The notes under the pieces were generated by a model, which was not told where the DNA came from, ran no database searches, and saw only the letters and a list, made by a program, of their open reading frames with translations. A stretch of 61,698 nucleotides of DNA from an uncultured Mediterraneibacter sp. (GTDB lineage Bacteria; Bacillota; Clostridia; Lachnospirales; Lachnospiraceae), in the NCBI RefSeq assembly GCF_944377805.1, contig NZ_CALWFZ010000012.1:1-61698 (forward strand), read 5' to 3'. Both the position numbers and the translations under genes were made by a program. Shown here in pieces: positions 1 to 61,698 of this stretch (within the stretch, counting starts at the first letter, position 1; each line of letters begins with the position of its first letter).

Positions 1-66
1 TTGGGCTGGAAATCCCCACAGACTGTCTTGAAGGAATTTATTCAGCATGGTGTAACATATGTTTGA
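1..66 (+). CDS. transposase, C-terminal 21 residues (partial)
   Basis: Frame 1 reads [13 protein letters not shown]... and ends at TGA 64-66, inside the IS terminus. The LGWKSP motif matches the end of rve/DDE integrase-core transposases of the IS30, IS3 and IS481 type, where L-G-x-K-[ST]-P sits about 20 residues before the stop. The rest of the gene lies outside the window to the left. The overlap of the stop with the terminal repeat is usual for compact insertion sequences. The family assignment is an inference from very few residues. Confidence 0.65.
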   Translation: MGWKSPQTVLKEFIQHGVTYV

Positions 67-77
67 CAAACCTACAC
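1..77 (+). mobile_element. right end of an insertion sequence (left window edge)
   Basis: Positions 3-77 are a perfect inverted copy of 61624-61698. The shared block contains a transposase C-terminus followed at once by a terminus ending ...AAACCTACA, i.e. 5'-TGTAGG read inward, so the element has TG...CA type ends. Beyond position 77 the two copies diverge into rnfE here and spo0A at the other end. That is what two copies of one IS look like when an assembly stops inside them. The IS family cannot be settled from 75 bp. Confidence 0.8.
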
Positions 78-147
78 CCAGCATGAGGACAAATGTCGGA
101 TTCTCCTTGACAAGTCCGTTGAAAATACGTTCAAAGCATCTATTCAT
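76..147 (-). pseudogene. rnfE: RnfE, electron transport complex subunit E, 5' fragment cut by IS
   Basis: ATG at 147 overlaps the end of rnfG by 8 bp, the usual tight coupling in rnf operons. The frame reads MNRCFERIFNGLVKENPTF and then VLMLG, matching the RnfE N-terminus. The family normally continues LGMCPTLAVTT, but here the frame runs into the IS terminus at about position 77 and continues as unrelated residues. RnfE is a polytopic membrane subunit of the Na+/H+-translocating ferredoxin:NAD+ oxidoreductase. If the junction is real, this copy encodes no working subunit and rnfA and rnfB would be separated from the promoter by the IS. Confidence 0.8.
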
Positions 148-772
148 TTGTCCCCACCTCCTGACCGGATCCGCTCAATTCACCGTGATAATAGACAAGC
201 GCAGAGTCTACCGCGTTTGTTACCGCGTTTGTTGTAATCGTCGCACCGCTGATGGCATCAATCATATTGTCGCTGTCAGCTCCGTTTTTCGTATAAGTGA
301 ACTGATCTACGTTTTTATCTTTGAACTGATCTTTGAATTCGCTTTCATCTGCTTTCATGCCGAGCCCTGCAGTCTCGTTGATGGAAAGCATCTCCACGCC
401 TTTTACCGTGCCGTCGGAGGCGATTCCCACAGAGAGTTCAAGCTCTCCGTCGTAAGCTTCATAAGACATAACGTTGATCACATACCCCACCGTGTTGCCG
501 CTGTCATCCATGCCGGTCACTACAGTTGTGATCTCATCTGAGTCATAGCCGTTTTCAGCCAGCACAGACTGAGCTGTGTCCGCGTCAAAACTTCCGAGTT
601 CTTCAAAAGATGAAGCGTCCGGAAGAACAGCCCGGTAAGCTTCCTGGCGGGTATTTTCCTGAGCCTGTGCAATGGGGTCTTTTGTAATGTCGTACACGAT
701 ACCAAGAAGAAGGCCTGATACAAGAGTGATTGCTGTCAGGATCAGAGTGTTTTTCACGATTTTATTCATCAC
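140..772 (-). CDS. rnfG: RnfG, FMN-binding electron transport complex subunit
   Basis: 210 aa. RnfG is the subunit of the Rnf ferredoxin:NAD+ oxidoreductase that carries a covalently bound FMN on the outer face of the membrane. The N-terminus (about residues 9-29) is a single membrane anchor. The flavinylation motif SGATITT is at residues 175-181, and the Thr of SGAT (about 178) is the expected FMN attachment site. The start overlaps the rnfD stop by 4 bp (ATGA), and the stop overlaps the rnfE start by 8 bp, so translation is coupled through the operon. Length and motifs are normal for the family. Confidence 0.95.
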   Translation of the reverse strand: MMNKIVKNTLILTAITLVSGLLLGIVYDITKDPIAQAQENTRQEAYRAVLPDASSFEELGSFDADTAQSVLAENGYDSDEITTVVTGMDDSGNTVGYVINVMSYEAYDGELELSVGIASDGTVKGVEMLSINETAGLGMKADESEFKDQFKDKNVDQFTYTKNGADSDNMIDAISGATITTNAVTNAVDSALVYYHGELSGSGQEVGTNE

Positions 773-1701
773 TTCTCTCCTCCTTTACCAAATGGTTTTG
801 GAAGGGTAACCTTCTCGATCAGGGGAACCAGAAGGTTACTGATAATGATCGCATAGGAGACGCCTTCCGCCGAACCTCCGAAGAGACGGAACAGCCCGGT
901 CAGAAGTCCCATACAGACTCCGTATATAATCTTGCCGCTGCTGGTAATCGGCGAGGTGACATAATCCGTCGCCATAAACCATGCGCCCAGCATCAGACCG
1001 CCCCCGCACAGATGAGCTGTTATGTACTGCGGATCAAATCCGTGTCCTCCAAAAAGGACAAGAAATACAACAAAAGATACAATATATGATCCGGGGATGC
1101 GAAGATCGATTACCCCCATTAATATCAAAAACATAGCTCCGATCATAATTGCGATGACAGATGTCTCGCCAATAGTTCCTCTGATATTTCCGAAGAGCAT
1201 ATCCATTGTATTGACCGCCTCACCGGCTTTGAGATTTGCCAGCGGAGTCGGTCCTGTCACGCCGTCATATACAAAATATGTCATACGTCCGGTAAAACAG
1301 ATCAAAAGAAAGCATCGTGCCGCAAGGGCCGGATTCATAAAGTTCTGTCCCAGCCCGCCGAATAACTGCTTTACCACAATGATTGCAAATACAGCTCCTA
1401 CAACTCCCATCCACAGGGGAAGTGTGGGCGGAAGATTCAAGGCGAGTAAAAGTCCTGTAACAACTGCGCTGAAATCATTGATTGTAACCGGCTTGTGCAT
1501 TAATAACTCATAGATCAATTCTGACAACACGGCCGCCACTGTTGTGACTATAACAAGACACCATGCATTTTCATGACGAAAATTCCAGATTCCGAAAAAA
1601 GTAGCAGGCAGAAGCCCGATCACTACCATGAGCATAATATTGCTGCTATTGACTTTATCGCGGATATGCGGCGAAGATGATACATTATATTTTTTGTTCA
1701 A
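769..1701 (-). CDS. rnfD: RnfD, membrane subunit D of the Rnf complex
   Basis: 310 aa, highly hydrophobic with about nine or ten membrane segments beginning near residue 22. RnfD carries a second covalent FMN, and the motif TGPTPL at residues 149-154 is the expected phosphoester attachment site (Thr152). The RnfD-typical stretch GQNFMNPALAARC is at about 118-130. It sits between rnfC (17 bp gap) and rnfG (4 bp overlap), the gene order seen in Clostridia (rnfCDGEAB). The complex couples oxidation of reduced ferredoxin by NAD+ to ion pumping. Confidence 0.95.
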   Translation of the reverse strand: MNKKYNVSSSPHIRDKVNSSNIMLMVVIGLLPATFFGIWNFRHENAWCLVIVTTVAAVLSELIYELLMHKPVTINDFSAVVTGLLLALNLPPTLPLWMGVVGAVFAIIVVKQLFGGLGQNFMNPALAARCFLLICFTGRMTYFVYDGVTGPTPLANLKAGEAVNTMDMLFGNIRGTIGETSVIAIMIGAMFLILMGVIDLRIPGSYIVSFVVFLVLFGGHGFDPQYITAHLCGGGLMLGAWFMATDYVTSPITSSGKIIYGVCMGLLTGLFRLFGGSAEGVSYAIIISNLLVPLIEKVTLPKPFGKGGEK

Positions 1702-1717
1702 TTTTCTCTCACCTCTC

Positions 1718-3037
1718 TTACTTTTTCCTTTTGTTTGCCAGCGCGCTTTTGCGCATAGAGCCGATCGCCTGTTTCAGAGGGCGTTTGGCCGGGCAGACAT
1801 AACTGCAGGAACCGCATTCCACGCATTCCAGACCGTTCATTGTTACAAATATATCCTCATCATGCCGCTGAGCGTAATCTGCCAGTCTGGACGGGATGAG
1901 TCTGCTTGGACAGACTTCAACACATCTGCCGCAGTTGATGCATGCTGTCTCAGGACTTTTTGCAACTACGTCTTCTTTAAAAGCCAATATGGAAGAGGAA
2001 GTTTTTGTGACAGGCGCGTCGGCAGTAACCATAGCAAATCCCATCATGGGGCCGCCTGAAATCAGTTTCTCGGGATCAGAGGAAAATCCTCCTGCGGCTT
2101 TGATCAGTTCTTCGTGGCTTGTGCCCAGAAGCACTTTGAAATTTCCCGGATTTGCCACCGCGTCTCCGCTCACTGTCACCACTCTCTCTGTAAGAGGTTT
2201 CCCCTCTACTACCGCTGTATGTATAGCGATCAGAGTCTCCACATTATCTACAATGCATCCGGCATCAGCAGGCAGCATCGAAGAATTAATTGCCCGCTTT
2301 GTCACGGCATAAATAAGCTGGCGTTCCGCGCCCTGAGGATATTTAGCAGCAAGAATCTTCACATCCATACGCGGTTCTCCGGCGATGGCCGTCCTGATCT
2401 TTTCCGCGCAGTCCCTTTTATTATCCTCTACGGCAAAATATCCTTTTGCATTCGGGAACAGTGAGAGAACAACCCGCATTCCGCTGACAAGCTCATCCGT
2501 GTATTCGAGCATTCTCCTGTAGTCAGCGGTAATATACGGTTCACATTCCGCACAGTTTGCGATGATATACTCAATCTTATCAGGTTCTTTCGGAGACAGT
2601 TTCACCCTTGTCGGAAAGCCCGCGCCTCCCATACCTACCACTCCGGCATTGCTGATCTTTTCAAGGATTTCTTCTTCGGTCATCGTATCGAGAGGCTTCA
2701 CCTGCTCATACTCTGCTTCGCTGTATTCATTATCATTTTCGATTACGATACACTCCACCCTGGAACCGGTTGGATTAAAGCGGTATTCCAGACCTTTTAC
2801 CGTGCCGGATACCGAAGCGTATAACGGGGCGGAAACAAAGCCGCCGGCTTCTGCGATCATCTGTCCTTTGAGAACATGATCTCCCTTTTTTACAACAGGA
2901 TTGGCTGGAGCCCCTATATGCTGAGAGAGAGGATACACAAGATCGCCTTTTGGCTGGATTTCGCGAATCGCCTGATCTTTGGAAAAACGCTTTCCATCAT
3001 CAGGATGGATACCGCCCTTAAATGTCAGAAGTCCCAT
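1718..3037 (-). CDS. rnfC: RnfC, NADH-binding iron-sulfur subunit of the Rnf complex
   Basis: 439 aa from the ATG at 3037, chosen because GGAAG lies just upstream and MGLLTFKGGIHPDDGK is the family N-terminus. An in-frame ATG at 3106 would add an unlikely basic leader. The middle has the Complex I 51 kDa-like FMN/NADH fold, with GVVGMGGAGFPTRVK near residues 130-145. Two [4Fe-4S] ferredoxin motifs are near the C-terminus: CINCGRCVEVCP from about residue 366 and CVECGSCSYVCP from about 405. It is the first gene of the operon and the NAD+-reducing entry subunit. Confidence 0.95.
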   Translation of the reverse strand: MGLLTFKGGIHPDDGKRFSKDQAIREIQPKGDLVYPLSQHIGAPANPVVKKGDHVLKGQMIAEAGGFVSAPLYASVSGTVKGLEYRFNPTGSRVECIVIENDNEYSEAEYEQVKPLDTMTEEEILEKISNAGVVGMGGAGFPTRVKLSPKEPDKIEYIIANCAECEPYITADYRRMLEYTDELVSGMRVVLSLFPNAKGYFAVEDNKRDCAEKIRTAIAGEPRMDVKILAAKYPQGAERQLIYAVTKRAINSSMLPADAGCIVDNVETLIAIHTAVVEGKPLTERVVTVSGDAVANPGNFKVLLGTSHEELIKAAGGFSSDPEKLISGGPMMGFAMVTADAPVTKTSSSILAFKEDVVAKSPETACINCGRCVEVCPSRLIPSRLADYAQRHDEDIFVTMNGLECVECGSCSYVCPAKRPLKQAIGSMRKSALANKRKK

Positions 3038-3172
3038 TTTTCTCTTCCTTTCTTTTCTTTGTGGCAAGAACAAACAGCAGTATGAGGAACCGCTGTCTGA
3101 ATGCACATTTTTAATAGTAATATTGTACTAAAAAATTTGTCTGAATTCCAGTATAAGAATACATTTTATGCA

Positions 3173-3206
3173 TAAAAATACCGGAGCAGAACACATCTGC
3201 CCCGGT
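3173..3206 (-). terminator. rho-independent terminator after the S1-domain gene
   Basis: On the minus strand an 11-bp stem ACCGGGGCAGA/TCTGCTCCGGT (one G-T mismatch) with a short loop is followed by ATTTTTAT. It lies 18 bp beyond the stop of the S1 gene and separates that operon from rnf. Confidence 0.85.
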
Positions 3207-3223
3207 TATAATGCTTAAAGCAA

Positions 3224-4330
3224 TTACTCTTCTACTGCCTCGTCTGTGTATGCAACCTCTGTCTCTTCCTCTGAGTGATCCGGCTCTAAAGCTTTCATAC
3301 TCAGACTGATCTTCTTTTCCTCAACGTTGAGGTCAACGATCTTGGCCGTAATTTCCTGGCCAATCGAAAGTACATCTGACGGTTTGTCGACATGCTCCCT
3401 TGAAATCTGGGAAACATGAAGCAGCGCGTCCACACCGGGCGCAAGCTCAACAAAGGCGCCGAAATCAGTCATACGGGCAACCTTTCCTGTAACAACTGTA
3501 CCCACCGCGAAGTCTTCCTCAGCATTTGCCCACGGGTTTGTCTCCGGAAATTTCAGGCTGAGAGCAATCTTGGTATCATTGATGTCTTTTACAAGAACAG
3601 TGAGCGGATCACCTACATGGAACAGTTTCTTTGGAGTATCTACTCTGCCCCATGACATCTCTGAGATGTGGAGAAGTCCGTCTACACCGCCGAGGTCGAC
3701 AAAAGCACCGAAATCAGTTACATTCTTGACAACTCCATCGATTCTGTCTCCCACCTGGAGTTTTGAGAAAAGCTCTTTCTGTTTCTCAGCGCGTTCTGCC
3801 ACAAGAAGTTGTCTTCTGTCGCCGATCACGCGGTTTCTTCTCGGATTGAACTCGCTGATTACAAATTCAATCTCCTGTCCTTCATATTTGCTGAGATCTT
3901 TTTCATAAGAATCTGATACAAGGCTTGCCGGAATGAATACTCTCACTTCATCGACAGTTGCACAGATACCGCCGCCAAGAATCTGAGTAACCGTAGCCTT
4001 AAGAACTTCCTTGTTCTCGTATGCTTCACGCAGTCTCTCGTTTCCTTTTTCAGCGGCAAGTCTCTTATATGTAAGAAGAACCTGACCTTCTCCGTCATTT
4101 ACTTTCAGAACTTTAACAGTCATCTTATCGCCAACGGAAACAACAGTTGTAAGATCGAGGGACTGATCATTGGAATATTCGTTCTTCGTGATGATACCGT
4201 CTGCTTTGTAACCAATATTCAGGATGATTTCATCCGGTTTCACATCGATTACAGTACCTTCCACCACCTCGCCGTTGTGAATTGTTTTAAATGACTCGTC
4301 TAACATCTGTTCAAAAGATAATTCTGACAT
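3224..4330 (-). CDS. rpsA: S1 RNA-binding domain protein (30S ribosomal protein S1-like)
   Basis: 368 aa from the ATG at 4330, which has GAGGAGG 9 bases upstream. The upstream in-frame ATG at 4348 lies inside ispH without a good site. Four S1 repeats are recognisable, at roughly residues 10-80, 95-165, 185-255 and 270-340. The third and fourth are the best, each with the VTDFGAFV or MTDFGAFVEL strand and LLHxS signatures. The C-terminus is acidic. In many Clostridia this protein is fused to or directly follows IspH; here the two genes overlap by 20 bp. It is shorter than the six-repeat proteobacterial S1, so a role equal to true S1 in translation initiation is not certain. Confidence 0.9.
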   Translation of the reverse strand: MSELSFEQMLDESFKTIHNGEVVEGTVIDVKPDEIILNIGYKADGIITKNEYSNDQSLDLTTVVSVGDKMTVKVLKVNDGEGQVLLTYKRLAAEKGNERLREAYENKEVLKATVTQILGGGICATVDEVRVFIPASLVSDSYEKDLSKYEGQEIEFVISEFNPRRNRVIGDRRQLLVAERAEKQKELFSKLQVGDRIDGVVKNVTDFGAFVDLGGVDGLLHISEMSWGRVDTPKKLFHVGDPLTVLVKDINDTKIALSLKFPETNPWANAEEDFAVGTVVTGKVARMTDFGAFVELAPGVDALLHVSQISREHVDKPSDVLSIGQEITAKIVDLNVEEKKISLSMKALEPDHSEEETEVAYTDEAVEE

Positions 4331-5162
4331 TATTTTGAACCTCCTCAATTATATTGTTGGGCGTGGATGCCCCTGCTGTAATACCTACTGTTTCCACTGA
4401 CCCTAATTGATTCAAATCCAAATCGTCAAGTGTCTGAATATAGTACGTATTGTTACATGCTTTTTGGCAGATTTCAAATAACTTCTGGGTATTGGAACTA
4501 TGTTTGTCACCAATCACTATCATAGCATCCACCGATTTCGCAATGCTTTCTGCCTCGGTCTGCCGTTCTTTTGTAGCATTGCAAATTGTATTTAAAACAC
4601 TTACATCATAACTCTTTTTCTTTATAATTTCAACTAAATCTTTAAATTTGTTGTAATTAAATGTCGTCTGTGAAACGACACATATCTTTTCTTTTTCAGT
4701 AAAATCAATTTTCTCAATGTCGGCCGAGCACTGAATCACAGCCGCGTTTTCGCCGGCCCATCCCCGAATACCGATCACTTCGGGATGGTCGGGATTTCCA
4801 ATAATAAGGATATATTTTCCTTGTGCGCTCTCCTTCTGCACAATATTGTGTATCTTTTTTACAAACGGACAGGTGGCGTCTACGATGCGGATTCCTTTTT
4901 TCTCCAGCTCGTCATGGATTCTCTTTTCCACGCCGTGCGATCGGATGATCACAGTTCCCTCGCTGACGGAATCAAGCGCTTCTTCTGTCCGAAGCACTTT
5001 CACTCCTCTGCTTTCCAGATCTTTGACAACCTCTTCGTTGTGTATGATCGGACCATAAGTGTAGATCGGGCCTTCACAGTCTCCGATCTGTTCGTAGACC
5101 GTGTCAACCGCGCGTTTTACTCCGAAACAGAATCCGGCTGTTTTTGCTTTGATTATCTCCAT
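4311..5162 (-). CDS. ispH: IspH, 4-hydroxy-3-methylbut-2-enyl diphosphate reductase
   Basis: 283 aa. It catalyses the last step of the MEP isoprenoid pathway, reducing HMBPP to IPP and DMAPP at a [4Fe-4S] cluster. The three cluster cysteines are visible: Cys12 in GFCFGVKRAV, Cys98 in DATCPFV and Cys194 in NTICNATKERQ. The RSHGV (about 74-78) and GDKHSSNT substrate motifs are also present. GGAG precedes the ATG, and the gene starts 6 bp after the cmk stop. The overlap with the downstream S1 gene implies translational coupling. Length is normal. Confidence 0.96.
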   Translation of the reverse strand: MEIIKAKTAGFCFGVKRAVDTVYEQIGDCEGPIYTYGPIIHNEEVVKDLESRGVKVLRTEEALDSVSEGTVIIRSHGVEKRIHDELEKKGIRIVDATCPFVKKIHNIVQKESAQGKYILIIGNPDHPEVIGIRGWAGENAAVIQCSADIEKIDFTEKEKICVVSQTTFNYNKFKDLVEIIKKKSYDVSVLNTICNATKERQTEAESIAKSVDAMIVIGDKHSSNTQKLFEICQKACNNTYYIQTLDDLDLNQLGSVETVGITAGASTPNNIIEEVQNNVRIIF

Positions 5163-5168
5163 AATACA

Positions 5169-5831
5169 TCACTCCTGTCGGCAGTAACCGCAGATCGCGG
5201 ATACAACCTCGGGAATTGTCATATCGGAACTGTCAATGAGAATCGCATCCTTGGCTTTTTTCAGAGGAGCAATCTCTCTTGTCATATCCCGCTCATCCCG
5301 TTCTTTAATATCCTGCGCGATCTGATTGAGATCACAGTTCGCGCCTTTTTCTTTAAGTTCCTCATATCTGCGCTTCGCTCTCGTCTCCACGCTCGCTGTC
5401 AGGTAGATTTTTACATCTGCATCCGGCAGAATGTGGGTGCCAATATCACGGCCATCCATGATCACATCCCCCTCTCTTGCGAGGGATCGCTGAAGTTCAA
5501 GAAGCTTCTCGCGGACTGCCGGTATAGCGGAAGTTTTGGATGCCATATTTCCGACGTCTTCTGTGCGGAGCCTGTCTGTAACGTTCTTTCCATTCAGATA
5601 GATCTGCTGTGCGCCGTCCTCATATCTGATGGATACATCGGCGTCCTGACACGCCCGGGCGATGTCGGCGCTGTTTTCAGGATCGACTCCTTTGTCGAGA
5701 AAATGTATGGCAAGCCCCCGGTACATTGCTCCGGTATCTACATATATATATCCCTTTTCTTTTGCTACGAGTTTTGCGATAGTACTTTTTCCGGCTCCTG
5801 CCGGCCCGTCAATCGCTACGTTATATCCCAT
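5169..5831 (-). CDS. cmk: cytidylate kinase
   Basis: 220 aa from the ATG at 5831, which has GGAGG 8 bases upstream and begins MGYNVAIDG. A longer in-frame start at 5858 lacks a site. It phosphorylates CMP/dCMP. The P-loop GPAGAGKST is at residues 9-17, DTGAMYR at about 35-41, and the CMP-binding MDGRDIGT segment near 93-100. It sits between the HI0933 flavoprotein and ispH, an order common in Clostridia. Confidence 0.96.
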   Translation of the reverse strand: MGYNVAIDGPAGAGKSTIAKLVAKEKGYIYVDTGAMYRGLAIHFLDKGVDPENSADIARACQDADVSIRYEDGAQQIYLNGKNVTDRLRTEDVGNMASKTSAIPAVREKLLELQRSLAREGDVIMDGRDIGTHILPDADVKIYLTASVETRAKRRYEELKEKGANCDLNQIAQDIKERDERDMTREIAPLKKAKDAILIDSSDMTIPEVVSAICGYCRQE

Positions 5832-5909
5832 CTCTGTTCCTCCCGGTAAATTCAACATTCAACTCATATAGTATACCCTGATATAACAGAATGAACAAGA
5901 ACTTTTCTC

Positions 5910-7160
5910 TCACGCGTTTAATCCGGCAAGATACCCGGTACTCCAGGCGATCTGTAGATTATATCCCCCGGTCATTGCGTCAAGATCGAGCACTTCCCCC
6001 GCGAAATAGAGATCTTTTACAAGCTTTGACTCCATTGTTCCGGGGTCAACCTCTTTTACCGAGACCCCGCCCTTTGTTATGATTGCTTCTTTATAGCCGC
6101 GCAGTCCGGTCAGTGTCATCGAGAAATCTTTGATCAGGCGGACAAATTTCAGCCGTTCCTCTTTTGTGATTTCGTTGACTTTCTTATGTTCCGGTATACC
6201 TGAGAGCTCCACCATTATCGGGCGCAGCTTTGCCGGAAACAGACTGTCCAGAGCGTTTTTGAACTGACGGTTGTGACTGGCCTCAAATTCCCTTAAGACG
6301 CGTCTGTCAAGCTGCTCTTTTGTGAGAGCGGGTTTCAGGTCGATATGAAGTACGAGTTCCTTCTCACGAAGTTTTCTTCCGACCACACTGCTGGCACTTA
6401 AGATAACGGGACCGGTCACTCCGTAGTGAGTAAACAGCATTTCTCCAAATTCCCGGTACAGCTTCTTTTTTCCGTCAGTGATCTGTATTTCGATATTTCG
6501 CAGTGAAAGCCCCATCAGTTCACCGGCATACCACTCTCTTACTGCCATAGGCACAAGCGAAGGGAAAAGTTCTGTTACTTTGTGTCCGCATCGCTTGGCA
6601 AAGCGGTATCCGTCTCCTGTTGAGCCTGTAGCCGGATAAGAGATTCCGCCTGTTGCTACGATCACGGAATCGCCGTGTATTTTTCTGCCGGAAGAAAGCA
6701 TGATTCCACGGGCAGCCGGGCGTTCCAGACTGCCGGAACGATTCTCTTCGACTATCAGTTCCTTCACTTCGGCATTCAGATTGATCTTTACTCTAAGGCG
6801 CTCCAGCTCATCTTTCATCGCCCGAATCACATCGGAAGAGTGATCGGATACAGGAAACACCCGTCCTCCCCGTTCCACTTTCGTTTTTACTCCCAGTTCC
6901 TCAAAAAAGTCGATTGTCTGCTCGTTAGTAAAGCTGTAAAATGCGCTGTAGAGAAACTTCGGATTGCTGATGACCGCAGGAAAAAGATCTTCCAGATCAG
7001 CGGCGTTGGTGATGTTGCATCTGCCCTTCCCCGTGATAAAAAGTTTTCTTCCAAGCCTGTCGTTTTTCTCAAACAGTTCTACCTGGCTGCCGGATCGCGC
7101 GGCTGATATGGCGGCCATCATCCCGGCGGCTCCTCCTCCCGCAATCAATACTTTACTCAT
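5910..7160 (-). CDS. HI0933-family NAD(P)/FAD-dependent oxidoreductase (BaiN/YhiN-like)
   Basis: 416 aa. An N-terminal FAD-binding Rossmann motif GGGAAGMMAA is at residues 8-17, the family signature TGKGRCNITN near 43-52, and a C-terminal flavin motif AGEVLDLDAMTGGYN near 391-405. The family includes BaiN, implicated in bile-acid dehydroxylation in Clostridium, but most members have no proven substrate and context here does not point to bile acids. Its start overlaps the RpiR gene by 8 bp, so the two are probably co-translated. Confidence 0.9.
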   Translation of the reverse strand: MSKVLIAGGGAAGMMAAISAARSGSQVELFEKNDRLGRKLFITGKGRCNITNAADLEDLFPAVISNPKFLYSAFYSFTNEQTIDFFEELGVKTKVERGGRVFPVSDHSSDVIRAMKDELERLRVKINLNAEVKELIVEENRSGSLERPAARGIMLSSGRKIHGDSVIVATGGISYPATGSTGDGYRFAKRCGHKVTELFPSLVPMAVREWYAGELMGLSLRNIEIQITDGKKKLYREFGEMLFTHYGVTGPVILSASSVVGRKLREKELVLHIDLKPALTKEQLDRRVLREFEASHNRQFKNALDSLFPAKLRPIMVELSGIPEHKKVNEITKEERLKFVRLIKDFSMTLTGLRGYKEAIITKGGVSVKEVDPGTMESKLVKDLYFAGEVLDLDAMTGGYNLQIAWSTGYLAGLNA

Positions 7161-8106
7161 TGTCTCCTCCGCTTTCTCCCCGGGACTTTTTTGTATCCTG
7201 GGGAAATGACGTACTTACCGGATTCAGTTCGTCTCCACTGTACACCTGGTACTCTCCCCATATTTTCTCCAATGTCTCAAGAGTTGCGACCACCTCGCCC
7301 TGCTTTTTCATACAGAGGGCGACAATCAGTGCGTTGATTACACTTAACGGCGCCACAAGAGAGTCGACGATAGATGCCATGTCGCTTCTCGCAATCAGAT
7401 TACAAGAGGAGTACAGATTCATAGGGGAGTGTATACTGTCTGTAAGGGTGATTACTTTGGCTTTTCTGTTACTTGCGAATTCCAGCGCTTTTAACGTACG
7501 CATGGAATACCTTGGAAAACTGATTCCGATGATCACATCTTCCCCTCCGATCCGAATGAGCTGCTCAAAGATCTCACTGGAACTGTTTGTCGTAACCGGA
7601 GTTACGTTGTCGCATACCAGATTCAGATAAAAACTGAAAAAAGATGCCAGAGGGGCGCAGCTCCTGATTCCGATCACATAGATCTTGCGTGCGTTCAGAA
7701 TCGTATCAATGGCAAGATTGAAGGCATTGTGGTCAATGGCGCCGAGTGTCTGCTTGATCTTGTCAATATCAGAATGGAGCACAGTTTCCAGAATTTCGCT
7801 CTGGCTGATTCTGCCGTATGTGACTTCCATTCTCTGGATCGAGTTCAGTTTATTGCGCACCAGCTCCTCCAGGGCTTTCTGGAATCCCGGATACCCCTTG
7901 TAGCCAAGCTGAATGGCAAAACGGACTACAGTGGATTCACTGACGCCCACAGTCTCTCCCAGTCTCGCGGCAGTTAAAAAAACCGCTTTGTCATAATTCT
8001 GACGGACATAATCAGCCAGTCTGCGCTGCCCTTTGCTCATCTTACTGTATCTCTCTTCTATGCGAATAATTAATTCATTTGTTGTAGTTTCTGCTGCTTC
8101 AATCAT
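7153..8106 (-). CDS. MurR/RpiR-family transcriptional regulator with SIS domain
   Basis: 317 aa. The N-terminal helix-turn-helix (about residues 15-90) contains RLGETVGVSESTVVRFAIQLGYKGYPGFQ, broken here as RLGETVGVSES then TVVRF, typical of RpiR proteins. It is followed by a SIS sugar-phosphate binding domain (about 125-265) with YVIGIRSCAPLASFF and the SSSEI loop. Members usually respond to phosphosugars. The target cannot be named because no sugar operon is adjacent; the gene heads the flavoprotein-cmk-ispH-S1 cluster. The C-terminus of about 30 polar residues looks disordered. Confidence 0.9.
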   Translation of the reverse strand: MIEAAETTTNELIIRIEERYSKMSKGQRRLADYVRQNYDKAVFLTAARLGETVGVSESTVVRFAIQLGYKGYPGFQKALEELVRNKLNSIQRMEVTYGRISQSEILETVLHSDIDKIKQTLGAIDHNAFNLAIDTILNARKIYVIGIRSCAPLASFFSFYLNLVCDNVTPVTTNSSSEIFEQLIRIGGEDVIIGISFPRYSMRTLKALEFASNRKAKVITLTDSIHSPMNLYSSCNLIARSDMASIVDSLVAPLSVINALIVALCMKKQGEVVATLETLEKIWGEYQVYSGDELNPVSTSFPQDTKKSRGESGGDNE

Positions 8107-8166
8107 TTACTTTCTATTCCTTGCTTTTTATTCCTTCACTATAATCAAACCAAAACCCGGCTGCTT

Positions 8167-9990
8167 TCAGACAGGCCTTGTGCAGTCCTTAAGCCAAACT
8201 TTTTCTTCGGGGCTGAGATAGGGGGATACCGTCTCATAAACCTTCCGGTGATATGCGTTTAACATCCTGCGCTCTTCTTCTGTCATTCTTTCCGGAATGA
8301 TGGCATCCAGATCGATCGGCACATAGGTGAGCGGCTCAAAATGCATAAACTGTCCATATTCATTTTCTTCATCTTCACAGACAAGAAGCTCATTCTCGAT
8401 GCGTATTCCGTGGGAACCTTCAATATAAATCCCGGGTTCATCCGTTATCACCATGTTCTTTTCCAGCACAGGCGCAGGAGATTTTCCTTCTCGCCAGCGA
8501 AAAGTAATGGGCGGTTCGTGAACATTCATAAGATACCCCACGCCATGTCCCGTGCCGTGGTTGAAATTCACCTTTTCCTTCCAGAAAACCTCTCTGGCGA
8601 TACAGTCCAGATTTGCCCCGCTGCATCCATGTAAAAATACAGCATTCATCAGGCGCAGCATCGCCCGCGTCACGAGAGTGAAGTCTTCTTTCTCCCGGAG
8701 CGCTATCTCGCCGAGGGCAACTGTTCGGGTTATGTCTGTAGAACCTTCCATGTAGTGCCCTCCCGTATCGGTCAGGAGCATTTTTCCCTTTGCGAGCGTG
8801 GCATTGCTTTTAGCAGTCGCACTGTAATGTACGATCGCTCCGTGTGCTCCGAATGCGCTGATCGGCTCAAAACTAGGTCCCAGATACCCCTGCTGTTTAG
8901 CCCGTAACGATTCCAGCTTCTCAGAGGCGGATGATTCTGTGACATAAGCCTGCTGTGTCTCTTCAGTGATCTCCGGCCCTTCTGAATGTGCGGCAGCGTT
9001 TTTGAGCCAATACATAAATTTTGTGTGAGCGACAGAATCCTTTAAATGGGCCTGACGTATATTGGAGACCTCAATATCATTTTTCCGGGATTTCATAAGG
9101 ATCTCAGGATTCTCCAGTTCGATAATCTTCACATTTTCCGGAATGCTCCGATACAGAGTATAGTTAATGCGCCCGGGATCAAGCATTATTTCTCTGTCGC
9201 GGGAGAGAGTCTGTATTTTATCATAAATGCTTTCATACGGGTACAGTTCTATTCCGTCACTTCTTAACAGTTTTATCAGCTCTCCTGAAAACTTTGTCTG
9301 ATCCGCAAACAGTTCAACTCTGTCTTCATACAAAATCACATAAGATAATACAAGGGGACAGTAGGCAATATCATTTCCGCGGATATTCAAAAGCCATGCG
9401 ATATCATCCAGACTTGACAGAATATGCATATTGGCAGAGGCGTCCCTCATCTCTTTTCGGACTCTTTCTAATTTAGACGCAGTGCTCTCCCCGGAATATT
9501 TCTCCTCCAGAAAAAAAGCTTTCTCTTTTGGAAGTTTCGGGCGTTCCTTCCAGATTCTTCCGATCAGATCGGCATCGTAGCGGATGCTGCCATTTCTCTT
9601 TTGGGCAATATTTTCCCAGGTTTTCCCATCGGTTATGCCCGAGGTCTTCCCGTCAAACCCGATTATACCTCCGGTTTTGAGTTCGTTTTCCAGAAATGAA
9701 ATGACGTCGGGAATACCAGGTTCTCCACATTTGTAAAGGGTGATACCGCTGCCGGCCAGTTCTGCTTCGGCCTGCAGGAAATATCGGCCGTCCGTCCACA
9801 GACCGGCCTTCTCATCTGTGATAACAGCCGTGCCGGCCGAGCCGGTAAATCCGGTTATAAACTCCCGGCATTTGAAATATTCTCCTACATATTCACTCTG
9901 ATGGTAATCAGAAGAAGGTACAATATAAATATCGATTTTTTCCCGCTTCATCTCAAGCCGAAGCGCCTTAAGGCGTTCAGATATTTCCAT
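8167..9990 (-). CDS. aminopeptidase P family protein (M24, Xaa-Pro aminopeptidase)
   Basis: 607 aa from the ATG at 9990 (AGGAGG 8 bases upstream; MEISERLKALR). Two creatinase-type N-terminal domains (about 1-300) precede an M24 metallopeptidase domain (about 310-540). Metal ligands are visible as the two Asp in LTDTGGHYMEGSTDITRT, the His in NHGTGHGVGY, and the Glu residues in DEPGIYIEGSHG and RIENELLV. A C-terminal M24_C domain follows. The length of about 600 residues matches the long, three-domain form. It removes N-terminal residues before proline, and a cytosolic location is expected since no signal peptide is seen. Confidence 0.93.
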   Translation of the reverse strand: MEISERLKALRLEMKREKIDIYIVPSSDYHQSEYVGEYFKCREFITGFTGSAGTAVITDEKAGLWTDGRYFLQAEAELAGSGITLYKCGEPGIPDVISFLENELKTGGIIGFDGKTSGITDGKTWENIAQKRNGSIRYDADLIGRIWKERPKLPKEKAFFLEEKYSGESTASKLERVRKEMRDASANMHILSSLDDIAWLLNIRGNDIAYCPLVLSYVILYEDRVELFADQTKFSGELIKLLRSDGIELYPYESIYDKIQTLSRDREIMLDPGRINYTLYRSIPENVKIIELENPEILMKSRKNDIEVSNIRQAHLKDSVAHTKFMYWLKNAAAHSEGPEITEETQQAYVTESSASEKLESLRAKQQGYLGPSFEPISAFGAHGAIVHYSATAKSNATLAKGKMLLTDTGGHYMEGSTDITRTVALGEIALREKEDFTLVTRAMLRLMNAVFLHGCSGANLDCIAREVFWKEKVNFNHGTGHGVGYLMNVHEPPITFRWREGKSPAPVLEKNMVITDEPGIYIEGSHGIRIENELLVCEDEENEYGQFMHFEPLTYVPIDLDAIIPERMTEEERRMLNAYHRKVYETVSPYLSPEEKVWLKDCTRPV

Positions 9991-10044
9991 ACTCGATTCC
10001 TCCTGCTTCATTTTCTTATGATACCACTAAAAAGTCGAGAGTAC

Positions 10045-10081
10045 AAATAAAACAGGGCTGATATTAACAGAATCAGCCCTG
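10045..10081 (-). terminator. terminator after leuA fusion gene
   Basis: A perfect 10-bp stem CAGGGCTGAT/ATCAGCCCTG (10053-10062 with 10072-10081) is followed on the minus strand by TTTTATTTG. The plus strand also has a T-run after the stem (CCGTTTTTTTT), so it could work both ways, although no plus-strand gene ends here. Confidence 0.8.
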
Positions 10082-10147
10082 CCGTTTTTTTTATGTAGGA
10101 TATATACTCTTTTCTCTGAAGGAAGCAGTAAGATCCTTTTGGGATAG

Positions 10148-12136
10148 TTACTTCCGATTTCGGTATTGTACCGGTGTTATATTGTACATCTTCTTAAATA
10201 CTCTGTTGAAATGCTCTACGTTCTGGTATCCCACAGATTCCGCGATACTTTCTACTGTGGCGCTGCTTCCTTTAAGCATCGCCCGCGCTTTTTTCATGCG
10301 GATCTTCTTTAAGATGTCCCCAAAGGTCATTCCCGACTTCTCTTTGATATACTTTGAGAGGTACGGTTTTGAGAGGTAGAATTTCTCAGCGAGATCATCA
10401 AGAGTTACATCTTTGTAATTTGCATAGATATAGTTTGTGATCTCAAGAAGTCTGGCGTCCTTGCCCATCTGAGTCTCGGCAATCTCTTTTATCTTATTTA
10501 CTGCAACTACGAGCGCTTCGATGGATGCTTTGATAATATCCGCATCAATACCTACGCCCCAGTAGCGCTTTTTATTGCATATGACTCCCACATAGGCAAC
10601 TGCTCTGGAGGAAGAACCTTTTGTCAGGGAATGTTCCTCGTAGGCTGAGAGTTCATAGCTGATGTCAAAGTAGTGCTTGATTGCGTTGCTGACAGCATCC
10701 AGGCGGCCGTTTCCGACACCTGTGATCTGGTAATCTTTGTTGTTATGATGGATCGTCGCTTCGGCGATGATGCCGTTCTCCTGTTTGAAATGGCACTCAT
10801 CCACCGCAAATATCGGTTTTGCGGTAATATAGTTATCCTCAAAGATCCGGTATACCCAGTCAGGGGTAAGTTCTTTATGGGCTTTGTCGGACACATCTTT
10901 AACCAGGTATCCGACCTCCTCTTTCATCTTGTCAGGAAGACTGATGCCAAAGCTCTGTTTCAGAATATAGTTTACGCCGCCTTTTCCTGACTGACTGTTA
11001 ATGCGGATAACATCCGAATCATATCTCCTTCCAACATCCTGAGGATCGATAGGCAGATACGGTACACTCCATGTAGACAAATTGTGCTCTTCTCTCCATG
11101 CCATGCCTTTTGCGATAGCGTCCTGATGTGATCCGGAGAAGGCAGTAAATACAAGATCTCCGGCATATGGCTGGCGGGGAGAGACTTTCATCCCTGTTAC
11201 CCTCTCATATACTTCGCAAATATCGCTCATATTGGAGAAGTCGAGTTTAGGATCAACTCCCTGTGAGAACATGTTCATGGCAAGGGTGATAATGTCCACA
11301 TTACCGGTGCGCTCTCCGTTTCCAAACAGAGTTCCCTCAATACGGTCCGCCCCGGCGAGAATCCCCAGCTCAGCATCGCTGATACCGGAACCGCGGTCAT
11401 TGTGGGGATGGAGAGAAAGGATCACATTTTCTCTGTTAAGAAGATGTTTGTCAAAAAACTCAACCTGACTCGCAAATACATGAGGCATTGCGTTTTCTAC
11501 CGTAGTCGGAAGATTGATAATCGCCTTATTTTCCTCTGTGGGCTTCCAAACGTCAAGTACCGCGTTGCACACTTCCAGAGCGTAGTCAACCTCTGTTCCC
11601 TGGAAACTTTCCGGGCTGTACTCAAATGTAAAATTGCCGCTGGTCTCTCCGGCAAGTTTCTTGAGAAGTCTTGCCCCGTCAACTGCGATCTGCTTGATCT
11701 CATCTTTGTTTTTTCTGAACACCTGCTCTCTCTGAGCGACAGAAGTGGAATTATACACATGTATAATCGCGTGAGGAGCTCCCTTTACCGCCTCAAAGGT
11801 TCTCTTAATAATATGTTCCCGCGCCTGAGTCAGTACCTGAATCGTCACATCATCAGGAATCATATTTTGTTCGATCAGTGTGCGAAGAAACTGATACTCT
11901 GTCTCCGAGGCCGCCGGAAAACCGACTTCAATTACTTTAAACCCCACATCTACAAGCATCTGGAAGAATTCCAGTTTTTCCTCCAGGCTCATAGGCTCGA
12001 TCAGCGCCTGATTGCCGTCCCGAAGATCAACGCTGCACCAGATTGGCGCTTTGTCAATGGAATCCTTTTTCACCCAGTCGTAACATGGTTCCGGCGGCAT
12101 AAAATAACTCTTTTCATATTTCTTCCAATTCTCCAT
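10148..12136 (-). CDS. leuA: 2-isopropylmalate synthase fused to a C-terminal AraC-type HTH domain
   Basis: 662 aa. Residues 1-430 are the DRE-TIM barrel of the actinobacterial/long LeuA type, with the signature [14 protein letters not shown] at 37-50 and metal-binding [11 protein letters not shown]. Residues about 430-555 form the LeuA allosteric dimer domain, which in ordinary enzymes binds leucine. Residues 560-662 are unlike any normal LeuA. They read as a complete AraC-family DNA-binding domain with two helix-turn-helices, including [20 protein letters not shown] and then [20 protein letters not shown], and end with the ITPVQYR signature. No frameshift or stop lies at the joint. The enzyme makes 2-isopropylmalate from acetyl-CoA and 2-ketoisovalerate. 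The HTH suggests a leucine-sensing enzyme-regulator, which is inference. SD: AGGAG 12 bases before the ATG. Confidence 0.93.
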
Positions 12137-12200
12137 TTTCTGTACATCTCCTTATATTTCATCAATATGATTGTTTTATTTTATTCTTACTAATACTAAC

Positions 12201-12217
12201 ATATGATAGAGTCATAT
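12201..12217. promoter_or_regulatory. inverted repeat upstream of the leuA fusion gene
   Basis: A perfect dyad ATATGA-N5-TCATAT lies 65-81 bp upstream of the start codon. A tandem TTAGTA TTAGTA (minus strand) lies next to it on the gene side. It is the only strong dyad seen in the 122-bp gap and is a candidate operator, possibly for the fused HTH domain itself. No T-box or other leader RNA was recognised. Confidence 0.4.
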
Positions 12218-12258
12218 TCCAGTGGTAAATTTAATCACTTTTATTGATGTATTTTAAT

Positions 12259-13491
12259 CTATCGCTGCATAAAGAACATATCTCTGATATAATCCAGGCA
12301 TATTTTGCATGTTCTTTTTTTCACCGACTCTCCCGAGACAAGCGCATAGGTCACCGCCCGGCTTCCGTTTACTGTATAGATCAGGCTGCCGAGAACTTCT
12401 CCTTTCTGTACCGGCGCGGCAAGATCTTCTTTTAGTTCTGCCGTTCGTTCAACTTTATCATTCCGGCTCATCAGCACCTGGGTGGAATCACCTCTGGTCA
12501 ATACCGGAATTTTTACGCCTTTGTCTGACGGGTATCCGTTTACATATCCGTTTTCAATTATGATTTCCAGGTCAGGCTCTTCCGGGATGATTGTCTGATA
12601 TGTATAGTTTTCTATCCCATAAGTCATCAGTTTTCTTGTATCCGCCCATTTATATCCTTTATTATTCGGCCATCCGCATGCCAGAAGAGCCACGATAAAA
12701 GTGCGGCCTTCGCTTGTGAGCGCACCTACATAACAATATCCGGCATCTGCGGTAAATCCGGTCTTTCCGGTAAGAGCTCCCTCCATCATTTTAAGAAAGG
12801 CATTGTGGTTTGTGCAGGAATATGCTTTTGTGCCGCTGCAGTCTGAAAAGGAATGGGAATCTGCGCGTGTGATCTCAAGAAATGTATCCTTTTCCGGAGA
12901 TTCCATAATGCAGTAGCGCATGATGAGCGCCAGATCTGCTGCGGTAGTGTGATGGATCCCGGTATCATCCTTGGCGTCCAGTCCGTTCGGAGTTATGAAA
13001 TATGTAGAAGTACACCCCAGATCATTTGCTTTCTCATTCATCAGCAGGGCGAATGCACTGACGCTTCCGCTGATATGTTCGGCGATAGCCACTGCCGAGT
13101 CGTTGTGGGATTCCAGCATCAGAGAATAGAGAAGATCATTGAGGCAGAACTCATCTCCGGCCTGCATTCCAAGCTTTACCTCAGGCTGTGACTGCGCGTT
13201 TTCACTTGCGGTCACTTTATCGGTGCGGTTTCCATTTTCAAGAGCCAGAATACACGTCATGATCTTTGTTGTGCTCGCCATCGGAGCCTCTTCATTTCCG
13301 TTTTTTGCAAATAAAATACGCCCGGTAGCGGCGTCCATAAGAACCGCGCAGCGGGCGTACAGTTGTGATGGGCTTATCTGTGAATTTTCCGCCGCTTTCA
13401 CGGCAAAACATGATGTAATAAAGAGGGAAATACTTAACACGGCGGCAAAAACAGCCGCTCCCGTTTTTCTTATAATCCAAAGATCACTCAT
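12259..13491 (-). CDS. D-alanyl-D-alanine carboxypeptidase (S11 family, DacF-like)
   Basis: 410 aa, secreted: a hydrophobic signal segment at about 10-32 precedes AVKAAE. The three penicillin-binding active-site motifs are present: S73-T-T-K76, S128-H-N130 and K243-T-G245. A C-terminal PBP5-type domain follows (about 300-390). It trims the terminal D-Ala of peptidoglycan pentapeptides. A second S11 enzyme lies at 15887-17083; the two flank scpAB and are only distantly alike. There is no obvious C-terminal amphipathic anchor, the protein ending in RDMFFMQR. Confidence 0.93.
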   Translation of the reverse strand: MSDLWIIRKTGAAVFAAVLSISLFITSCFAVKAAENSQISPSQLYARCAVLMDAATGRILFAKNGNEEAPMASTTKIMTCILALENGNRTDKVTASENAQSQPEVKLGMQAGDEFCLNDLLYSLMLESHNDSAVAIAEHISGSVSAFALLMNEKANDLGCTSTYFITPNGLDAKDDTGIHHTTAADLALIMRYCIMESPEKDTFLEITRADSHSFSDCSGTKAYSCTNHNAFLKMMEGALTGKTGFTADAGYCYVGALTSEGRTFIVALLACGWPNNKGYKWADTRKLMTYGIENYTYQTIIPEEPDLEIIIENGYVNGYPSDKGVKIPVLTRGDSTQVLMSRNDKVERTAELKEDLAAPVQKGEVLGSLIYTVNGSRAVTYALVSGESVKKRTCKICLDYIRDMFFMQR

Positions 13492-13556
13492 ACAAATGCC
13501 CCGGAGGTTTCTTTATCATTAGAGTATATGACCTTCTCGGGAAAAATAGAAGCAGA

Positions 13557-14126
13557 TTAAATATCAAGGGTCAGCTGCGCTTCGTCTTCTGCTTCTTCCT
13601 TAAAGTGCTCGATCTGTTCCTGATCAAGAGCGGGCATATCATCTAAAGACTGCAGACTGAATCTGCGAAGAAACTCTTCTGTTGTTCCAAACAGCAAAGG
13701 GCGGCCGGGCGCTTCCAATCGTCCGGTCTCCTCAATCAGGCCGTATTCTACCAGTTTATTGACTGCATGATCAGACTTTACGCCCCGGATCTTTTCGATC
13801 TCCAGCTTTGTCACCGGCTGCTTGTAAGCCACAATTGACAGAGTTTCCAGGAGAACATCCGTAAGCGTATATCGGCGGGGCTGCTTTGCCACCCGGACCA
13901 GATACTCATACATCTCCTTTTTCGTACAGAACTGAAATGAGTTGTCAAGTTCGATGATACGAATTCCCCGGTCTTCTTCTTCATACCGGTCCATCATATT
14001 ATGTATCATCTTTTTCGTCGTCTCCTCATCGTGACCGATGGCATCAGCGATTCTGGAAAGTTCCACCGACTCTCCCATTGTAAACAAAATGGCCTCCACG
14101 GCCGCCTGAACCTTCTCAATCTCCAT
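13557..14126 (-). CDS. scpB: ScpB, segregation and condensation protein B
   Basis: 189 aa from the ATG at 14126 (MEIEKVQAAVEAILF), which overlaps the scpA stop by 11 bp. An ATG at 14147 is possible but not conserved-looking. It contains two winged-helix domains, with the conserved TDVLLETLSIVAYKQPVTK at about 88-106 split around the domain joint and the GRPLLFGTT motif near 142-150. ScpB bridges ScpA and the SMC heads in chromosome condensation. The acidic C-terminus is typical. Confidence 0.95.
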   Translation of the reverse strand: MEIEKVQAAVEAILFTMGESVELSRIADAIGHDEETTKKMIHNMMDRYEEEDRGIRIIELDNSFQFCTKKEMYEYLVRVAKQPRRYTLTDVLLETLSIVAYKQPVTKLEIEKIRGVKSDHAVNKLVEYGLIEETGRLEAPGRPLLFGTTEEFLRRFSLQSLDDMPALDQEQIEHFKEEAEDEAQLTLDI

Positions 14127-14874
14127 CCAAATCCCCAGTCCTTTCAATCAGTATCTCTCCACAGGTATGATCCTGCTTTACATGGATCTCCCCAAGTTTC
14201 ATCATTTCAAGAATCGCCAGAAATGTTACGACCACATGCATCCTGCTGTGCTGCTTCCTGAGAAGCTGTCGAAAACTGAAGTTTCTGTGATCCCGCAGAT
14301 ATGTATGAATATAAATAAATTTGTCGCTAAGGGATACCTCTTCCTTCTCAATTTTCCCGAACTTGCTTCTGACAGGATCAATCTTCTCCGTCTGGCGTTT
14401 CATCACTTCCTGAAAAACAGCATTTAGTTTTTCAAGTGTGAGCTCGCTTAGAAGCTGATCTAAATTTACCGGCTCCACATACTCTTCTACCTCCTCCGGA
14501 ATGGTCGGAGATTTGTACATAATCCTATCCGAGTCATTCTCCCGGTCTTTAAGTTCACAGGCGATATATTTGTACATCTTATACTGAAGAAGCTGCTCCA
14601 CCAGTTCCCGGCGGGGATCTTCCTCCTCACCTTCCTCGTTTACTTCTTTTGGAAGCAGCATCCGGCATTTAATATCGAGAAGCGTCGCAGCCATGACAAG
14701 AAATTCACTCATGACATTTAAATCTTCCCGCTGCATGTTGCGGATATATTCCATGTATTGATTTGTGATCTCCACAATCGGAATATCATAGATGTCTATT
14801 TTACTTTTATCAATCAGATGAAGCAGAAGGTCAAGAGGGCCTTCAAATACTTCCAGTTTTACAGGAATTCCCAT
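14116..14874 (-). CDS. scpA: ScpA, segregation and condensation protein A (kleisin)
   Basis: 252 aa. The N-terminal motif VFEGPLDLLLHLIDKSKIDIYDIPI (seen from residue 8 as VFEGPLDLLLHLI and following) is the kleisin SMC-binding signature. The C-terminal winged helix (about 175-250) ends FLAILEMMKLGEI and beyond. It bridges SMC heads with ScpB in the chromosome condensation complex. GGGAG precedes the ATG by 5 bases. scpA and scpB overlap and are surely co-translated. Confidence 0.95.
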   Translation of the reverse strand: MGIPVKLEVFEGPLDLLLHLIDKSKIDIYDIPIVEITNQYMEYIRNMQREDLNVMSEFLVMAATLLDIKCRMLLPKEVNEEGEEEDPRRELVEQLLQYKMYKYIACELKDRENDSDRIMYKSPTIPEEVEEYVEPVNLDQLLSELTLEKLNAVFQEVMKRQTEKIDPVRSKFGKIEKEEVSLSDKFIYIHTYLRDHRNFSFRQLLRKQHSRMHVVVTFLAILEMMKLGEIHVKQDHTCGEILIERTGDLDGD

Positions 14875-14938
14875 ATGTTCTCCCTAAACGTAATTTCAAA
14901 ATACACCGATATTATATTATAAGGGAATTTCCGCTCTT

Positions 14939-15829
14939 TTACAATGATTTTTTCAGATGTATGACGATCAGCTCCGGCATATTAAAGAGACGGATATTAA
15001 TTGTATGCGTTCCCAGCCCTCGGCTGACGATTACGGTCTGATTTCCTTTTCGAGTCATCTCGCCGGAATATTTGGGGAAAAAGAACCCCTGAGGAGTGAC
15101 AATCCCTCCGATTCCAGGCATCCGTACCAGACCTCCGTGCAGATGTCCCGAAAGGATCAGGTCAGCGCCCCAGTCCAGATATGCATCCATATAAGCCGGA
15201 TTGTGGGCCATCAGGATCTCATAATAATCAGAAACAGTACCCCTGGGCTTTGTAAGGCAGTTTTCAAGCGTCCGGGCTGTGACGGATGATTTCCTGAACT
15301 TTTTATAGGTAGTTATGGGAAGCTCCAATCCGGATAACAGAAGTTTCTGCTTCTTACAGATAATGGAGACGGTATCATTTTCCAGGAATGTAACACCCGC
15401 TTCTTCCAGTTTCTTCTTATAATTCTGATATGTGTTCCCATAGTGTTCCGGATCATCCTTAAGCCTCGCCTCATGATTACCGAGAGCATAGTAAACCGGG
15501 GCAATGGCTGGAAGCCGGCTGACAAAATCAGCAGTCGCGGCATGATCTGCGCTCCCCTTTCCAATCAGCATATCGCCGCCGATCAGAATCAGATCAGGCT
15601 GTGCCTTCTGCACAGCCCGAAGCAGACGGCAGTTTTCCTTCCCGTAACTTCGGCTGTGCAGATCACTGAGAAATACAACATTTATCTGTGTATCTGCTCC
15701 TTTTAATCCGGAAGATGTCACCTCATACTCTGTCACGCAAAAGCTGTGCAGTTCCCGATATATCTCAAAAATCACCGCTCCCAGGAGCAGAATGGCGATT
15801 ATCATAACTCCAATTTCAGCATAGTTCAT
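14939..15829 (-). CDS. membrane-anchored metallophosphoesterase (YkuE/YaeI-like)
   Basis: 296 aa. One N-terminal membrane segment (about 6-26) anchors a calcineurin-like phosphoesterase domain. Metal-site motifs appear in the usual order: FLSDLHSR, GGDMLIG, LGNHEAR, AHNPAYMD and SGHLHGG. The substrate is unknown; related proteins in Gram-positives and enterics act on lipid-linked phosphates (for example UDP-diacylglucosamine). Strong GGGAGG precedes the start. It lies between the second carboxypeptidase and scpA, all on the minus strand, with gaps of about 60 bp. Confidence 0.9.
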   Translation of the reverse strand: MNYAEIGVMIIAILLLGAVIFEIYRELHSFCVTEYEVTSSGLKGADTQINVVFLSDLHSRSYGKENCRLLRAVQKAQPDLILIGGDMLIGKGSADHAATADFVSRLPAIAPVYYALGNHEARLKDDPEHYGNTYQNYKKKLEEAGVTFLENDTVSIICKKQKLLLSGLELPITTYKKFRKSSVTARTLENCLTKPRGTVSDYYEILMAHNPAYMDAYLDWGADLILSGHLHGGLVRMPGIGGIVTPQGFFFPKYSGEMTRKGNQTVIVSRGLGTHTINIRLFNMPELIVIHLKKSL

Positions 15830-15886
15830 CTCTTCTGTCCTCCCGGATCATTATAATTCATCCACAGCTCAAGGACAAGAATATTA

Positions 15887-17083
15887 TTATAGAAATACTT
15901 TTTGTATCGTATCCGTCAGATAGTCAATATAAGATGCTTTCTCCACCTCTTCAGACGCGGTAATTTCTGTGCGTCCAAGCTCATTTCCATCCAGAGTATA
16001 TACGATCTGTCCGACCACATCTCCTTTGCCAACCGGCGCGGGTACCGGTTCGTTTAACTGTACTGTTCTTTCGATTCCATTGAGATTGCTTCCTTCCGTA
16101 TCAAGATAGGAAAAAACGTCCGCTCTCTGTACGTCAGCAGTATCTTCTACGCCATTTTCCACTCTGACAGATGAGATTCCCTCAGTACTCTCATCCGTGT
16201 ACAGCTGACATTTCCCAAAACCATAATTCAAAAGCTTCACCGCATCCGCGAAACGCTCTTTGGAATTTTCCGCTGCCATAACGACAGCGATCAGTTCAAT
16301 TCCGTTTTTCTCGGCAGTTGCGGAAACGCAGAATTTCGCCTCTCCTGTGGAGCCGGTTTTCAGTCCGGTGGCGTATTCATACTGGCGCACCAGTTTATTC
16401 GTATTAGTCAGACCAAACTCTGAAGTTCCCTTATCTGTTTTGTGTGTGATATTTTCCATCCAGATCATGGAATAATCGTGTACCTGAGGATATTTCGTGA
16501 TGAGTTCCCGCGACATCAGGGCAATATCTCTGGCGCTTGTCATGTGTCCTTCGGCATCCAGACCGTTACAGTTGGCAAAATTTGTGTTTTCCATACCAAG
16601 TTCCTGGGCGCGCTCATTCATTCGCCGGACAAATTCTTCTTCGTTTCCGCATATGTATTCCGCCATTGCCACGCAGGCGTCATTTGCGCTTGCCACGGCA
16701 ATACACTTCAGCATAGTGTCAACAGTCTGCGTCTCCCCTGGCTCTAAAAACACCTGGGAACCTCCCATAGAAGCCGCATATTCCGAAACCGTCACCTCGT
16801 CCTCCGGAGTGATTGCCCCCTCCTCAATCGCGTCAAAGATCAATAACATCGTCATAACTTTTGTGACGCTTGCCGGAGCCCTGGCAGTATCCGCATCCTT
16901 TTCAAAAATCACCGTTCCCGTAGAAACTTCCATGAGAATCGCCGAAGGGGCGCTGATGTCAACCGGGCTTACGGTCTCTTCACTCTCCTGTTCCGGCTCA
17001 TTGTCTGCCAGAGCATTGTATGGAGTACACAGACATCCTAAAAATAACACGAGCGAAAGTACAATTGCCTGAATCCGCTTCAT
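15887..17083 (-). CDS. D-alanyl-D-alanine carboxypeptidase (S11 family, DacF-like)
   Basis: 398 aa, exported: signal peptide about 1-27 (MKRIQAIVLSLVLFLGCLC, then ALADNE). Active-site motifs are S72-V-T-K75, SAND (SxN) near 131-134 and KTGST near 233-237. A C-terminal PBP5-like beta domain follows, ending in SYIDYLTDTIQKVFL, a likely amphipathic membrane-anchoring helix. This is the more canonical DacF of the two carboxypeptidases here. The gene is divergent from the dnaJ-like gene across a 178-bp control region. Confidence 0.94.
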   Translation of the reverse strand: MKRIQAIVLSLVLFLGCLCTPYNALADNEPEQESEETVSPVDISAPSAILMEVSTGTVIFEKDADTARAPASVTKVMTMLLIFDAIEEGAITPEDEVTVSEYAASMGGSQVFLEPGETQTVDTMLKCIAVASANDACVAMAEYICGNEEEFVRRMNERAQELGMENTNFANCNGLDAEGHMTSARDIALMSRELITKYPQVHDYSMIWMENITHKTDKGTSEFGLTNTNKLVRQYEYATGLKTGSTGEAKFCVSATAEKNGIELIAVVMAAENSKERFADAVKLLNYGFGKCQLYTDESTEGISSVRVENGVEDTADVQRADVFSYLDTEGSNLNGIERTVQLNEPVPAPVGKGDVVGQIVYTLDGNELGRTEITASEEVEKASYIDYLTDTIQKVFL

Positions 17084-17124
17084 ATCCCAACCTCACCGTC
17101 AAATTATGTCTGTTACTAATATAA

Positions 17125-17194
17125 GCCGGCCTGATTGGAAATATGCCGGAATAAACAGTAAAAAATAAGTGCTTATTAATTGCCGGCCTGATTG
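17125..17194. repeat. 13-bp direct repeat in the divergent dac/dnaJ control region
   Basis: GCCGGCCTGATTG occurs exactly at 17125-17137 and 17182-17194, 57 bp apart. A near-perfect dyad AATAAG-TG-CTTATT (17165-17178) lies between the copies. The right copy runs into the -35 box of the dnaJ-like gene, so the repeats could bind a regulator. Confidence 0.5.
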
Positions 17195-17220
17195 ACTTTT
17201 CCCATTTGTTGGCGTATATT
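17192..17220 (+). promoter_or_regulatory. sigma-A promoter of the J-domain gene
   Basis: TTGACT (17192-17197), 17-bp spacer, TATATT (17215-17220). The expected start of transcription is near 17227, about 35 bp before the start codon. Confidence 0.75.
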
Positions 17221-17261
17221 AACCGTGGGAGTTTAAATGAATGATAAATAAGGAGGTCATG

Positions 17262-17981
17262 ATGAAGTCTCACACTTATTATGATGTTTTAGGTGTATCA
17301 AGAGATGCGACTTTAGAAGAAATCACGACAGCGAAAAATGCATTAGCGAAGGTTTATCATCCCGATGCCAATATACATAAAGATATTGATACTACGGCTT
17401 TTATGCAGGAGATTCTGGAGGCCTACCGGACCCTGTACGATCCCGAGAAGAGGAAAGCTTATAATCTGGAAGTCTTCGGGGAAACGAAACAGCGCGTTTT
17501 CCGAACCTTTACGGTAGGACCGGAAAATGACGATGAGGAGGATCGGGTATCTTTTGTCACTTACTGGAATACGGCAAACCAGCTCCACGAAGTTCTGGGG
17601 CGCGGCGTAAGGCTGATGAAACGCGAAAATCAGCAGAAAACTCTGCCTCAGCGAATCTTTAAGAAAATCGGTAAGAACCATCGTCGCGAAGAAGATCTCA
17701 GAAACCGCCAAATCGAGCAGCTTTCCGCACAGGCGATCCAGTATATTACTGTCCTTAAGATGGCGGGCATTCCGATGAGGTACTGGACGCCGGACGCTAT
17801 GAACTGGATACTGATCCGATGGAGTCAGAAACAGACAATGGATTTTCGCGCTCTGTTTGCAAGATACGATTCCTATGTGGAAGAAACGAAAACAGGCTCA
17901 GAGAAAATGCGTCTTAAATTACAGAAACGCCAGTTTGGCAACAATTTAAAAAAACTGCTCTCCTACGCGCTAGAGGCGTAG
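17262..17981 (+). CDS. small J-domain (DnaJ-like) protein
   Basis: 239 aa from the ATG at 17262, 5 bases after AGGAGG; an ATG at 17259 and one at 17241 are less well placed. Residues about 3-65 are a J domain with the HPD tripeptide at 33-35, needed to stimulate Hsp70 ATPase. It lacks the G/F-rich region, zinc fingers and C-terminal client-binding domains of true DnaJ. The remainder is basic, alpha-helical and unrecognised. It is the only chromosomal plus-strand gene in the left third and converges on ptp with a 12-bp overlap of the ends. Likely a specialised DnaK co-chaperone; the client is unknown. Confidence 0.85.
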   Translation: MKSHTYYDVLGVSRDATLEEITTAKNALAKVYHPDANIHKDIDTTAFMQEILEAYRTLYDPEKRKAYNLEVFGETKQRVFRTFTVGPENDDEEDRVSFVTYWNTANQLHEVLGRGVRLMKRENQQKTLPQRIFKKIGKNHRREEDLRNRQIEQLSAQAIQYITVLKMAGIPMRYWTPDAMNWILIRWSQKQTMDFRALFARYDSYVEETKTGSEKMRLKLQKRQFGNNLKKLLSYALEA

Positions 17982-18434
17982 AAGGCAGTCTGAGAGGAGG
18001 GCTTCGCAGCCCTCTTTTACGTCGCGATATGTCGCGTCAAAATCCCCTGTATACCAGGGATCTGCAATATCTGCTCCCTTTCTGTCTGTAAAGTCAAGAA
18101 GCTTTGATACTTTTCTTTCAGGATCTCCGTTTCCGATGATTTTGTTAATATTTCGTATATTCCAGGAATCCATCCCGACAATATAGTCAAATAAATCGTA
18201 CTCTTCTCTTCTCATCTGTCGAGCGCGGTGATCTCCACATGGAATATCCATTTCTCTGAGTTTGCGCTGTGTACCGTGATGAGGCGGATTTCCGATCTCT
18301 TCCCGGCTGGTAGCGGCGGAATCGATATAGAATGAGTCGGTAAGGCCGCTCTTGTTGACCATATTCTGAAAAACATATTGGGCCATAGTGCTGCGACAGA
18401 TATTGCCGTGGCAAATAAAAAGTATTTTTATCAT
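17970..18434 (-). CDS. low-molecular-weight protein tyrosine phosphatase
   Basis: 154 aa. The N-terminal catalytic loop C8-HGNIC-R14-S matches the CX5R motif, and the general-acid DPW is near residue 120. Length is normal. The first codons and the Shine-Dalgarno region are repeated at 32023-32058, because the integrative element entered the 5' end of this gene. The present reading frame is intact, with the element supplying the upstream sequence (GAAAGGA about 11 bases before ATG). Its original promoter is now 13.6 kb away, so expression probably depends on element sequence. Confidence 0.92.
   Translation of the reverse strand: MIKILFICHGNICRSTMAQYVFQNMVNKSGLTDSFYIDSAATSREEIGNPPHHGTQRKLREMDIPCGDHRARQMRREEYDLFDYIVGMDSWNIRNINKIIGNGDPERKVSKLLDFTDRKGADIADPWYTGDFDATYRDVKEGCEALLSDCLLRL
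17997..18018 (+). terminator. terminator of the J-domain gene, lying inside ptp
   Basis: Perfect 7-bp stem GAGGGCT-TCGC-AGCCCTC with a UUCG-like tetraloop, followed by TTTTA. It begins 16 bp after the dnaJ stop and lies within the last codons of the convergent phosphatase gene. Confidence 0.75.
18399..18434. repeat. attL-side core of the element
   Basis: Covers the first 12 codons of ptp (minus strand). It aligns without gaps with 32023-32058, and similarity continues through the ribosome-binding region (ATATCCTTT in both). A TTTTGCCCYAAA block about 70 bp further out is also shared. The exact crossover point cannot be fixed from one sequence. Confidence 0.75.
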
Positions 18435-18561
18435 CTTGAATATATCCTTTCATAAGCCTACAAACCTTGATATTTCAAGCTTTTTGGCACTTTTCTTCAA
18501 TTTTGCTTTTTGCCCCAAACCTACGCTTTTCTATGTAATTCTACGCAAATTCACGGGCAAA

Positions 18562-18583
18562 TGGTGTAGTAAATGGTGTAGTA
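18562..18583 (+). repeat. paired arm-type integrase sites, left end
   Basis: TGGTGTAGTA occurs at 18562-18571 and 18574-18583 (period 12). The same pair, in the same orientation, is found at the other end of the element. Tn916-type integrases bind such direct repeats with their N-terminal domain, so these are probable arm sites. A hairpin ACGCAGGC-TTT-GCCTGCGT (18641-18659) lies between them and int. Confidence 0.6.
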
Positions 18584-18672
18584 ACTCTGTTCAATTTCAG
18601 CCTGATTTTCTCTGCTTAACTTGCGTACCGCTTCCCTTACACGCAGGCTTTGCCTGCGTTGTCCAGCAGTCG

Positions 18673-19872
18673 TCAAACACACTTGCAAGCAAGGTGTTTT
18701 CCTCGTTGTTCGCTCAAGTCGATGATTTTTGTCATCTGCTCCGCTGCCCGGTCATAGCTTGCATGGGTATAAACATTCAGCGTCACTCCCACATCAGAAT
18801 GTCCCATGACATACTGCAAGGTTTTAATATCCATGCCTTTGTTTGCCATATTCGTGCAGAACGTATGCCGGAACACATGGGGCGTGATGTTTGGCAATGG
18901 CTTATCCGGGTACAGCTTTCTGTACTTTTTCATAGCCCACCGCATTTCATTCTCGATATGCAAGGCTACTTTCGGGTGACAGTCTTTATCAATCAGAATA
19001 AAGCCGCTATATCCGTCCACGATGATCTCCGTTTTCATTTTCCGGCGATTGGCAAGAATATTTTTCAGACTTTGATAGACTTCCTCTGTCATGGGGATAA
19101 AACGGCAGCCACATTCCGTCTTGGTTTTCTCAACGTAATATTTTCCGCCCCGTTCCCGGACAAGCTGGTGGTCTACCCGGATTTTCCGATTTTCAAAATT
19201 CAAATCGCTTTTAGTCAAGCCGCAAAACTCGCTGACACGCATACCCGTTCCCAACAATACGACAAATTCGTCATAATACTTGGCATAGGTCTTATCCTCC
19301 CGGATATAGCTCATCCAGATTTTCTGCTGTTCCTCTGTCATGGCAATCCGTTTCTGCGAATCGTTGGGTACAACGTCTACCAATTTGAAGTCAAAGGGAT
19401 TTCTGTGGATAATGTCCTCATTGTATGCCATTTGAAAGGCTGGCTTGACAACGCCCCGGACACTGGTAATTGTGCTATATCCCTTGCCGTCATTGTGCAG
19501 CTTCATAATCCATTGCTGTGCGTCTGATACCTTAATATCCCTTATCTGCCGATAGCCGAAATCTTCTTTCTTAATCAGATTCAGCACAAAATTGTAACCG
19601 ACTTTCGTGTTGTAGCGCACGCCCTGTTTCAAACTGATATACCGCTCCAAAAGGGCAATCACGGTAATTGCTCCGGCGGCATAGTCAATCCCCTCATCAA
19701 GCTGCTTCTGAATTGCTTTTTCCTTTTCCCGCAGTTCTTTCAAATCAGAGGAATAAACGGTCTGCCGCTTTCCGCGAATATCTGTGTACCGATATTGATA
19801 AATCAGGTCTTTTCTCTGGCTCTCTCCTGTCCGCAGGATTCTTCCTTTATGGTCTTTGCGTTTCTCGGACAT
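18673..19872 (-). CDS. int: tyrosine recombinase, Tn916-type integrase
   Basis: 399 aa from the ATG at 19872 (AAGGAG 7 bases upstream; MSEKRKDHKGRILRTGESQR, the Tn916 Int N-terminus). It has an N-terminal arm-binding domain (about 1-65), a SAM-like core-binding domain (about 70-155) and a catalytic domain. The catalytic residues are Arg212 (GTGMRVSE), H332-x-x-R335 (HVFRH), His358 (GHSDVG) and Tyr368 (NVYTHAS). It integrates and excises the element, here at the 5' end of ptp. The gene lies at the element end next to attL, with xis upstream, as in Tn916. Confidence 0.95.
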   Translation of the reverse strand: MSEKRKDHKGRILRTGESQRKDLIYQYRYTDIRGKRQTVYSSDLKELREKEKAIQKQLDEGIDYAAGAITVIALLERYISLKQGVRYNTKVGYNFVLNLIKKEDFGYRQIRDIKVSDAQQWIMKLHNDGKGYSTITSVRGVVKPAFQMAYNEDIIHRNPFDFKLVDVVPNDSQKRIAMTEEQQKIWMSYIREDKTYAKYYDEFVVLLGTGMRVSEFCGLTKSDLNFENRKIRVDHQLVRERGGKYYVEKTKTECGCRFIPMTEEVYQSLKNILANRRKMKTEIIVDGYSGFILIDKDCHPKVALHIENEMRWAMKKYRKLYPDKPLPNITPHVFRHTFCTNMANKGMDIKTLQYVMGHSDVGVTLNVYTHASYDRAAEQMTKIIDLSEQRGKHLACKCV

Positions 19873-19971
19873 TGTCAAACTCCTTTCCGTGATGGAAAGA
19901 GCCTTGATATGACACATTCATTGTATCATATCAAAACCGCATTTTACATCACTTATTTGCAAAAGATAGTG

Positions 19972-20166
19972 TTAGATGGAATACGCCTGTTCGATATACT
20001 GGTCAAACAGGCGTCGCTTTATCAATCGCTTATTTCCTACCCACAAAACAAACCGACAATTTTCATCGTTAGTTATGTCCCGCAGTTTATTTACTCCAAT
20101 CCCGGAATAGGCTGCCGCTTCTTCCAGACTAAGATTACTCTTTTCCCAAATAGGGATTTCTTTCAT
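19972..20166 (-). CDS. xis: excisionase (Xis), Tn916 family
   Basis: 64 aa from the ATG at 20166 (MKEIPIWEKSNLSLEEAAAY). GGAGG stands 9 bases before it and only 3 before the alternative ATG at 20172. The fold is a winged-helix directionality factor: EEAAAYSGIGVNKLRDI is the recognition helix region, followed by the wing WVGNKRLIKRRLFDQYI. It bends the att DNA and drives Int toward excision. It lies 99 bp upstream of int and is probably co-transcribed with it. Confidence 0.9.
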   Translation of the reverse strand: MKEIPIWEKSNLSLEEAAAYSGIGVNKLRDITNDENCRFVLWVGNKRLIKRRLFDQYIEQAYSI

Positions 20167-20307
20167 AGGCATTTACCTCCATAAACTGACGTTGTCGCGG
20201 CAGTCGCCAAATGGATATGCAAGCATATCCGCTTGGCTCGTTGCCCACGCAAATGAAATATGCCCGACAAGAAAATGTCAGGCTGGTGTAGTGCGGAATA
20301 TCTCAAT

Positions 20308-20481
20308 GTCAACCAAACCGTGTCAACCGGCATAAAAGACTTTGAAAACAATCCGCAGGCTCTCTATTTTTCTGTTTTAACTTTTCTTTGATTTCTTGGT
20401 TGACATGGTTGACAAAGAGGAGAAATGCCCCAAATATCAGGCTTTTTCCTGTCAACCGAAGCGTCAACCAAACTGTCAACC
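20308..20481. repeat. iteron-like GTCAACC array (candidate replication origin)
   Basis: Seven exact copies of GTCAACC lie in this gene-free stretch (20173-20491). Two are direct at 20308 and 20322 (period 14), two inverted at 20398 and 20407 (period 9), and three direct at 20451, 20463 and 20475 (period 12). An eighth, inverted copy lies at 20566-20572 inside the 3' end of the VapE-like gene. AT-rich DNA (20365-20397) separates the groups. This layout beside a helicase-primase pair resembles an iteron origin for the excised element. Control of xis/int is the alternative. Confidence 0.6.
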
Positions 20482-20491
20482 GGGAGCTTTT

Positions 20492-21895
20492 TCAAAAGGG
20501 CAGCTCCATCTGCCGGGCTTCTTCCTCCGTGATCTCCTGAAAACCATCCTCATCCGTTGGGGGCTGGTTGACACGCTCCCAACCCTTTTGGGAACCGTAC
20601 TTCTTATACCGCTTGGGGCTTTTGTAAGCCGTCCAGCCCTGTATGCTGCCGTTTGCAATGCCGGCGTTCATGATCTCGCAGATCGCCCGTGTTTCCCATT
20701 CTGCCGGGGGATTGCAGTTCCCTAACGCTTCCTCATAAAGCTGCTTGGAGCATACCCGCTCACCGGTGTAGTCCTCCAAATAGGCGTAGATCATACCGGC
20801 CTGCGTATCCTCCTGCATAAAATCCTGCTGGTGGGCTTTCAGATAAGCGTTCATCTCAGCGCTGAAAGACAGCTTGTATCTGCCGCTGCGGTAGATCGTC
20901 ATGGCTTCCGCCCATATCTGGTCGATATACGCCCTCGACGCCGTTTCATCGTCCAGTATGTGAACCTCCGCCCGTTCCGGGTACACGGTCACGGGGATAA
21001 AGCGCCGGTTGCCGGTGCGGTCACGGGGCAGAAAGTCCTGCCGGTTGGTGGTTCCTCCAAACACGCATTGTCGGAGCCGGTCTGCCGGATGGGTTTCATA
21101 CGGCACTTTGTAGGTTTCCTTTTGGCGGCTTAGAAAGGACTTGATCTCCTCAATGCTTCTGGCGTTGGCGGTGGCGATCATCTCCGACATTTCCATAATC
21201 CAATGCCCTTGCAGCTTCCGATATACGTTTTCATCGTCCAGCTTCTTCAAATCATCGGAAAACCAATCATCCTTAACTGCCAGCAGCCGGAAAAAGGTGG
21301 ATTTCCCGGCTCCCTGACCGCCTACCAGACAAAGCATGACCTCAAACTTGCTCCCCGGCTTAAATACCCGCCGGATTGCTCCCATCATAAACAGTTTCAA
21401 GGCTTCAAAGGTGTAATCGTCCGCATCGGCTCCCAGAAAGTGGTGCAGGCAAAAGCGAATACGCTCTGTCCCGTCCCATTGCAAGCTGTTCAGATAGTCC
21501 CGGACTGGGTGGTAGCGGTTCTCGTTGGCTACGATCTGGATGGCGTTCTCCACTTTTTTCTCGCTGGTCAACCCATAGTGTTCTTCCAGATACAGAAGCA
21601 GATACTTCATATCCATATCGGTCAGTGTGTCACTGGTTCGCTCCCAGCCCAACGGCTTTACAATGTCCACTCGTTCCGATAAGAGGTTCAGCCTGATCGC
21701 CCCACGCAGCAGCGGGTCACGCTGGAACACCGTCAGGCAGTTTTTGATGCTGTTCTTCACGCCGCCTTTCTGCGTCTCCTCCAGCATCTCCCGGATTTCT
21801 TCCTGTGTCTGCGCCGGTTCCATCCAGTCCATTGTCCGCATGACCGCTTCCTGTGCTGCTGGCGGCAAGCTCTGAAATTCGTCGTTCAATCTCAA
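20492..21895 (-). CDS. VapE-like replication helicase (virulence-associated E family)
   Basis: 467 aa. The Walker A motif GGQGAGKST is at residues 192-200, followed by the VapE-typical GHWIMEMSEM and GGTTNRQDFLPRDRTGNRR segments (the latter near 290-308), as in P4-type and SF3-like helicases. The start is a TTG at 21895 after GAGGGTGA, deep inside the primase gene: the two reading frames overlap by 179 bp. It probably unwinds the excised circle for replication, with the primase encoded just upstream. Confidence 0.88.
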   Translation of the reverse strand: MRLNDEFQSLPPAAQEAVMRTMDWMEPAQTQEEIREMLEETQKGGVKNSIKNCLTVFQRDPLLRGAIRLNLLSERVDIVKPLGWERTSDTLTDMDMKYLLLYLEEHYGLTSEKKVENAIQIVANENRYHPVRDYLNSLQWDGTERIRFCLHHFLGADADDYTFEALKLFMMGAIRRVFKPGSKFEVMLCLVGGQGAGKSTFFRLLAVKDDWFSDDLKKLDDENVYRKLQGHWIMEMSEMIATANARSIEEIKSFLSRQKETYKVPYETHPADRLRQCVFGGTTNRQDFLPRDRTGNRRFIPVTVYPERAEVHILDDETASRAYIDQIWAEAMTIYRSGRYKLSFSAEMNAYLKAHQQDFMQEDTQAGMIYAYLEDYTGERVCSKQLYEEALGNCNPPAEWETRAICEIMNAGIANGSIQGWTAYKSPKRYKKYGSQKGWERVNQPPTDEDGFQEITEEEARQMELPF

Positions 21896-22448
21896 TCACC
21901 CTCTTTCCCTGTTCGGCAATCAGCGCCGCTTTTTCTTTCATCTTTCCAAACAACAAAATATCCAATAGATATTCCACATAATCAATTCTCTGCAACGCTT
22001 CCACAAAAAGAGGATGCCAGACGGCATCCTGCGGCTGTGGGGCGTATTCGGTTTTCCAGCGTTCCAACAGGTGCAGATAATCGCACAATACCCGGAAACA
22101 ATGCTGTTCAGCTTCCCTAAATCTTTGGTCGGCTGTCTTTTGGCGGGGCGGTGATCTGCGCCGCTTCCTGTCGGCGGGTTTTATATCGTCATAGGGAATT
22201 GAAAAATCCTCCGCAAGCCTGACAGCGGCTTCCCGTTTTCCCAAACCATGCAGCGAAGCGGCAAAGTCGATCACATCCCCGGAAGCGCCGCAGCCGAAAC
22301 AGTAATAGCGGCTGTCCACTTTCATGCTCGGCGTCCGGTCATTATGGAACGGACAGCAGGCCATACCGTTTCTTCCCACCCGTATTCCGTAGAAAGAAGC
22401 AGCCTGCCGGGTGGTGACAGACTGCTTCACCACTTCAAATACATTCAA
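21717..22448 (-). CDS. CHC2 zinc-finger DNA primase-like protein
   Basis: 243 aa, starting with TTG at 22448 (GGGAGG 6 bases upstream). The zinc motif is C32-x2-H35 ... C50-x2-C53 within CCPFHNDRTPSMKV and YYCFGCGASGDVIDF, the DnaG N-terminal finger. No Toprim catalytic core is present, so on its own it would recognise template rather than synthesise primer. The last 60 residues are read in the region that also encodes the VapE start in another frame and look like low-complexity Gly/Asp/Arg sequence. A natural end nearer residue 180, or a frameshift joining the two proteins, cannot be excluded. Confidence 0.82.
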   Translation of the reverse strand: MNVFEVVKQSVTTRQAASFYGIRVGRNGMACCPFHNDRTPSMKVDSRYYCFGCGASGDVIDFAASLHGLGKREAAVRLAEDFSIPYDDIKPADRKRRRSPPRQKTADQRFREAEQHCFRVLCDYLHLLERWKTEYAPQPQDAVWHPLFVEALQRIDYVEYLLDILLFGKMKEKAALIAEQGKRVIEIERRISELAASSTGSGHADNGLDGTGADTGRNPGDAGGDAERRREEQHQKLPDGVPA

Positions 22449-22463
22449 ATGCTTCCTCCCTAA

Positions 22464-23936
22464 TTATCCAATCTCCATATCGTGTTTCTTTCTCGGCGGC
22501 TCCTGTGTCTGCCGCTGCTCCAATGCCCGGTCGACACAATGTTGTACCCGGCGCATTTTCAGCAAATCCTTCCGGAGCGGCTTGTACTGCGGGGACAGCT
22601 CGGCGTACTCTGCTTGCAGCCGGTTATATTCCCGTTTCCATGCAGGTAACGTCACCGGCTTGCCGTCCAGCCTCTCTTTCAAAATGCGGCGGGCGGTGTA
22701 AAACAGCCGCAGATCAGCGTCATGGGCTGTTTCAAATTTCTCCCGCTGCTTTTTCCACTTGATGCCGTTCAGTTGGTCATATACCGGCTTCAACCGCTTG
22801 TAATTCTCGCCCTGACGTATCAGCTCCTGCAATTCTTTCATCCGGGCTGATTTGGATTTCATAGCGCCGCTCAATGCGTCAAACTCTGCGCTGACAGCGG
22901 ATAGGCGGGTTTCCAACGCTTCCAGCGACAGCAGCTTATTTTCTATCAGGTAATTGACCGCTTCCGAAAATTCTTTCAGGTTCTTGCTCTTAACTCTCTG
23001 GCTCCACGCCCCGGCGTTCCTGTCCTGATAATAGGAGATCAGCAGGTCGGCAAGGCTCGGCATCTTAGGTTTAGAAAGTTCTTCTTTGACCTCCGCAATC
23101 CAGCCGAACAGGGATTTGATTTTCTTCTTTATATCCAGCATGAGCCGGTTAGTTGCTTTGATCCAGCGGTTCAGCTCGCCTTTGTCAGTGCGGATGCCCT
23201 TTGCTTCCATCTGCCGGACAGTCGGCCCCTCGTGGACGGTGGGGATCAGGTCAAGCCCCTGCCGCACATAGGAACGGTGGTCGATGCGGACATCAAGTCC
23301 CTTTTCCGCAAACTTCTCATTCACCATCCGGCACCATGTTTCCCGCCATTCTTCCAGCGTTTCCGGGCTGCCCCAGTCGGTGGTAGGTATGGCGTTGAAT
23401 ATTGGTTTTCCAGCTTCATCCAGTACCCTGTTGCCCGCATCGTCAAGGACATATTCCCGGCGCTGCTTCTGTCCCCATGTGCCGTCTGGATTGAGGGGGC
23501 GCATGATCGTCATGACATGGAAATGCGGGTTTGGGATGCCGACATCCTCCTTGTCCGGGGCGTGAATGGCAAGATCGGCAATCATGCCTCGGTCTACCAG
23601 ACAGCGCCGTACAAACTCTTTTGCCAGCCCGATATTTTCCTCCATTGACAGCTCATTCTGTAAAGCAATGTCAAAGCTGTATGCAAGCTGGGCTTTTGGG
23701 TGTTTTTCCACCTGTTCCACCGTATTCCACAAGATTGCCCGGTCTTGGTACTCCGGCGGGGCATGGGACGGCAAAATAATCTCGGAACAGATCACGCCGC
23801 CCTTGCGGGTGTAGTCGCTGTACTCGCCGTAGTAATCACTGTAAAGCCGTTCCCCTGCTCGATAGGCTGCGGCGGCAATAGCGCTCTGTCCGGCGCTGCG
23901 CTTAATCTGATTGACCGTCAAATGATACAGCGCCAT
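22464..23936 (-). CDS. MobA/MobL-family relaxase (MobQ type)
   Basis: 490 aa. The relaxase domain is N-terminal. The start MALYHLTVNQIKRSAGQSAI and AAAAYRAGE carry the catalytic-Tyr region (about residue 25), and the metal-binding His residues are in NPHFHVM (H138, H140) with H125 in LAIHAPDKED. The rest (about 250-480) is helical and coiled-coil-rich. The family nicks at oriT and pilots the single strand into a recipient using another element's secretion system. The matching oriT-like site is at 24506-24543. The gene follows the DUF3847 gene by 2 bp. Confidence 0.94.
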   Translation of the reverse strand: MALYHLTVNQIKRSAGQSAIAAAAYRAGERLYSDYYGEYSDYTRKGGVICSEIILPSHAPPEYQDRAILWNTVEQVEKHPKAQLAYSFDIALQNELSMEENIGLAKEFVRRCLVDRGMIADLAIHAPDKEDVGIPNPHFHVMTIMRPLNPDGTWGQKQRREYVLDDAGNRVLDEAGKPIFNAIPTTDWGSPETLEEWRETWCRMVNEKFAEKGLDVRIDHRSYVRQGLDLIPTVHEGPTVRQMEAKGIRTDKGELNRWIKATNRLMLDIKKKIKSLFGWIAEVKEELSKPKMPSLADLLISYYQDRNAGAWSQRVKSKNLKEFSEAVNYLIENKLLSLEALETRLSAVSAEFDALSGAMKSKSARMKELQELIRQGENYKRLKPVYDQLNGIKWKKQREKFETAHDADLRLFYTARRILKERLDGKPVTLPAWKREYNRLQAEYAELSPQYKPLRKDLLKMRRVQHCVDRALEQRQTQEPPRKKHDMEIG

Positions 23937-23938
23937 TG

Positions 23939-24256
23939 TCAGTCACCGTCCTTTGGGCTGACTGGCGTCTGATTGTGCTTCTCAACGGTCAACCGTACCA
24001 TGTTCTGAACCGGCTGCCATTCGGATATGCGTTCCATCAGGGAATAAAATTCCTGCTCGGTCAGTATCTTCACCTCCGGCATGACGCTTTCAATCGCCGC
24101 CCCACGGGTAATGAGCCGGTGGCTGCGCTGCTTGCGGGAGCCGCTTTCCAGATAGGCTTTCCGGTTTTCCAGACGGCGCAGCTTACGACGTTCCTGTTCC
24201 AGCTTGGCGGTGTTTTCCTCGTATTCCTTTTGTAATTCTTCCAGTGATTTATTCAT
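23939..24256 (-). CDS. DUF3847-like accessory mobilization protein
   Basis: 105 aa. Residues about 5-45 are a strong coiled coil (LEELQKEYEENTAKLEQERR), followed by a basic patch. Proteins annotated as DUF3847 commonly sit directly upstream of MobA/MobL relaxases in Clostridia and are assumed to help the relaxosome, but no function is proven. AAAGGAGG precedes the ATG, and the stop is 2 bp before the relaxase start. Confidence 0.8.
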   Translation of the reverse strand: MNKSLEELQKEYEENTAKLEQERRKLRRLENRKAYLESGSRKQRSHRLITRGAAIESVMPEVKILTEQEFYSLMERISEWQPVQNMVRLTVEKHNQTPVSPKDGD

Positions 24257-24505
24257 GTGACAATCCCTCCTTTGCTATGGGATAAGAAAAGACCGTATGG
24301 ATAACGGTCAAGTGTCGGTATTCATCTATCAGCCTTTGCGGATGTGACAAGCCGGTAACGGGTTGTCACAGACACAAAGGACACAGGGGATAGCCGCTTG
24401 AGCGGCGCAAGGGGGTGTATCCCCCTTGTACGGAGCAAAGCGACGCAGGCTCCCGAACAGCGGATTCTATCAGCGGTCAGGGGGCAGCTCCGCAGGACGC
24501 ACGAT

Positions 24506-24543
24506 ACATGGTCTTTAGACTATGTATAGAAGTGCGCCCTTTC
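24506..24543 (+). other. candidate origin of transfer (oriT), RSF1010/MobQ type
   Basis: A near-perfect 8-bp inverted repeat ACATGGTC-TTTA-GACTATGT (24506-24525, one mismatch) is followed after 3 nt by GAAGTGCGCCCTT (24529-24541). MobQ relaxases of the RSF1010 family cut within TAAGTGCG/CCCT next to such a repeat. The nick would fall between 24536 and 24537. Position 570 bp upstream of the relaxase gene supports the call. The rest of 24257-24505 holds no gene, but has a second small dyad GACCGT/ACGGTC at about 24293-24310. Confidence 0.75.
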
Positions 24544-24548
24544 GTTCC

Positions 24549-24764
24549 TCAAGGGATTTCTGCCGTTTCCGGCTCCGTTTCCTTTTTCCTCACCCTTTTA
24601 CGGGAACGCTTGGAAAGATACTTCGGACATTCGATCACAACTGCTCGGAAGCTCTGCTTGCAGTCATGGCAGCATTTCCGGCAAAATTCGTTATAAGTGA
24701 CACGGTTTCGCTCATTTAAGAAGAAAGACAGCTCCAACCGGCGCTTCTTACTCATTCTCGGCAT
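24549..24764 (-). CDS. small Cys-rich basic protein of unknown function
   Basis: 71 aa, very basic. It has AAGGAG 6 bases before the ATG, and its stop abuts the oriT-like sequence. It contains CRKCCHDCKQSFRAVVIECP, a possible zinc-binding knuckle, and an arginine/lysine-rich tail. Its place between oriT and the HTH gene suggests a role in mobilization or control, but the sequence alone does not show it. Confidence 0.6.
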   Translation of the reverse strand: MPRMSKKRRLELSFFLNERNRVTYNEFCRKCCHDCKQSFRAVVIECPKYLSKRSRKRVRKKETEPETAEIP

Positions 24765-24910
24765 AACAGGCTCCTTTCCCCGTTTCTATCCGACATACGC
24801 AGACAGGCGGTTTTTGTGTAGCGTTTCGGTATCATTTTTAAGGATTTTCCCCTCTGTATGCGCATTAGAAAAGGACGGCAGTATTCCAGACAGGGGAAGA
24901 TACCTTTCCC

Positions 24911-25135
24911 TCATTTGTCGCTTCCCGGTACGGGTTCAGTCCCCTTTGCCATCCAGTCAAAGAACGCCTTTTTGCTGACCTTAATCAGCCTGCCGCTCCG
25001 AAATGCCGGAAAACCGGGCGTGTGTACCAGCTCATAGGCGCTCACTCTGGAAATTCCCATAATACGCCGGATGTCCGCCACATCCAAAACCAGCGGCAGC
25101 TCGTCATAGTTATTCAATCTCTTGTTATCGCTCAT
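24911..25135 (-). CDS. small helix-turn-helix protein (excisionase/HTH_17 type)
   Basis: 74 aa from the ATG at 25135, with GGGAGG 6-7 bases upstream. The sequence LDVADIRRIMGISRVSAYELV followed by SGRLIKVSKKAFFDWM is the DNA-binding domain shared by MerR-like excisionases and small regulators of integrative elements. It is the most upstream gene of the mobilization/replication cluster, so it may control it. It differs clearly from the Tn916-type Xis at 19972-20166. Confidence 0.85.
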   Translation of the reverse strand: MSDNKRLNNYDELPLVLDVADIRRIMGISRVSAYELVHTPGFPAFRSGRLIKVSKKAFFDWMAKGTEPVPGSDK

Positions 25136-25458
25136 TTTATTCCTCCCGTACTTAAAATCAGTTTCAATGCTTCCTGTTGCCGTTCTCCCCAAAAGCCGTT
25201 ATCCTAAAAGCCGCATCCCTGCGGCTGCCCCATTTCTGCGGCGTATCCCTGCATTGGTGCGCTTCATGCGTCACTTCTCCTGCCGGTCATATCCCCTTTG
25301 GACGGTCATTTACTTGTCAAGGTACTGCATGGCACTAAATTACCATGTGCAATCATCATAGCGACTTCTCCTTGACAAAACAAGGCTTCTGCGATACCAT
25401 GAGTGTAACGCATATTACTAAATTATAAAATTACCATAAGCAAAGGCAGGGGGATAGG
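25136..25458. promoter_or_regulatory. divergent control region between HTH gene and zinc-finger gene
   Basis: No gene seen. The rightward sigma-A promoter is TTGACA (25372-25377), 17-bp spacer, TACCAT (25395-25400). The sequence AAATTACCAT[GA][TA]GCAA occurs on both sides of it (25337-25352 and 25428-25443), a possible operator pair. The rest, 25150-25330, shows nothing recognisable. Confidence 0.55.
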
Positions 25459-26502
25459 ATGGAAACAGGATTTGTGCGGCATGAGCCGTGTTATGACCGG
25501 ATTTTGTTTGTCCTGACGTTGGACAGAAAGAAGATGAAAGAGCGGATTTTGATTGGGGAAGAATTGCAGGTGCGCTTCCGTTTACAGGGGGATAGGGATG
25601 CGGATGTGCTGTGCGACGCAACCCGTCCGCTCGGTACTTTCCTTTCGGACTTTGAGCATGACCCGGACGGGGAATGGAACCGTTTTGGGCTTGCTCCGCT
25701 GCGGGAAGCTCTGCACTCAAACCGCTGGAAGCAGCCAGCGTTGGAGCAGTCCGCCGGTGACTTCCTCCAAAAGAAATTTGACAGCGGCGATCCTTTGCGG
25801 ATGTATGCGGCTTTTCGGATTTGGAATGGTTATCTTGTAACAAGGGAATATCGGGAACGGGATAAAGCCTGTGACCGCTTCATGGATAAAATGAGCCATT
25901 TTACCATGATGTTTCAGCAGAGAAGCCCTCTGCAATTTGAAAGCGATACTGGCAGGCCAGAACCATTCCATATATCCAGCCGCATTTTCGGCTCCGTACC
26001 GACAGCGGAAACACGGCTTGACCTCTGGTATCCAGACAACCGGCGCACAACGGAATGTGTTGCCGCCTATGCCACGTTTTATCCGCTGATAACCTACTAT
26101 CTGAACCGCCTGAATGACTGGGGGCTGTGCTTCCGAAAGTGCAAAGTCTGCGAGCGTATTTTCCTTGCAAAAAGCCAACGGTATGAGCTGTGCGGCGATA
26201 AGTGCCGGAAGAAGCAGGCGCTTCAAAATAAGCGGGAGTTTGACGAGAGGGCAAGGGAAAACAACTATGATCTGCTCTACAAAAACGAGTGCCAGAACTG
26301 GCGCAACAAGATCAATAAGGCAAAGAAAACAACGGGCTTCCCAACTGACCGGCTGGAAGAAATGCTGACAGCGTTTGAAGCGTTCAAGAAAGAAGCACTG
26401 CAAAGGAAAAAGGCTGTCAAAGAAAAAACAGCCAGCCCGAAAGAGTTTACGGACTGGCTGTATCAGCAGAGTAATATTATTGTGGAACTGATTAATTATT
26501 AA
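25459..26502 (+). CDS. DUF6076-like protein with treble-clef/zinc-knuckle motif, function unknown
   Basis: 347 aa, the only plus-strand gene in the element. Four Cys in CKVCERIFLAKSQRYELCGDKC (about residues 230-251, written here as CKVC...C-x3-C) form a likely zinc site, followed by a basic helical segment (KKQALQNKREFDERAR). This resembles the C-terminal zinc-binding part of CGNR-type RNA/DNA-binding proteins. The N-terminal two thirds are unrecognised. I recall similar proteins annotated as DUF6076, but this is not certain. It has its own consensus promoter and is divergent from the HTH gene. It marks the border between the GC-richer backbone and the AT-rich cargo. Confidence 0.7.
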   Translation: METGFVRHEPCYDRILFVLTLDRKKMKERILIGEELQVRFRLQGDRDADVLCDATRPLGTFLSDFEHDPDGEWNRFGLAPLREALHSNRWKQPALEQSAGDFLQKKFDSGDPLRMYAAFRIWNGYLVTREYRERDKACDRFMDKMSHFTMMFQQRSPLQFESDTGRPEPFHISSRIFGSVPTAETRLDLWYPDNRRTTECVAAYATFYPLITYYLNRLNDWGLCFRKCKVCERIFLAKSQRYELCGDKCRKKQALQNKREFDERARENNYDLLYKNECQNWRNKINKAKKTTGFPTDRLEEMLTAFEAFKKEALQRKKAVKEKTASPKEFTDWLYQQSNIIVELINY

Positions 26503-26507
26503 TAATC

Positions 26508-27638
26508 TCAATTCTGTTTGATGATGCCCCGTGCTTTTAAAATTTCAAAATTGATTGCATCTTCAATATCATTCTTTAACATACGCATATTGGGGTAAGC
26601 GCCTGCTATAATAACTTTTTCAAACAGCTTCAAAACAGAATTATTCTCTATGAGCTTTTTATCCTCGGTATCTACATGTTCCATCAGGCTTGTATAACAT
26701 TTTTCCGCAATTTTAAGTTTATCATCTACGTTAATCGGATTGAAAATCACAACTTTTGAAAATCGGGAATAAATTGGCGTGCCCAAATATTTTTCTGCAT
26801 CCTCTTCTGTCCTGTAATTGGTAGTACATATAATGATACATTTAGAAACATCAACAGAATAGTTTGCGTCAACAAATATACCTTCATCAAACATTTGATA
26901 AAAGGCATTATAGAACGCTGGCGAGACCTTATCAAATTCATCCAAAAGAATGACATTCGAGTTACGTCTAATAAGTTCACGAGCCAAACTATCTTCGCCA
27001 TGATCTGCGCCAAATATGTACTGATAGGCACTATTAGTTTGTTGCATTGAAAACTGAATCCTGACCATATCTGTGCCTAAACAAGAACTGATGTACTTTG
27101 CTGTTTCAGTTTTTCCAATACCGGAATCACCCAGAAACAGAAGGGTAACCGGCCTCTTGCGTTCACTGCTTTTTAAGGAATAGATGGAGGCTAATGCTTG
27201 TTTCATTACATGAGGCTGTCCAATGACTGTCTCATTAAAACCATCTGCCATTTTTCGCATGTCATCAATGGTGACATCTGGATATTGTGTCCTATGTTCT
27301 GTAATGATTTCTTTATCATAATTCTTTTTAATATCCTCATAAATTTTCGTTGGAGGATTACACATCCACAAGTTTTTAATTTGGACCTTTAGGTGCCGTA
27401 GGATATTATTTGAGAATCCAAGAAGTGCCCACTCTCTAATACCACCATAATCATCAGTGTGTATTAGGAGGTTTTCCACGTTCATGGGAGGATCCTTATG
27501 ATCTCCAACACCTTCGATTTTTAAATCCGTCTTATTAATGTGATTTATTACATCGGCTAAAAAATTAATGTTCTCTAAAGATTCCGTTGCTTCCTCAAAA
27601 TCTTTATCTGCGCCCCAATAAATTTCTATCTTATCCAT
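26508..27638 (-). CDS. Clp-like AAA+ ATPase of the defence cargo
   Basis: 376 aa. The AAA+ module has Walker A G170-DSGIGKT, Walker B VILLDEFDK (about 229-237), sensor-1 CTTNY (about 271-275) and a probable arginine finger R292 (YSRFSK). The stretch from FGADHGEDSLAREL to the Walker B region mirrors ClpA/ClpB second modules. There is no N-terminal Clp domain; residues 1-125 are unrecognised. It starts one base inside the stop of the DUF6414-like gene (TGATG), so the two are translated together. In R-M islands such ATPases may drive translocation or remodelling, but no partner role is shown. Confidence 0.85.
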   Translation of the reverse strand: MDKIEIYWGADKDFEEATESLENINFLADVINHINKTDLKIEGVGDHKDPPMNVENLLIHTDDYGGIREWALLGFSNNILRHLKVQIKNLWMCNPPTKIYEDIKKNYDKEIITEHRTQYPDVTIDDMRKMADGFNETVIGQPHVMKQALASIYSLKSSERKRPVTLLFLGDSGIGKTETAKYISSCLGTDMVRIQFSMQQTNSAYQYIFGADHGEDSLARELIRRNSNVILLDEFDKVSPAFYNAFYQMFDEGIFVDANYSVDVSKCIIICTTNYRTEEDAEKYLGTPIYSRFSKVVIFNPINVDDKLKIAEKCYTSLMEHVDTEDKKLIENNSVLKLFEKVIIAGAYPNMRMLKNDIEDAINFEILKARGIIKQN

Positions 27639-28465
27639 CAGACATCCAATACTCCAGCTAATACAACATCATATACTTCAATCTCTTCGGTGGTGGTACT
27701 ATTATCGGAGATTGAAGCATAGTCTACACGTTTTGATATTTTTGTGGTTCCGAACTCAAATTCCTTTTGTACCTGTAAATCAGCCTTATCAATTTGGCCT
27801 ACACGAATAGCATAATATGTAAGTTGCATTTTAGGCAGATCAGACATTGTATAGCTGTTTCTAAATGCGCTACGATTAAATCTCAAAATAACATCTTTGC
27901 CATCAATGGTAGATACAAATTCATAATAACCACGCCCTCTTTCTATTGCTTCTCCAACCTTAGTGATATCAATTTTCATTGCATTACCGTCATCGGTTTT
28001 AATTGGCAACTCTCCATCAATCATACTAAGAAATGGCGCAATTAACATCATATAGGAAAAAGAATTTACTTCTGGCCTAACAGTCATATTGGGAAAGATT
28101 TTAATGCCAGCACAACGTTTATTTTTAGTTCTTCTTTTATCAGCATCAAGCAGAGCAATAAAATCTGCAAGAAGCGTATTTTCAAGAATATTCTTTGCAA
28201 TTCTATCAGACTTTTTAGAAAGATTTGCATTAACGCCAGCTTCTACATTGATTGTCGCACCACTTAAAAAACTAAAAACTTTAGAAAGACCGTTTTTTTC
28301 TGTTCCTATACTGGCATCCGCACCTGCATTCCCTTCAATGTCAGAATTAACTTCGGTTATGAACTCCGTAGTTTTTTTCAGTTCGCCTCCAGCAATAATC
28401 TGCATAAAATCTGCAACAAATGATTCATCAAAATATATAATTTTCAAAAAGTTCTTATTTTCCAT
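27638..28465 (-). CDS. DUF6414-like protein
   Basis: 275 aa. The N-terminus has the pattern IIYFDESFVADFMQIIAGGEL, with hydrophobic/YFDE...GG, which I associate with DUF6414 proteins. Residues about 35-100 contain a glycine-rich low-complexity segment (EGNAGADASIGTEKNGLS) that could be flexible or membrane-active. No catalytic motif is evident. SD AAGGAA precedes the ATG. It lies between the endonuclease and the AAA+ ATPase and is coupled to the latter by a one-base overlap. Function unknown, but the coupling suggests a two-protein machine with the ATPase. Confidence 0.65.
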   Translation of the reverse strand: MENKNFLKIIYFDESFVADFMQIIAGGELKKTTEFITEVNSDIEGNAGADASIGTEKNGLSKVFSFLSGATINVEAGVNANLSKKSDRIAKNILENTLLADFIALLDADKRRTKNKRCAGIKIFPNMTVRPEVNSFSYMMLIAPFLSMIDGELPIKTDDGNAMKIDITKVGEAIERGRGYYEFVSTIDGKDVILRFNRSAFRNSYTMSDLPKMQLTYYAIRVGQIDKADLQVQKEFEFGTTKISKRVDYASISDNSTTTEEIEVYDVVLAGVLDV

Positions 28466-28532
28466 TGTATGCGTTCCTTATTATCTATATGTTTCCAAAG
28501 GAATTTCCCATTATCAGCTTTTCAGCGAGAAT

Positions 28533-29408
28533 CTAGATTAAATATCCTCGCTCAATTCCGTCTGCAATTTTCCCATGCCAATCAGTTTCAAGATACTCCC
28601 GAACTGTAGTAAATAAATGCCAAACGACATCCACATAAATTGGATTTGCAACATACCCTTCAAGATACCGAAATTCTCTATCTGTATTCTTCTGTTTGCG
28701 CAAAATATATATCTGATCCACTTTATATTTTTTTAGGTTCACAGCTTCTGTCAATTTCAAACGCTCTGCAACAACAATATACATTGCATTGGGATTGCGA
28801 CTCTTTAATTGTTCTCCCGCTGTAGAAGCCCCCTCTAACATAGTTTTATCTAGATAAGTTTTACATTCGATAGCTACAGCCGGCATATCAAAGCTCACAT
28901 TATCAACTGAATCCATTCCTGCACATTGAAATTGTGCATTTATTGTAGAACCAATTACAAAATCGTGATCTTTCTTTTCAACAAAAGTATTTGGTGAAGT
29001 AACCATGCTTATGTAATTGGCGCTTCTGAAAAAAATGTCTTTGAAAGCATGAGATTTTCCTATAAGCGCATGCTCTGAGTAGTCCTTTGTCAAATCTTTA
29101 AATAGAAAATACATAAATTCTTCGAGAGCGGAAGAGTGCAAATTAGATCGTGAATCAAAATGTTCTGCATAATGCTGCTGATCTAAAAAATCCTTGTATT
29201 CGTTAAACAATCTGACTCTCTCAGTTATTATAGATTCATCAGTTTCTCGACATACTCGTATAGGCCCACTGATTGCTAAATTAGCCGCTTTCCATTCTTC
29301 ATATTTTAGTCTTATTTCAGCAAGATATTGTTTTGATAATTCATCTCTATATTTCGTAAGATGGTTTTCTTTTTGTAAGATATTGTCTCCATGTACATAT
29401 ACACTCAT
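28533..29408 (-). CDS. Bpu10I-family type II restriction endonuclease
   Basis: 291 aa. Sequence pattern and the adjacent C5 methyltransferase fit Bpu10I/DdeI-type enzymes, which recognise sequences containing CTNAG. A PD-(D/E)xK-like site is visible as D149 (DHDFVIG) and E181-x-K183 in AVAIECKTYLD. Recognition of CTNAG here is inference from family, not seen. Its start lies 2 bp after the methyltransferase stop, with GAGGAAAG upstream. A single subunit is encoded, unlike heterodimeric Bpu10I itself. Confidence 0.85.
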   Translation of the reverse strand: MSVYVHGDNILQKENHLTKYRDELSKQYLAEIRLKYEEWKAANLAISGPIRVCRETDESIITERVRLFNEYKDFLDQQHYAEHFDSRSNLHSSALEEFMYFLFKDLTKDYSEHALIGKSHAFKDIFFRSANYISMVTSPNTFVEKKDHDFVIGSTINAQFQCAGMDSVDNVSFDMPAVAIECKTYLDKTMLEGASTAGEQLKSRNPNAMYIVVAERLKLTEAVNLKKYKVDQIYILRKQKNTDREFRYLEGYVANPIYVDVVWHLFTTVREYLETDWHGKIADGIERGYLI

Positions 29409-29410
29409 TT

Positions 29411-30637
29411 TTATCTTTCCTCATTATTCCACTTTATTTGCTTCAATATATTTTCCGCAATCGCTTTTGCCATCAAAGGCGGAACGGCATTACCAATTTG
29501 ACTATATTGGCAAAGATAAGCTTCTCCTGTTCTTCCTTCTTTCATTAACAGTTTTTTGCTTACTACAGTCGGTTTTCCTAAAAACACATATCTGTCTGGA
29601 AACGACTGTATTCTTGCGCCCTCTCTCGCCGTAAAATTCCTATTCTTGTACGGATGAACAAAATTTCCATAAAATGTAGCAGTTATTGTATGACAAATTC
29701 TATCCGGATGCATTCTTCGGTTGTTTTGGTCATATGGAGAATTGGATACTTCTCCATTACCATTTCTTTTTCTTTGCTTTAACCTATCGTCTGTAATATC
29801 AGAAACTGATTGCCCCCATGTCATCGCAGCAAACCTGTCCACCAATCTCTTGGTATGCTTCATAGCTAAGTGATTATGGAGGCTTGTTGTTCCTTCTCTA
29901 CACCATTTTTGATAATCATTCTCTGCCGATTTAGTATAATCCATAATTTCAGCCCCTTCTCTGGCTTCAATATCTGGCAAATCAGATATTGCTTCCCAAA
30001 GAGTTGGACATTTTTTTAATCCACCTTCACTTATATCAAAGATTGTCATTTGTCCATCAGAACCATCTTTTACATAGTGCGTTTTCTTCGGGAACGGATA
30101 CTTCAACTTCTTTTTTGATGCTATTAAAACAAAACGCTGTCTCATCTGTGGAACTCCATAGTCACTTGCAGTTAAAATAGTGTGTTCAACATAGTAGCCA
30201 AGTTTTTCAAACTCAGCTTTGATTATATCTACAACTTTTTCACCATTTTTTGTTTTTGCTTTTACAATATTGGGAACATTTTCCATTACCAATATTGGAG
30301 GATTAAAAATTCGTGCCATTCTAACAAATTCTGTAAACAAAGAATTTCGTGGATCTTTAGGATCTCCTGCATTTTTAACACACACCGAAAATCCTTGACA
30401 AGGCGGACCACCGATAATAATATCGGGTTTTTCCCTAAGTCTTGAAATCAAATATGACTCATTAAAGGATTCGATATCACCAAGCATCATCACAGCATTA
30501 GGATGATTATATGAAAAAGTATCCGCTGCCCACTTATCGTGTTCTATTGCACCAATAATATCGCATCCTGCCATTTCGAAGCCAAGACTAAATCCTCCAG
30601 CCCCCGAAAATACATCAAACACTTTTGGTTTTCCCAT
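29411..30637 (-). CDS. DNA (cytosine-5) methyltransferase
   Basis: 408 aa. All main C5 motifs are in order: motif I DVFSGAGGFSLGF (8-20), motif IV GGPPCQGFS with catalytic Cys80, motif VI MENVPN (Glu119), motif VIII QMRQRFVLIA, a target-recognition region at about 215-330, and motif X near the end (SQIGNAVPPLMAKAIAENIL; IGNAVPP is diagnostic). It protects host DNA against the endonuclease encoded next. AGGAG precedes the ATG, and it follows the XRE gene by 3 bp. Confidence 0.95.
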   Translation of the reverse strand: MGKPKVFDVFSGAGGFSLGFEMAGCDIIGAIEHDKWAADTFSYNHPNAVMMLGDIESFNESYLISRLREKPDIIIGGPPCQGFSVCVKNAGDPKDPRNSLFTEFVRMARIFNPPILVMENVPNIVKAKTKNGEKVVDIIKAEFEKLGYYVEHTILTASDYGVPQMRQRFVLIASKKKLKYPFPKKTHYVKDGSDGQMTIFDISEGGLKKCPTLWEAISDLPDIEAREGAEIMDYTKSAENDYQKWCREGTTSLHNHLAMKHTKRLVDRFAAMTWGQSVSDITDDRLKQRKRNGNGEVSNSPYDQNNRRMHPDRICHTITATFYGNFVHPYKNRNFTAREGARIQSFPDRYVFLGKPTVVSKKLLMKEGRTGEAYLCQYSQIGNAVPPLMAKAIAENILKQIKWNNEER

Positions 30638-30640
30638 ATA

Positions 30641-30853
30641 TTACTCCTGTATATTATCCGTAAATTCTAGAATATCATCAACCCCACATTTTAAAGCTGT
30701 GCAAATTTTTTCAATGCTTTCTATTGAAATGTATTCATCACGCTTGAGGCGAGTAATAATATTGGCACTAATTCCAGCCATCTTTTTTAACTGAACGTTC
30801 GTAATTTTCCTATCAATCATTATATGAAAAAGTTTGTCATAACAAACTGCCAT
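30641..30853 (-). CDS. XRE-family regulator (probable controller protein of the R-M system)
   Basis: 70 aa. A compact Cro/CI helix-turn-helix with NVQLKKMAGISANIITRLKR and the YISIESIEKICTALKCGVDDIL tail. GCAGGAGG precedes the ATG. It is the first gene of the methyltransferase-endonuclease operon, where C-proteins usually delay endonuclease expression. The dyad at 30892-30907 upstream is a plausible operator. Confidence 0.88.
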   Translation of the reverse strand: MAVCYDKLFHIMIDRKITNVQLKKMAGISANIITRLKRDEYISIESIEKICTALKCGVDDILEFTDNIQE

Positions 30854-30891
30854 ACTGCACCTCCTGCTTTAGGGTTATTGTTATTTATAAT

Positions 30892-30907
30892 ATCACGAAA
30901 ACGTGAT
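30892..30907. promoter_or_regulatory. operator-like dyad upstream of the XRE gene
   Basis: Perfect inverted repeat ATCACG-AAAA-CGTGAT, 39 bp upstream of the XRE start codon. A second, weaker dyad AATTCT...AGAATT spans 30914-30939. Likely autoregulatory site for the R-M operon. Confidence 0.6.
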
Positions 30908-30956
30908 TTTTTCAATTCTCAATTTGTATTTTCAGAATTATGAGTTTATAAGTCTA

Positions 30957-30989
30957 AGAAAAACGGGAATAGGCATCCCTACTCCCGTA
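30957..30989 (-). terminator. terminator of the unknown cargo gene
   Basis: Minus strand stem ACGGGAGTAGG-GATG-CCTATTCCCGT (one mismatch) followed by TTTTT, 33 bp after the stop at 31022. Confidence 0.8.
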
Positions 30990-31021
30990 CTATAAGTTAT
31001 TCCATAAAACTTCATATATAC

Positions 31022-31849
31022 TTAATAATTTTGTTTAAGAACCTCAATCTGTTTGGAACGTTCAATATTATCTAATTCCAGGAAAGAAAGCAAACTTAAT
31101 TGGTAAATTTCATCATACCAAAATTCCAATTCTTTAATAGGCATATTAGCTGTATGCTCCTTATAATTTTTAGAATTGGGATCACAATTATTGTGCCGAA
31201 TATTCATACTGTTATACAAAAAGAATATATTATTCTCTAATGTTTTATTAATACTCCTAAGTGCTTCTCTCTTAGATTCTAATTGGTCTGCTAATAAAAG
31301 GATAATAGACTTCTTGGCTTCAATATTTCCTTGTAACGCATGATGATTATATTCAATTACTTTATACGATAATGTAGGAGAGACTATCTCTGATACAGCA
31401 ATAGCCTCTTGAGATTTAGGGACCATAATTGTAATGCTATCTTTTTGAGTCATCATATATCCTATTAATTCAATTACTTTCATAACCTGTTGTAGATAAA
31501 CTTGCTGAGGTGCATTTATTCCTGCATACATCAATGACATATTACAATTCAAATACAAAACCAAATTATATGTATATTCACAAAATAACACTAAATAATT
31601 CAAGTTAAAATTACTCGGTACTTTTTCAAAATGAATATCATAAAAATCATCAAAATCATCCAAACTTAAACATGTTCCACGAAATGGAACATTCATAAAG
31701 TTCGCAGCACAGTGTTCTTTAAGAGAATAATAATTGCCATACATATCCTGAATTTTCTGAAGATAAAACGAACTATATAGACGATCATATTCTCTTTTTA
31801 TATCAATATTGGCAGTTTCCAAAATTTGTGCAAAATTTCTCCGTTCCAC
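31022..31849 (-). CDS. unknown cargo protein with RHNN motif
   Basis: 275 aa, starting at GTG 31849 with AGGAG about 7 bases upstream; no closely placed ATG. I do not recognise the family. It is rich in aromatic and long helical segments, probably cytosolic. The conserved-looking piece YNSMNIRHNNCDP (R218, H219) resembles Arg-His motifs in HEPN-type or other defence proteins, but the spacing is not the canonical RX4-6H. It is the outermost cargo gene, next to attR, very AT-rich, with its own terminator. Association with the R-M island suggests a defence role, which is inference. Confidence 0.6.
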   Translation of the reverse strand: MERRNFAQILETANIDIKREYDRLYSSFYLQKIQDMYGNYYSLKEHCAANFMNVPFRGTCLSLDDFDDFYDIHFEKVPSNFNLNYLVLFCEYTYNLVLYLNCNMSLMYAGINAPQQVYLQQVMKVIELIGYMMTQKDSITIMVPKSQEAIAVSEIVSPTLSYKVIEYNHHALQGNIEAKKSIILLLADQLESKREALRSINKTLENNIFFLYNSMNIRHNNCDPNSKNYKEHTANMPIKELEFWYDEIYQLSLLSFLELDNIERSKQIEVLKQNY

Positions 31850-31944
31850 TTGGTATCTCCTTTGTTAAACAAATATTCGTATTTCGTGCTTCTCTTATCC
31901 TACTTTATCACATCATGTTTATCACATCAAGGCTCTTTCAAAAA

Positions 31945-31965
31945 TGGTGTAGTAGTGGTGTAGTA
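31945..31965 (+). repeat. paired arm-type integrase sites, right end
   Basis: TGGTGTAGTA at 31945-31954 and 31956-31965 (period 11), in the same orientation as the left pair, about 60-80 bp inside the right core. A third copy with one mismatch lies at 20284-20293 near xis. Confidence 0.6.
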
Positions 31966-32022
31966 AGCGCCCTTGTGCTTCATGGAATCATTGATTTTAC
32001 TGGCTTTTTCGGGACTTTTCAA

Positions 32023-32058
32023 GATACTGCCGTGGCAGACAAATAGTATTTTTATCAT
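32023..32058. repeat. attR-side core of the element
   Basis: Aligns without gaps with 18399-18434; the ATG of ptp is conserved in both. The flank from 32059 outward is the native upstream region of ptp, and up to 32246 it contains no other recognisable gene. Confidence 0.75.
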
Positions 32059-32246
32059 ATCTCTTATATCCTTTTCTATTTTTGCGAATTCTTGTGTTTT
32101 GCCCTAAATCAAGTGGGTAATTCCATTTAACGTCTTCGGCACATATTCTTCAATCCTGATTGCCCACCAGTAAAGTCGGGCGGGGCTGTCAGCGGCGGCG
32201 CGTATGCGCCATTTATCTTAACAGTTGACCGGATCGGCTGGCTTTG

Positions 32247-32824
32247 TTACATGGGGTAAAAGCCAAATTTGTTTAGCTGATACCATTCCAAACGTGATTG
32301 TTCCGATTTCACCTCTAATATCTCCATTATTTTTTTTTTGCAAACTCTAATGTCGCAGAACCATTAGCTGTGATAATATTGCTATCAGAAACAGCTTGCG
32401 CTTCCAGAAAATTGTTATCGCCCTTGTAATGAGGTGCTTGCGTTTTCATAAATTCAAGGGTATTTCCAGAATGTTTTATTGTATCCAAATAACCGTTTTC
32501 TGCCATAAAATTTACCGCATTACAAATTGCGCCAACGGGAATATGCTTGTTGACTGCGTAATCGACAACCGGTAATATGCCATTATTTTTTTGCTCTATC
32601 CATGCCGTCCCGCCTGTTAAAATTAGCAGACTAAAATCGCTTGGATAATCATTGATGGAATAATCGGGAATTACATGAAAACCACCCATAGACACTTTCG
32701 CTTTTTTATCAAACCCAATCGTTTTTACAGTATAGCCCGTATCTGGCGCATTGAGTTCGGCGCAGATATATGCTGGCTCCCAGTCTGCGAAACCGTCAAA
32801 AATAAACACTAACACTTCTTTCAT
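32247..32824 (-). pseudogene. DJ-1/PfpI-family protein, frameshifted in an A10 tract (possible phase-variable gene)
   Basis: The first frame from ATG 32824 gives 165 aa: a class I glutamine-amidotransferase-like fold with the nucleophile elbow GAICNAVNF (Cys101). It ends ...ATLEFAKKK at 32327, inside a run of ten A (plus-strand T at 32330-32339). In another frame the missing end continues as IMEILEVKSEQSRLEWYQL and FGFYPM to a TAA at 32247-32249, exactly what the family C-terminus should look like. One extra A, or two fewer, restores the full-length protein. Either a sequencing or indel error, a decayed gene, or slipped-strand phase variation. Family members are glyoxalase/deglycase-like or unknown. 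Confidence 0.8.
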
Positions 32825-32849
32825 AATCTGTTACCACCTTTCCGCAAAC

Positions 32850-32889
32850 ATTATACAATACAAAAGGTGACAGCTCATGTGTCACCTTT
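32850..32889 (-). promoter_or_regulatory. promoter with strong dyad upstream of the PfpI gene
   Basis: On the minus strand a perfect 10-bp dyad AAAGGTGACA-N7-TGTCACCTTT (32863-32889) lies just upstream of a consensus -10 box TATAAT (plus 32850-32855). No good -35 is seen at 17 bp. The position of the dyad suggests control by a repressor or a MerR-like activator. Confidence 0.5.
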
Positions 32890-32980
32890 CATACAAATGA
32901 TTAATACTTTTTAAATTCTTGAACGGTTATTTTATCAACCTCGGCAAGAACACATAGTAAACCTATTAAACGTTGTATCC

Positions 32981-33115
32981 TCATAGTGATTTACCTTTCG
33001 CATTTTCTTCATGCGCTAATTGTATCGTGTCAAAAAGATTTTTTCCTTCTGAGCATAAGACTCGTACTCTTCTGTCTGAAATTCCCCACTTCTCTGCCGC
33101 TTGTTTCACTGACAT
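32981..33115 (-). pseudogene. remnant of a small helix-turn-helix protein gene
   Basis: Reads MSVKQAAEKWGISDRRVRVL followed by CSEGK, the N-terminal HTH of small proteins that often accompany Fic or other toxin-like genes. The frame then leaves the expected sequence (usually ...GKIxGVxRxGxxWxIP) and stops after 44 residues. Probably truncated by deletion. Nothing else is seen in 32890-33230 except the repeats listed next. Confidence 0.5.
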
Positions 33116-33157
33116 ATATATAAGTATTTCATCTCGCCTAGATAATAATATACTCTA

Positions 33158-33213
33158 TTATCGGAATAATAGCAACGCTGTCGGGATAATATTTAGTGTT
33201 TATCGGAATAATA
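33158..33213. repeat. three TTATCGGAATAATA-type repeats upstream of the HTH remnant
   Basis: TTATCGGAATAATA occurs at 33158-33171 and 33200-33213, and a variant GTCGGGATAATA at 33180-33191. Spacing is 20 and 22 bp (about two helical turns), in the upstream region of the HTH remnant. They look like old operator sites. Confidence 0.45.
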
Positions 33214-33230
33214 CCCTCTACCTCGTTCTT

Positions 33231-33776
33231 TTAGAGTTCTGTTCCCATTTTATAGGCATTTGTCATGGCTTCTGTTTCTGCTACATCCCCCGGCTTATCA
33301 GCGCCTGTGCCGAACACATGACCGCCCTCCTCGTTTCCACCGGCTCGGAAACACCCGATATAGCTGCGGAAACTTCTAAACATCACATCCATATAATCTT
33401 CAGTAGGAGCTGCCCCGGCTGAAAGGAGATAGAATTTTGTATTTTTCACATTCTTTTCAATAGCAAAGGTACGATCGATGACAGTCTTCATCAGGGAACT
33501 CCAGGTGTAAAAATATACGGGAGATGCAAGGACAATGGTATCGGCAGCCAACCATTTTTCGTAAATCTCCTGCATATCGTCTTTTTGCACACAGGAACCG
33601 TTATTTCTCTGGCAGGCGCCACATCCAAGACAGCAGCCCACTTTTTTGTCTTTTAAATAAATTTTTTCTATCTCGTGTCCTGACTCCAGTGCGCCCCGGA
33701 TAAGTTCATCAGCCAGACAGTCTGTGTTTCCATGTCTGCGGGGACTTCCTACGAGTACCAGTACTCTTTTTCCCAT
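33231..33776 (-). CDS. flavodoxin-fold NAD(P)H-dependent reductase (iron-sulfur flavoprotein-like)
   Basis: 181 aa from the ATG at 33776 (GGAGG 10 bases upstream; an in-frame TTG at 33785 is too close to the site). The FMN phosphate loop GSPRRHGNTD is near residues 10-19, and ASPVYFYTWSSLMKTVIDR is the usual flavin-binding strand/helix. The Cys cluster CCLGCGACQRNNGSC (about 48-62) resembles the compact motif of Isf-type iron-sulfur flavoproteins. It probably reduces quinones, azo or nitro compounds or metals; the substrate is unknown. It follows the alcohol dehydrogenase gene by about 17 bp. Confidence 0.88.
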   Translation of the reverse strand: MGKRVLVLVGSPRRHGNTDCLADELIRGALESGHEIEKIYLKDKKVGCCLGCGACQRNNGSCVQKDDMQEIYEKWLAADTIVLASPVYFYTWSSLMKTVIDRTFAIEKNVKNTKFYLLSAGAAPTEDYMDVMFRSFRSYIGCFRAGGNEEGGHVFGTGADKPGDVAETEAMTNAYKMGTEL

Positions 33777-33793
33777 TTTATTCAAACCTCCGT

Positions 33794-34960
33794 TTACAAA
33801 CTATTTTTCAGAATACTCACAATGTCATTACGATTCAGTGGAATCCACGCATATTCCAGACCTTCGGAATGAATCGCATGTTCTGCCATTTCGTTAAACT
33901 TGGAGTCGTCAATTCCCACCTCGGTCAATGTCATAGGAATTCCCAGTGATTTGAAGAAATCTCTAACAGAGGCAACTGCTCTCGCGGCCAGAGCTGTTTC
34001 GTCCGTTCCTTCAATTTCCCAAACCGCCTTAGCAAAGTGGGCAAACCGCGGTCTTACCACATCGGGAGCTTTCTCCAGCACATAGCGCATCCAATTCGGC
34101 GTCAAAATCGCCAGGCCAACACCATGCGTCAGGTCATAGTGAGCAGACAATTCATGCTCCATGCCGTGAACGCCGAACACTGCCAGCTTGTTTCCACAGC
34201 AGAGGGTTGCGTTATCCCCAATGGAGCTTGCCCACATGATCTGCGCCCGCGCCTCATAGTTATCTGGCTCTTTGATAGCTATGGGAGCATATTTGATGAT
34301 TGTTTTCATGACGGCTTCCACCAGTAAATCCCCCATATAGGTACTTTCAGGAACAAAATACTGTTCCATCAGATGAGACATAATATCCGCACATCCGGCA
34401 GCGGTCTGATTTGCCGGAACGGTGAAGGTATAGGTCGGATCCATAATGGAGACCTTAGGCATAAGTGCCGGAGCACCCAGACTGAGCTTTTCGTTGGTGA
34501 TAGGATTTGAGATTACGGCGCCGGAATCCGCTTCACTTCCTGTTGCTGCAAGTGTAAGAACTGTTACAATCGGCAGCGCCTTTTTAATAGGCCTGCGGAG
34601 GGCAATCATATCCCACGGATCGCCGTCGTAGTAAGCGGCTGCCGCAATGGCTTTGGAACAGTCGAGCACGCTGCCCCCGCCTACAGCAAGAAGCGCCTCA
34701 ATCTCATATTCCCGGCAAATTTTCACTCCTTCTCGAACGCTGTCCACCTTTGGATTTGGCTCGATACCAGACAGTTCATAAACTTCAAAATCGGAAAGAA
34801 GCGACTTTATCTTGTCATAAAGCCCTATCTTCCTAATGCTGCCGCCTCCATAGCAAAAAAGCACCTTCTTCCCATAGGGGGCGATGGTAGAAGGAAGATT
34901 CTCCACCTGATCTTTCCCAAACAGAATGTCTACGCCGATGCAAAAGTTGAAATTTTCCAT
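33794..34960 (-). CDS. iron-containing alcohol dehydrogenase (butanol dehydrogenase-like)
   Basis: 388 aa, group III Fe-ADH. The dinucleotide-binding motif is AVGGGSVLDCSKAIA (about 95-109), and the metal region includes the Asp/His residues in AAGCADIMSHLMEQ and HGMEHELSAHYDLTHGVGLAI. It reduces aldehydes to alcohols with NAD(P)H, as in YqhD/BdhA. It is in an apparent operon with the flavodoxin-fold reductase downstream and adjacent to a MarR gene, a typical stress/aldehyde detoxification arrangement. Confidence 0.92.
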   Translation of the reverse strand: MENFNFCIGVDILFGKDQVENLPSTIAPYGKKVLFCYGGGSIRKIGLYDKIKSLLSDFEVYELSGIEPNPKVDSVREGVKICREYEIEALLAVGGGSVLDCSKAIAAAAYYDGDPWDMIALRRPIKKALPIVTVLTLAATGSEADSGAVISNPITNEKLSLGAPALMPKVSIMDPTYTFTVPANQTAAGCADIMSHLMEQYFVPESTYMGDLLVEAVMKTIIKYAPIAIKEPDNYEARAQIMWASSIGDNATLCCGNKLAVFGVHGMEHELSAHYDLTHGVGLAILTPNWMRYVLEKAPDVVRPRFAHFAKAVWEIEGTDETALAARAVASVRDFFKSLGIPMTLTEVGIDDSKFNEMAEHAIHSEGLEYAWIPLNRNDIVSILKNSL

Positions 34961-35040
34961 AGTTGAATACCTCTTTCTTTGATTTGTATGGTTTTCATAT
35001 ATTACAATTTTAGTAATGTACTGTTATCGGACTAATTAAG

Positions 35041-35076
35041 TAAAAAAGAAGACGAATCGTTCCTTAATGAACGATT
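35041..35076 (-). terminator. terminator overlapping the MarR stop codon
   Basis: Perfect 8-bp stem AATCGTTC/GAACGATT (35055-35062, 35069-35076) followed on the minus strand by CGTCTTCTTTTTTA. Confidence 0.7.
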
Positions 35077-35524
35077 ACATCTTTTCAGTGGGAAGCATGG
35101 CTGCACGAAAAGCATCTCGATAAATACGAATTCCTTCTAACAGGGCTTTACGCTGTTCCTCAGTCAATTTTTCCATTGCCTCCAGTTCAGCCTTTTGTAT
35201 CTGAGGAATAATTTTCCGGGCATACTCTTTCCCGTCTTCTGTCAAGTGAATAGTCTTCGTCCTGCGATCTTCGGGAAGCTCCTGTAATATAATCCAACGC
35301 TTCTTATAAAATCCCGTAATAATGGTGTTCACAGTTTGTCTGGGAAGAAATGTTTTTTCACAGATTGTTTTCTGGGTGCAGCCATCAATCTTGGTAATCA
35401 GGCTGAGAATGTACAGGCTTGTGTAGGGAACGCCAATACTTCTGGCGTAATCCTCATAAATCATATTCAATTCCTGCCATGCATCACAAAACTGACGTAC
35501 CTGATCTTTCATACCGTATTTCAA
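35075..35524 (-). CDS. MarR-family transcriptional regulator
   Basis: 149 aa with a TTG start at 35524 (GGGAGG 7 bases upstream); the ATG four codons later is too far from the site. The winged helix spans about 30-110, including GCTQKTICEKTFLPRQTVNT and the wing LPEDRRTKTIHLTEDG. It probably controls the downstream alcohol dehydrogenase-reductase pair in response to a phenolic or aldehyde ligand; that link is inferred from position only, since a terminator separates them. Confidence 0.88.
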   Translation of the reverse strand: MKYGMKDQVRQFCDAWQELNMIYEDYARSIGVPYTSLYILSLITKIDGCTQKTICEKTFLPRQTVNTIITGFYKKRWIILQELPEDRRTKTIHLTEDGKEYARKIIPQIQKAELEAMEKLTEEQRKALLEGIRIYRDAFRAAMLPTEKM

Positions 35525-35606
35525 ACAGATTACCTCCCTTTTTGTATTGTCCGATGACAGGACTATTTTAACACTTGTTTAGAGTAATGTCAATTAGTCG
35601 AACTTT

Positions 35607-37625
35607 TCATTTATCAGATTCGATAATACGCAAGCCCCATTTCGGAATCGTAATACCGCTCTCTTTGCGCACTGCCTCATCGGTCAGCAGATCCGTTCCG
35701 CTTTCTGCCGGAAGAATATCCCGCGCTTCATCCTTTGAGTAATTGAAGTAAAACCAAACTGTTTTTCCGAAATCATTGGTTCCCTTTCTTATGATGACAG
35801 GGAACTGTTCTCTTTCCGGATAGGATACTTTGGCGTCTGCCAGTGCTCTTCTTAATATATTTTTCAATGTCTCCTCTTTTGTAAAACATCCGATATAATA
35901 TGCGGTGCCGGTTCCATAACGGTTTCTTGTTACAGCCGCAAATTCTTTCCAGTTATAGTGATCATAGTAAGCAAGTACTTCTGCCCCCTCCGGCCTCAGC
36001 AGTTCCATAAATACCTGAGCTTCATCAGTACTGTTATCCGCCGCAATTATGCCCTTAAGTTTCACATCACACGGAAATGTGAACTGATCATAACTGATTC
36101 CCATGCAGTTTCTCAGAATACGCGGCTGCACATCAGAGCTCACTTTTACATTTTCATTTGTGAAAGCTGTCTTAAATGTCGCAATAAGGGTACCGCCGTT
36201 TCGTACATACCCATTCAGACTGTTCAGGAGCTCATCCGGCGCCGCATAGAGCGCGGGAACAATGATGGTCCGATAGTTTTCCAGGTTTTTGGATTCCGGC
36301 CAGATAAAATCACACTCCACGTTCATCTTGTACAGCGTATCGTAAACCCATCTGATGACATCATTGTACATTATGTTTCCGTTATTCTCGGAAACCGCTT
36401 CAATTCCAAACCACTTCAGAGCGGTAAGAGCCTCGTTGCTGACAAGAATCGCGACATCATTCTTTTTCTTCAGATTTACAAGATGACTGCCGATCTGTTT
36501 AAATTCATTTCCTATTACGCAAGCTTCCCGATATGAATCATTTTCCTGAAAATCATGGCTTAAGAGGCCCTTCCAGTAAGTTTCATAAGAGTTATGTATA
36601 GAATGCCAGTGCCAGTACATAACACTGTTCGCTCCCGAAGCAATATGACTGTATGCCTGAAGGCGAAGCTGTCCCTTGTACGGCGTCCATCCGGGAAATC
36701 CCTGAGCCTCTGTTTCCAGCACAAGATAGTTGTCATTTTTAAGGCTTCGCGTCATATCTCCGCCAAATGCGATCTCCGCTCCGCTTAAGTGATCCTGAGT
36801 GGGATGGTAAATATCCACGCCTGCTATAGTGAGACATTCAGACGCATGATAATGATTTACATCCGGCTGCACGCCGAAAGAATGTCCGCGCCACTCAAAA
36901 TCAAAATTGTGGGTGATGAACTGATCTTCTCTGCGGTATTCATTCACAATACCGGCCTGCCAGCCTAAGAACTCGTCCACAAGAGTTCTCTGGAATTTTT
37001 CAAATTCCGCGCCCAGACTTCCATTGATAGTTCCCCTGACGTCAGGAAAATCCTCCCATGCGTTAATGCGGTTGCTCCAGTAATCCAGGCCGAATTCCGC
37101 GTTCATTGCATACAAATCATCGTGAAACTTTTTCCGAAGATATTTCACGAACTTTTCCTGGACATTCTTTCCTGCTGTTCCGTAATATTTCGTTTCATTA
37201 TCAATCTGAAAACCGATAACACACTTTCTGTGAGCAGCGCATTTCATCAGTTCGCGGATCACTCGTTCGGAATAATATCTGTATACCGGATGAGTGATGT
37301 CCATTATCTGACGCCGCCCGTATATTCCCCGTCCGTCTATAGTCGTCGCTATCACATCCGGATAAGACTTTGCCATCCATGTGGGGATAGCATAAGTCGG
37401 CGTTCCGACGATTACGGAAATCCCGGCCTTCTCGGCAGCATCCATCACACGTTCCACATGAGAAAAATCAAATACTCCTTCCTGAGGCTCACATGTACTC
37501 CATGTGGATTCCGCAATTCGCACCGTATTGATTCCGGCTCTAATCATCATTTCTATATCTTTGTCTAACCTGTCATAAGGCATATATTCATCATAATAAG
37601 CTGCCCCGTATAAAATCTTTTTCAT
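35607..37625 (-). CDS. GH42 beta-galactosidase
   Basis: 672 aa. N-terminal TIM barrel with the acid/base Glu144 in GFQIDNETKYYG and the probable nucleophile Glu in LVLETEAQGFPGW (about 308). A trimerisation domain with an amidotransferase-like fold follows (about 395-600), then a short C-terminal beta domain. No signal peptide, so it hydrolyses imported galactosides in the cytosol. The start MKKILYGAAYYDEYMP is typical. It has no sugar transporter beside it in this window. Confidence 0.93.
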   Translation of the reverse strand: MKKILYGAAYYDEYMPYDRLDKDIEMMIRAGINTVRIAESTWSTCEPQEGVFDFSHVERVMDAAEKAGISVIVGTPTYAIPTWMAKSYPDVIATTIDGRGIYGRRQIMDITHPVYRYYSERVIRELMKCAAHRKCVIGFQIDNETKYYGTAGKNVQEKFVKYLRKKFHDDLYAMNAEFGLDYWSNRINAWEDFPDVRGTINGSLGAEFEKFQRTLVDEFLGWQAGIVNEYRREDQFITHNFDFEWRGHSFGVQPDVNHYHASECLTIAGVDIYHPTQDHLSGAEIAFGGDMTRSLKNDNYLVLETEAQGFPGWTPYKGQLRLQAYSHIASGANSVMYWHWHSIHNSYETYWKGLLSHDFQENDSYREACVIGNEFKQIGSHLVNLKKKNDVAILVSNEALTALKWFGIEAVSENNGNIMYNDVIRWVYDTLYKMNVECDFIWPESKNLENYRTIIVPALYAAPDELLNSLNGYVRNGGTLIATFKTAFTNENVKVSSDVQPRILRNCMGISYDQFTFPCDVKLKGIIAADNSTDEAQVFMELLRPEGAEVLAYYDHYNWKEFAAVTRNRYGTGTAYYIGCFTKEETLKNILRRALADAKVSYPEREQFPVIIRKGTNDFGKTVWFYFNYSKDEARDILPAESGTDLLTDEAVRKESGITIPKWGLRIIESDK

Positions 37626-37655
37626 CAGCGTTCTCCTTAAATTTATGTAAAACCG

Positions 37656-38531
37656 CTATTTTCCCTCTAATTGTCTCAAGTATTTTATCGCATTAGTCCT
37701 TTCTTTAAACTTTATGTCGATGCTGTCTCCATTTGAATACAGAACTGTGATTTCATAATTATGTAAGGGGAGAACTAAATCCTCTGAACTGTCAGAACAA
37801 TGGGAAATATATGTGCACGCGTCTTCAACAGTCGAAAAGCTCTTCAAGTTTCCGTACAGTGAAGTCACTCTGATATTACCTATCATTCGCTCTAGTGCTG
37901 TGTCCAGTTTGCTGACGAAAGATTTCCACTGATCGCGGTTTGCCTCCATAAGGGAACGCCCGATTTTCTCTTTTTCTTCCTCTGACATTAATTCCATTCG
38001 ATTGACTCTGCTTTGCAGTTCTGCTTCAGATGTCCCTTCATTCCAATGTACGTCAAACCCGTGAGATGCAAATGCCTTTTCCAGAGCCTCTGTGGAAAAA
38101 TATAAGACCTCAAACCCTTCCGATTTCATCTGTTCAAGAGAATTATCAGTAAATTCTCCCGACAATACAACTCCGAAAAAAGGACTGTCCAGGTTGTATT
38201 TTGCGATAAGCGGCTTAATTGCGGCTGAAATTTCCTGAGCTTTTGCTTTCGCATGCTTTTTATATCTTCTCCACGCCACCTCTATAAATGCTTTTGGGGT
38301 TCCGAATATCTGTTCCGTGCCACCCTTTTCCAATACAACATCCAGCTTATGAAAATTGCCATTCACATCTTTCCACTGAACTTCTTTTTTCCCGTTCCGT
38401 GCGTCCCTCTCATGTTTATAGTCAATGTAAAGTTTATGTTTTGCGGCAATCGGCTCGCAGTAGCGAATCATTGTCTCCTCTAAAATATCTCCTATAATCT
38501 GACCCAATCTATGTGCAGGTGATTTTGCCAT
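37656..38531 (-). CDS. probable type II restriction endonuclease (partner of the adjacent methyltransferase)
   Basis: 291 aa. The N-terminal half holds a PD-(D/E)xK-like core: D64 in HKLDVVLEKGG, then FIEVAWRRYKKHAKAKAQEI at about 82-101, where Glu84 and downstream Lys are candidate catalytic residues. No named family is certain. The C-terminal part is helical. It lies 6 bp after the methyltransferase stop, the standard arrangement of a type II system, which is the main reason for the call. Confidence 0.7.
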   Translation of the reverse strand: MAKSPAHRLGQIIGDILEETMIRYCEPIAAKHKLYIDYKHERDARNGKKEVQWKDVNGNFHKLDVVLEKGGTEQIFGTPKAFIEVAWRRYKKHAKAKAQEISAAIKPLIAKYNLDSPFFGVVLSGEFTDNSLEQMKSEGFEVLYFSTEALEKAFASHGFDVHWNEGTSEAELQSRVNRMELMSEEEKEKIGRSLMEANRDQWKSFVSKLDTALERMIGNIRVTSLYGNLKSFSTVEDACTYISHCSDSSEDLVLPLHNYEITVLYSNGDSIDIKFKERTNAIKYLRQLEGK

Positions 38532-38537
38532 CTTCTC

Positions 38538-39794
38538 TTACCCCCTGACCCACAGTCTTCCTTCTTTTAGAGGCACTGTGTGTTTTCTGTTCTTCCATTT
38601 CACGTTTCTGTCCCGTGTTTTTTCAAACCAGTATTCTTTGAATCCGGCTGCCACTGCCAGTCTTCCCAGCCATTCTTCTACCGGAATATAGACGCCGTAA
38701 GGTGCAGAATCTCCTATAACAAAGCAGACCAGCGAATCTTTTTTACAGACTTTTCGAAGGTGACGCCATATTTTCCCTAAATCAAGAAAATATAAGGCGA
38801 TCATAGTGTAATAATTCTTCTTTCCCCCGTGATTTTCTTTTTCCATTTCCAGCTGACGGCATTTCTCCACGATCTCTCCATAGATTGGCTCCAGAACAGG
38901 ATCTTGAAGATACTTATATGTATCCTTTCTCTCCTTTGAAACCATCTGAGAACAGGATCTCACTAGTCCCGGACGGATAACGCTCTGCAGATCTCCCCAG
39001 GATCTGACCTCTCCTAACACGGAAAGTTCTAACCTTGTTGCGTCAGCATAATCATAATTATTCGCGTATGGGGGAGACGTCACGATGAGATCTATACTTT
39101 CCTGCTTAAGAGGTGAGATTTTTCTCGCATCAAATTCCAAAAGACAGGATTTTTTCTCTGCGCCGCAGTTTTGAAAATAAATAAGATCCCGACAGATCAT
39201 ATCCATCTGCTTTTCAAATGCATCGAACGCCCTTAATACTTTTACTTTCTTTTTGTTTGGAAGTACATACTGCCAGGTTGCCGTACCGGCATGAGAAGCC
39301 GATCTCAGCACGGATACAAACCCCAGCCAGATCAGATCGTACTCTTTTGTATGATTACGGAAATGCTCAATGCTATGTTTTAAAGCATTTATTTGTCTTA
39401 AATTTTCTTCATCATAACACCTTTTTACAATGTCAGGGTACTTATCCATTGTAAAAAATGTCTTTCTGGCATACCCCAGGACTTCATCCACCAGCTGTTC
39501 TATCAGCCTGACATCCGCGTCCCATTCTAATTTTGCCCGGGCGATTTTATATATTAAAGGATGTGCTTCATATCCGTAAGATTCCACTTTACTCTTGTCA
39601 CAGGCAAGCAAAGTAGTTCCTGATCCGGCAAAAGGATCCAGAACTTTAATGTTCTCTTCTTTTATGTATTTTTTATACTTCTCAACTACTTCTTCTGCCC
39701 ACTCAGCTGAGAATCCGGCAGAATATCTGTACCATCTGTGAACAGGCAGCGACATATTATCTGTAAAGGTTGAGCTGGTATCTAACTTAGACAT
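38538..39794 (-). CDS. DNA methyltransferase (N4-cytosine/N6-adenine, type II)
   Basis: 418 aa from the ATG at 39794 (AAGGAG upstream); an ATG at 39833 overlaps the TraX stop and lacks a site. The SAM-binding motif I VLDPFAGSGTT is at 51-61 and the catalytic motif IV TSPPY at 239-243, with about 180 residues between that would hold the target-recognition region (alpha-like order). TSPPY is common in N4-cytosine enzymes but not decisive. It is unrelated to the C5 methyltransferase on the element, so this is a second R-M system. Confidence 0.9.
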   Translation of the reverse strand: MSKLDTSSTFTDNMSLPVHRWYRYSAGFSAEWAEEVVEKYKKYIKEENIKVLDPFAGSGTTLLACDKSKVESYGYEAHPLIYKIARAKLEWDADVRLIEQLVDEVLGYARKTFFTMDKYPDIVKRCYDEENLRQINALKHSIEHFRNHTKEYDLIWLGFVSVLRSASHAGTATWQYVLPNKKKVKVLRAFDAFEKQMDMICRDLIYFQNCGAEKKSCLLEFDARKISPLKQESIDLIVTSPPYANNYDYADATRLELSVLGEVRSWGDLQSVIRPGLVRSCSQMVSKERKDTYKYLQDPVLEPIYGEIVEKCRQLEMEKENHGGKKNYYTMIALYFLDLGKIWRHLRKVCKKDSLVCFVIGDSAPYGVYIPVEEWLGRLAVAAGFKEYWFEKTRDRNVKWKNRKHTVPLKEGRLWVRG

Positions 39795-39822
39795 TTCCTC
39801 TTCTCCTTTAAGGGATTCCGCA

Positions 39823-40566
39823 TCACATAACAATCCTTAAGATTCCCAGTATCAGCAGGTGAACCGGATAAAACAGATAGAAAAACCATTTTGAGAAAGT
39901 CTTTCCCTTCTCCATACGTTTTCCGTTGTAGAAATAGATAATAACTATCCCCGCCACTAAAATGCCCAAAGCCGAAAACAATGCGTAGAAAAGATTCTCA
40001 ATGAGAAATACCATTCTGTAGGCCGGGGCAAAATTCTGCATCGCAAACAGTCCTGCTCCGAACAGGAACGCATTTCTGATACGGTCTTCATCCCCTTTCG
40101 CCAGAGCGAAAAGCACCGTGAAGAGAGGCGCGATAAGAGCCCAGTCTGAGAAAAGGGAAATGAAAAACAGCCCGACAATCAGAAGTGCCGCTATAACACC
40201 GTTTTTTACATATTCCATGACACAGAGAATGCCGAAGCAGAGCAGCAATGTGAAAATCATATTGAATCCGCAAAAGGAGATATAGGGCTCTCCGTTATAG
40301 GTTTCTGAAAATGCCAGACAGAAAGGGATCTCTGATAATAACGCAAACACAGCCAGTCTGGCGGCGTACTTCTTTTTGGAACGGGTATAATGGTATCCTT
40401 CGACGAGAAAATAACACATCACCGGCGCTGTAAAGTAGCCAATATCGACAAAAAATGTGAACAGGAATGTTCCCGGTTCCAGAAAGATATTACCGATATG
40501 ATTTAAAAGCATTGTAAACATGGCAAAATATTTTATAATATCCCGGTTAAGTACTTTAAGCTCCAT
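39823..40566 (-). CDS. TraX-family membrane protein
   Basis: 247 aa with about eight membrane segments starting near residue 12. The N-terminus IIKYFAMFTMLLNHIGNIFL and the motifs CYFLVEGYHYTRSKKKYAAR and FYLFYPVHLLILGIL are typical of TraX, an acyltransferase-3-like family. In F plasmids TraX acetylates pilin; chromosomal homologues in Firmicutes probably acylate surface molecules. AGGAG is 8 bases before the start. It is followed by the methyltransferase gene. Confidence 0.9.
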   Translation of the reverse strand: MELKVLNRDIIKYFAMFTMLLNHIGNIFLEPGTFLFTFFVDIGYFTAPVMCYFLVEGYHYTRSKKKYAARLAVFALLSEIPFCLAFSETYNGEPYISFCGFNMIFTLLLCFGILCVMEYVKNGVIAALLIVGLFFISLFSDWALIAPLFTVLFALAKGDEDRIRNAFLFGAGLFAMQNFAPAYRMVFLIENLFYALFSALGILVAGIVIIYFYNGKRMEKGKTFSKWFFYLFYPVHLLILGILRIVM

Positions 40567-40623
40567 TTGTGTTCTCCTTCAGTTTTATTTACTTTTGATC
40601 CGTCAATCAGATACATGTTTTTA

Positions 40624-41814
40624 TCAATTATTTAGTATATCATCCTTATGCTTTTTCCTCAATCCCTTTCCGGCGGCAAGATATACCACGCCTGCTATCG
40701 GCATCGTTGCCATCAGAGCCGGATAAAACCATCTGATGTCCAGTCCGCCGTACAAAGCTCCGCCGATCATGGGTCCAAGAGTCATCCCAAGATCCAGGCC
40801 GATATAATATGTGCTGTTTGCCAGTCCTCTTTTCTCCTTTCCTGCCAGCAGCATAGCTGTAGACTGGCATACCGAGCTCATGACTCCATATCCGCCGGCC
40901 AGAAATGCCGACGCCAGGAGCATTACAATATTATTGCACATCACCGTAAGGAGCAAAATAGCCAGAAGCTCGCAGATACAGCTGGTCAGCAGGAACACAC
41001 GAAACGGCAGTTTATCGAAAAGGTTTCGCAAAGTCAGTCTCAGTACAATAAGCACCACCGCATAGGCCGGGAAGAACATGCTCACCGCAACGGAAAGTCC
41101 CCGCGTTTCCACATAAGTCACAAGAAAAGACTGAGTCGCGCAGTATGGAATGGCAAAGAGCATTATAATAAAGGCGATCGGCAGCACTTTAATATCCACA
41201 AGCCTTACGGGCGATTTTATGGTTCGGGAAGGCATACTCTCCTCCTTTACCGGTTCTCCCCTGTCTCCCACGAACTGTATTACAATGAGGATTGCAAGGG
41301 CGAACACAAAGGCAATGCAAAACGCCGTGCGATACCCGAATGTCTGATATACGCTGACTCCGATTGCCGGCGCCAATGCCATTGCAAGGGCATTCATTGT
41401 TCCGTAGAAACCCATGCCCGATCCGATCTTCTCTTTCGGAAGCATGTTGGACATCCAGGTGGAGAGGCAGACAGAGCAGCAGGCAAACCCAAGTCCGTTA
41501 ATGATTCTCGCGGCCACAAGAGCCGCCTCATTCGGCGCGAATATATAACCGATACATGCAAGCGCCATCAGCGCTGCTCCGATGAATGACAGTTTGTATT
41601 TGCTGATCTTATCGGCAAGATTGCCGGCGATGGGACGGCAGAATAAGGAACAGAGATTCATAAGTCCCCCGATAAATCCCATTACTCCTGCGGAGGCCCC
41701 GATACTTTTTGAGAATCCTGTAATAAGAGGCGTGACAAGCATGGGACTAGCCATATAGAAAAAGCTTGCAGCCAATACAAGAATAATGTTTTTAGAATAA
41801 ATATTTTGTTTCAT
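40624..41814 (-). CDS. MFS transporter
   Basis: 396 aa with 12 predicted membrane segments. The loop 2-3 motif is GNLADKISKYKLSF (about 64-77), a variant of the MFS GxLaDrxGrr signature. It belongs with drug/sugar-efflux-like MFS permeases; the substrate is unknown. AGGAG precedes the ATG by 10 bases. It stands alone between TraX and the CtpE-like ATPase, all on the minus strand. Confidence 0.9.
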   Translation of the reverse strand: MKQNIYSKNIILVLAASFFYMASPMLVTPLITGFSKSIGASAGVMGFIGGLMNLCSLFCRPIAGNLADKISKYKLSFIGAALMALACIGYIFAPNEAALVAARIINGLGFACCSVCLSTWMSNMLPKEKIGSGMGFYGTMNALAMALAPAIGVSVYQTFGYRTAFCIAFVFALAILIVIQFVGDRGEPVKEESMPSRTIKSPVRLVDIKVLPIAFIIMLFAIPYCATQSFLVTYVETRGLSVAVSMFFPAYAVVLIVLRLTLRNLFDKLPFRVFLLTSCICELLAILLLTVMCNNIVMLLASAFLAGGYGVMSSVCQSTAMLLAGKEKRGLANSTYYIGLDLGMTLGPMIGGALYGGLDIRWFYPALMATMPIAGVVYLAAGKGLRKKHKDDILNN

Positions 41815-41916
41815 AAATATAGCTCTCCTGTAACCTGCCCGCTTGTTTTTATATGCAGACTGGTTTTAATACCGTTATTATCATTATATTCAGAAACAGG
41901 AATTCTATCGATATGA

Positions 41917-41949
41917 GAAAGAACCGGGGCAGATTCGGCTCCCGGTTCT
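41917..41949 (-). terminator. terminator after the CtpE-like ATPase gene
   Basis: Minus-strand stem GAACCGGG/CCCGGTTC with a loop of about 12 nt, followed by TTTCTC. It closes the operon that begins at the Mn2+ riboswitch. Confidence 0.65.
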
Positions 41950-41979
41950 CACTGCTGTTATTATATATTATTTTCGTAC

Positions 41980-44412
41980 TTATGATTCTTCGTCCGGATT
42001 TCTGCCGCGAAGTCTCAGATAATAAAACCTGAGTTTTTCCACCAGCACTGTAAGATATCTGAGCACCGGCTCCGTCGCTATGGCGAATACAACAAAGAGC
42101 ATAACGCACTCCGTTGTCATACCTGTGATGGCGAACAGGTTATTTAAAAAGATGGTACAGAATACAAGTCCGACTGCACATCCGATCAAAATGGCCGAAC
42201 GGATCTTATTCATCGGAGCACTGATCTTATACAGTATCATAAAGCCCACGATTGCCAGCAGCATAGTCGCGGCAGTCGAAATATCCGTCGAATTCACATC
42301 GAATGTCCTGCCAAAGATCACCAGGGCTCCCACCGCAAGAGCGTCCGTGATCGCGGCCGGAAGCGCTTTTAAGAATACATTAGTAAGAAAATGTCCCTTT
42401 ATAATATTCTTATTCGGCTCAAGCGCCAGGAAAAATGCCGGCACACCAATAGTAAACATACTGATCAGAGAGATCTGTGAAGGCTCCAGAGGATAAGTAA
42501 ACATAAACACAACCGAAATCAGACTGAGCAGCAGGGAAAATATGTTCTTTACAAGGAACAGGCTGGCAGATCTCTGAATATTATTGACAACTCTTCTTCC
42601 TTCCAATACAACCTGCGGCATACAAGAAAAATCAGATTCAAGCAGTACAAGCTGGGAAGCCTGCGCCGCCGCCTCGCTTCCGGACGCCATCGCGATACTG
42701 CAGTCCGCGTCTTTTAGCGCCAGCACGTCATTGACACCGTCTCCCGTCATGGCCACCGTATGTCCGGCATTTTTCAGAATACGCACGAATTTGCGCTTCT
42801 GGTTCGGAGTTACCCGACCGAATACGGTGTTTGTAAGAACAGCTTCTTTCAGCTCCTGTTCATCATCCAGTTTCGAGGCATCCACATATCGGTCGGCATT
42901 TCTGATGCCTGCCTGTCGGGCCACATTAGATACGGTGACGGGGTTGTCGCCCGAAATCACCTTCACTTCCACGCCCTGTTCGGCAAAATATTCAAAAGTC
43001 TCTTTTGCTGCTTCACGGATCGGATTAGCGAGAAGTACAAAGCCAAGCGGCTTAATCCCACGCGTCAGCGGACCTCCATCTATCTCGCCGTCATAGATGC
43101 CGAATACGAGCACTCGCGCGCCAGTAGAGGCATGCTCCGTGATCGCCTCTGCATACTCCCCGTATCTCTCTCTTAGGACAAACTCAGGAGCTCCCAGTAC
43201 ATATGCCCCGTCATCAAACGTAACGCTGCTGTATTTTGTGGCTGAGGAGAACCCTGTCTTTGACCTTGCCTGTCTGCCTGACACAGTTGTAAAATACTCT
43301 TTGACAGCAGCCATCGTGATATTATCTTTTGTCATGGCGGCCGCAAAATCACCGATCATTGTGCGTAAGGGATCCATTGACTGCGGATCATACTCTTCTG
43401 TCTCTATGACATCCATCACTTTCATTGTTGTTTCCGTAATCGTACCTGTCTTATCGACGCACAGTACGTCCACACGGGCAAGTGTTTCGATACATTTCAT
43501 GTCGTGAAGCAGCACCTTTTTCTGAGCCAGGCGGATGGAGCTTACCGCAAGCGCCACGCTTGCCAGAAGATAAAGGCCTTCCGGTATCATGCCTATTACA
43601 GCGGCAATCATAGAAGTCACGCTGTTTCTGAACCCGTCATGCTGGAAGAAAAATGCCTGGGAGAACAGCACAAGACCAATCGGTATAATCGCGACTCCCA
43701 CGCACTTAACCAGTTTGTCCAGGGAGCGTATCATTTCGGACTGTTCGCCATCCTGCATCTGTTTTGCCTGAATGGTAAGCTTTGAGATATAAGAGTCCTC
43801 TCCTACCTTGTCCAGCCTTGCATGGCATTGCCCGGATACAATAAAGCTTCCGGACATCAGCGTGTCTCCTTTTCGTTTTGTGATCTCATCCGCCTCACCG
43901 GTCAGAAGCGACTCATTTACCTGCACTTCCCCGGCACTGACCACGGCATCAGCGCACACCTGCGCGCCCGCCTTAAAGATCACAATATCATCAAGTACCA
44001 GTTCTTCCGCGTCAATTACCGACTTCTTCCCATCGCGCACTACTGTGGCATGGGGAGCGTTCAGCATCGTCAGCTTATCCAGAACCTGTTTTGCCCGTAT
44101 CTCCTGTACAATACCGATCAGGGTATTGGCCACAATAACCGGCAGAAACGTAAGATCGCGAAAAGATCCCACAAGAACGAGCAGCACGGCCAGTATGACA
44201 AAAATCAGGTTAAAATAGGTAAATACATTTTCATGTATAATCTCTTTTGTCGTCTTGGACGGCGGCTCTACAGAGCGATTCGTCCATCCATGCAAACGGT
44301 GTTCCTGCGCCTGCTGGCCTGTCAGGCCTTTTTTATAGTCAGGATTATATCTTGTTGTAGGGAGCCGCCTGTCCTTTTGGGGAACCGGCTGCATTGTTCT
44401 CTTTTTTGACAT
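41980..44412 (-). CDS. P-type ATPase, CtpE-like
   Basis: 810 aa. Catalytic Asp320 is in DKTGTIT, TGE is at about 171-173, and TGDGVND is near the C-terminal third. The M4 motif is IPEGLYLLASVALA (about 276-289), which differs from the Ca2+/Mn2+ enzyme upstream (IPEALSS) and resembles mycobacterial CtpE, implicated in Ca2+ uptake. The ion is therefore uncertain. It begins 19 bp after ftsH and ends at a terminator, so it is probably the third gene of the riboswitch-controlled operon. Confidence 0.9.
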   Translation of the reverse strand: MSKKRTMQPVPQKDRRLPTTRYNPDYKKGLTGQQAQEHRLHGWTNRSVEPPSKTTKEIIHENVFTYFNLIFVILAVLLVLVGSFRDLTFLPVIVANTLIGIVQEIRAKQVLDKLTMLNAPHATVVRDGKKSVIDAEELVLDDIVIFKAGAQVCADAVVSAGEVQVNESLLTGEADEITKRKGDTLMSGSFIVSGQCHARLDKVGEDSYISKLTIQAKQMQDGEQSEMIRSLDKLVKCVGVAIIPIGLVLFSQAFFFQHDGFRNSVTSMIAAVIGMIPEGLYLLASVALAVSSIRLAQKKVLLHDMKCIETLARVDVLCVDKTGTITETTMKVMDVIETEEYDPQSMDPLRTMIGDFAAAMTKDNITMAAVKEYFTTVSGRQARSKTGFSSATKYSSVTFDDGAYVLGAPEFVLRERYGEYAEAITEHASTGARVLVFGIYDGEIDGGPLTRGIKPLGFVLLANPIREAAKETFEYFAEQGVEVKVISGDNPVTVSNVARQAGIRNADRYVDASKLDDEQELKEAVLTNTVFGRVTPNQKRKFVRILKNAGHTVAMTGDGVNDVLALKDADCSIAMASGSEAAAQASQLVLLESDFSCMPQVVLEGRRVVNNIQRSASLFLVKNIFSLLLSLISVVFMFTYPLEPSQISLISMFTIGVPAFFLALEPNKNIIKGHFLTNVFLKALPAAITDALAVGALVIFGRTFDVNSTDISTAATMLLAIVGFMILYKISAPMNKIRSAILIGCAVGLVFCTIFLNNLFAITGMTTECVMLFVVFAIATEPVLRYLTVLVEKLRFYYLRLRGRNPDEES

Positions 44413-44431
44413 GTTCTTCCTTCTTTATCTC

Positions 44432-46321
44432 TTAGTGCTCTGTTTTGGCATTGTTATCAGAATTCTGAACCGGGCTTATCTCCTCCCCGGATACTTCAGT
44501 GCCTGTAAGGATCTGCATGAATTCTTCTCCGGTAATTGTCTCTTTTTCATAGAGGAATTTCGCAAGTTCATGAAGTTTCCCCTGATTATCGCTCAGAAGA
44601 CTCATCGCCTTATCATATGCCTCTTTTACGGTACCCACTACCATGTCGTCGATCAGAGTTGCAGTCTCTGGAGAGCAGCTTAAACTGCTGTCGCCGCCCA
44701 GATAGGGATTTGCCTGTGTTTCCAGGGCAACCATTCCGAATTTGTCACTCATTCCATAACGTGTGATCATGGCACGGGCAAGTTTTGTCGCCTGTTCAAT
44801 GTCGTTGGAAGCTCCTGTGGTGACAGAACCAAATACCAGTTCCTCAGCGCAGCGTCCCCCTGTCAGAGTAGCGATCTTATTTGACAACTCTTCCTTGGAC
44901 ATAAGATTGCGCTCTTCTTCTTCCACCTGCATCGTATAACCCAGGGCTCCTGAAGTACGCGGAATAATTGTGATCTTAGTCACTGGCGCTGAGTTAGTCT
45001 GGAGGGCTGCTACAAGTGCATGCCCCACTTCATGGTAGGCCACGATCAGTTTTTCTTTCGTAGAGAGCACATGATTCTTCTTCTGATATCCGGCAATGAC
45101 AACTTCAATACTTTCCTCAAGATCAGACTGGGTCACATACTTCCGGTTTTCACGCACAGCACGGAGAGCCGCCTCGTTCACCATATTGGCAAGTTCCGCG
45201 CCGGACGCGCCGGATGCTGCCCTTGCTATTGCGTTAAAGTCTACGTCATCGCCCAGCTTTACTTTTTTTGCGTGGACTTTAAGTATCTCTTCCCGCCCTT
45301 TCAGATCAGGAAGTTCTACCGGTATTCTCCGGTCGAATCTTCCCGGACGAAGCAGAGCCGGATCCAGTGTATCCGGACGGTTTGTTGCCGCCAGAATCAC
45401 AACTCCTTTTGACGCGTCAAAGCCGTCCATCTCTGTTAAGAGCTGATTTAAAGTCTGTTCTCTCTCATCGTTCCCTGAAAATCCCTGGCTGTCACGTTTC
45501 TTTCCGATCGTGTCGATTTCATCGATAAAGACAATACATGGCGCTTTCTCATTCGCCTGTTTAAAAAGATCGCGGACTTTGGAAGCTCCCATTCCGACGA
45601 ACATCTCCACAAATTCAGAACCAGAGATCGAGAAAAACGGCACTCCGGCTTCTCCTGCGACAGCTTTTGCAAGCAGCGTCTTTCCTGTACCCGGAGGACC
45701 AACCAGAAGCGCTCCCTTCGGGCAGACGGCGCCGATTTCCTGATATTTTTTCGGATTATGGAGGAAATCTACAATCTCTGTCAGAAGTTCTTTTGCCTCA
45801 TCCTCTCCGGCCACATCATTAAATGTAATACCCGTCTGAGACTGCACATACATTTTCGCGCTGCTTTTTCCAAACTGCATAAACGGATTCCCACCGCCTC
45901 CGCCGCCCATCTTCTTCATCAGCTGGCGGGAAAGGATCTGCCCCAGCACAATAAAAATAACAATCGGCAGAACAAACGACAGAAGCATGCTCAGAAGAGG
46001 ATTCATCTGCTCCTCGGCTACACGCCCGAACTCACAGCCGGATTCCTGCAGCCGGTTGACCAGATCCGGATCTTCAAATCTGGTCGTCTCGTACTGACGT
46101 GGTTCTTCATTTTTATCTATAAAGTATATGGTTTCACCTTCGAGCTGAACTTTGGACACCTGCTTATCTTCCACCATAGTGAGGAAGGTTCCGTAATCCA
46201 CCTCCGTGATCTGAGTTCCTGTCATGCGTGGGAATACGATCCAGTTAAACAGGATCAGTACAGCCAACACGATCAGATAGTATACGATCAGTGGTTTTCT
46301 TGGCTTTTGTACCTGTTTCAT
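44432..46321 (-). CDS. ftsH: FtsH, ATP-dependent zinc metalloprotease
   Basis: 629 aa. Two N-terminal membrane segments (about 10-30 and 110-130) flank an extracellular loop, then a glycine-rich linker (GGGGGGNPF). The AAA domain has Walker A GPPGTGKT 208-215, Walker B VFIDEID and the second region of homology [20 protein letters not shown] (ends about 330). The zinc site is H430-E-V-G-H434, where most FtsH have HEAGH. It degrades misassembled membrane proteins and short-lived regulators. It lies between two cation ATPases with gaps of 19 and 29 bp and no terminator, an odd place for ftsH. Confidence 0.96.
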
Positions 46322-46350
46322 TCCTATCCTCCTTTGAGAATTCTAACTCC

Positions 46351-48969
46351 CTATCTGTTTTTCTTAAACAGCAGACGGATTCCTTTGAGAAGCTGTATGA
46401 TCGGAATATTCACCGCGGCAAGTCCGTAAACGATAAACAGCTGAGTCAGCGTAAGGGTCTGGACTTTAAATACATTATGGAGGCCCGGAATCATAACGAC
46501 ACATGTAATCAGCGCAATGCCGAGTACAAATGCTCCGATCAGGAATTTGTTGTTTACAATTTTGCGGGTAAATACAACCGGTCTGTCGGATTTACAGTTA
46601 AATCCGTGGAACAGTCTGGCAGAACAGAGTGTTGCGAATGCCATCGTGCTTCCAAGGAGTTCTCCGTCTCCAAGATAACCGATCATAAATGCAATCATCG
46701 TCGTAACCGCGATCGAAAGTCCTTCTGTTCCGATCTTCAGCAGGAAGTCTTTCGTCAGGATCGATTCATTCATCGGCCTGGGCTTCTCATTCATAACCTC
46801 TTTCGATCCCGGCTCAAGTCCGAGCGCGATTGCCGGAAGGCTGTCTGTCAGCAGATTGATAAACAATAAGTGAACCGGCGCGAACGGTACGGGAAGAGCC
46901 ATAATCGAAGCATAAAGTACTGCGAGAATCGCCCCGAAGTTTCCGGATAACAGAAATTGAATCGATGCCTTGATGTTCCGGTAAATATTTCTTCCGTTTT
47001 CTACTGCTTTTACGATAGTGGCAAAGTTATCGTCCGTAAGCACCATTGCCGCGGCGTCTTTAGATACCTCGCTTCCGGTAATTCCCATAGCTACGCCAAT
47101 ATCAGCCTGTTTCAGCGCCGGCGCGTCATTGACCCCGTCCCCTGTCATGGATACAATATTACCTTTGTCCTGCCATGCGCGCACGATACGGATCTTGTGC
47201 TCCGGGGATACACGGGCATAAACAGAAATACCCTCCACAAAGTCTTTTAGTTCTTCGTCAGACATCTTATCAATCTCTGATCCCTCGCATGCCTCGGACT
47301 CATTTTCAAGAATGCCGATGCGCTTTGCAATCGCCGCGGCAGTTACTTTATGGTCGCCTGTAATCATAATAGGACGGATGCCGGCCCTCTTACATTCCGC
47401 AACAGCCGCTTTCGACTCTTCTCTCGGCGGATCCATCATAGCAATCAGTCCGATAAACGTCAGGTCATACTCGTCATCCAGTGTGAGTTCTTCTTCATCA
47501 GACACCACTTTATAGCCAAACGCCAGCACACGAAGTCCTTCTCTTGAGAATTTCTGATTCTGATCCTCAATCCTTCTGCGGTCCGCATCGGTCAACGGAC
47601 GAACTTCACCGCCGGTCTGGATCTGCGTCATGCGGTCGAGAAGCACATCCACCGCGCCTTTGATCAGCATAGTCGGAACACCTTCCATCGTATGCTTCGT
47701 GGACATTAACTTTCTGTCACTGTCAAAAGGATTCTCACTCTCTCTCGGATACTTGCCGCGGACTGATTCTGGATCAAGTCCGAGCCTGCTTCCCAGATTG
47801 ATCAGAGCTGTCTCTGTCGGATCTCCGATCTCTACTCCGTCTGTGTTTTTAGAGTCATTACAAAGCATACTGCTGATCAGCAGACGGCTCTGAGACGGAT
47901 CATTGACATCCACATCCGCTGCTTTGATACATTTCTCATCTACATAGTAATCTTCCACTGTCATCTTGTTCTGTGTCAGTGTACCCGTCTTGTCGGAACA
48001 GATAATCGACACGCTGCCAAGGCCTTCCACAGCCTGAAGCTTACGCATAATCGCATGTTCTCTTGCCATCTTCTGTGTTCCGAAGGAAAGCACAATCGTT
48101 ACGATAGAACTCAGTGCTTCCGGGATAGCGGCAACTGCCAGCGCAACCGCAAACAGGAAGGCGTCGCCGATCTGATCCCCTCTGAAAATGCTGATGCCAA
48201 ACAGAATCGCGCAGAACGCAAGAATCAGAATAGAAAGTTTCTGGCCGAACTGATCAAGATTGATCTGGAGAGGCGTTCTCTTTTCTGATGTTGTCTTCAG
48301 AAGACTTGCGATCTTACCAACCTCAGTCTCCATGCCGATACCGGTTACAACAAAAGCTCCGCGCCCGTACGTTACGAAGCTGCCGGAATAAACCATATTA
48401 ATTCTGTCTCCCAGCGGCACTTCGTCTTCTTTGATAACATCTGTTGTCTTCTCAACACCGAGACTCTCTCCTGTCAGGGCACTTTCGTCCACTTTCAGGC
48501 TGGCACATTCGGTCAGACGTCCGTCGGCCGGGATATAATCTCCGGCATCCAGCATTACAATATCGCCTACTGTCACCTCGGAGGACGGAATCTGCACTAC
48601 ATTGCCGCAGCGCAGTACTTTTGCCTCCGGTCCTGAAAGCTTTTTAAGACTTGCCAGAGACTGTTCTGCCTTTATCGTCTGAACAGTTCCCAGAATCGCG
48701 TTCATCGTTATGACGATCAGAATAACAAGCGCGCTTTCCACATCTCCCATAAAGCCTGACGCAATGGCGGCAATGATCAGAATAATTACAAGAAAATCTT
48801 TGTACTGCTCAAGAAAGATCTGAAGAATCGTCTTTTTCTTGCCTTCAATCAATTCGTTAGGGCCGTACTTTTCCTGATGTTCCATTACCTGTTCTTCGGT
48901 GAGAGGTTCCAGGCTTCCGTTGAGCTTCATGATGGTCTCTTCACCGGACAATTGATAATACTGTTTCAT
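46351..48969 (-). CDS. P-type ATPase, Ca2+/Mn2+ type (probable Mn2+ exporter)
   Basis: 872 aa. Catalytic Asp326 is in CSDKTGTLT, TGES at about 166-169 and TGDGVNDAPALKQADIG near 600. The M4 motif IPEALSSIVTIVLSFG (about 282-297) is that of bacterial SERCA/PMR1-like pumps. A yybP-ykoY riboswitch and its terminator lie directly upstream, and Lactococcus YoaB, a pump with the same leader, exports Mn2+. Mn2+ export is therefore the most likely role, with Ca2+ as an alternative. GGAGGAG precedes the ATG. Confidence 0.93.
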   Translation of the reverse strand: MKQYYQLSGEETIMKLNGSLEPLTEEQVMEHQEKYGPNELIEGKKKTILQIFLEQYKDFLVIILIIAAIASGFMGDVESALVILIVITMNAILGTVQTIKAEQSLASLKKLSGPEAKVLRCGNVVQIPSSEVTVGDIVMLDAGDYIPADGRLTECASLKVDESALTGESLGVEKTTDVIKEDEVPLGDRINMVYSGSFVTYGRGAFVVTGIGMETEVGKIASLLKTTSEKRTPLQINLDQFGQKLSILILAFCAILFGISIFRGDQIGDAFLFAVALAVAAIPEALSSIVTIVLSFGTQKMAREHAIMRKLQAVEGLGSVSIICSDKTGTLTQNKMTVEDYYVDEKCIKAADVDVNDPSQSRLLISSMLCNDSKNTDGVEIGDPTETALINLGSRLGLDPESVRGKYPRESENPFDSDRKLMSTKHTMEGVPTMLIKGAVDVLLDRMTQIQTGGEVRPLTDADRRRIEDQNQKFSREGLRVLAFGYKVVSDEEELTLDDEYDLTFIGLIAMMDPPREESKAAVAECKRAGIRPIMITGDHKVTAAAIAKRIGILENESEACEGSEIDKMSDEELKDFVEGISVYARVSPEHKIRIVRAWQDKGNIVSMTGDGVNDAPALKQADIGVAMGITGSEVSKDAAAMVLTDDNFATIVKAVENGRNIYRNIKASIQFLLSGNFGAILAVLYASIMALPVPFAPVHLLFINLLTDSLPAIALGLEPGSKEVMNEKPRPMNESILTKDFLLKIGTEGLSIAVTTMIAFMIGYLGDGELLGSTMAFATLCSARLFHGFNCKSDRPVVFTRKIVNNKFLIGAFVLGIALITCVVMIPGLHNVFKVQTLTLTQLFIVYGLAAVNIPIIQLLKGIRLLFKKNR

Positions 48970-49002
48970 CTTTTTCTCCTCCTAAATAACCGGCCGCTGC
49001 AA

Positions 49003-49057
49003 TAAAAAATGAGACTTCTATTGCACGACGTTGTTATGTAATGCAATAAAAGTCTCA
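49003..49057 (-). terminator. riboswitch expression-platform terminator
   Basis: Stem TGAGACTTTTATTGCA/TGCAATAGAAGTCTCA (49042-49057 with 49010-49025; one mismatch) followed by TTTTTTATTG. Its 5' arm contains the 3' strand of the aptamer P1 helix (GAGACUUUU), so ligand binding and termination are mutually exclusive. Confidence 0.88.
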
Positions 49058-49145
49058 CCATTTAATCGCGATACGGATGGCGCAGCCATCGTACTGACGA
49101 CATCGCAAACGCTGAATACAAGCGCCAGTTACTCCCTTTTACCAA
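49046..49145 (-). ncRNA. yybP-ykoY (Mn2+) riboswitch aptamer
   Basis: The minus strand carries the family hallmarks in order. AAAAGGGAGTAAC forms the 5' side of P1 with the first Mn-binding loop, GTCGTCAGTACGAT the second conserved internal loop, and ATGGTGAGACTTTTA closes P1 (AAAAG pairs with CTTTT). A hairpin with GATGGC-TGC-GCCATC lies between the conserved parts. When Mn2+ is bound, P1 holds the strand that would otherwise enter the terminator, so expression is switched on. It begins at the predicted transcription start. Confidence 0.9.
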
Positions 49146-49150
49146 TCACT

Positions 49151-49179
49151 AATATAAAGGAATTTTCGGCTTGTGTCAA
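49151..49179 (-). promoter_or_regulatory. sigma-A promoter of the riboswitch operon
   Basis: Minus strand TTGACA (plus 49174-49179), 17-bp spacer, TATATT (plus 49151-49156). Transcription is expected to start near 49144, exactly at the aptamer. The promoter lies in the 60-bp gap after gdhA, so the ATPase operon is transcribed independently. Confidence 0.8.
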
Positions 49180-49204
49180 CGATTTTTACCGTTTTTTCAC
49201 AAAC

Positions 49205-50605
<1,401 letters not shown>

Positions 50606-50615
50606 CTACCTGTTT

Positions 50616-50644
50616 ATTTTATAAAGAAAATGAATCCTTGTCAA
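50616..50644 (-). promoter_or_regulatory. gdhA promoter
   Basis: Minus strand TTGACA (plus 50639-50644), 17-bp spacer, TAAAAT (plus 50616-50621). The remaining gap up to rpsU (50645-50766) shows only AT-rich repeats of TGCAAATT/TGCAGT character, with no gene. Confidence 0.65.
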
Positions 50645-50766
50645 TTGAAAGTTTCAATAATTTGCAGTTTTATCACTGCATTTTACTGAATTTGCAGGGA
50701 AATGATTTTCAAGACTTCATATTTACAGTAAATTCATTTTTTACAGCAGATCAGGAAGGCCTGAGC

Positions 50767-50806
50767 GGAAACGAAAAACAGGATGCCAAATCTGACATCC
50801 TGTTTA
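50767..50806 (-). terminator. terminator after rpsU
   Basis: Perfect 10-bp stem AAACAGGATG/CATCCTGTTT with a 10-nt loop followed by TTTCG on the minus strand, 12 bp after the rpsU stop. Confidence 0.85.
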
Positions 50807-50817
50807 AAGTGCACTCA

Positions 50818-50994
50818 TTAATTATATTTACGTTTTCTAGCAGCTTCAGATTTTTTCTTACGTCTTACGCTTGGCTTTTCATAGTGCTCCCTTTTGCGGA
50901 TCTCCTGCTGAATGCCAGCCTTAGCGCAGTTTCTTTTGAATCTGCGTAAAGCGCTATCTAACGTCTCGTTTTCTTTAACGATTACATTTGACAT
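50818..50994 (-). CDS. rpsU: 30S ribosomal protein S21
   Basis: 58 aa: [20 protein letters not shown], then [21 protein letters not shown] and a C-terminal run of basic residues ([15 protein letters not shown]). This is the complete family pattern. The gene is monocistronic here, with its own promoter and terminator. S21 is near the anti-Shine-Dalgarno site of the small subunit and supports initiation. Confidence 0.97.
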
Positions 50995-51073
50995 AGTCTC
51001 ACACCTTACCTCCCCTCCAGCCTTGTATTGTGCATAATACGACTGATCGGGTATTTTTATTGCACTACCAAAG

Positions 51074-51101
51074 ATTATATCATATTTTTTCCTTCCGTCA
51101 A
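51074..51101 (-). promoter_or_regulatory. rpsU promoter
   Basis: Minus strand TTGACG (plus 51096-51101), 16-bp spacer, TATAAT (plus 51074-51079). The GGAGGGGAGGT-rich leader follows. Confidence 0.7.
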
Positions 51102-51153
51102 CTGTTTTCAGACAAAAACTGTGAAAACATAAGGAAAACGTAATAAATATGAT

Positions 51154-53796
51154 TCAGTCTTGAATCTGATCCGCAAGCGCTTCCGCTGCCTTTGCGAGGG
51201 CATCCGGGATACCTGCCGGATTCTTACCTCCCGCCTGAGCCATATTCGGACGGCCTCCGCCGCCACCTCCCACAAGAGGAGCAATGGCTTTTACAAGATT
51301 GCCCGCATGTGCGCCTTTCTTTACAGCGCCGTCTGTAGCCGTCGCCATGAGACTGACTTTGCCGCCGTTTTCGGAAGCGAGCATAACTACTCCTTCTTTG
51401 AGCCTGGTCTTGAACTGATCTCCCAGATCACGGAGTCCGTTCATATCGATGTCGTCAAGCTGAGCTGCAAGGAGTTTTATACCGTTGACTTCGGTCACCT
51501 GATCCATGACATCTCCCGCCGCTTCCTGAGCCATCTTATTCTTAAGACTCTCCACTTCACTGTGAAGCGATTTGTTCTCACCCAGCATGTGACTGATTTT
51601 GTCAGCCAGATTATCCGGGGTTGCTTTCATAAGTTTCGCGGCATCTTTCAGTTTATTTTCTGTCTCCGCATAATAGTGAAGAAGCCCTTCAGAAGTGAGC
51701 GCCTCGATACGACGTACCCCGGCAGCCACGCCACTTTCGGAAATAATCTTGAAAGCCATAATCTCAGAGGTATTCTTCACATGAGTACCTCCGCAGAATT
51801 CGATGGAAAAATCGCTCATATTGACAACCCGTACAACGTCGCCGTATTTCTCGCCGAACAACGCCTGCGCTCCGGTCTTCTTCGCCTCTTCAATGGGCAT
51901 ATTTTTCGCGACAACATCCAGTCCTTTAAAGATCTGCCCGTTGACGATGTCTTCTGCTTTCTTCAGTTCCTCGGGCGTCATAGCCGAGAAATGAGTAAAA
52001 TCGAATCTCAGTCTGTCCTCATTTACACTGGAACCAGCCTGTTCCACATGAGTTCCCAGCACAGTTCTGAGAGCTTTCTGAAGAAGATGTGTGGCACTGT
52101 GGTTTCTTGCGGAGAGCGCCCGCTTCCTTGCGTCTACTTCAAGCGTCACTCTGTCCCCGGTCTTTATTATCCCCTTTGTCATCACACCGATATGACCGAT
52201 TTTGCCACCTAGAAGTTTCACAGTGTCTTCCACTTTAAACTCTCCGCCGGCAGCGCGGATGAGGCCCGTATCAGCTTCCTGACCGCCGCTTGTGGCATAG
52301 AACGGAGTCTCCTGAACAAAGATGGTACCCTTTTGCCCCTCCCGGAGCGTCCCGGTGATTTCTTCCTCTGTTGTAAGCACCGTTACATCTGAGTCATATG
52401 ACAGGTTGTCATACCCTACAAATGTACTTGTCACACCGGGATCAATGGACTCATATACCGTCACGTCGGCTCCCATATAGTTCGTCACCTCACGGGCGTC
52501 GCGGGCCTGTTTTCTCTGAACTTCCATACATGCGTGGAAACCTTCCTCATCTACTCCGAGATTCTTTTCCTCCAGAATCTCTTTCGTCAGATCAAGCGGG
52601 AAACCGTATGTGTCATAGAGGCGGAAAGCATCTTCCCCGTCGAGCGTTTTCTCATCCTTCTTCTCCATGTCCGCAATCATATCGGAGAGAATGCCAAGCC
52701 CCTGATCAATAGTCTTGTTGAACTGTTCCTCTTCTTTTGCAATTACCTTGAGAATAAATTCTCTCTTCTCCTCCAGTTCCGGATAACCGTCTTTTGATCC
52801 CCGGATTACAGTTTCAGAGAGTTCAGGAAGGAATCCTTTGTGTATTCCGAGTAATCTTCCGTGACGGCAGGCCCTGCGAAGCAGACGGCGGAGCACATAG
52901 CCGCGTCCCTCATTAGATGGCATAATACCGTCGGAAATCATAAATGTAACGGAACGGATATGGTCGGTAATGACACGGATGGATACGTCATCCTGATATT
53001 CTTTTCCGTATTCTTTTTCTGCAAGACGGCAGACATGGTCTCTGAGCGCTTTGATTGTATCCACATCAAAGATAGACTCTACGTCCTGAACTACACTTGC
53101 AAGACGCTCAAGTCCCATACCGGTATCTATATTTTTCTGCTCCAGTTCTGTATAATGGCCTTCTCCATCATTATCGAACTGAGTGAATACATCATTCCAG
53201 ATTTCCATATACCTGTCACAGTCGCATCCAACCGTACAGTCCGGCCTTCCGCAGCCGTACTTCTCGCCTCTGTCATAATAAACCTCGGAACACGGGCCGC
53301 AGGGACCGGAGCCGTGCTCCCAGAAATTATCTTCTTTGCCGAATTTGAAAATGCGCTCCGCCGGGATACCGATCTTTTTATTCCAGATCTCGAATGCCTC
53401 GTCGTCATCCACATACACAGACGGATACAGTCTGTCGGGATCCAAACCGACTACATCTGTCAGGAATTCCCATGTCCACTGAATCGCTTCTTCTTTGAAA
53501 TAATCTCCGAACGAAAAGTTGCCGAGCATCTCGAAGAATGTGCCGTGACGCGCTGTTTTTCCTACATTCTCAATATCTCCGGTTCGGATACACTTCTGAC
53601 AGGTTGTAACCCTTTTTCTCGGGGGAATCTCCTGTCCTGTAAAATATGGTTTAAGCGGTGCCATTCCCGAATTGATAAGCAAAAGGCTCTTATCGTTGTG
53701 CGGCACCAGGGAAAAGCTCTTCATCGCAAGATGTCCCTTGCTCTCAAAGAACTCCAGAAACATTTTTCTAAGCTGGTTTACTCCATATGGCTGCAT
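51154..53796 (-). CDS. alaS: alanyl-tRNA synthetase
   Basis: 880 aa, full length. N-terminal class II catalytic domain (MFLEFFESKGHLAMKSFSL; motif 2 region TCQKCIRTGDIENVG), tRNA-recognition domain, editing domain with the zinc site H-x3-H (HSATHLLQKAL) and CGGTHV, and a C-terminal DHHA1/C-Ala domain ending in a Gly-rich GGGGGGRPNMAQAGG. AGGAGG precedes the start. No T-box leader is seen in the 60-bp gap upstream, so it may share a transcript with the hydrogenase gene. Confidence 0.97.
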   Translation of the reverse strand: MQPYGVNQLRKMFLEFFESKGHLAMKSFSLVPHNDKSLLLINSGMAPLKPYFTGQEIPPRKRVTTCQKCIRTGDIENVGKTARHGTFFEMLGNFSFGDYFKEEAIQWTWEFLTDVVGLDPDRLYPSVYVDDDEAFEIWNKKIGIPAERIFKFGKEDNFWEHGSGPCGPCSEVYYDRGEKYGCGRPDCTVGCDCDRYMEIWNDVFTQFDNDGEGHYTELEQKNIDTGMGLERLASVVQDVESIFDVDTIKALRDHVCRLAEKEYGKEYQDDVSIRVITDHIRSVTFMISDGIMPSNEGRGYVLRRLLRRACRHGRLLGIHKGFLPELSETVIRGSKDGYPELEEKREFILKVIAKEEEQFNKTIDQGLGILSDMIADMEKKDEKTLDGEDAFRLYDTYGFPLDLTKEILEEKNLGVDEEGFHACMEVQRKQARDAREVTNYMGADVTVYESIDPGVTSTFVGYDNLSYDSDVTVLTTEEEITGTLREGQKGTIFVQETPFYATSGGQEADTGLIRAAGGEFKVEDTVKLLGGKIGHIGVMTKGIIKTGDRVTLEVDARKRALSARNHSATHLLQKALRTVLGTHVEQAGSSVNEDRLRFDFTHFSAMTPEELKKAEDIVNGQIFKGLDVVAKNMPIEEAKKTGAQALFGEKYGDVVRVVNMSDFSIEFCGGTHVKNTSEIMAFKIISESGVAAGVRRIEALTSEGLLHYYAETENKLKDAAKLMKATPDNLADKISHMLGENKSLHSEVESLKNKMAQEAAGDVMDQVTEVNGIKLLAAQLDDIDMNGLRDLGDQFKTRLKEGVVMLASENGGKVSLMATATDGAVKKGAHAGNLVKAIAPLVGGGGGGRPNMAQAGGKNPAGIPDALAKAAEALADQIQD

Positions 53797-53855
53797 TGCT
53801 CTAATCCTCCTCTTTCGCTCAAAAAGCCTTTTATATCATATATCAAAATGCCGGG

Positions 53856-55376
53856 CTATTCAAGTTCGATCTCCATCAGTTCTTCCGGAGGTACGGCACG
53901 GCTTGACTTGTTTACGAAAGTCTGAAGATTCTTTTTAGCCTTTGCCACAGGAATATTTGTTCCCGCACCGGCGATACAGCCGCCGGGACATCCCATGCCT
54001 TCAATGAGACAGCCGTTGAGTTTTCCTGCTTTTGCAAGGGTCAGAATCTTTTTGCAATCGGAGAGACCCTCCGCATGTTCGATGTGCACCTGCACATCCG
54101 GGTAATATTCGTTGACACACTTTTCGATGGCAGCCGCTACGCCTCCCGCACATGCGTATCCTCTTCCCGCTCCCGTAGCGTCATGGAAAGATGACTCTGC
54201 TTCATAACTTGAAAGATCAATTCCTTTCGCGTCAAACATAGCTTGCAGTTCCTCAAATGTAATGACGAAATCCACATCGCTTCGTACGCTTCTTCTGGAT
54301 GCTTCCAGTTTTTTAGCAGCGCAGGGTCCGATAAATACAACATGCGCGTTCGGATGTTTCTGCTTGATCGTTCTCGCAGTTGCGACCATAGGCGTAAGTT
54401 CCTCGGAGATCTCATCGATCACATCAGGGAAAAACTTCTTCGCCAGCATCGCCCACGACGGACAACAGGACGTCAGAAGGAACGGAAGTTCTCCGGTCAC
54501 GACTTTATCCACATAGTGATGTGCTTCCGACATCGCCCCAATATCCGCTCCGAGCGCCACCTCAAAGACCTCGGAGAAACCAAGTTCTCTCAGCGCGGCT
54601 TTGATATTTCTCGGGGTAATATTATCGCCGAACTGTCCTACAAAAGCCGGAGCGATCTCTGCGATGATCTCTTCCCCTTCCGAGAGAGCCCGGGCAAGCT
54701 GAAATATCTGAGACTTGTCCGAAATCGCTCCGAATGGACAGCTTACCATACACATACCGCAGGAAACGCATTTTTCATTGTCAATATACGCTCTGCCGTA
54801 CTTGTCTGAGACAATCGCGTTCACGCCGCATGCTTTCTGGCAAGGACGTTCTTTCTTTGCGATAGCGTCATAAGGACAGACCGATTTGCACTTACCGCAT
54901 TTGATACATTTTTCCTGATCAATATATGAACGTCCATCCACCATAGAGATCGCATCCCGCGGACAAACTTCCTGGCACGGATGTGCAAGGCATCCTTTGC
55001 ATATATTGCTCACTTCATACATATTTTCCTCACAGCTCTCACAGGCGGACGGAATCACCTGCATCAGCGGAGGCTCGTAATATTTTTCTGAGATATTGCT
55101 GGCTTCCACGCCGGCCGTCAGGTGAACGGGCTTGTCCTCCGGGCGAAGGGAAAGCCCCATTGCCAGACGAAGCCGCTCTCTTACAATAGCGCGTGAGCGA
55201 TAAGTGCTCTCGCGGTATTTCTGTGTATCATCGTTTACAATCATATACGGAATCGCTTCCATATCGTCCAGAAGCGTCTCGGCGTTCGCTTTAAATCCAA
55301 GTTTTGCCACCTCTGTAAACACACGTTTGCGGATGTCTCTCACCGTTGTCTGAAGTCCTCTCATATTCATTTCCAT
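53856..55376 (-). CDS. [FeFe] hydrogenase, group-B-like, monomeric
   Basis: 506 aa from the ATG at 55376. An N-terminal extension (about 1-110) is followed by ferredoxin-like clusters: CLAHPCQEVCP, CIKCGKCKSVCP, a CQKACG element and CVSCGMCMVSCP. The H-cluster motifs are TSCCPSWAML (L1), IGPCAAKKLEA (L2) and EGMGCPGGCIAGAG (L3). They differ from group A (TSCCPGW, MPCxxKxxE, MACPGGCxxGGG) in the way described for group B enzymes of gut Clostridia, whose physiological role is little known. No maturases are nearby. It probably evolves or senses H2 using ferredoxin. Confidence 0.88.
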   Translation of the reverse strand: MEMNMRGLQTTVRDIRKRVFTEVAKLGFKANAETLLDDMEAIPYMIVNDDTQKYRESTYRSRAIVRERLRLAMGLSLRPEDKPVHLTAGVEASNISEKYYEPPLMQVIPSACESCEENMYEVSNICKGCLAHPCQEVCPRDAISMVDGRSYIDQEKCIKCGKCKSVCPYDAIAKKERPCQKACGVNAIVSDKYGRAYIDNEKCVSCGMCMVSCPFGAISDKSQIFQLARALSEGEEIIAEIAPAFVGQFGDNITPRNIKAALRELGFSEVFEVALGADIGAMSEAHHYVDKVVTGELPFLLTSCCPSWAMLAKKFFPDVIDEISEELTPMVATARTIKQKHPNAHVVFIGPCAAKKLEASRRSVRSDVDFVITFEELQAMFDAKGIDLSSYEAESSFHDATGAGRGYACAGGVAAAIEKCVNEYYPDVQVHIEHAEGLSDCKKILTLAKAGKLNGCLIEGMGCPGGCIAGAGTNIPVAKAKKNLQTFVNKSSRAVPPEELMEIELE

Positions 55377-55528
55377 TTGTAACAATCCTTTCTGTCTGTG
55401 CATGGAAAAGGAATTCCCATCCCTCCATAATAAATGATCTGGTTTTATCCATTAAATAAATATAACATGCACCTGATATTTTTCCTAGTGATTTAATTAA
55501 CAAAGTCTGTATAAATTAAAGAACAATA

Positions 55529-57931
55529 TTACTCTTCCGCAAACAGTTTCTGGGCATAATGCACAGACTGCATCGCGTCCTTTCCGTAGAAATCAGCCCC
55601 GATCATATCAGCGTAATCCTGATTTAACACAGCGCCTCCTACCATCACCTTGCAGTCCGGAGCGCATTCTCTGAGAAGCCGGATCGTCTCTTCCATACTG
55701 ACCACAGTAGTTGTCATAAGAGCGCTCAGTCCTGCCAGTCTGACATTTTTCTCCACTACAGTTTCAGCTATTTTCTCCGGCGGAACATCCTTGCCAAGAT
55801 CAATAACATCAAAGCTGTAATTCTCCAGAAGCACTTTTACGATATTTTTGCCGATGTCATGTATATCTCCCTTGACAGTGGCCAGAACCACTGTTCCGAT
55901 CTTCGCCTGCACCTCTCCGCTTTTGTCCATCTTCTCCTTCAGAACGGCAAAAGCCCTCTTGGCGGCCTCAGCACTCATAAGAAGCTGGGGAAGGAAGAGT
56001 GTTCCCTTTTCAAAGCATTCTCCCACATGGTTCAACGCGGGAATCAGTTCCGTATCAATGATCTCCAGAGGTTCTATTTCAGACAGCAAATCTTTTGTCA
56101 GACTCTCCGCGTCCTCTTTTAATCCTTTTTCTATGGATTCCCGGAGAGTAAGAACGGTACTCCGGGAGGAGCCTGCCGCCGAAGACGGGTTCGGGACAGA
56201 CGCAGCCGCTCCGAATCTCCCTATATATTCTTCACAGTTCTCATCCAGATTCATCAGAGCATGATAAGCGTACCATGCTCTCATCATATCTTCAGATGAC
56301 GGGTTGATAATTCCCGCGCTCAGGCCGTTCATCATCGCCATCGTATAGAAAGCGGAATTGATTACCGGGCGGCATGGAAGTCCGAAAGAGATATTGGACA
56401 CGCCAAGCACTGTGTGAACTCCAAGTTCATCCCTGAGACGTCTGAGCGTCTCAAGCGTCACTTTCGCCCCCTGAGGTTCAGAACTGATCGTCATGGCAAG
56501 CGCGTCGATCACAATATCCTTTTTTCTGATTCCATATTTCGCAGCCTCCCGGATGATTTTTTCTGCGATCCTGACCCGTCCGTCCACATCAGATGGGATT
56601 CCGCTCTCATCGAGGGTAAGGCCGATCACCACGCCGCCGTATTTTTGGATCAGAGGAAACACTTTATTCATGGACTCCTGCTTGCCGCTCACGGAATTTA
56701 CCATTGCTTTCCCGTTATATATCCGCAGCGCCGCTTCCATAGCTTCCGCATCAACGGTATCAATCTGGAGCGGAAGGTTTACCACGCTTTGAAGCGCCTG
56801 TACAGTCTCCTTCATCATGTCTGTCTCATCAATGTCCGGAAGTCCCACATTTACATCAAGAATATGGGCTCCGTTGTCCTGCTGTGTAATACCCTCGCGC
56901 AGAATGTACTCCAGATCATGATCTTTGAGCGCCTGCTTAAATCTCTTTTTGCCGGTTGGATTGATACGCTCTCCGATAATCTTAGAACCTTTTCCGAGAA
57001 ATACGGCGCTGCCGTAAGAAGACACAATGGTATCTTCTTTTTCAGTCGGTTCAGTTACAGGTATATCGCCGCAGAGCGCCGTCATTGCTCCGATGTGCTC
57101 CGGGGTCGTACCGCAGCATCCTCCGATAATCCCGGCTCCCATCTCAGCGATTCCCCTCATAAGTGAGGCAAACTGTTCGGGCGACACATCATAGAATGTC
57201 TTTCCGTCCTTTTGTATCGGAAGTCCGGCATTTGGCTTCACAATTACAGGCAGTGACGAATATTTAAGATATTCTTCAAGTATGGGAATCATCTGTCTGG
57301 GCCCCATTCCGCAGTTGATCCCAAGCGCATCCACTCTCAGCCCTTCCAGAAGTGCGATGACAGACGGAATATCCGCGCCGGTTAAGAGCTTTTTCCTCTC
57401 ATCATAGATGGCCGTGGCAAAGACAGGAAGAGATGTGTTCTCTTTCGCCGCCAGAACTGCGGCCTTGAGTTCATATGTATCGCTCATTGTCTCTATATGG
57501 ATCAGATCAGCTCCGGCCTCCTCGCCCCACGCCATAACCTGGCGAAACGCTTCATAGGCCGTTTCAAAAGAAAGATCCCCCATAGGGGCAAGAAGTTTCC
57601 CTGTCGGGCCGATGTCGAGAGCTGTATAGACTGCGCGGTCTGCCCGCGCTCTGCTGATGGCTGTTCTGACATGGCGTACCGCAGATTTCACCGTCTCTTC
57701 CAGAGAGACCGTATCACTGTGGAATTTCAGGGCATTCGCTCCGAATGTATTAGTCAGTACAATATCGCTTCCCGCATCGATATACTTTTGATGAATTTCT
57801 ATAATCTCTTCAGGATGATTGATATTCCATGTCTCCGGCAGTTCTCCGGGCAGCAGCCCCCTCTCCTGAAGAAGCGTTCCCATGCCCCCGTCAAAAAACA
57901 GCAGTTCTTTTCCCAGTCGTTCTTTTAACAT
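55529..57931 (-). CDS. metH: cobalamin-dependent methionine synthase, short form without activation domain
   Basis: 800 aa. Homocysteine S-methyltransferase domain (about 1-290) with zinc ligands in GINCGMG and IIGGCCGTTPEH. Pterin-binding domain (about 305-570) beginning KIIGERINPTGKKRF. Cobalamin cap and Rossmann domains (about 600-800) with the lower-ligand motif G688-DIHDIGKN (His691), followed by SALMTTT and VGGAVL. It stops where the SAM-binding reactivation domain of E. coli MetH would begin; that domain is the separate protein encoded just upstream. It makes methionine from homocysteine and methyl-THF. Confidence 0.95.
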   Translation of the reverse strand: MLKERLGKELLFFDGGMGTLLQERGLLPGELPETWNINHPEEIIEIHQKYIDAGSDIVLTNTFGANALKFHSDTVSLEETVKSAVRHVRTAISRARADRAVYTALDIGPTGKLLAPMGDLSFETAYEAFRQVMAWGEEAGADLIHIETMSDTYELKAAVLAAKENTSLPVFATAIYDERKKLLTGADIPSVIALLEGLRVDALGINCGMGPRQMIPILEEYLKYSSLPVIVKPNAGLPIQKDGKTFYDVSPEQFASLMRGIAEMGAGIIGGCCGTTPEHIGAMTALCGDIPVTEPTEKEDTIVSSYGSAVFLGKGSKIIGERINPTGKKRFKQALKDHDLEYILREGITQQDNGAHILDVNVGLPDIDETDMMKETVQALQSVVNLPLQIDTVDAEAMEAALRIYNGKAMVNSVSGKQESMNKVFPLIQKYGGVVIGLTLDESGIPSDVDGRVRIAEKIIREAAKYGIRKKDIVIDALAMTISSEPQGAKVTLETLRRLRDELGVHTVLGVSNISFGLPCRPVINSAFYTMAMMNGLSAGIINPSSEDMMRAWYAYHALMNLDENCEEYIGRFGAAASVPNPSSAAGSSRSTVLTLRESIEKGLKEDAESLTKDLLSEIEPLEIIDTELIPALNHVGECFEKGTLFLPQLLMSAEAAKRAFAVLKEKMDKSGEVQAKIGTVVLATVKGDIHDIGKNIVKVLLENYSFDVIDLGKDVPPEKIAETVVEKNVRLAGLSALMTTTVVSMEETIRLLRECAPDCKVMVGGAVLNQDYADMIGADFYGKDAMQSVHYAQKLFAEE

Positions 57932-57969
57932 ATCCTATCCTTTCACTGTTCTTTTCTTATGTTCACATC

Positions 57970-58608
57970 TCACCTTCGGTACTCACAGTCCTTCTTGCCG
58001 CACGCCTCGCATCCTGCGACCGGACATCTTTCTTTTACCGGGCTTGCTCCGATTATCGCCGTCACAGACTTGGTCGGACTCATTACATACCCGTCTGTCA
58101 TTGTAAGGCCTATTGTTTTGGCACAGTCCAACATACGCATAATCGGTTCCTGATAATGAATATCGAAGTCTCCGTATCCTGGACTGAACCTCGGACGCAG
58201 ATACAATTCTTCTTTCTCAAGCTCCCTGCCGATCTCAAGTTGTTTCAGATCGCAGAATTCCTCGAGAAGCGACGCCGCACATGCCTGAAGTACAAGGGCA
58301 TAACTCATATCCGTTATAGACGCTCTTCGGATCATCTGATCCACTTCGATGCCGAGAGTTGCGCCGAGAAGCACAACTTTTTTACAGCCTTTCAGATTTC
58401 TCTCCAGACTCCTGCTCCTGATCAGCATTGTTTCGACCGATATTGCTCCGTCGCTCTCTTCCATATCAAAAACGCGGCAGATGGATCTCGGAACCGCAGC
58501 TTTCTCAAGTTCAGAGAAAGCTCTGTCAATCATAACACGGGTCCTGTCATCTGCCGTATTTTTTCCATATCCCAGATAGCGGACGGCTTCTTTTATCCGC
58601 CTCTCCAT
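57970..58608 (-). CDS. methionine synthase activation-domain protein
   Basis: 212 aa. The C-terminal half contains RPRFSPGYGDFDIHYQ (about 137-152) and GYVMSPTKSVTAIIGAS (about 172-188), the SAM-binding signatures of the MetH reactivation domain. A Cys-rich tail follows (CPVAGCEACGKKDCEYR), a possible metal or cluster site not found in E. coli MetH. Encoded between metF and the short metH, it should supply reductive methylation of cob(II)alamin in trans. Confidence 0.92.
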   Translation of the reverse strand: MERRIKEAVRYLGYGKNTADDRTRVMIDRAFSELEKAAVPRSICRVFDMEESDGAISVETMLIRSRSLERNLKGCKKVVLLGATLGIEVDQMIRRASITDMSYALVLQACAASLLEEFCDLKQLEIGRELEKEELYLRPRFSPGYGDFDIHYQEPIMRMLDCAKTIGLTMTDGYVMSPTKSVTAIIGASPVKERCPVAGCEACGKKDCEYRR

Positions 58609-58620
58609 TTTATTTACTCC

Positions 58621-59490
58621 TTACGCTTTTATAATCTCCGACAAGTTGCTCATAATCGCAGCGGCCACATCCGGCTTGTTCATTGAGTAGATATGTATAT
58701 TCTTCACACCGTTTGCTAGAAGATCGATTATCTGATCAGTGGCGTATGCGATACCTGCCTGCTTCATCGCCGCAGGAGAACTTCCGAAACGATCGAGAAT
58801 CGACAGGAATCTTCTTGGAAATACAGTGCCCGAAAGATCCCTGCTCTTCTTCATCTGAGCGGCGCTTGTAATCGGCATAATTCCCGGAAGTACGGGAACC
58901 GTAATGCCTGCCTCCCGAATCCTGTACAGGAAATTATAATGGATGTCGTTGTCAAAAAACATCTGCGTTGTCAGGAAATCCACTCCACTGTCAACTTTTT
59001 GCTTAAGATAGCGGATGTCGTCCTCCTTATGCTCATTTTCCACATGTCCCTCTGGATAGCATGCCGCTCCGATGCAGAAATCGCCGTGCCGGCGGATCTC
59101 CTCCACCAGCTCATAGGCGTAACGGAAGCGGTTATCAGACGGAAATACCATTCCCTCCGGTATGTCTCCTCTCAGCGCTAGAATGTTCTCGATTCCGAGT
59201 TCTTTTAAATTTCCGATCACCTGACGCACCTCATCCTTTGTAGATGACGCGCATGTCAGATGGGCCAGGCTGAGCACATGAAGATCGTCCTTGATATGGG
59301 AAGCGATTTTCGCCGTATTCTTGCTCGTTCCGCCGCCAGCTCCATAGGTCACGCTGATAAAAGCCGGGTTCAGTTTTGCGATCTCGTCCGTTGTTGAAAT
59401 CACCTTTTCAAATCCCTCGTCCGTCTTGGGCGGAAATACCTCAAAGGATATGTGGATTCTGTCCTCGTTCAGTCTGTCTATTATTCTCAT
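58621..59490 (-). CDS. metF: 5,10-methylenetetrahydrofolate reductase
   Basis: 289 aa from the ATG at 59490 (GGAG upstream; a TTG at 59517 is rejected). TIM-barrel flavoprotein with ISFEVFPPKTDEGF (about 15-28), the folate/FAD residues in SVTYGAGGGTSKNT (about 46-59) and ALRGD near 106-110. It makes methyl-THF for the MetH encoded downstream. metF, the activation protein and metH are spaced 12 and 38 bp apart, forming one operon. Confidence 0.95.
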   Translation of the reverse strand: MRIIDRLNEDRIHISFEVFPPKTDEGFEKVISTTDEIAKLNPAFISVTYGAGGGTSKNTAKIASHIKDDLHVLSLAHLTCASSTKDEVRQVIGNLKELGIENILALRGDIPEGMVFPSDNRFRYAYELVEEIRRHGDFCIGAACYPEGHVENEHKEDDIRYLKQKVDSGVDFLTTQMFFDNDIHYNFLYRIREAGITVPVLPGIMPITSAAQMKKSRDLSGTVFPRRFLSILDRFGSSPAAMKQAGIAYATDQIIDLLANGVKNIHIYSMNKPDVAAAIMSNLSEIIKA

Positions 59491-59527
59491 CTGGCAGTTA
59501 TCTCCTGTATTTTTCAAGTTGTCTGTC

Positions 59528-60976
59528 CTATTCGCCTATCAGGCTTCTGTAAAGGTCTTCATATTGTTTTGCCGAGTTTTTCCACGAGAAATCCTGGCTC
59601 ATGGCACGCTCTACGATTTTGTTCCAGTCTCTCTTTCTGTCGTAATAGATTCTCTCAGCATAGCGGATCGTATTTAACATTTCATGGGCATTGTAATTAC
59701 AAAAACTAAATCCCGTGCCCGTCTTTTCATATTCATTGTACGGCTCTACCGTATCTTTGAGTCCCCCGGTCTCCCTGACAATCGGAAGCGTTCCGTAACG
59801 AAGACTCATCAGCTGGCTCAGACCGCACGGCTCAAAGAGAGAAGGCATCAGGAATGCATCGCAGGAAGCGTATATTCTGTGCGACAGTTCGTCAGAATAA
59901 TAAATGTTTGCCGATACGCGTCCGGAATATTTCCAGGCAAAATGGCGGAACATATTCTCATATTTCACATCTCCTGTTCCGAGAACAACGATCTGTACCG
60001 CATCCTGACAAAGTTCATCCATAATGTAGTCCACCAGATCAAATCCCTTCTGGTCTGTCAGACGGGATACCATACCGATCAGCATGACTCTGGCATCCTT
60101 TTCAAGTCCGAGTTCTTCCTGAAGAGAAGTTTTATTAACCGGCTTATTTCTTCTGAAGTTGTCGATCGTAAAGTTTTTGGCAATGCGGTTGTCTGTCGCC
60201 GGATTCCAGTCCTCATAATCCAGCCCGTTTACAATACCGCACAGATCATTGGATCTTGCCGACATCAGACCATCCAGCGCCTCTCCGTAGAACGGAGTCT
60301 TAATCTCCTCGGCATAACTGCTGCTCACAGTGGTCACCTTGTCAGCGTAGACGATTCCGCCTTTTAACAGATTAGCGTCTTTATACGCCTCCATCTTATC
60401 AGGCACGAAATAGTATTCCGGCAATCCTGTAATTCCTTTCACGGTCTTTGTATCCCACACGCCCTGGAACTTTAAATTATGTATCGTCATGATCGTCTTG
60501 ATCCCGCGGTAGTATTCCCCAAGATAACGGAAATTGTCCAGATATACGGGAACAAGGCCCGTCTGCCAGTCATGGCAGTGAATCAGATCCGGGCGGAATC
60601 CTATTACCGGAAGTATACTTAATACCGCTTTGGAAAAAAATGCGAATTTCTCAATGTTCCACTTCGGATCTCCGTCATAGGGAGCAAAGCCGCTGAAATA
60701 ATGCTCATTGTCAATAAAATAAAATGTTATATCATTGAGAACAGTCTTCAGTACCCCCACATACTGATTCTGTCCGGCAATATCCATATAAAAATGAGTT
60801 ACATACTCCAGTCTTTCCTTCCACTCCTGCTTCATGCATGTATATTTGGGAATCACTACACGCACATCATATTTTTCCCTGTCAAAATCCTTTGGAAGTG
60901 AACCTACAACATCGGCAAGTCCGCCTGTCTTAATAAAAGGTACACACTCAGACGCGGCAAACAAAATGTTTTTCAT
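59528..60976 (-). CDS. glgA: glycogen synthase (ADP-glucose type, GT5)
   Basis: 482 aa from the ATG at 60976 (GGAGG 8 bases upstream). The N-terminus MKNILFAASECVPFIKTGGL carries the ADP-glucose-binding K-T-G-G-L motif, and the C-terminal glycosyltransferase motif SLFEPCGLSQLMSLRYGTLPI (about 383-403) holds the E-x7-E retaining signature region. It elongates glycogen by alpha-1,4 linkage. The rest of the glg genes are not in the window. Confidence 0.95.
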   Translation of the reverse strand: MKNILFAASECVPFIKTGGLADVVGSLPKDFDREKYDVRVVIPKYTCMKQEWKERLEYVTHFYMDIAGQNQYVGVLKTVLNDITFYFIDNEHYFSGFAPYDGDPKWNIEKFAFFSKAVLSILPVIGFRPDLIHCHDWQTGLVPVYLDNFRYLGEYYRGIKTIMTIHNLKFQGVWDTKTVKGITGLPEYYFVPDKMEAYKDANLLKGGIVYADKVTTVSSSYAEEIKTPFYGEALDGLMSARSNDLCGIVNGLDYEDWNPATDNRIAKNFTIDNFRRNKPVNKTSLQEELGLEKDARVMLIGMVSRLTDQKGFDLVDYIMDELCQDAVQIVVLGTGDVKYENMFRHFAWKYSGRVSANIYYSDELSHRIYASCDAFLMPSLFEPCGLSQLMSLRYGTLPIVRETGGLKDTVEPYNEYEKTGTGFSFCNYNAHEMLNTIRYAERIYYDRKRDWNKIVERAMSQDFSWKNSAKQYEDLYRSLIGE

Positions 60977-61031
60977 ATTACGATCCTCCATTTCCTGCCC
61001 TCATCGCCGTACAAGGCATTTATCACTTGCT

Positions 61032-61059
61032 ATTATACCCCATTCCCTGCCAGTTGAAA
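61032..61059 (-). promoter_or_regulatory. possible glgA promoter
   Basis: Minus strand TATAAT (plus 61032-61037) with a weak -35 TTTCAA 16 bp upstream (plus 61054-61059), in the 93-bp gap between spo0A and glgA. Confidence 0.4.
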
Positions 61060-61069
61060 AGGATTTTTC

Positions 61070-61623
61070 TCAGCTTTTATGGCGGTATTCCAATTGTATC
61101 GTATCGGCGATCAGCGCGATAAACTCGGAATTTGTCGGTTTCCCTTTTCCTGTGCTCACAGTATATCCGAACAGTTCATCCAGAGTATCTAATTTGCCCC
61201 TGCTCCAGGCAACCTCGATGGCATGCCGTATGGCGCGTTCCACACGGCTTGAAGTTGTCTGATACTTCTTTGCCACCGTAGGATATAGAATCTTTGTTAT
61301 GGCATTTAAGACATCCATATCATTGACGGCCATGATGATTGCGTCTCTGAGATAATGGTATCCCTTAATATGCGCGGGAATTCCGATCTCATGAAGCATA
61401 TTGGTGACACGGTTTTCCAGATTTTCCCCTCTTTTCGTGCTTTCTATCGTGTTGTCCTCCATTTTCCTCTCAGAATTTCGGGACACATTTCTTACGGACT
61501 TTATCCGATCCAGCAACATATTGTTGTTAAACGGTTTCATAACGTAGTAATTCGCACCTTTATTGAAGGCATCTTCTGTGATTTTTTCCTGGCCAACCGC
61601 TGTGATCACGATAAAGTACGGAC
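61070..61623 (-). pseudogene. spo0A: Spo0A, sporulation response regulator, 3' part cut by IS
   Basis: 184 codons remain. They cover the end of the receiver domain ([20 protein letters not shown] and the conserved YYVMKPF Lys region), a linker, and the full Spo0A_C DNA-binding domain ([20 protein letters not shown]; the recognition helix in [15 protein letters not shown]). Upstream of about 61623 the frame enters the IS terminus: an ATG at 61642 is preceded directly by TAA, so MFDKPT is IS-derived. The receiver phosphorylation site (Asp) is missing. If the junction is real, the strain cannot make normal Spo0A and should not sporulate. Confidence 0.88.
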
Positions 61624-61698
61624 GTGTAGGTTTGTCAAACATATGTTACACCATGCTGAATAAATTCCTTCAAGACAGTCTGTGGGGATTTCCAGCCC
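61624..61698 (-). mobile_element. right end of the same insertion sequence (right window edge)
   Basis: Exact inverted copy of 3-77. Read on the minus strand, the transposase C-terminus ends at TGA (61635-61637) and the terminus at about 61625. Both IS copies point their transposase 3' ends into the window. Confidence 0.8.
61635..61698 (-). CDS. transposase, C-terminal residues (partial)
   Basis: The frame from 61696 reads [12 protein letters not shown]... and stops at 61635, identical to the left fragment. The rest is beyond the window. Confidence 0.6.

Follow-up and report, generated by a model that had tools for sequence, protein, structure and literature searches.

Leucine synthesis is known to be controlled by separate sensors such as RNA leaders, T-boxes, Lrp and CodY. 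The LeuA enzyme dimerises by way of its regulatory domain, and AraC occupies two half-sites with its two helix-turn-helix (HTH) domains. Metabolic enzymes that double as transcription factors, the trigger enzymes, are an established class: for E. coli, PMC8249747 names BirA, NadR, PepA, PutA and PyrH, and has PutA binding only the putA/putP spacer. For the AraC/XylS family, 106 companion domains have been counted, and the main text of that survey contains neither LeuA nor HMGL nor isopropylmalate (PMC5882156).

The window analysed here, 61,698 nt of DNA from a Mediterraneibacter species (Lachnospiraceae, Clostridia, Bacillota), carries a leuA gene whose product shares the barrel, the linker domains and the LeuA_dimer domain with long-type LeuA (PRK03739; PDB 1sr9). 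The 1sr9 protein ends after LeuA_dimer, whereas the window protein continues into an AraC-type double HTH. This HTH exceeds the cut-offs for HTH_18 and HTH_AraC, its solved relatives by sequence include a YesN-type regulator, the xylose operon regulator, SoxS, GadX, Rns, MarA and AraC, and a candidate tandem-repeat site with a modest repeat signal adjoins the promoter. What sets the protein apart from the AraC/XylS family is the companion domain, a whole amino-acid-synthesis enzyme. The likeness to trigger enzymes lies in a metabolic enzyme that would double as a transcription factor by way of a fused DNA-binding part and, as described for PutA, at its own gene too, whereas the enzyme and the DNA-binding family differ and LeuA-AraC is presumably an activator, acting at the committed leucine step. 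A T-box leader of leuA is an RNA that reads tRNA charging, and the leuA gene of the window lacks one; in Actinobacteria, PMC1262725 describes a different leader, the LEU element, at leuA. No report of a LeuA-AraC fusion was found in the PMC literature searched, a collection with most subscription journals outside it. What is new here is a 40-bp element upstream of LeuA-AraC genes; the trigger-enzyme kind of regulation was already known.

Table 1. Features of the leuA-araC locus, in window positions
Feature	Position	Strand	Remarks
Terminator-like hairpin, stretch 3' of the gene	10035..10095	(-)	-19.5 kcal/mol, z -5.0
leuA-araC fusion gene	10148..12136	(-)	662 aa, single ATG-started uninterrupted ORF
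AraC-type double HTH, aa 582-662	10151..10393	(-)	HTH_18 582-661, HTH_AraC 624-660
Variable linker, aa about 550-565	10442..10489	(-)	top-residue frequency 0.44 (68 fusions), pN 0.197
LeuA part, aa 1-549	10490..12136	(-)	barrel 31-307, IPMS_D2 327-393, LeuA_dimer 422-549; Pfam and 1sr9 alignment
Ribosome-binding site AAGGAG	12148..12153	(-)	sequence
Core of second conserved block O2 (CAA-N5-TTGA)	12162..12173	(-)	just downstream of presumed transcription start
Extended -10 (TG T TAGTAT)	12193..12201	(-)	17 nt after O1
Operator-like element O1, 40 bp	12219..12258	(-)	ATTAAAATACATCAATAAAAGTGATTAAATTTACCACTGG; directly after the upstream gene's stop codon (12259-12261)

Architecture, spread and history of the fusion

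An earlier note on this DNA had read the gene as LeuA and an AraC-type double HTH in a single frame, which the ORF and Pfam confirm: HMGL-like, IPMS_D2, LeuA_dimer, HTH_18 and HTH_AraC all score above their curated cut-offs, LeuA_dimer being complete (91.8 bits against a cut-off of 24.9) and HTH_18 reaching 77.4 bits (cut-off 33.6), with two HTH motifs within about 100 residues. The best whole-protein model is PRK03739 (806.6 bits, cut-off 455), whereas the protein falls 15 bits short of the narrower equivalog TIGR00970 (682.1 against 697.4). Since 1sr9, which aligns to residues 26-548 in two pieces, stops three residues past the aligned LeuA_dimer part, the HTH is appended at the natural C-terminus of LeuA. 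R80, N83, E218 and Y410 are given as functional residues of LeuA in PMC10464499. In the window protein, R39, N42, E176, H243, H245 and Y360 correspond to R80, N83, E218, H285, H287 and Y410 of 1sr9, and none of the six varies among 33 aligned sequences, so that the catalytic and metal-binding residues of the DRE-TIM barrel are present. We take H285 and H287 of 1sr9 to be the metal binders. Among the positions that we assume to form the leucine pocket, five are kept (G475, N476, G477, L479, Y499) and four are changed (D480, L496, S503, S510).

The fusion is the only LeuA match in its own genome (93% complete), where 19 further matches to the protein cover the HTH part or its border only. The earlier statement that no other leu gene lies beside it proved correct: leuC and leuD are on another contig (C23), behind asd (leuD and asd named by eye). 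The upstream neighbour encodes a D-Ala-D-Ala carboxypeptidase, and as its stop codon touches O1 and a terminator-like hairpin follows the fusion gene, leuA-araC is probably transcribed alone; the hairpin is missing from the output of the pattern scan, whose largest loop is 8. The carboxypeptidase gene is one of two Peptidase_S11 paralogues (12259-13491 and 15887-17083, both on the minus strand), and the ORFs between them at 13557-14147 and 14116-14874 presumably correspond to scpB and scpA.

A sample of 299 genomes from the family, each representing one genus, gave LeuA matches (E 1e-60) in 271. At least 69 carry the fusion, a lower bound because the family matches considered reach down to about 778 bits. 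In 68 genera, that of the window included (L001, L009-L037, L162-L199), the frame is intact over 661-676 aa; the remaining fusion (L148) runs into the end of its contig within the HTH. The 67 other intact fusions are 62-87% identical to the window protein, and named carriers include Mediterraneibacter, [Ruminococcus] torques and faecis, Coprococcus comes, Hespellia, Muricomes and Schaedlerella. Conservation of the LeuA-HTH pair across Lachnospiraceae, proposed earlier as a check, is thus a direct observation, and a frameshift or assembly join at the domain border, looked for as the opposite outcome, left no sign. Two genera (L147 in G061, L152 in G078) have a stop codon between LeuA and HTH and nevertheless retain a conserved HTH and the operator (scores 37.7 and 19.3); there, a free-standing HTH protein may be produced. 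In a single metagenome-assembled genome (MAG; L087), the linker contains a one-base shift, either a sequencing error or real, in parts that are 91-95% identical to the window.

Searches beyond the family with the C-terminal 242 residues of the fusion gave full-length matches in 3 of 391 genomes at class level (G373, G509, G511) and in 1 of 398 at phylum level (G950). These four (L333-L335, L340) have fusion and operator together in other families, which looks like joint horizontal transfer or mis-binned contigs. Among the five matches listed from plasmid records, LeuA occurs without a complete HTH. On a quick tree of the LeuA parts, in which 37 of 97 inner branches are weakly supported, the fusion state needs five changes, the deepest family branches are non-fusions with a T-box, and three non-fusions (L153, L154, L161) are nested among fusions in the pattern expected after loss. 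From these sequences, a single origin of the fusion is likely. The idea that non-fusion genes are decayed fusions was rejected, as 24 of 27 shorter genes have no HTH remnant past the stop; the other three are L087, L147 and L152.

Among 50 close relatives compared with the window, the HTH is the least changed of five segments (residues 1-29 left out), with a median changed nonsynonymous proportion of 0.024, against 0.045 for the barrel, 0.050 for residues 311-420, 0.072 for LeuA_dimer and 0.197 for the linker. Raw proportions replace dN/dS because synonymous sites are saturated, one usable pair being left for the HTH. Across the 68 genera, the mean top-residue frequency of the HTH (0.74) is similar to that of LeuA_dimer (0.73) and lower than that of the barrel (0.86), with the linker at 0.44, which weighs against our main reading. 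Within the HTH, P591, Y592, S594, K595, Y596, I597, N639, E641, H642, F643, R645 and F647 are kept at 0.94-1.00 in the 68 fusions, and P591, Y592, S594, K595, E641, H642, F643 and R645 at 0.96-1.00. We assume that these near-invariant positions (P591-I597, N639-F647) lie in the recognition helices.

The operator-like element and its association with the HTH

The consensus of O1 over 63 genera, atTAAAAtAnATCAAtaaAAnTGATTAAAtttancanTtn, can be read as two half-sites ATTAAA-N4/5-TCA, 22-23 bp apart. Self-comparison gives an identity of 0.50 at 22 bp and 0.44 at 23 bp, with 0.40 as the next best value, a modest signal obtained without a control; one C and one G do not vary among 39 aligned sites. 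Leave-one-out scoring covered the 70 fusion or split genera whose upstream DNA is long enough; L027, with 47 nt before the gene, was left out. Of the 70, 63 exceed a score of 5 (55 exceed 15, eight reach only 5-15), and shuffled 400-nt regions score around -17 (sd about 5). The seven genera at or below 5 (L031, L180, L182, L190, L191, L194, L196) weigh against our main reading, since at least four of them (L031, L180, L191, L196) have an ordinary-looking HTH; L031, L190 and L194 have TGnTA at 16. The four fusions from outside the family, never part of the matrix, score 33.7, 25.1, 44.6 and 47.1 with the same spacing of 17 to the -10. In ten genera (L015, L016, L017, L020-L023, L025, L035, L148), O1 doubles as an inverted repeat resembling a terminator (for example AAGGAAAGTGA...TCACTTTCCTTTTTT), placed between the upstream gene and the leuA -10; the same DNA may serve as operator and terminator there.

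The spacing to the -10 is nearly fixed. TGnTA follows O1 at 17 nt in 51 of the 63 genera, at 16 in six and at 15 in two, and is absent in four (L019, L170, L192, L193); in a set of 112 distinct upstream regions that includes close relatives, 100 have a spacing of 17. In the window, the -35 position is occupied by TGGAAT, a poor hexamer that overlaps the end of O1. Of 57 upstream regions that have both operator and -10, 24, mostly near the window in the tree, also contain O2, as a rule CAA-N5-TTGA and starting 14-21 nt past the -10; shuffles give 2.4 on average and at most 9. The RNA of O1 and the 5' UTR folds no better than shuffles, which speaks for O1 acting as DNA rather than as an RNA element.

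Upstream regions of 40 non-fusion leuA genes (639-1371 nt, first codons included) contain no O1, the best scores being -0.3 on the coding strand and 2.0 on the other. For 17 of these genes the absence of the HTH was established by translation; for the other 23, the match ends at residue 554 or earlier and the open frame has at most 623 aa. Fisher's test for fusion against O1 gives 4e-23, although the genera are related and therefore not independent. Three supported independent pairs are available, on average 2.8 of them concordant and none opposite (sign test p 0.25); this small number of independent events behind the association weighs against our main reading. The three non-fusions nested among fusions lack O1 along with the HTH, and L182 (G240), a fusion in which otherwise near-invariant HTH residues are changed (SEEEFSAYMKEKSG, NVAEFEQEFQKK), also has no O1; it has a T-box-like core, recognised by pattern only, at -130. 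The tie of O1 to the HTH, like O1 itself, is a computational observation. Mapping of the conserved upstream DNA, as the earlier note had suggested, thus yielded a 40-bp element that is present in 63 of the 70 fusion or split genera and absent from all 40 non-fusion leuA genes; for the note's claim that the fused protein regulates transcription, this element within 12137-12258, the interval that the note had singled out, is supporting comparative evidence.

Candidate genomic targets and T-box leaders

Other targets were sought with a sequence-only operator model in 22 fusion and 22 non-fusion genomes, the first 150 candidates per genome from a loose initial screen being scored. Within this range, the leuA promoter was matched in all 22 fusion genomes at 21.2 bits or more and was the best site in 21; the best match in the non-fusion genomes was partial, at 18.6 bits. 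Because most of these leuA sites helped to build the model, the leave-one-out scores are the fairer test. The exception is G207, not in the model, where a full operator 125 nt upstream of the leuC match (L221/L245; 23.8 bits) outscores the genome's own leuA site. At leuC of the window's genome no site was found, either among the first 150 candidates or by scoring its upstream region. When leuC and the best ilvB-like gene were scored in 15 fusion and 15 non-fusion genomes, positive 40-bp scores were obtained only for leuC of G207 and ilvB of G191; the loci taken as ilvB from L292 on are only 42-48% identical and may be paralogues.

The ilvB sites of G191 (18 bits) and of the window's genome (14.9) are both within the noise of the non-fusion genomes (up to 18.6). 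For the site of the window's genome, conservation adds weight. In the window's genus, 57 of 58 genomes contain, with at most two mismatches, a half-site pattern next to TTGACA that was written after the sites of G000 and G148 were seen; the reversed control gives hits in 5 of 58. Before ilvB lie 24 of the 30 pattern matches fetched, two of the other six being short contig ends, and in 22 of the 24 a T-box core (by pattern) stands between half-site and ilvB. The whole ilvB promoter is conserved in the genus, so the conservation of the half-site is not independent; in the window's genus the half-site touches a consensus -35 box, which could equally mean repression.

A wide regulon is not supported. 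Inspection covered L225, L226 and 20 more that were fetched, a part of all weaker sites; none of these 20, read by eye, lies before a recognised leu or ilv gene, and one (L313) is about 270 nt before an asd-like gene. The second exact match to the short pattern in the window's own genome is inside murC (named by eye). The description of the protein as a regulator of branched-chain synthesis applies chiefly to leuA-araC itself. Beyond that gene there are the ilvB half-site of the window's genus and the full leuC site of one other genus, and leuC of the window's own genome showed no site.

Rfam T-boxes (RF00230) precede leuA in 14 of 17 non-fusion genera scanned and in 10 of the 68 intact fusions, there downstream of O1 (the scan covered 400 nt upstream for L162-L199 and 47 nt for L027). 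The window's genome has 13 T-box matches, seven above the cut-off, with one before ilvB and none at leuA. We dropped the idea that T-box and operator are mutually exclusive, since the T-box fusions had scored low only within 400 nt: in longer upstream DNA, all ten have a site above 5 upstream of the T-box, the weak ones being L188 (10.1) and L192 (11.5, without TGnTA). HTH and operator thus go together with or without a T-box. L089 combines an Rfam T-box with an operator site of 42.6 upstream, and L340 has an operator site upstream of a T-box core recognised by pattern only.

Proposed mechanism and alternative readings

That the enzyme controls its own gene is very probable, given O1 at the leuA promoter of most bacteria with the HTH and of none examined without it. 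We consider it likely that LeuA-AraC is a trigger enzyme that binds a site in its own promoter, most likely activating its own gene, with leucine probably modulating DNA binding; binding, the sign of the effect and leucine as the signal are what we infer from the arrangement described above. We propose the following scheme, in which (i) LeuA-AraC makes 2-isopropylmalate and its C-terminal double HTH would bind the tandem half-sites of O1; (ii) the LeuA dimer would bring two HTHs together on flexible linkers, one per half-site; (iii) the protein at O1, upstream of the extended -10, would most likely activate its own transcription, because O1 reaches the -35 region at near-fixed spacing where a good -35 is lacking, an arrangement that would suit a directly contacting activator; (iv) leucine in the LeuA_dimer domain would probably alter DNA binding as well as activity, such that the protein would activate leuA when free of leucine but not when leucine is bound. 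In the window's clade, O2 past the start point may be bound as well and serve shut-off or looping. The half-site abutting the -35 box of ilvB (acetolactate synthase) would add a second target in the window's genus. Gating by leucine through LeuA_dimer is plausible. On a broader proposal our judgement is evenly balanced: that the fusion is a one-protein homeostat in which a single leucine site in LeuA_dimer sets both enzyme activity and transcription of leuA (in the window's genus also of ilvB), and which originated within Lachnospiraceae, in one or a few events, on a background of T-box control, replaced the T-box at most descendant leuA genes and spread with its operator to a few other families of the class or phylum.

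The alternative that holds up best, which we nonetheless regard as unlikely, is that the HTH autoregulates through O1 in response to something other than leucine, namely the protein's own amount, 2-ketoisovalerate or acetyl-CoA, or as a simple autorepressor. The near confinement of O1 to the protein's own promoter in the 22 fusion genomes (first 150 candidates each) would suit an abundance homeostat, the variable linker offers no obvious coupling path, and O1 extends into the -35 region, a position that would suit a repressor too. However, the LeuA_dimer domain is complete, and an almost constant distance to an extended -10 that lacks a good -35 fits activation better than occlusion by a simple autorepressor.

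It is far less probable that O1 belongs to another regulator, or is an AT-rich part of the promoter, with the HTH as a passenger. The seven fusion or split genera without a clear O1 and the 19 other places in the genome that match the HTH part are compatible with this, but no match exceeds 18.6 bits in the 22 non-fusion genomes (first 150 candidates each) and none occurs at the 40 non-fusion leuA genes, the C and G in O1 are invariant in 39 aligned sites, and the pN of the HTH is the lowest of the five segments. An assembly or gene-calling artefact or a decaying fusion, for which the two genera with a stop and the one MAG with a one-base shift between the parts might speak, is refuted by the intact frame in 68 genera, also on contigs longer than 2.9 Mb (L011, L014).

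If LeuA-AraC acts as proposed, the committed enzyme of leucine synthesis would be its own transcription factor across dozens of gut-commensal genera and their kin. One gene with a 122-bp promoter region would offer a compact test of how feedback inhibition and gene control can depend on a single allosteric site. The genera in which HTH, operator and T-box are retained, combined or lost would form a natural series for the study of regulatory turnover.
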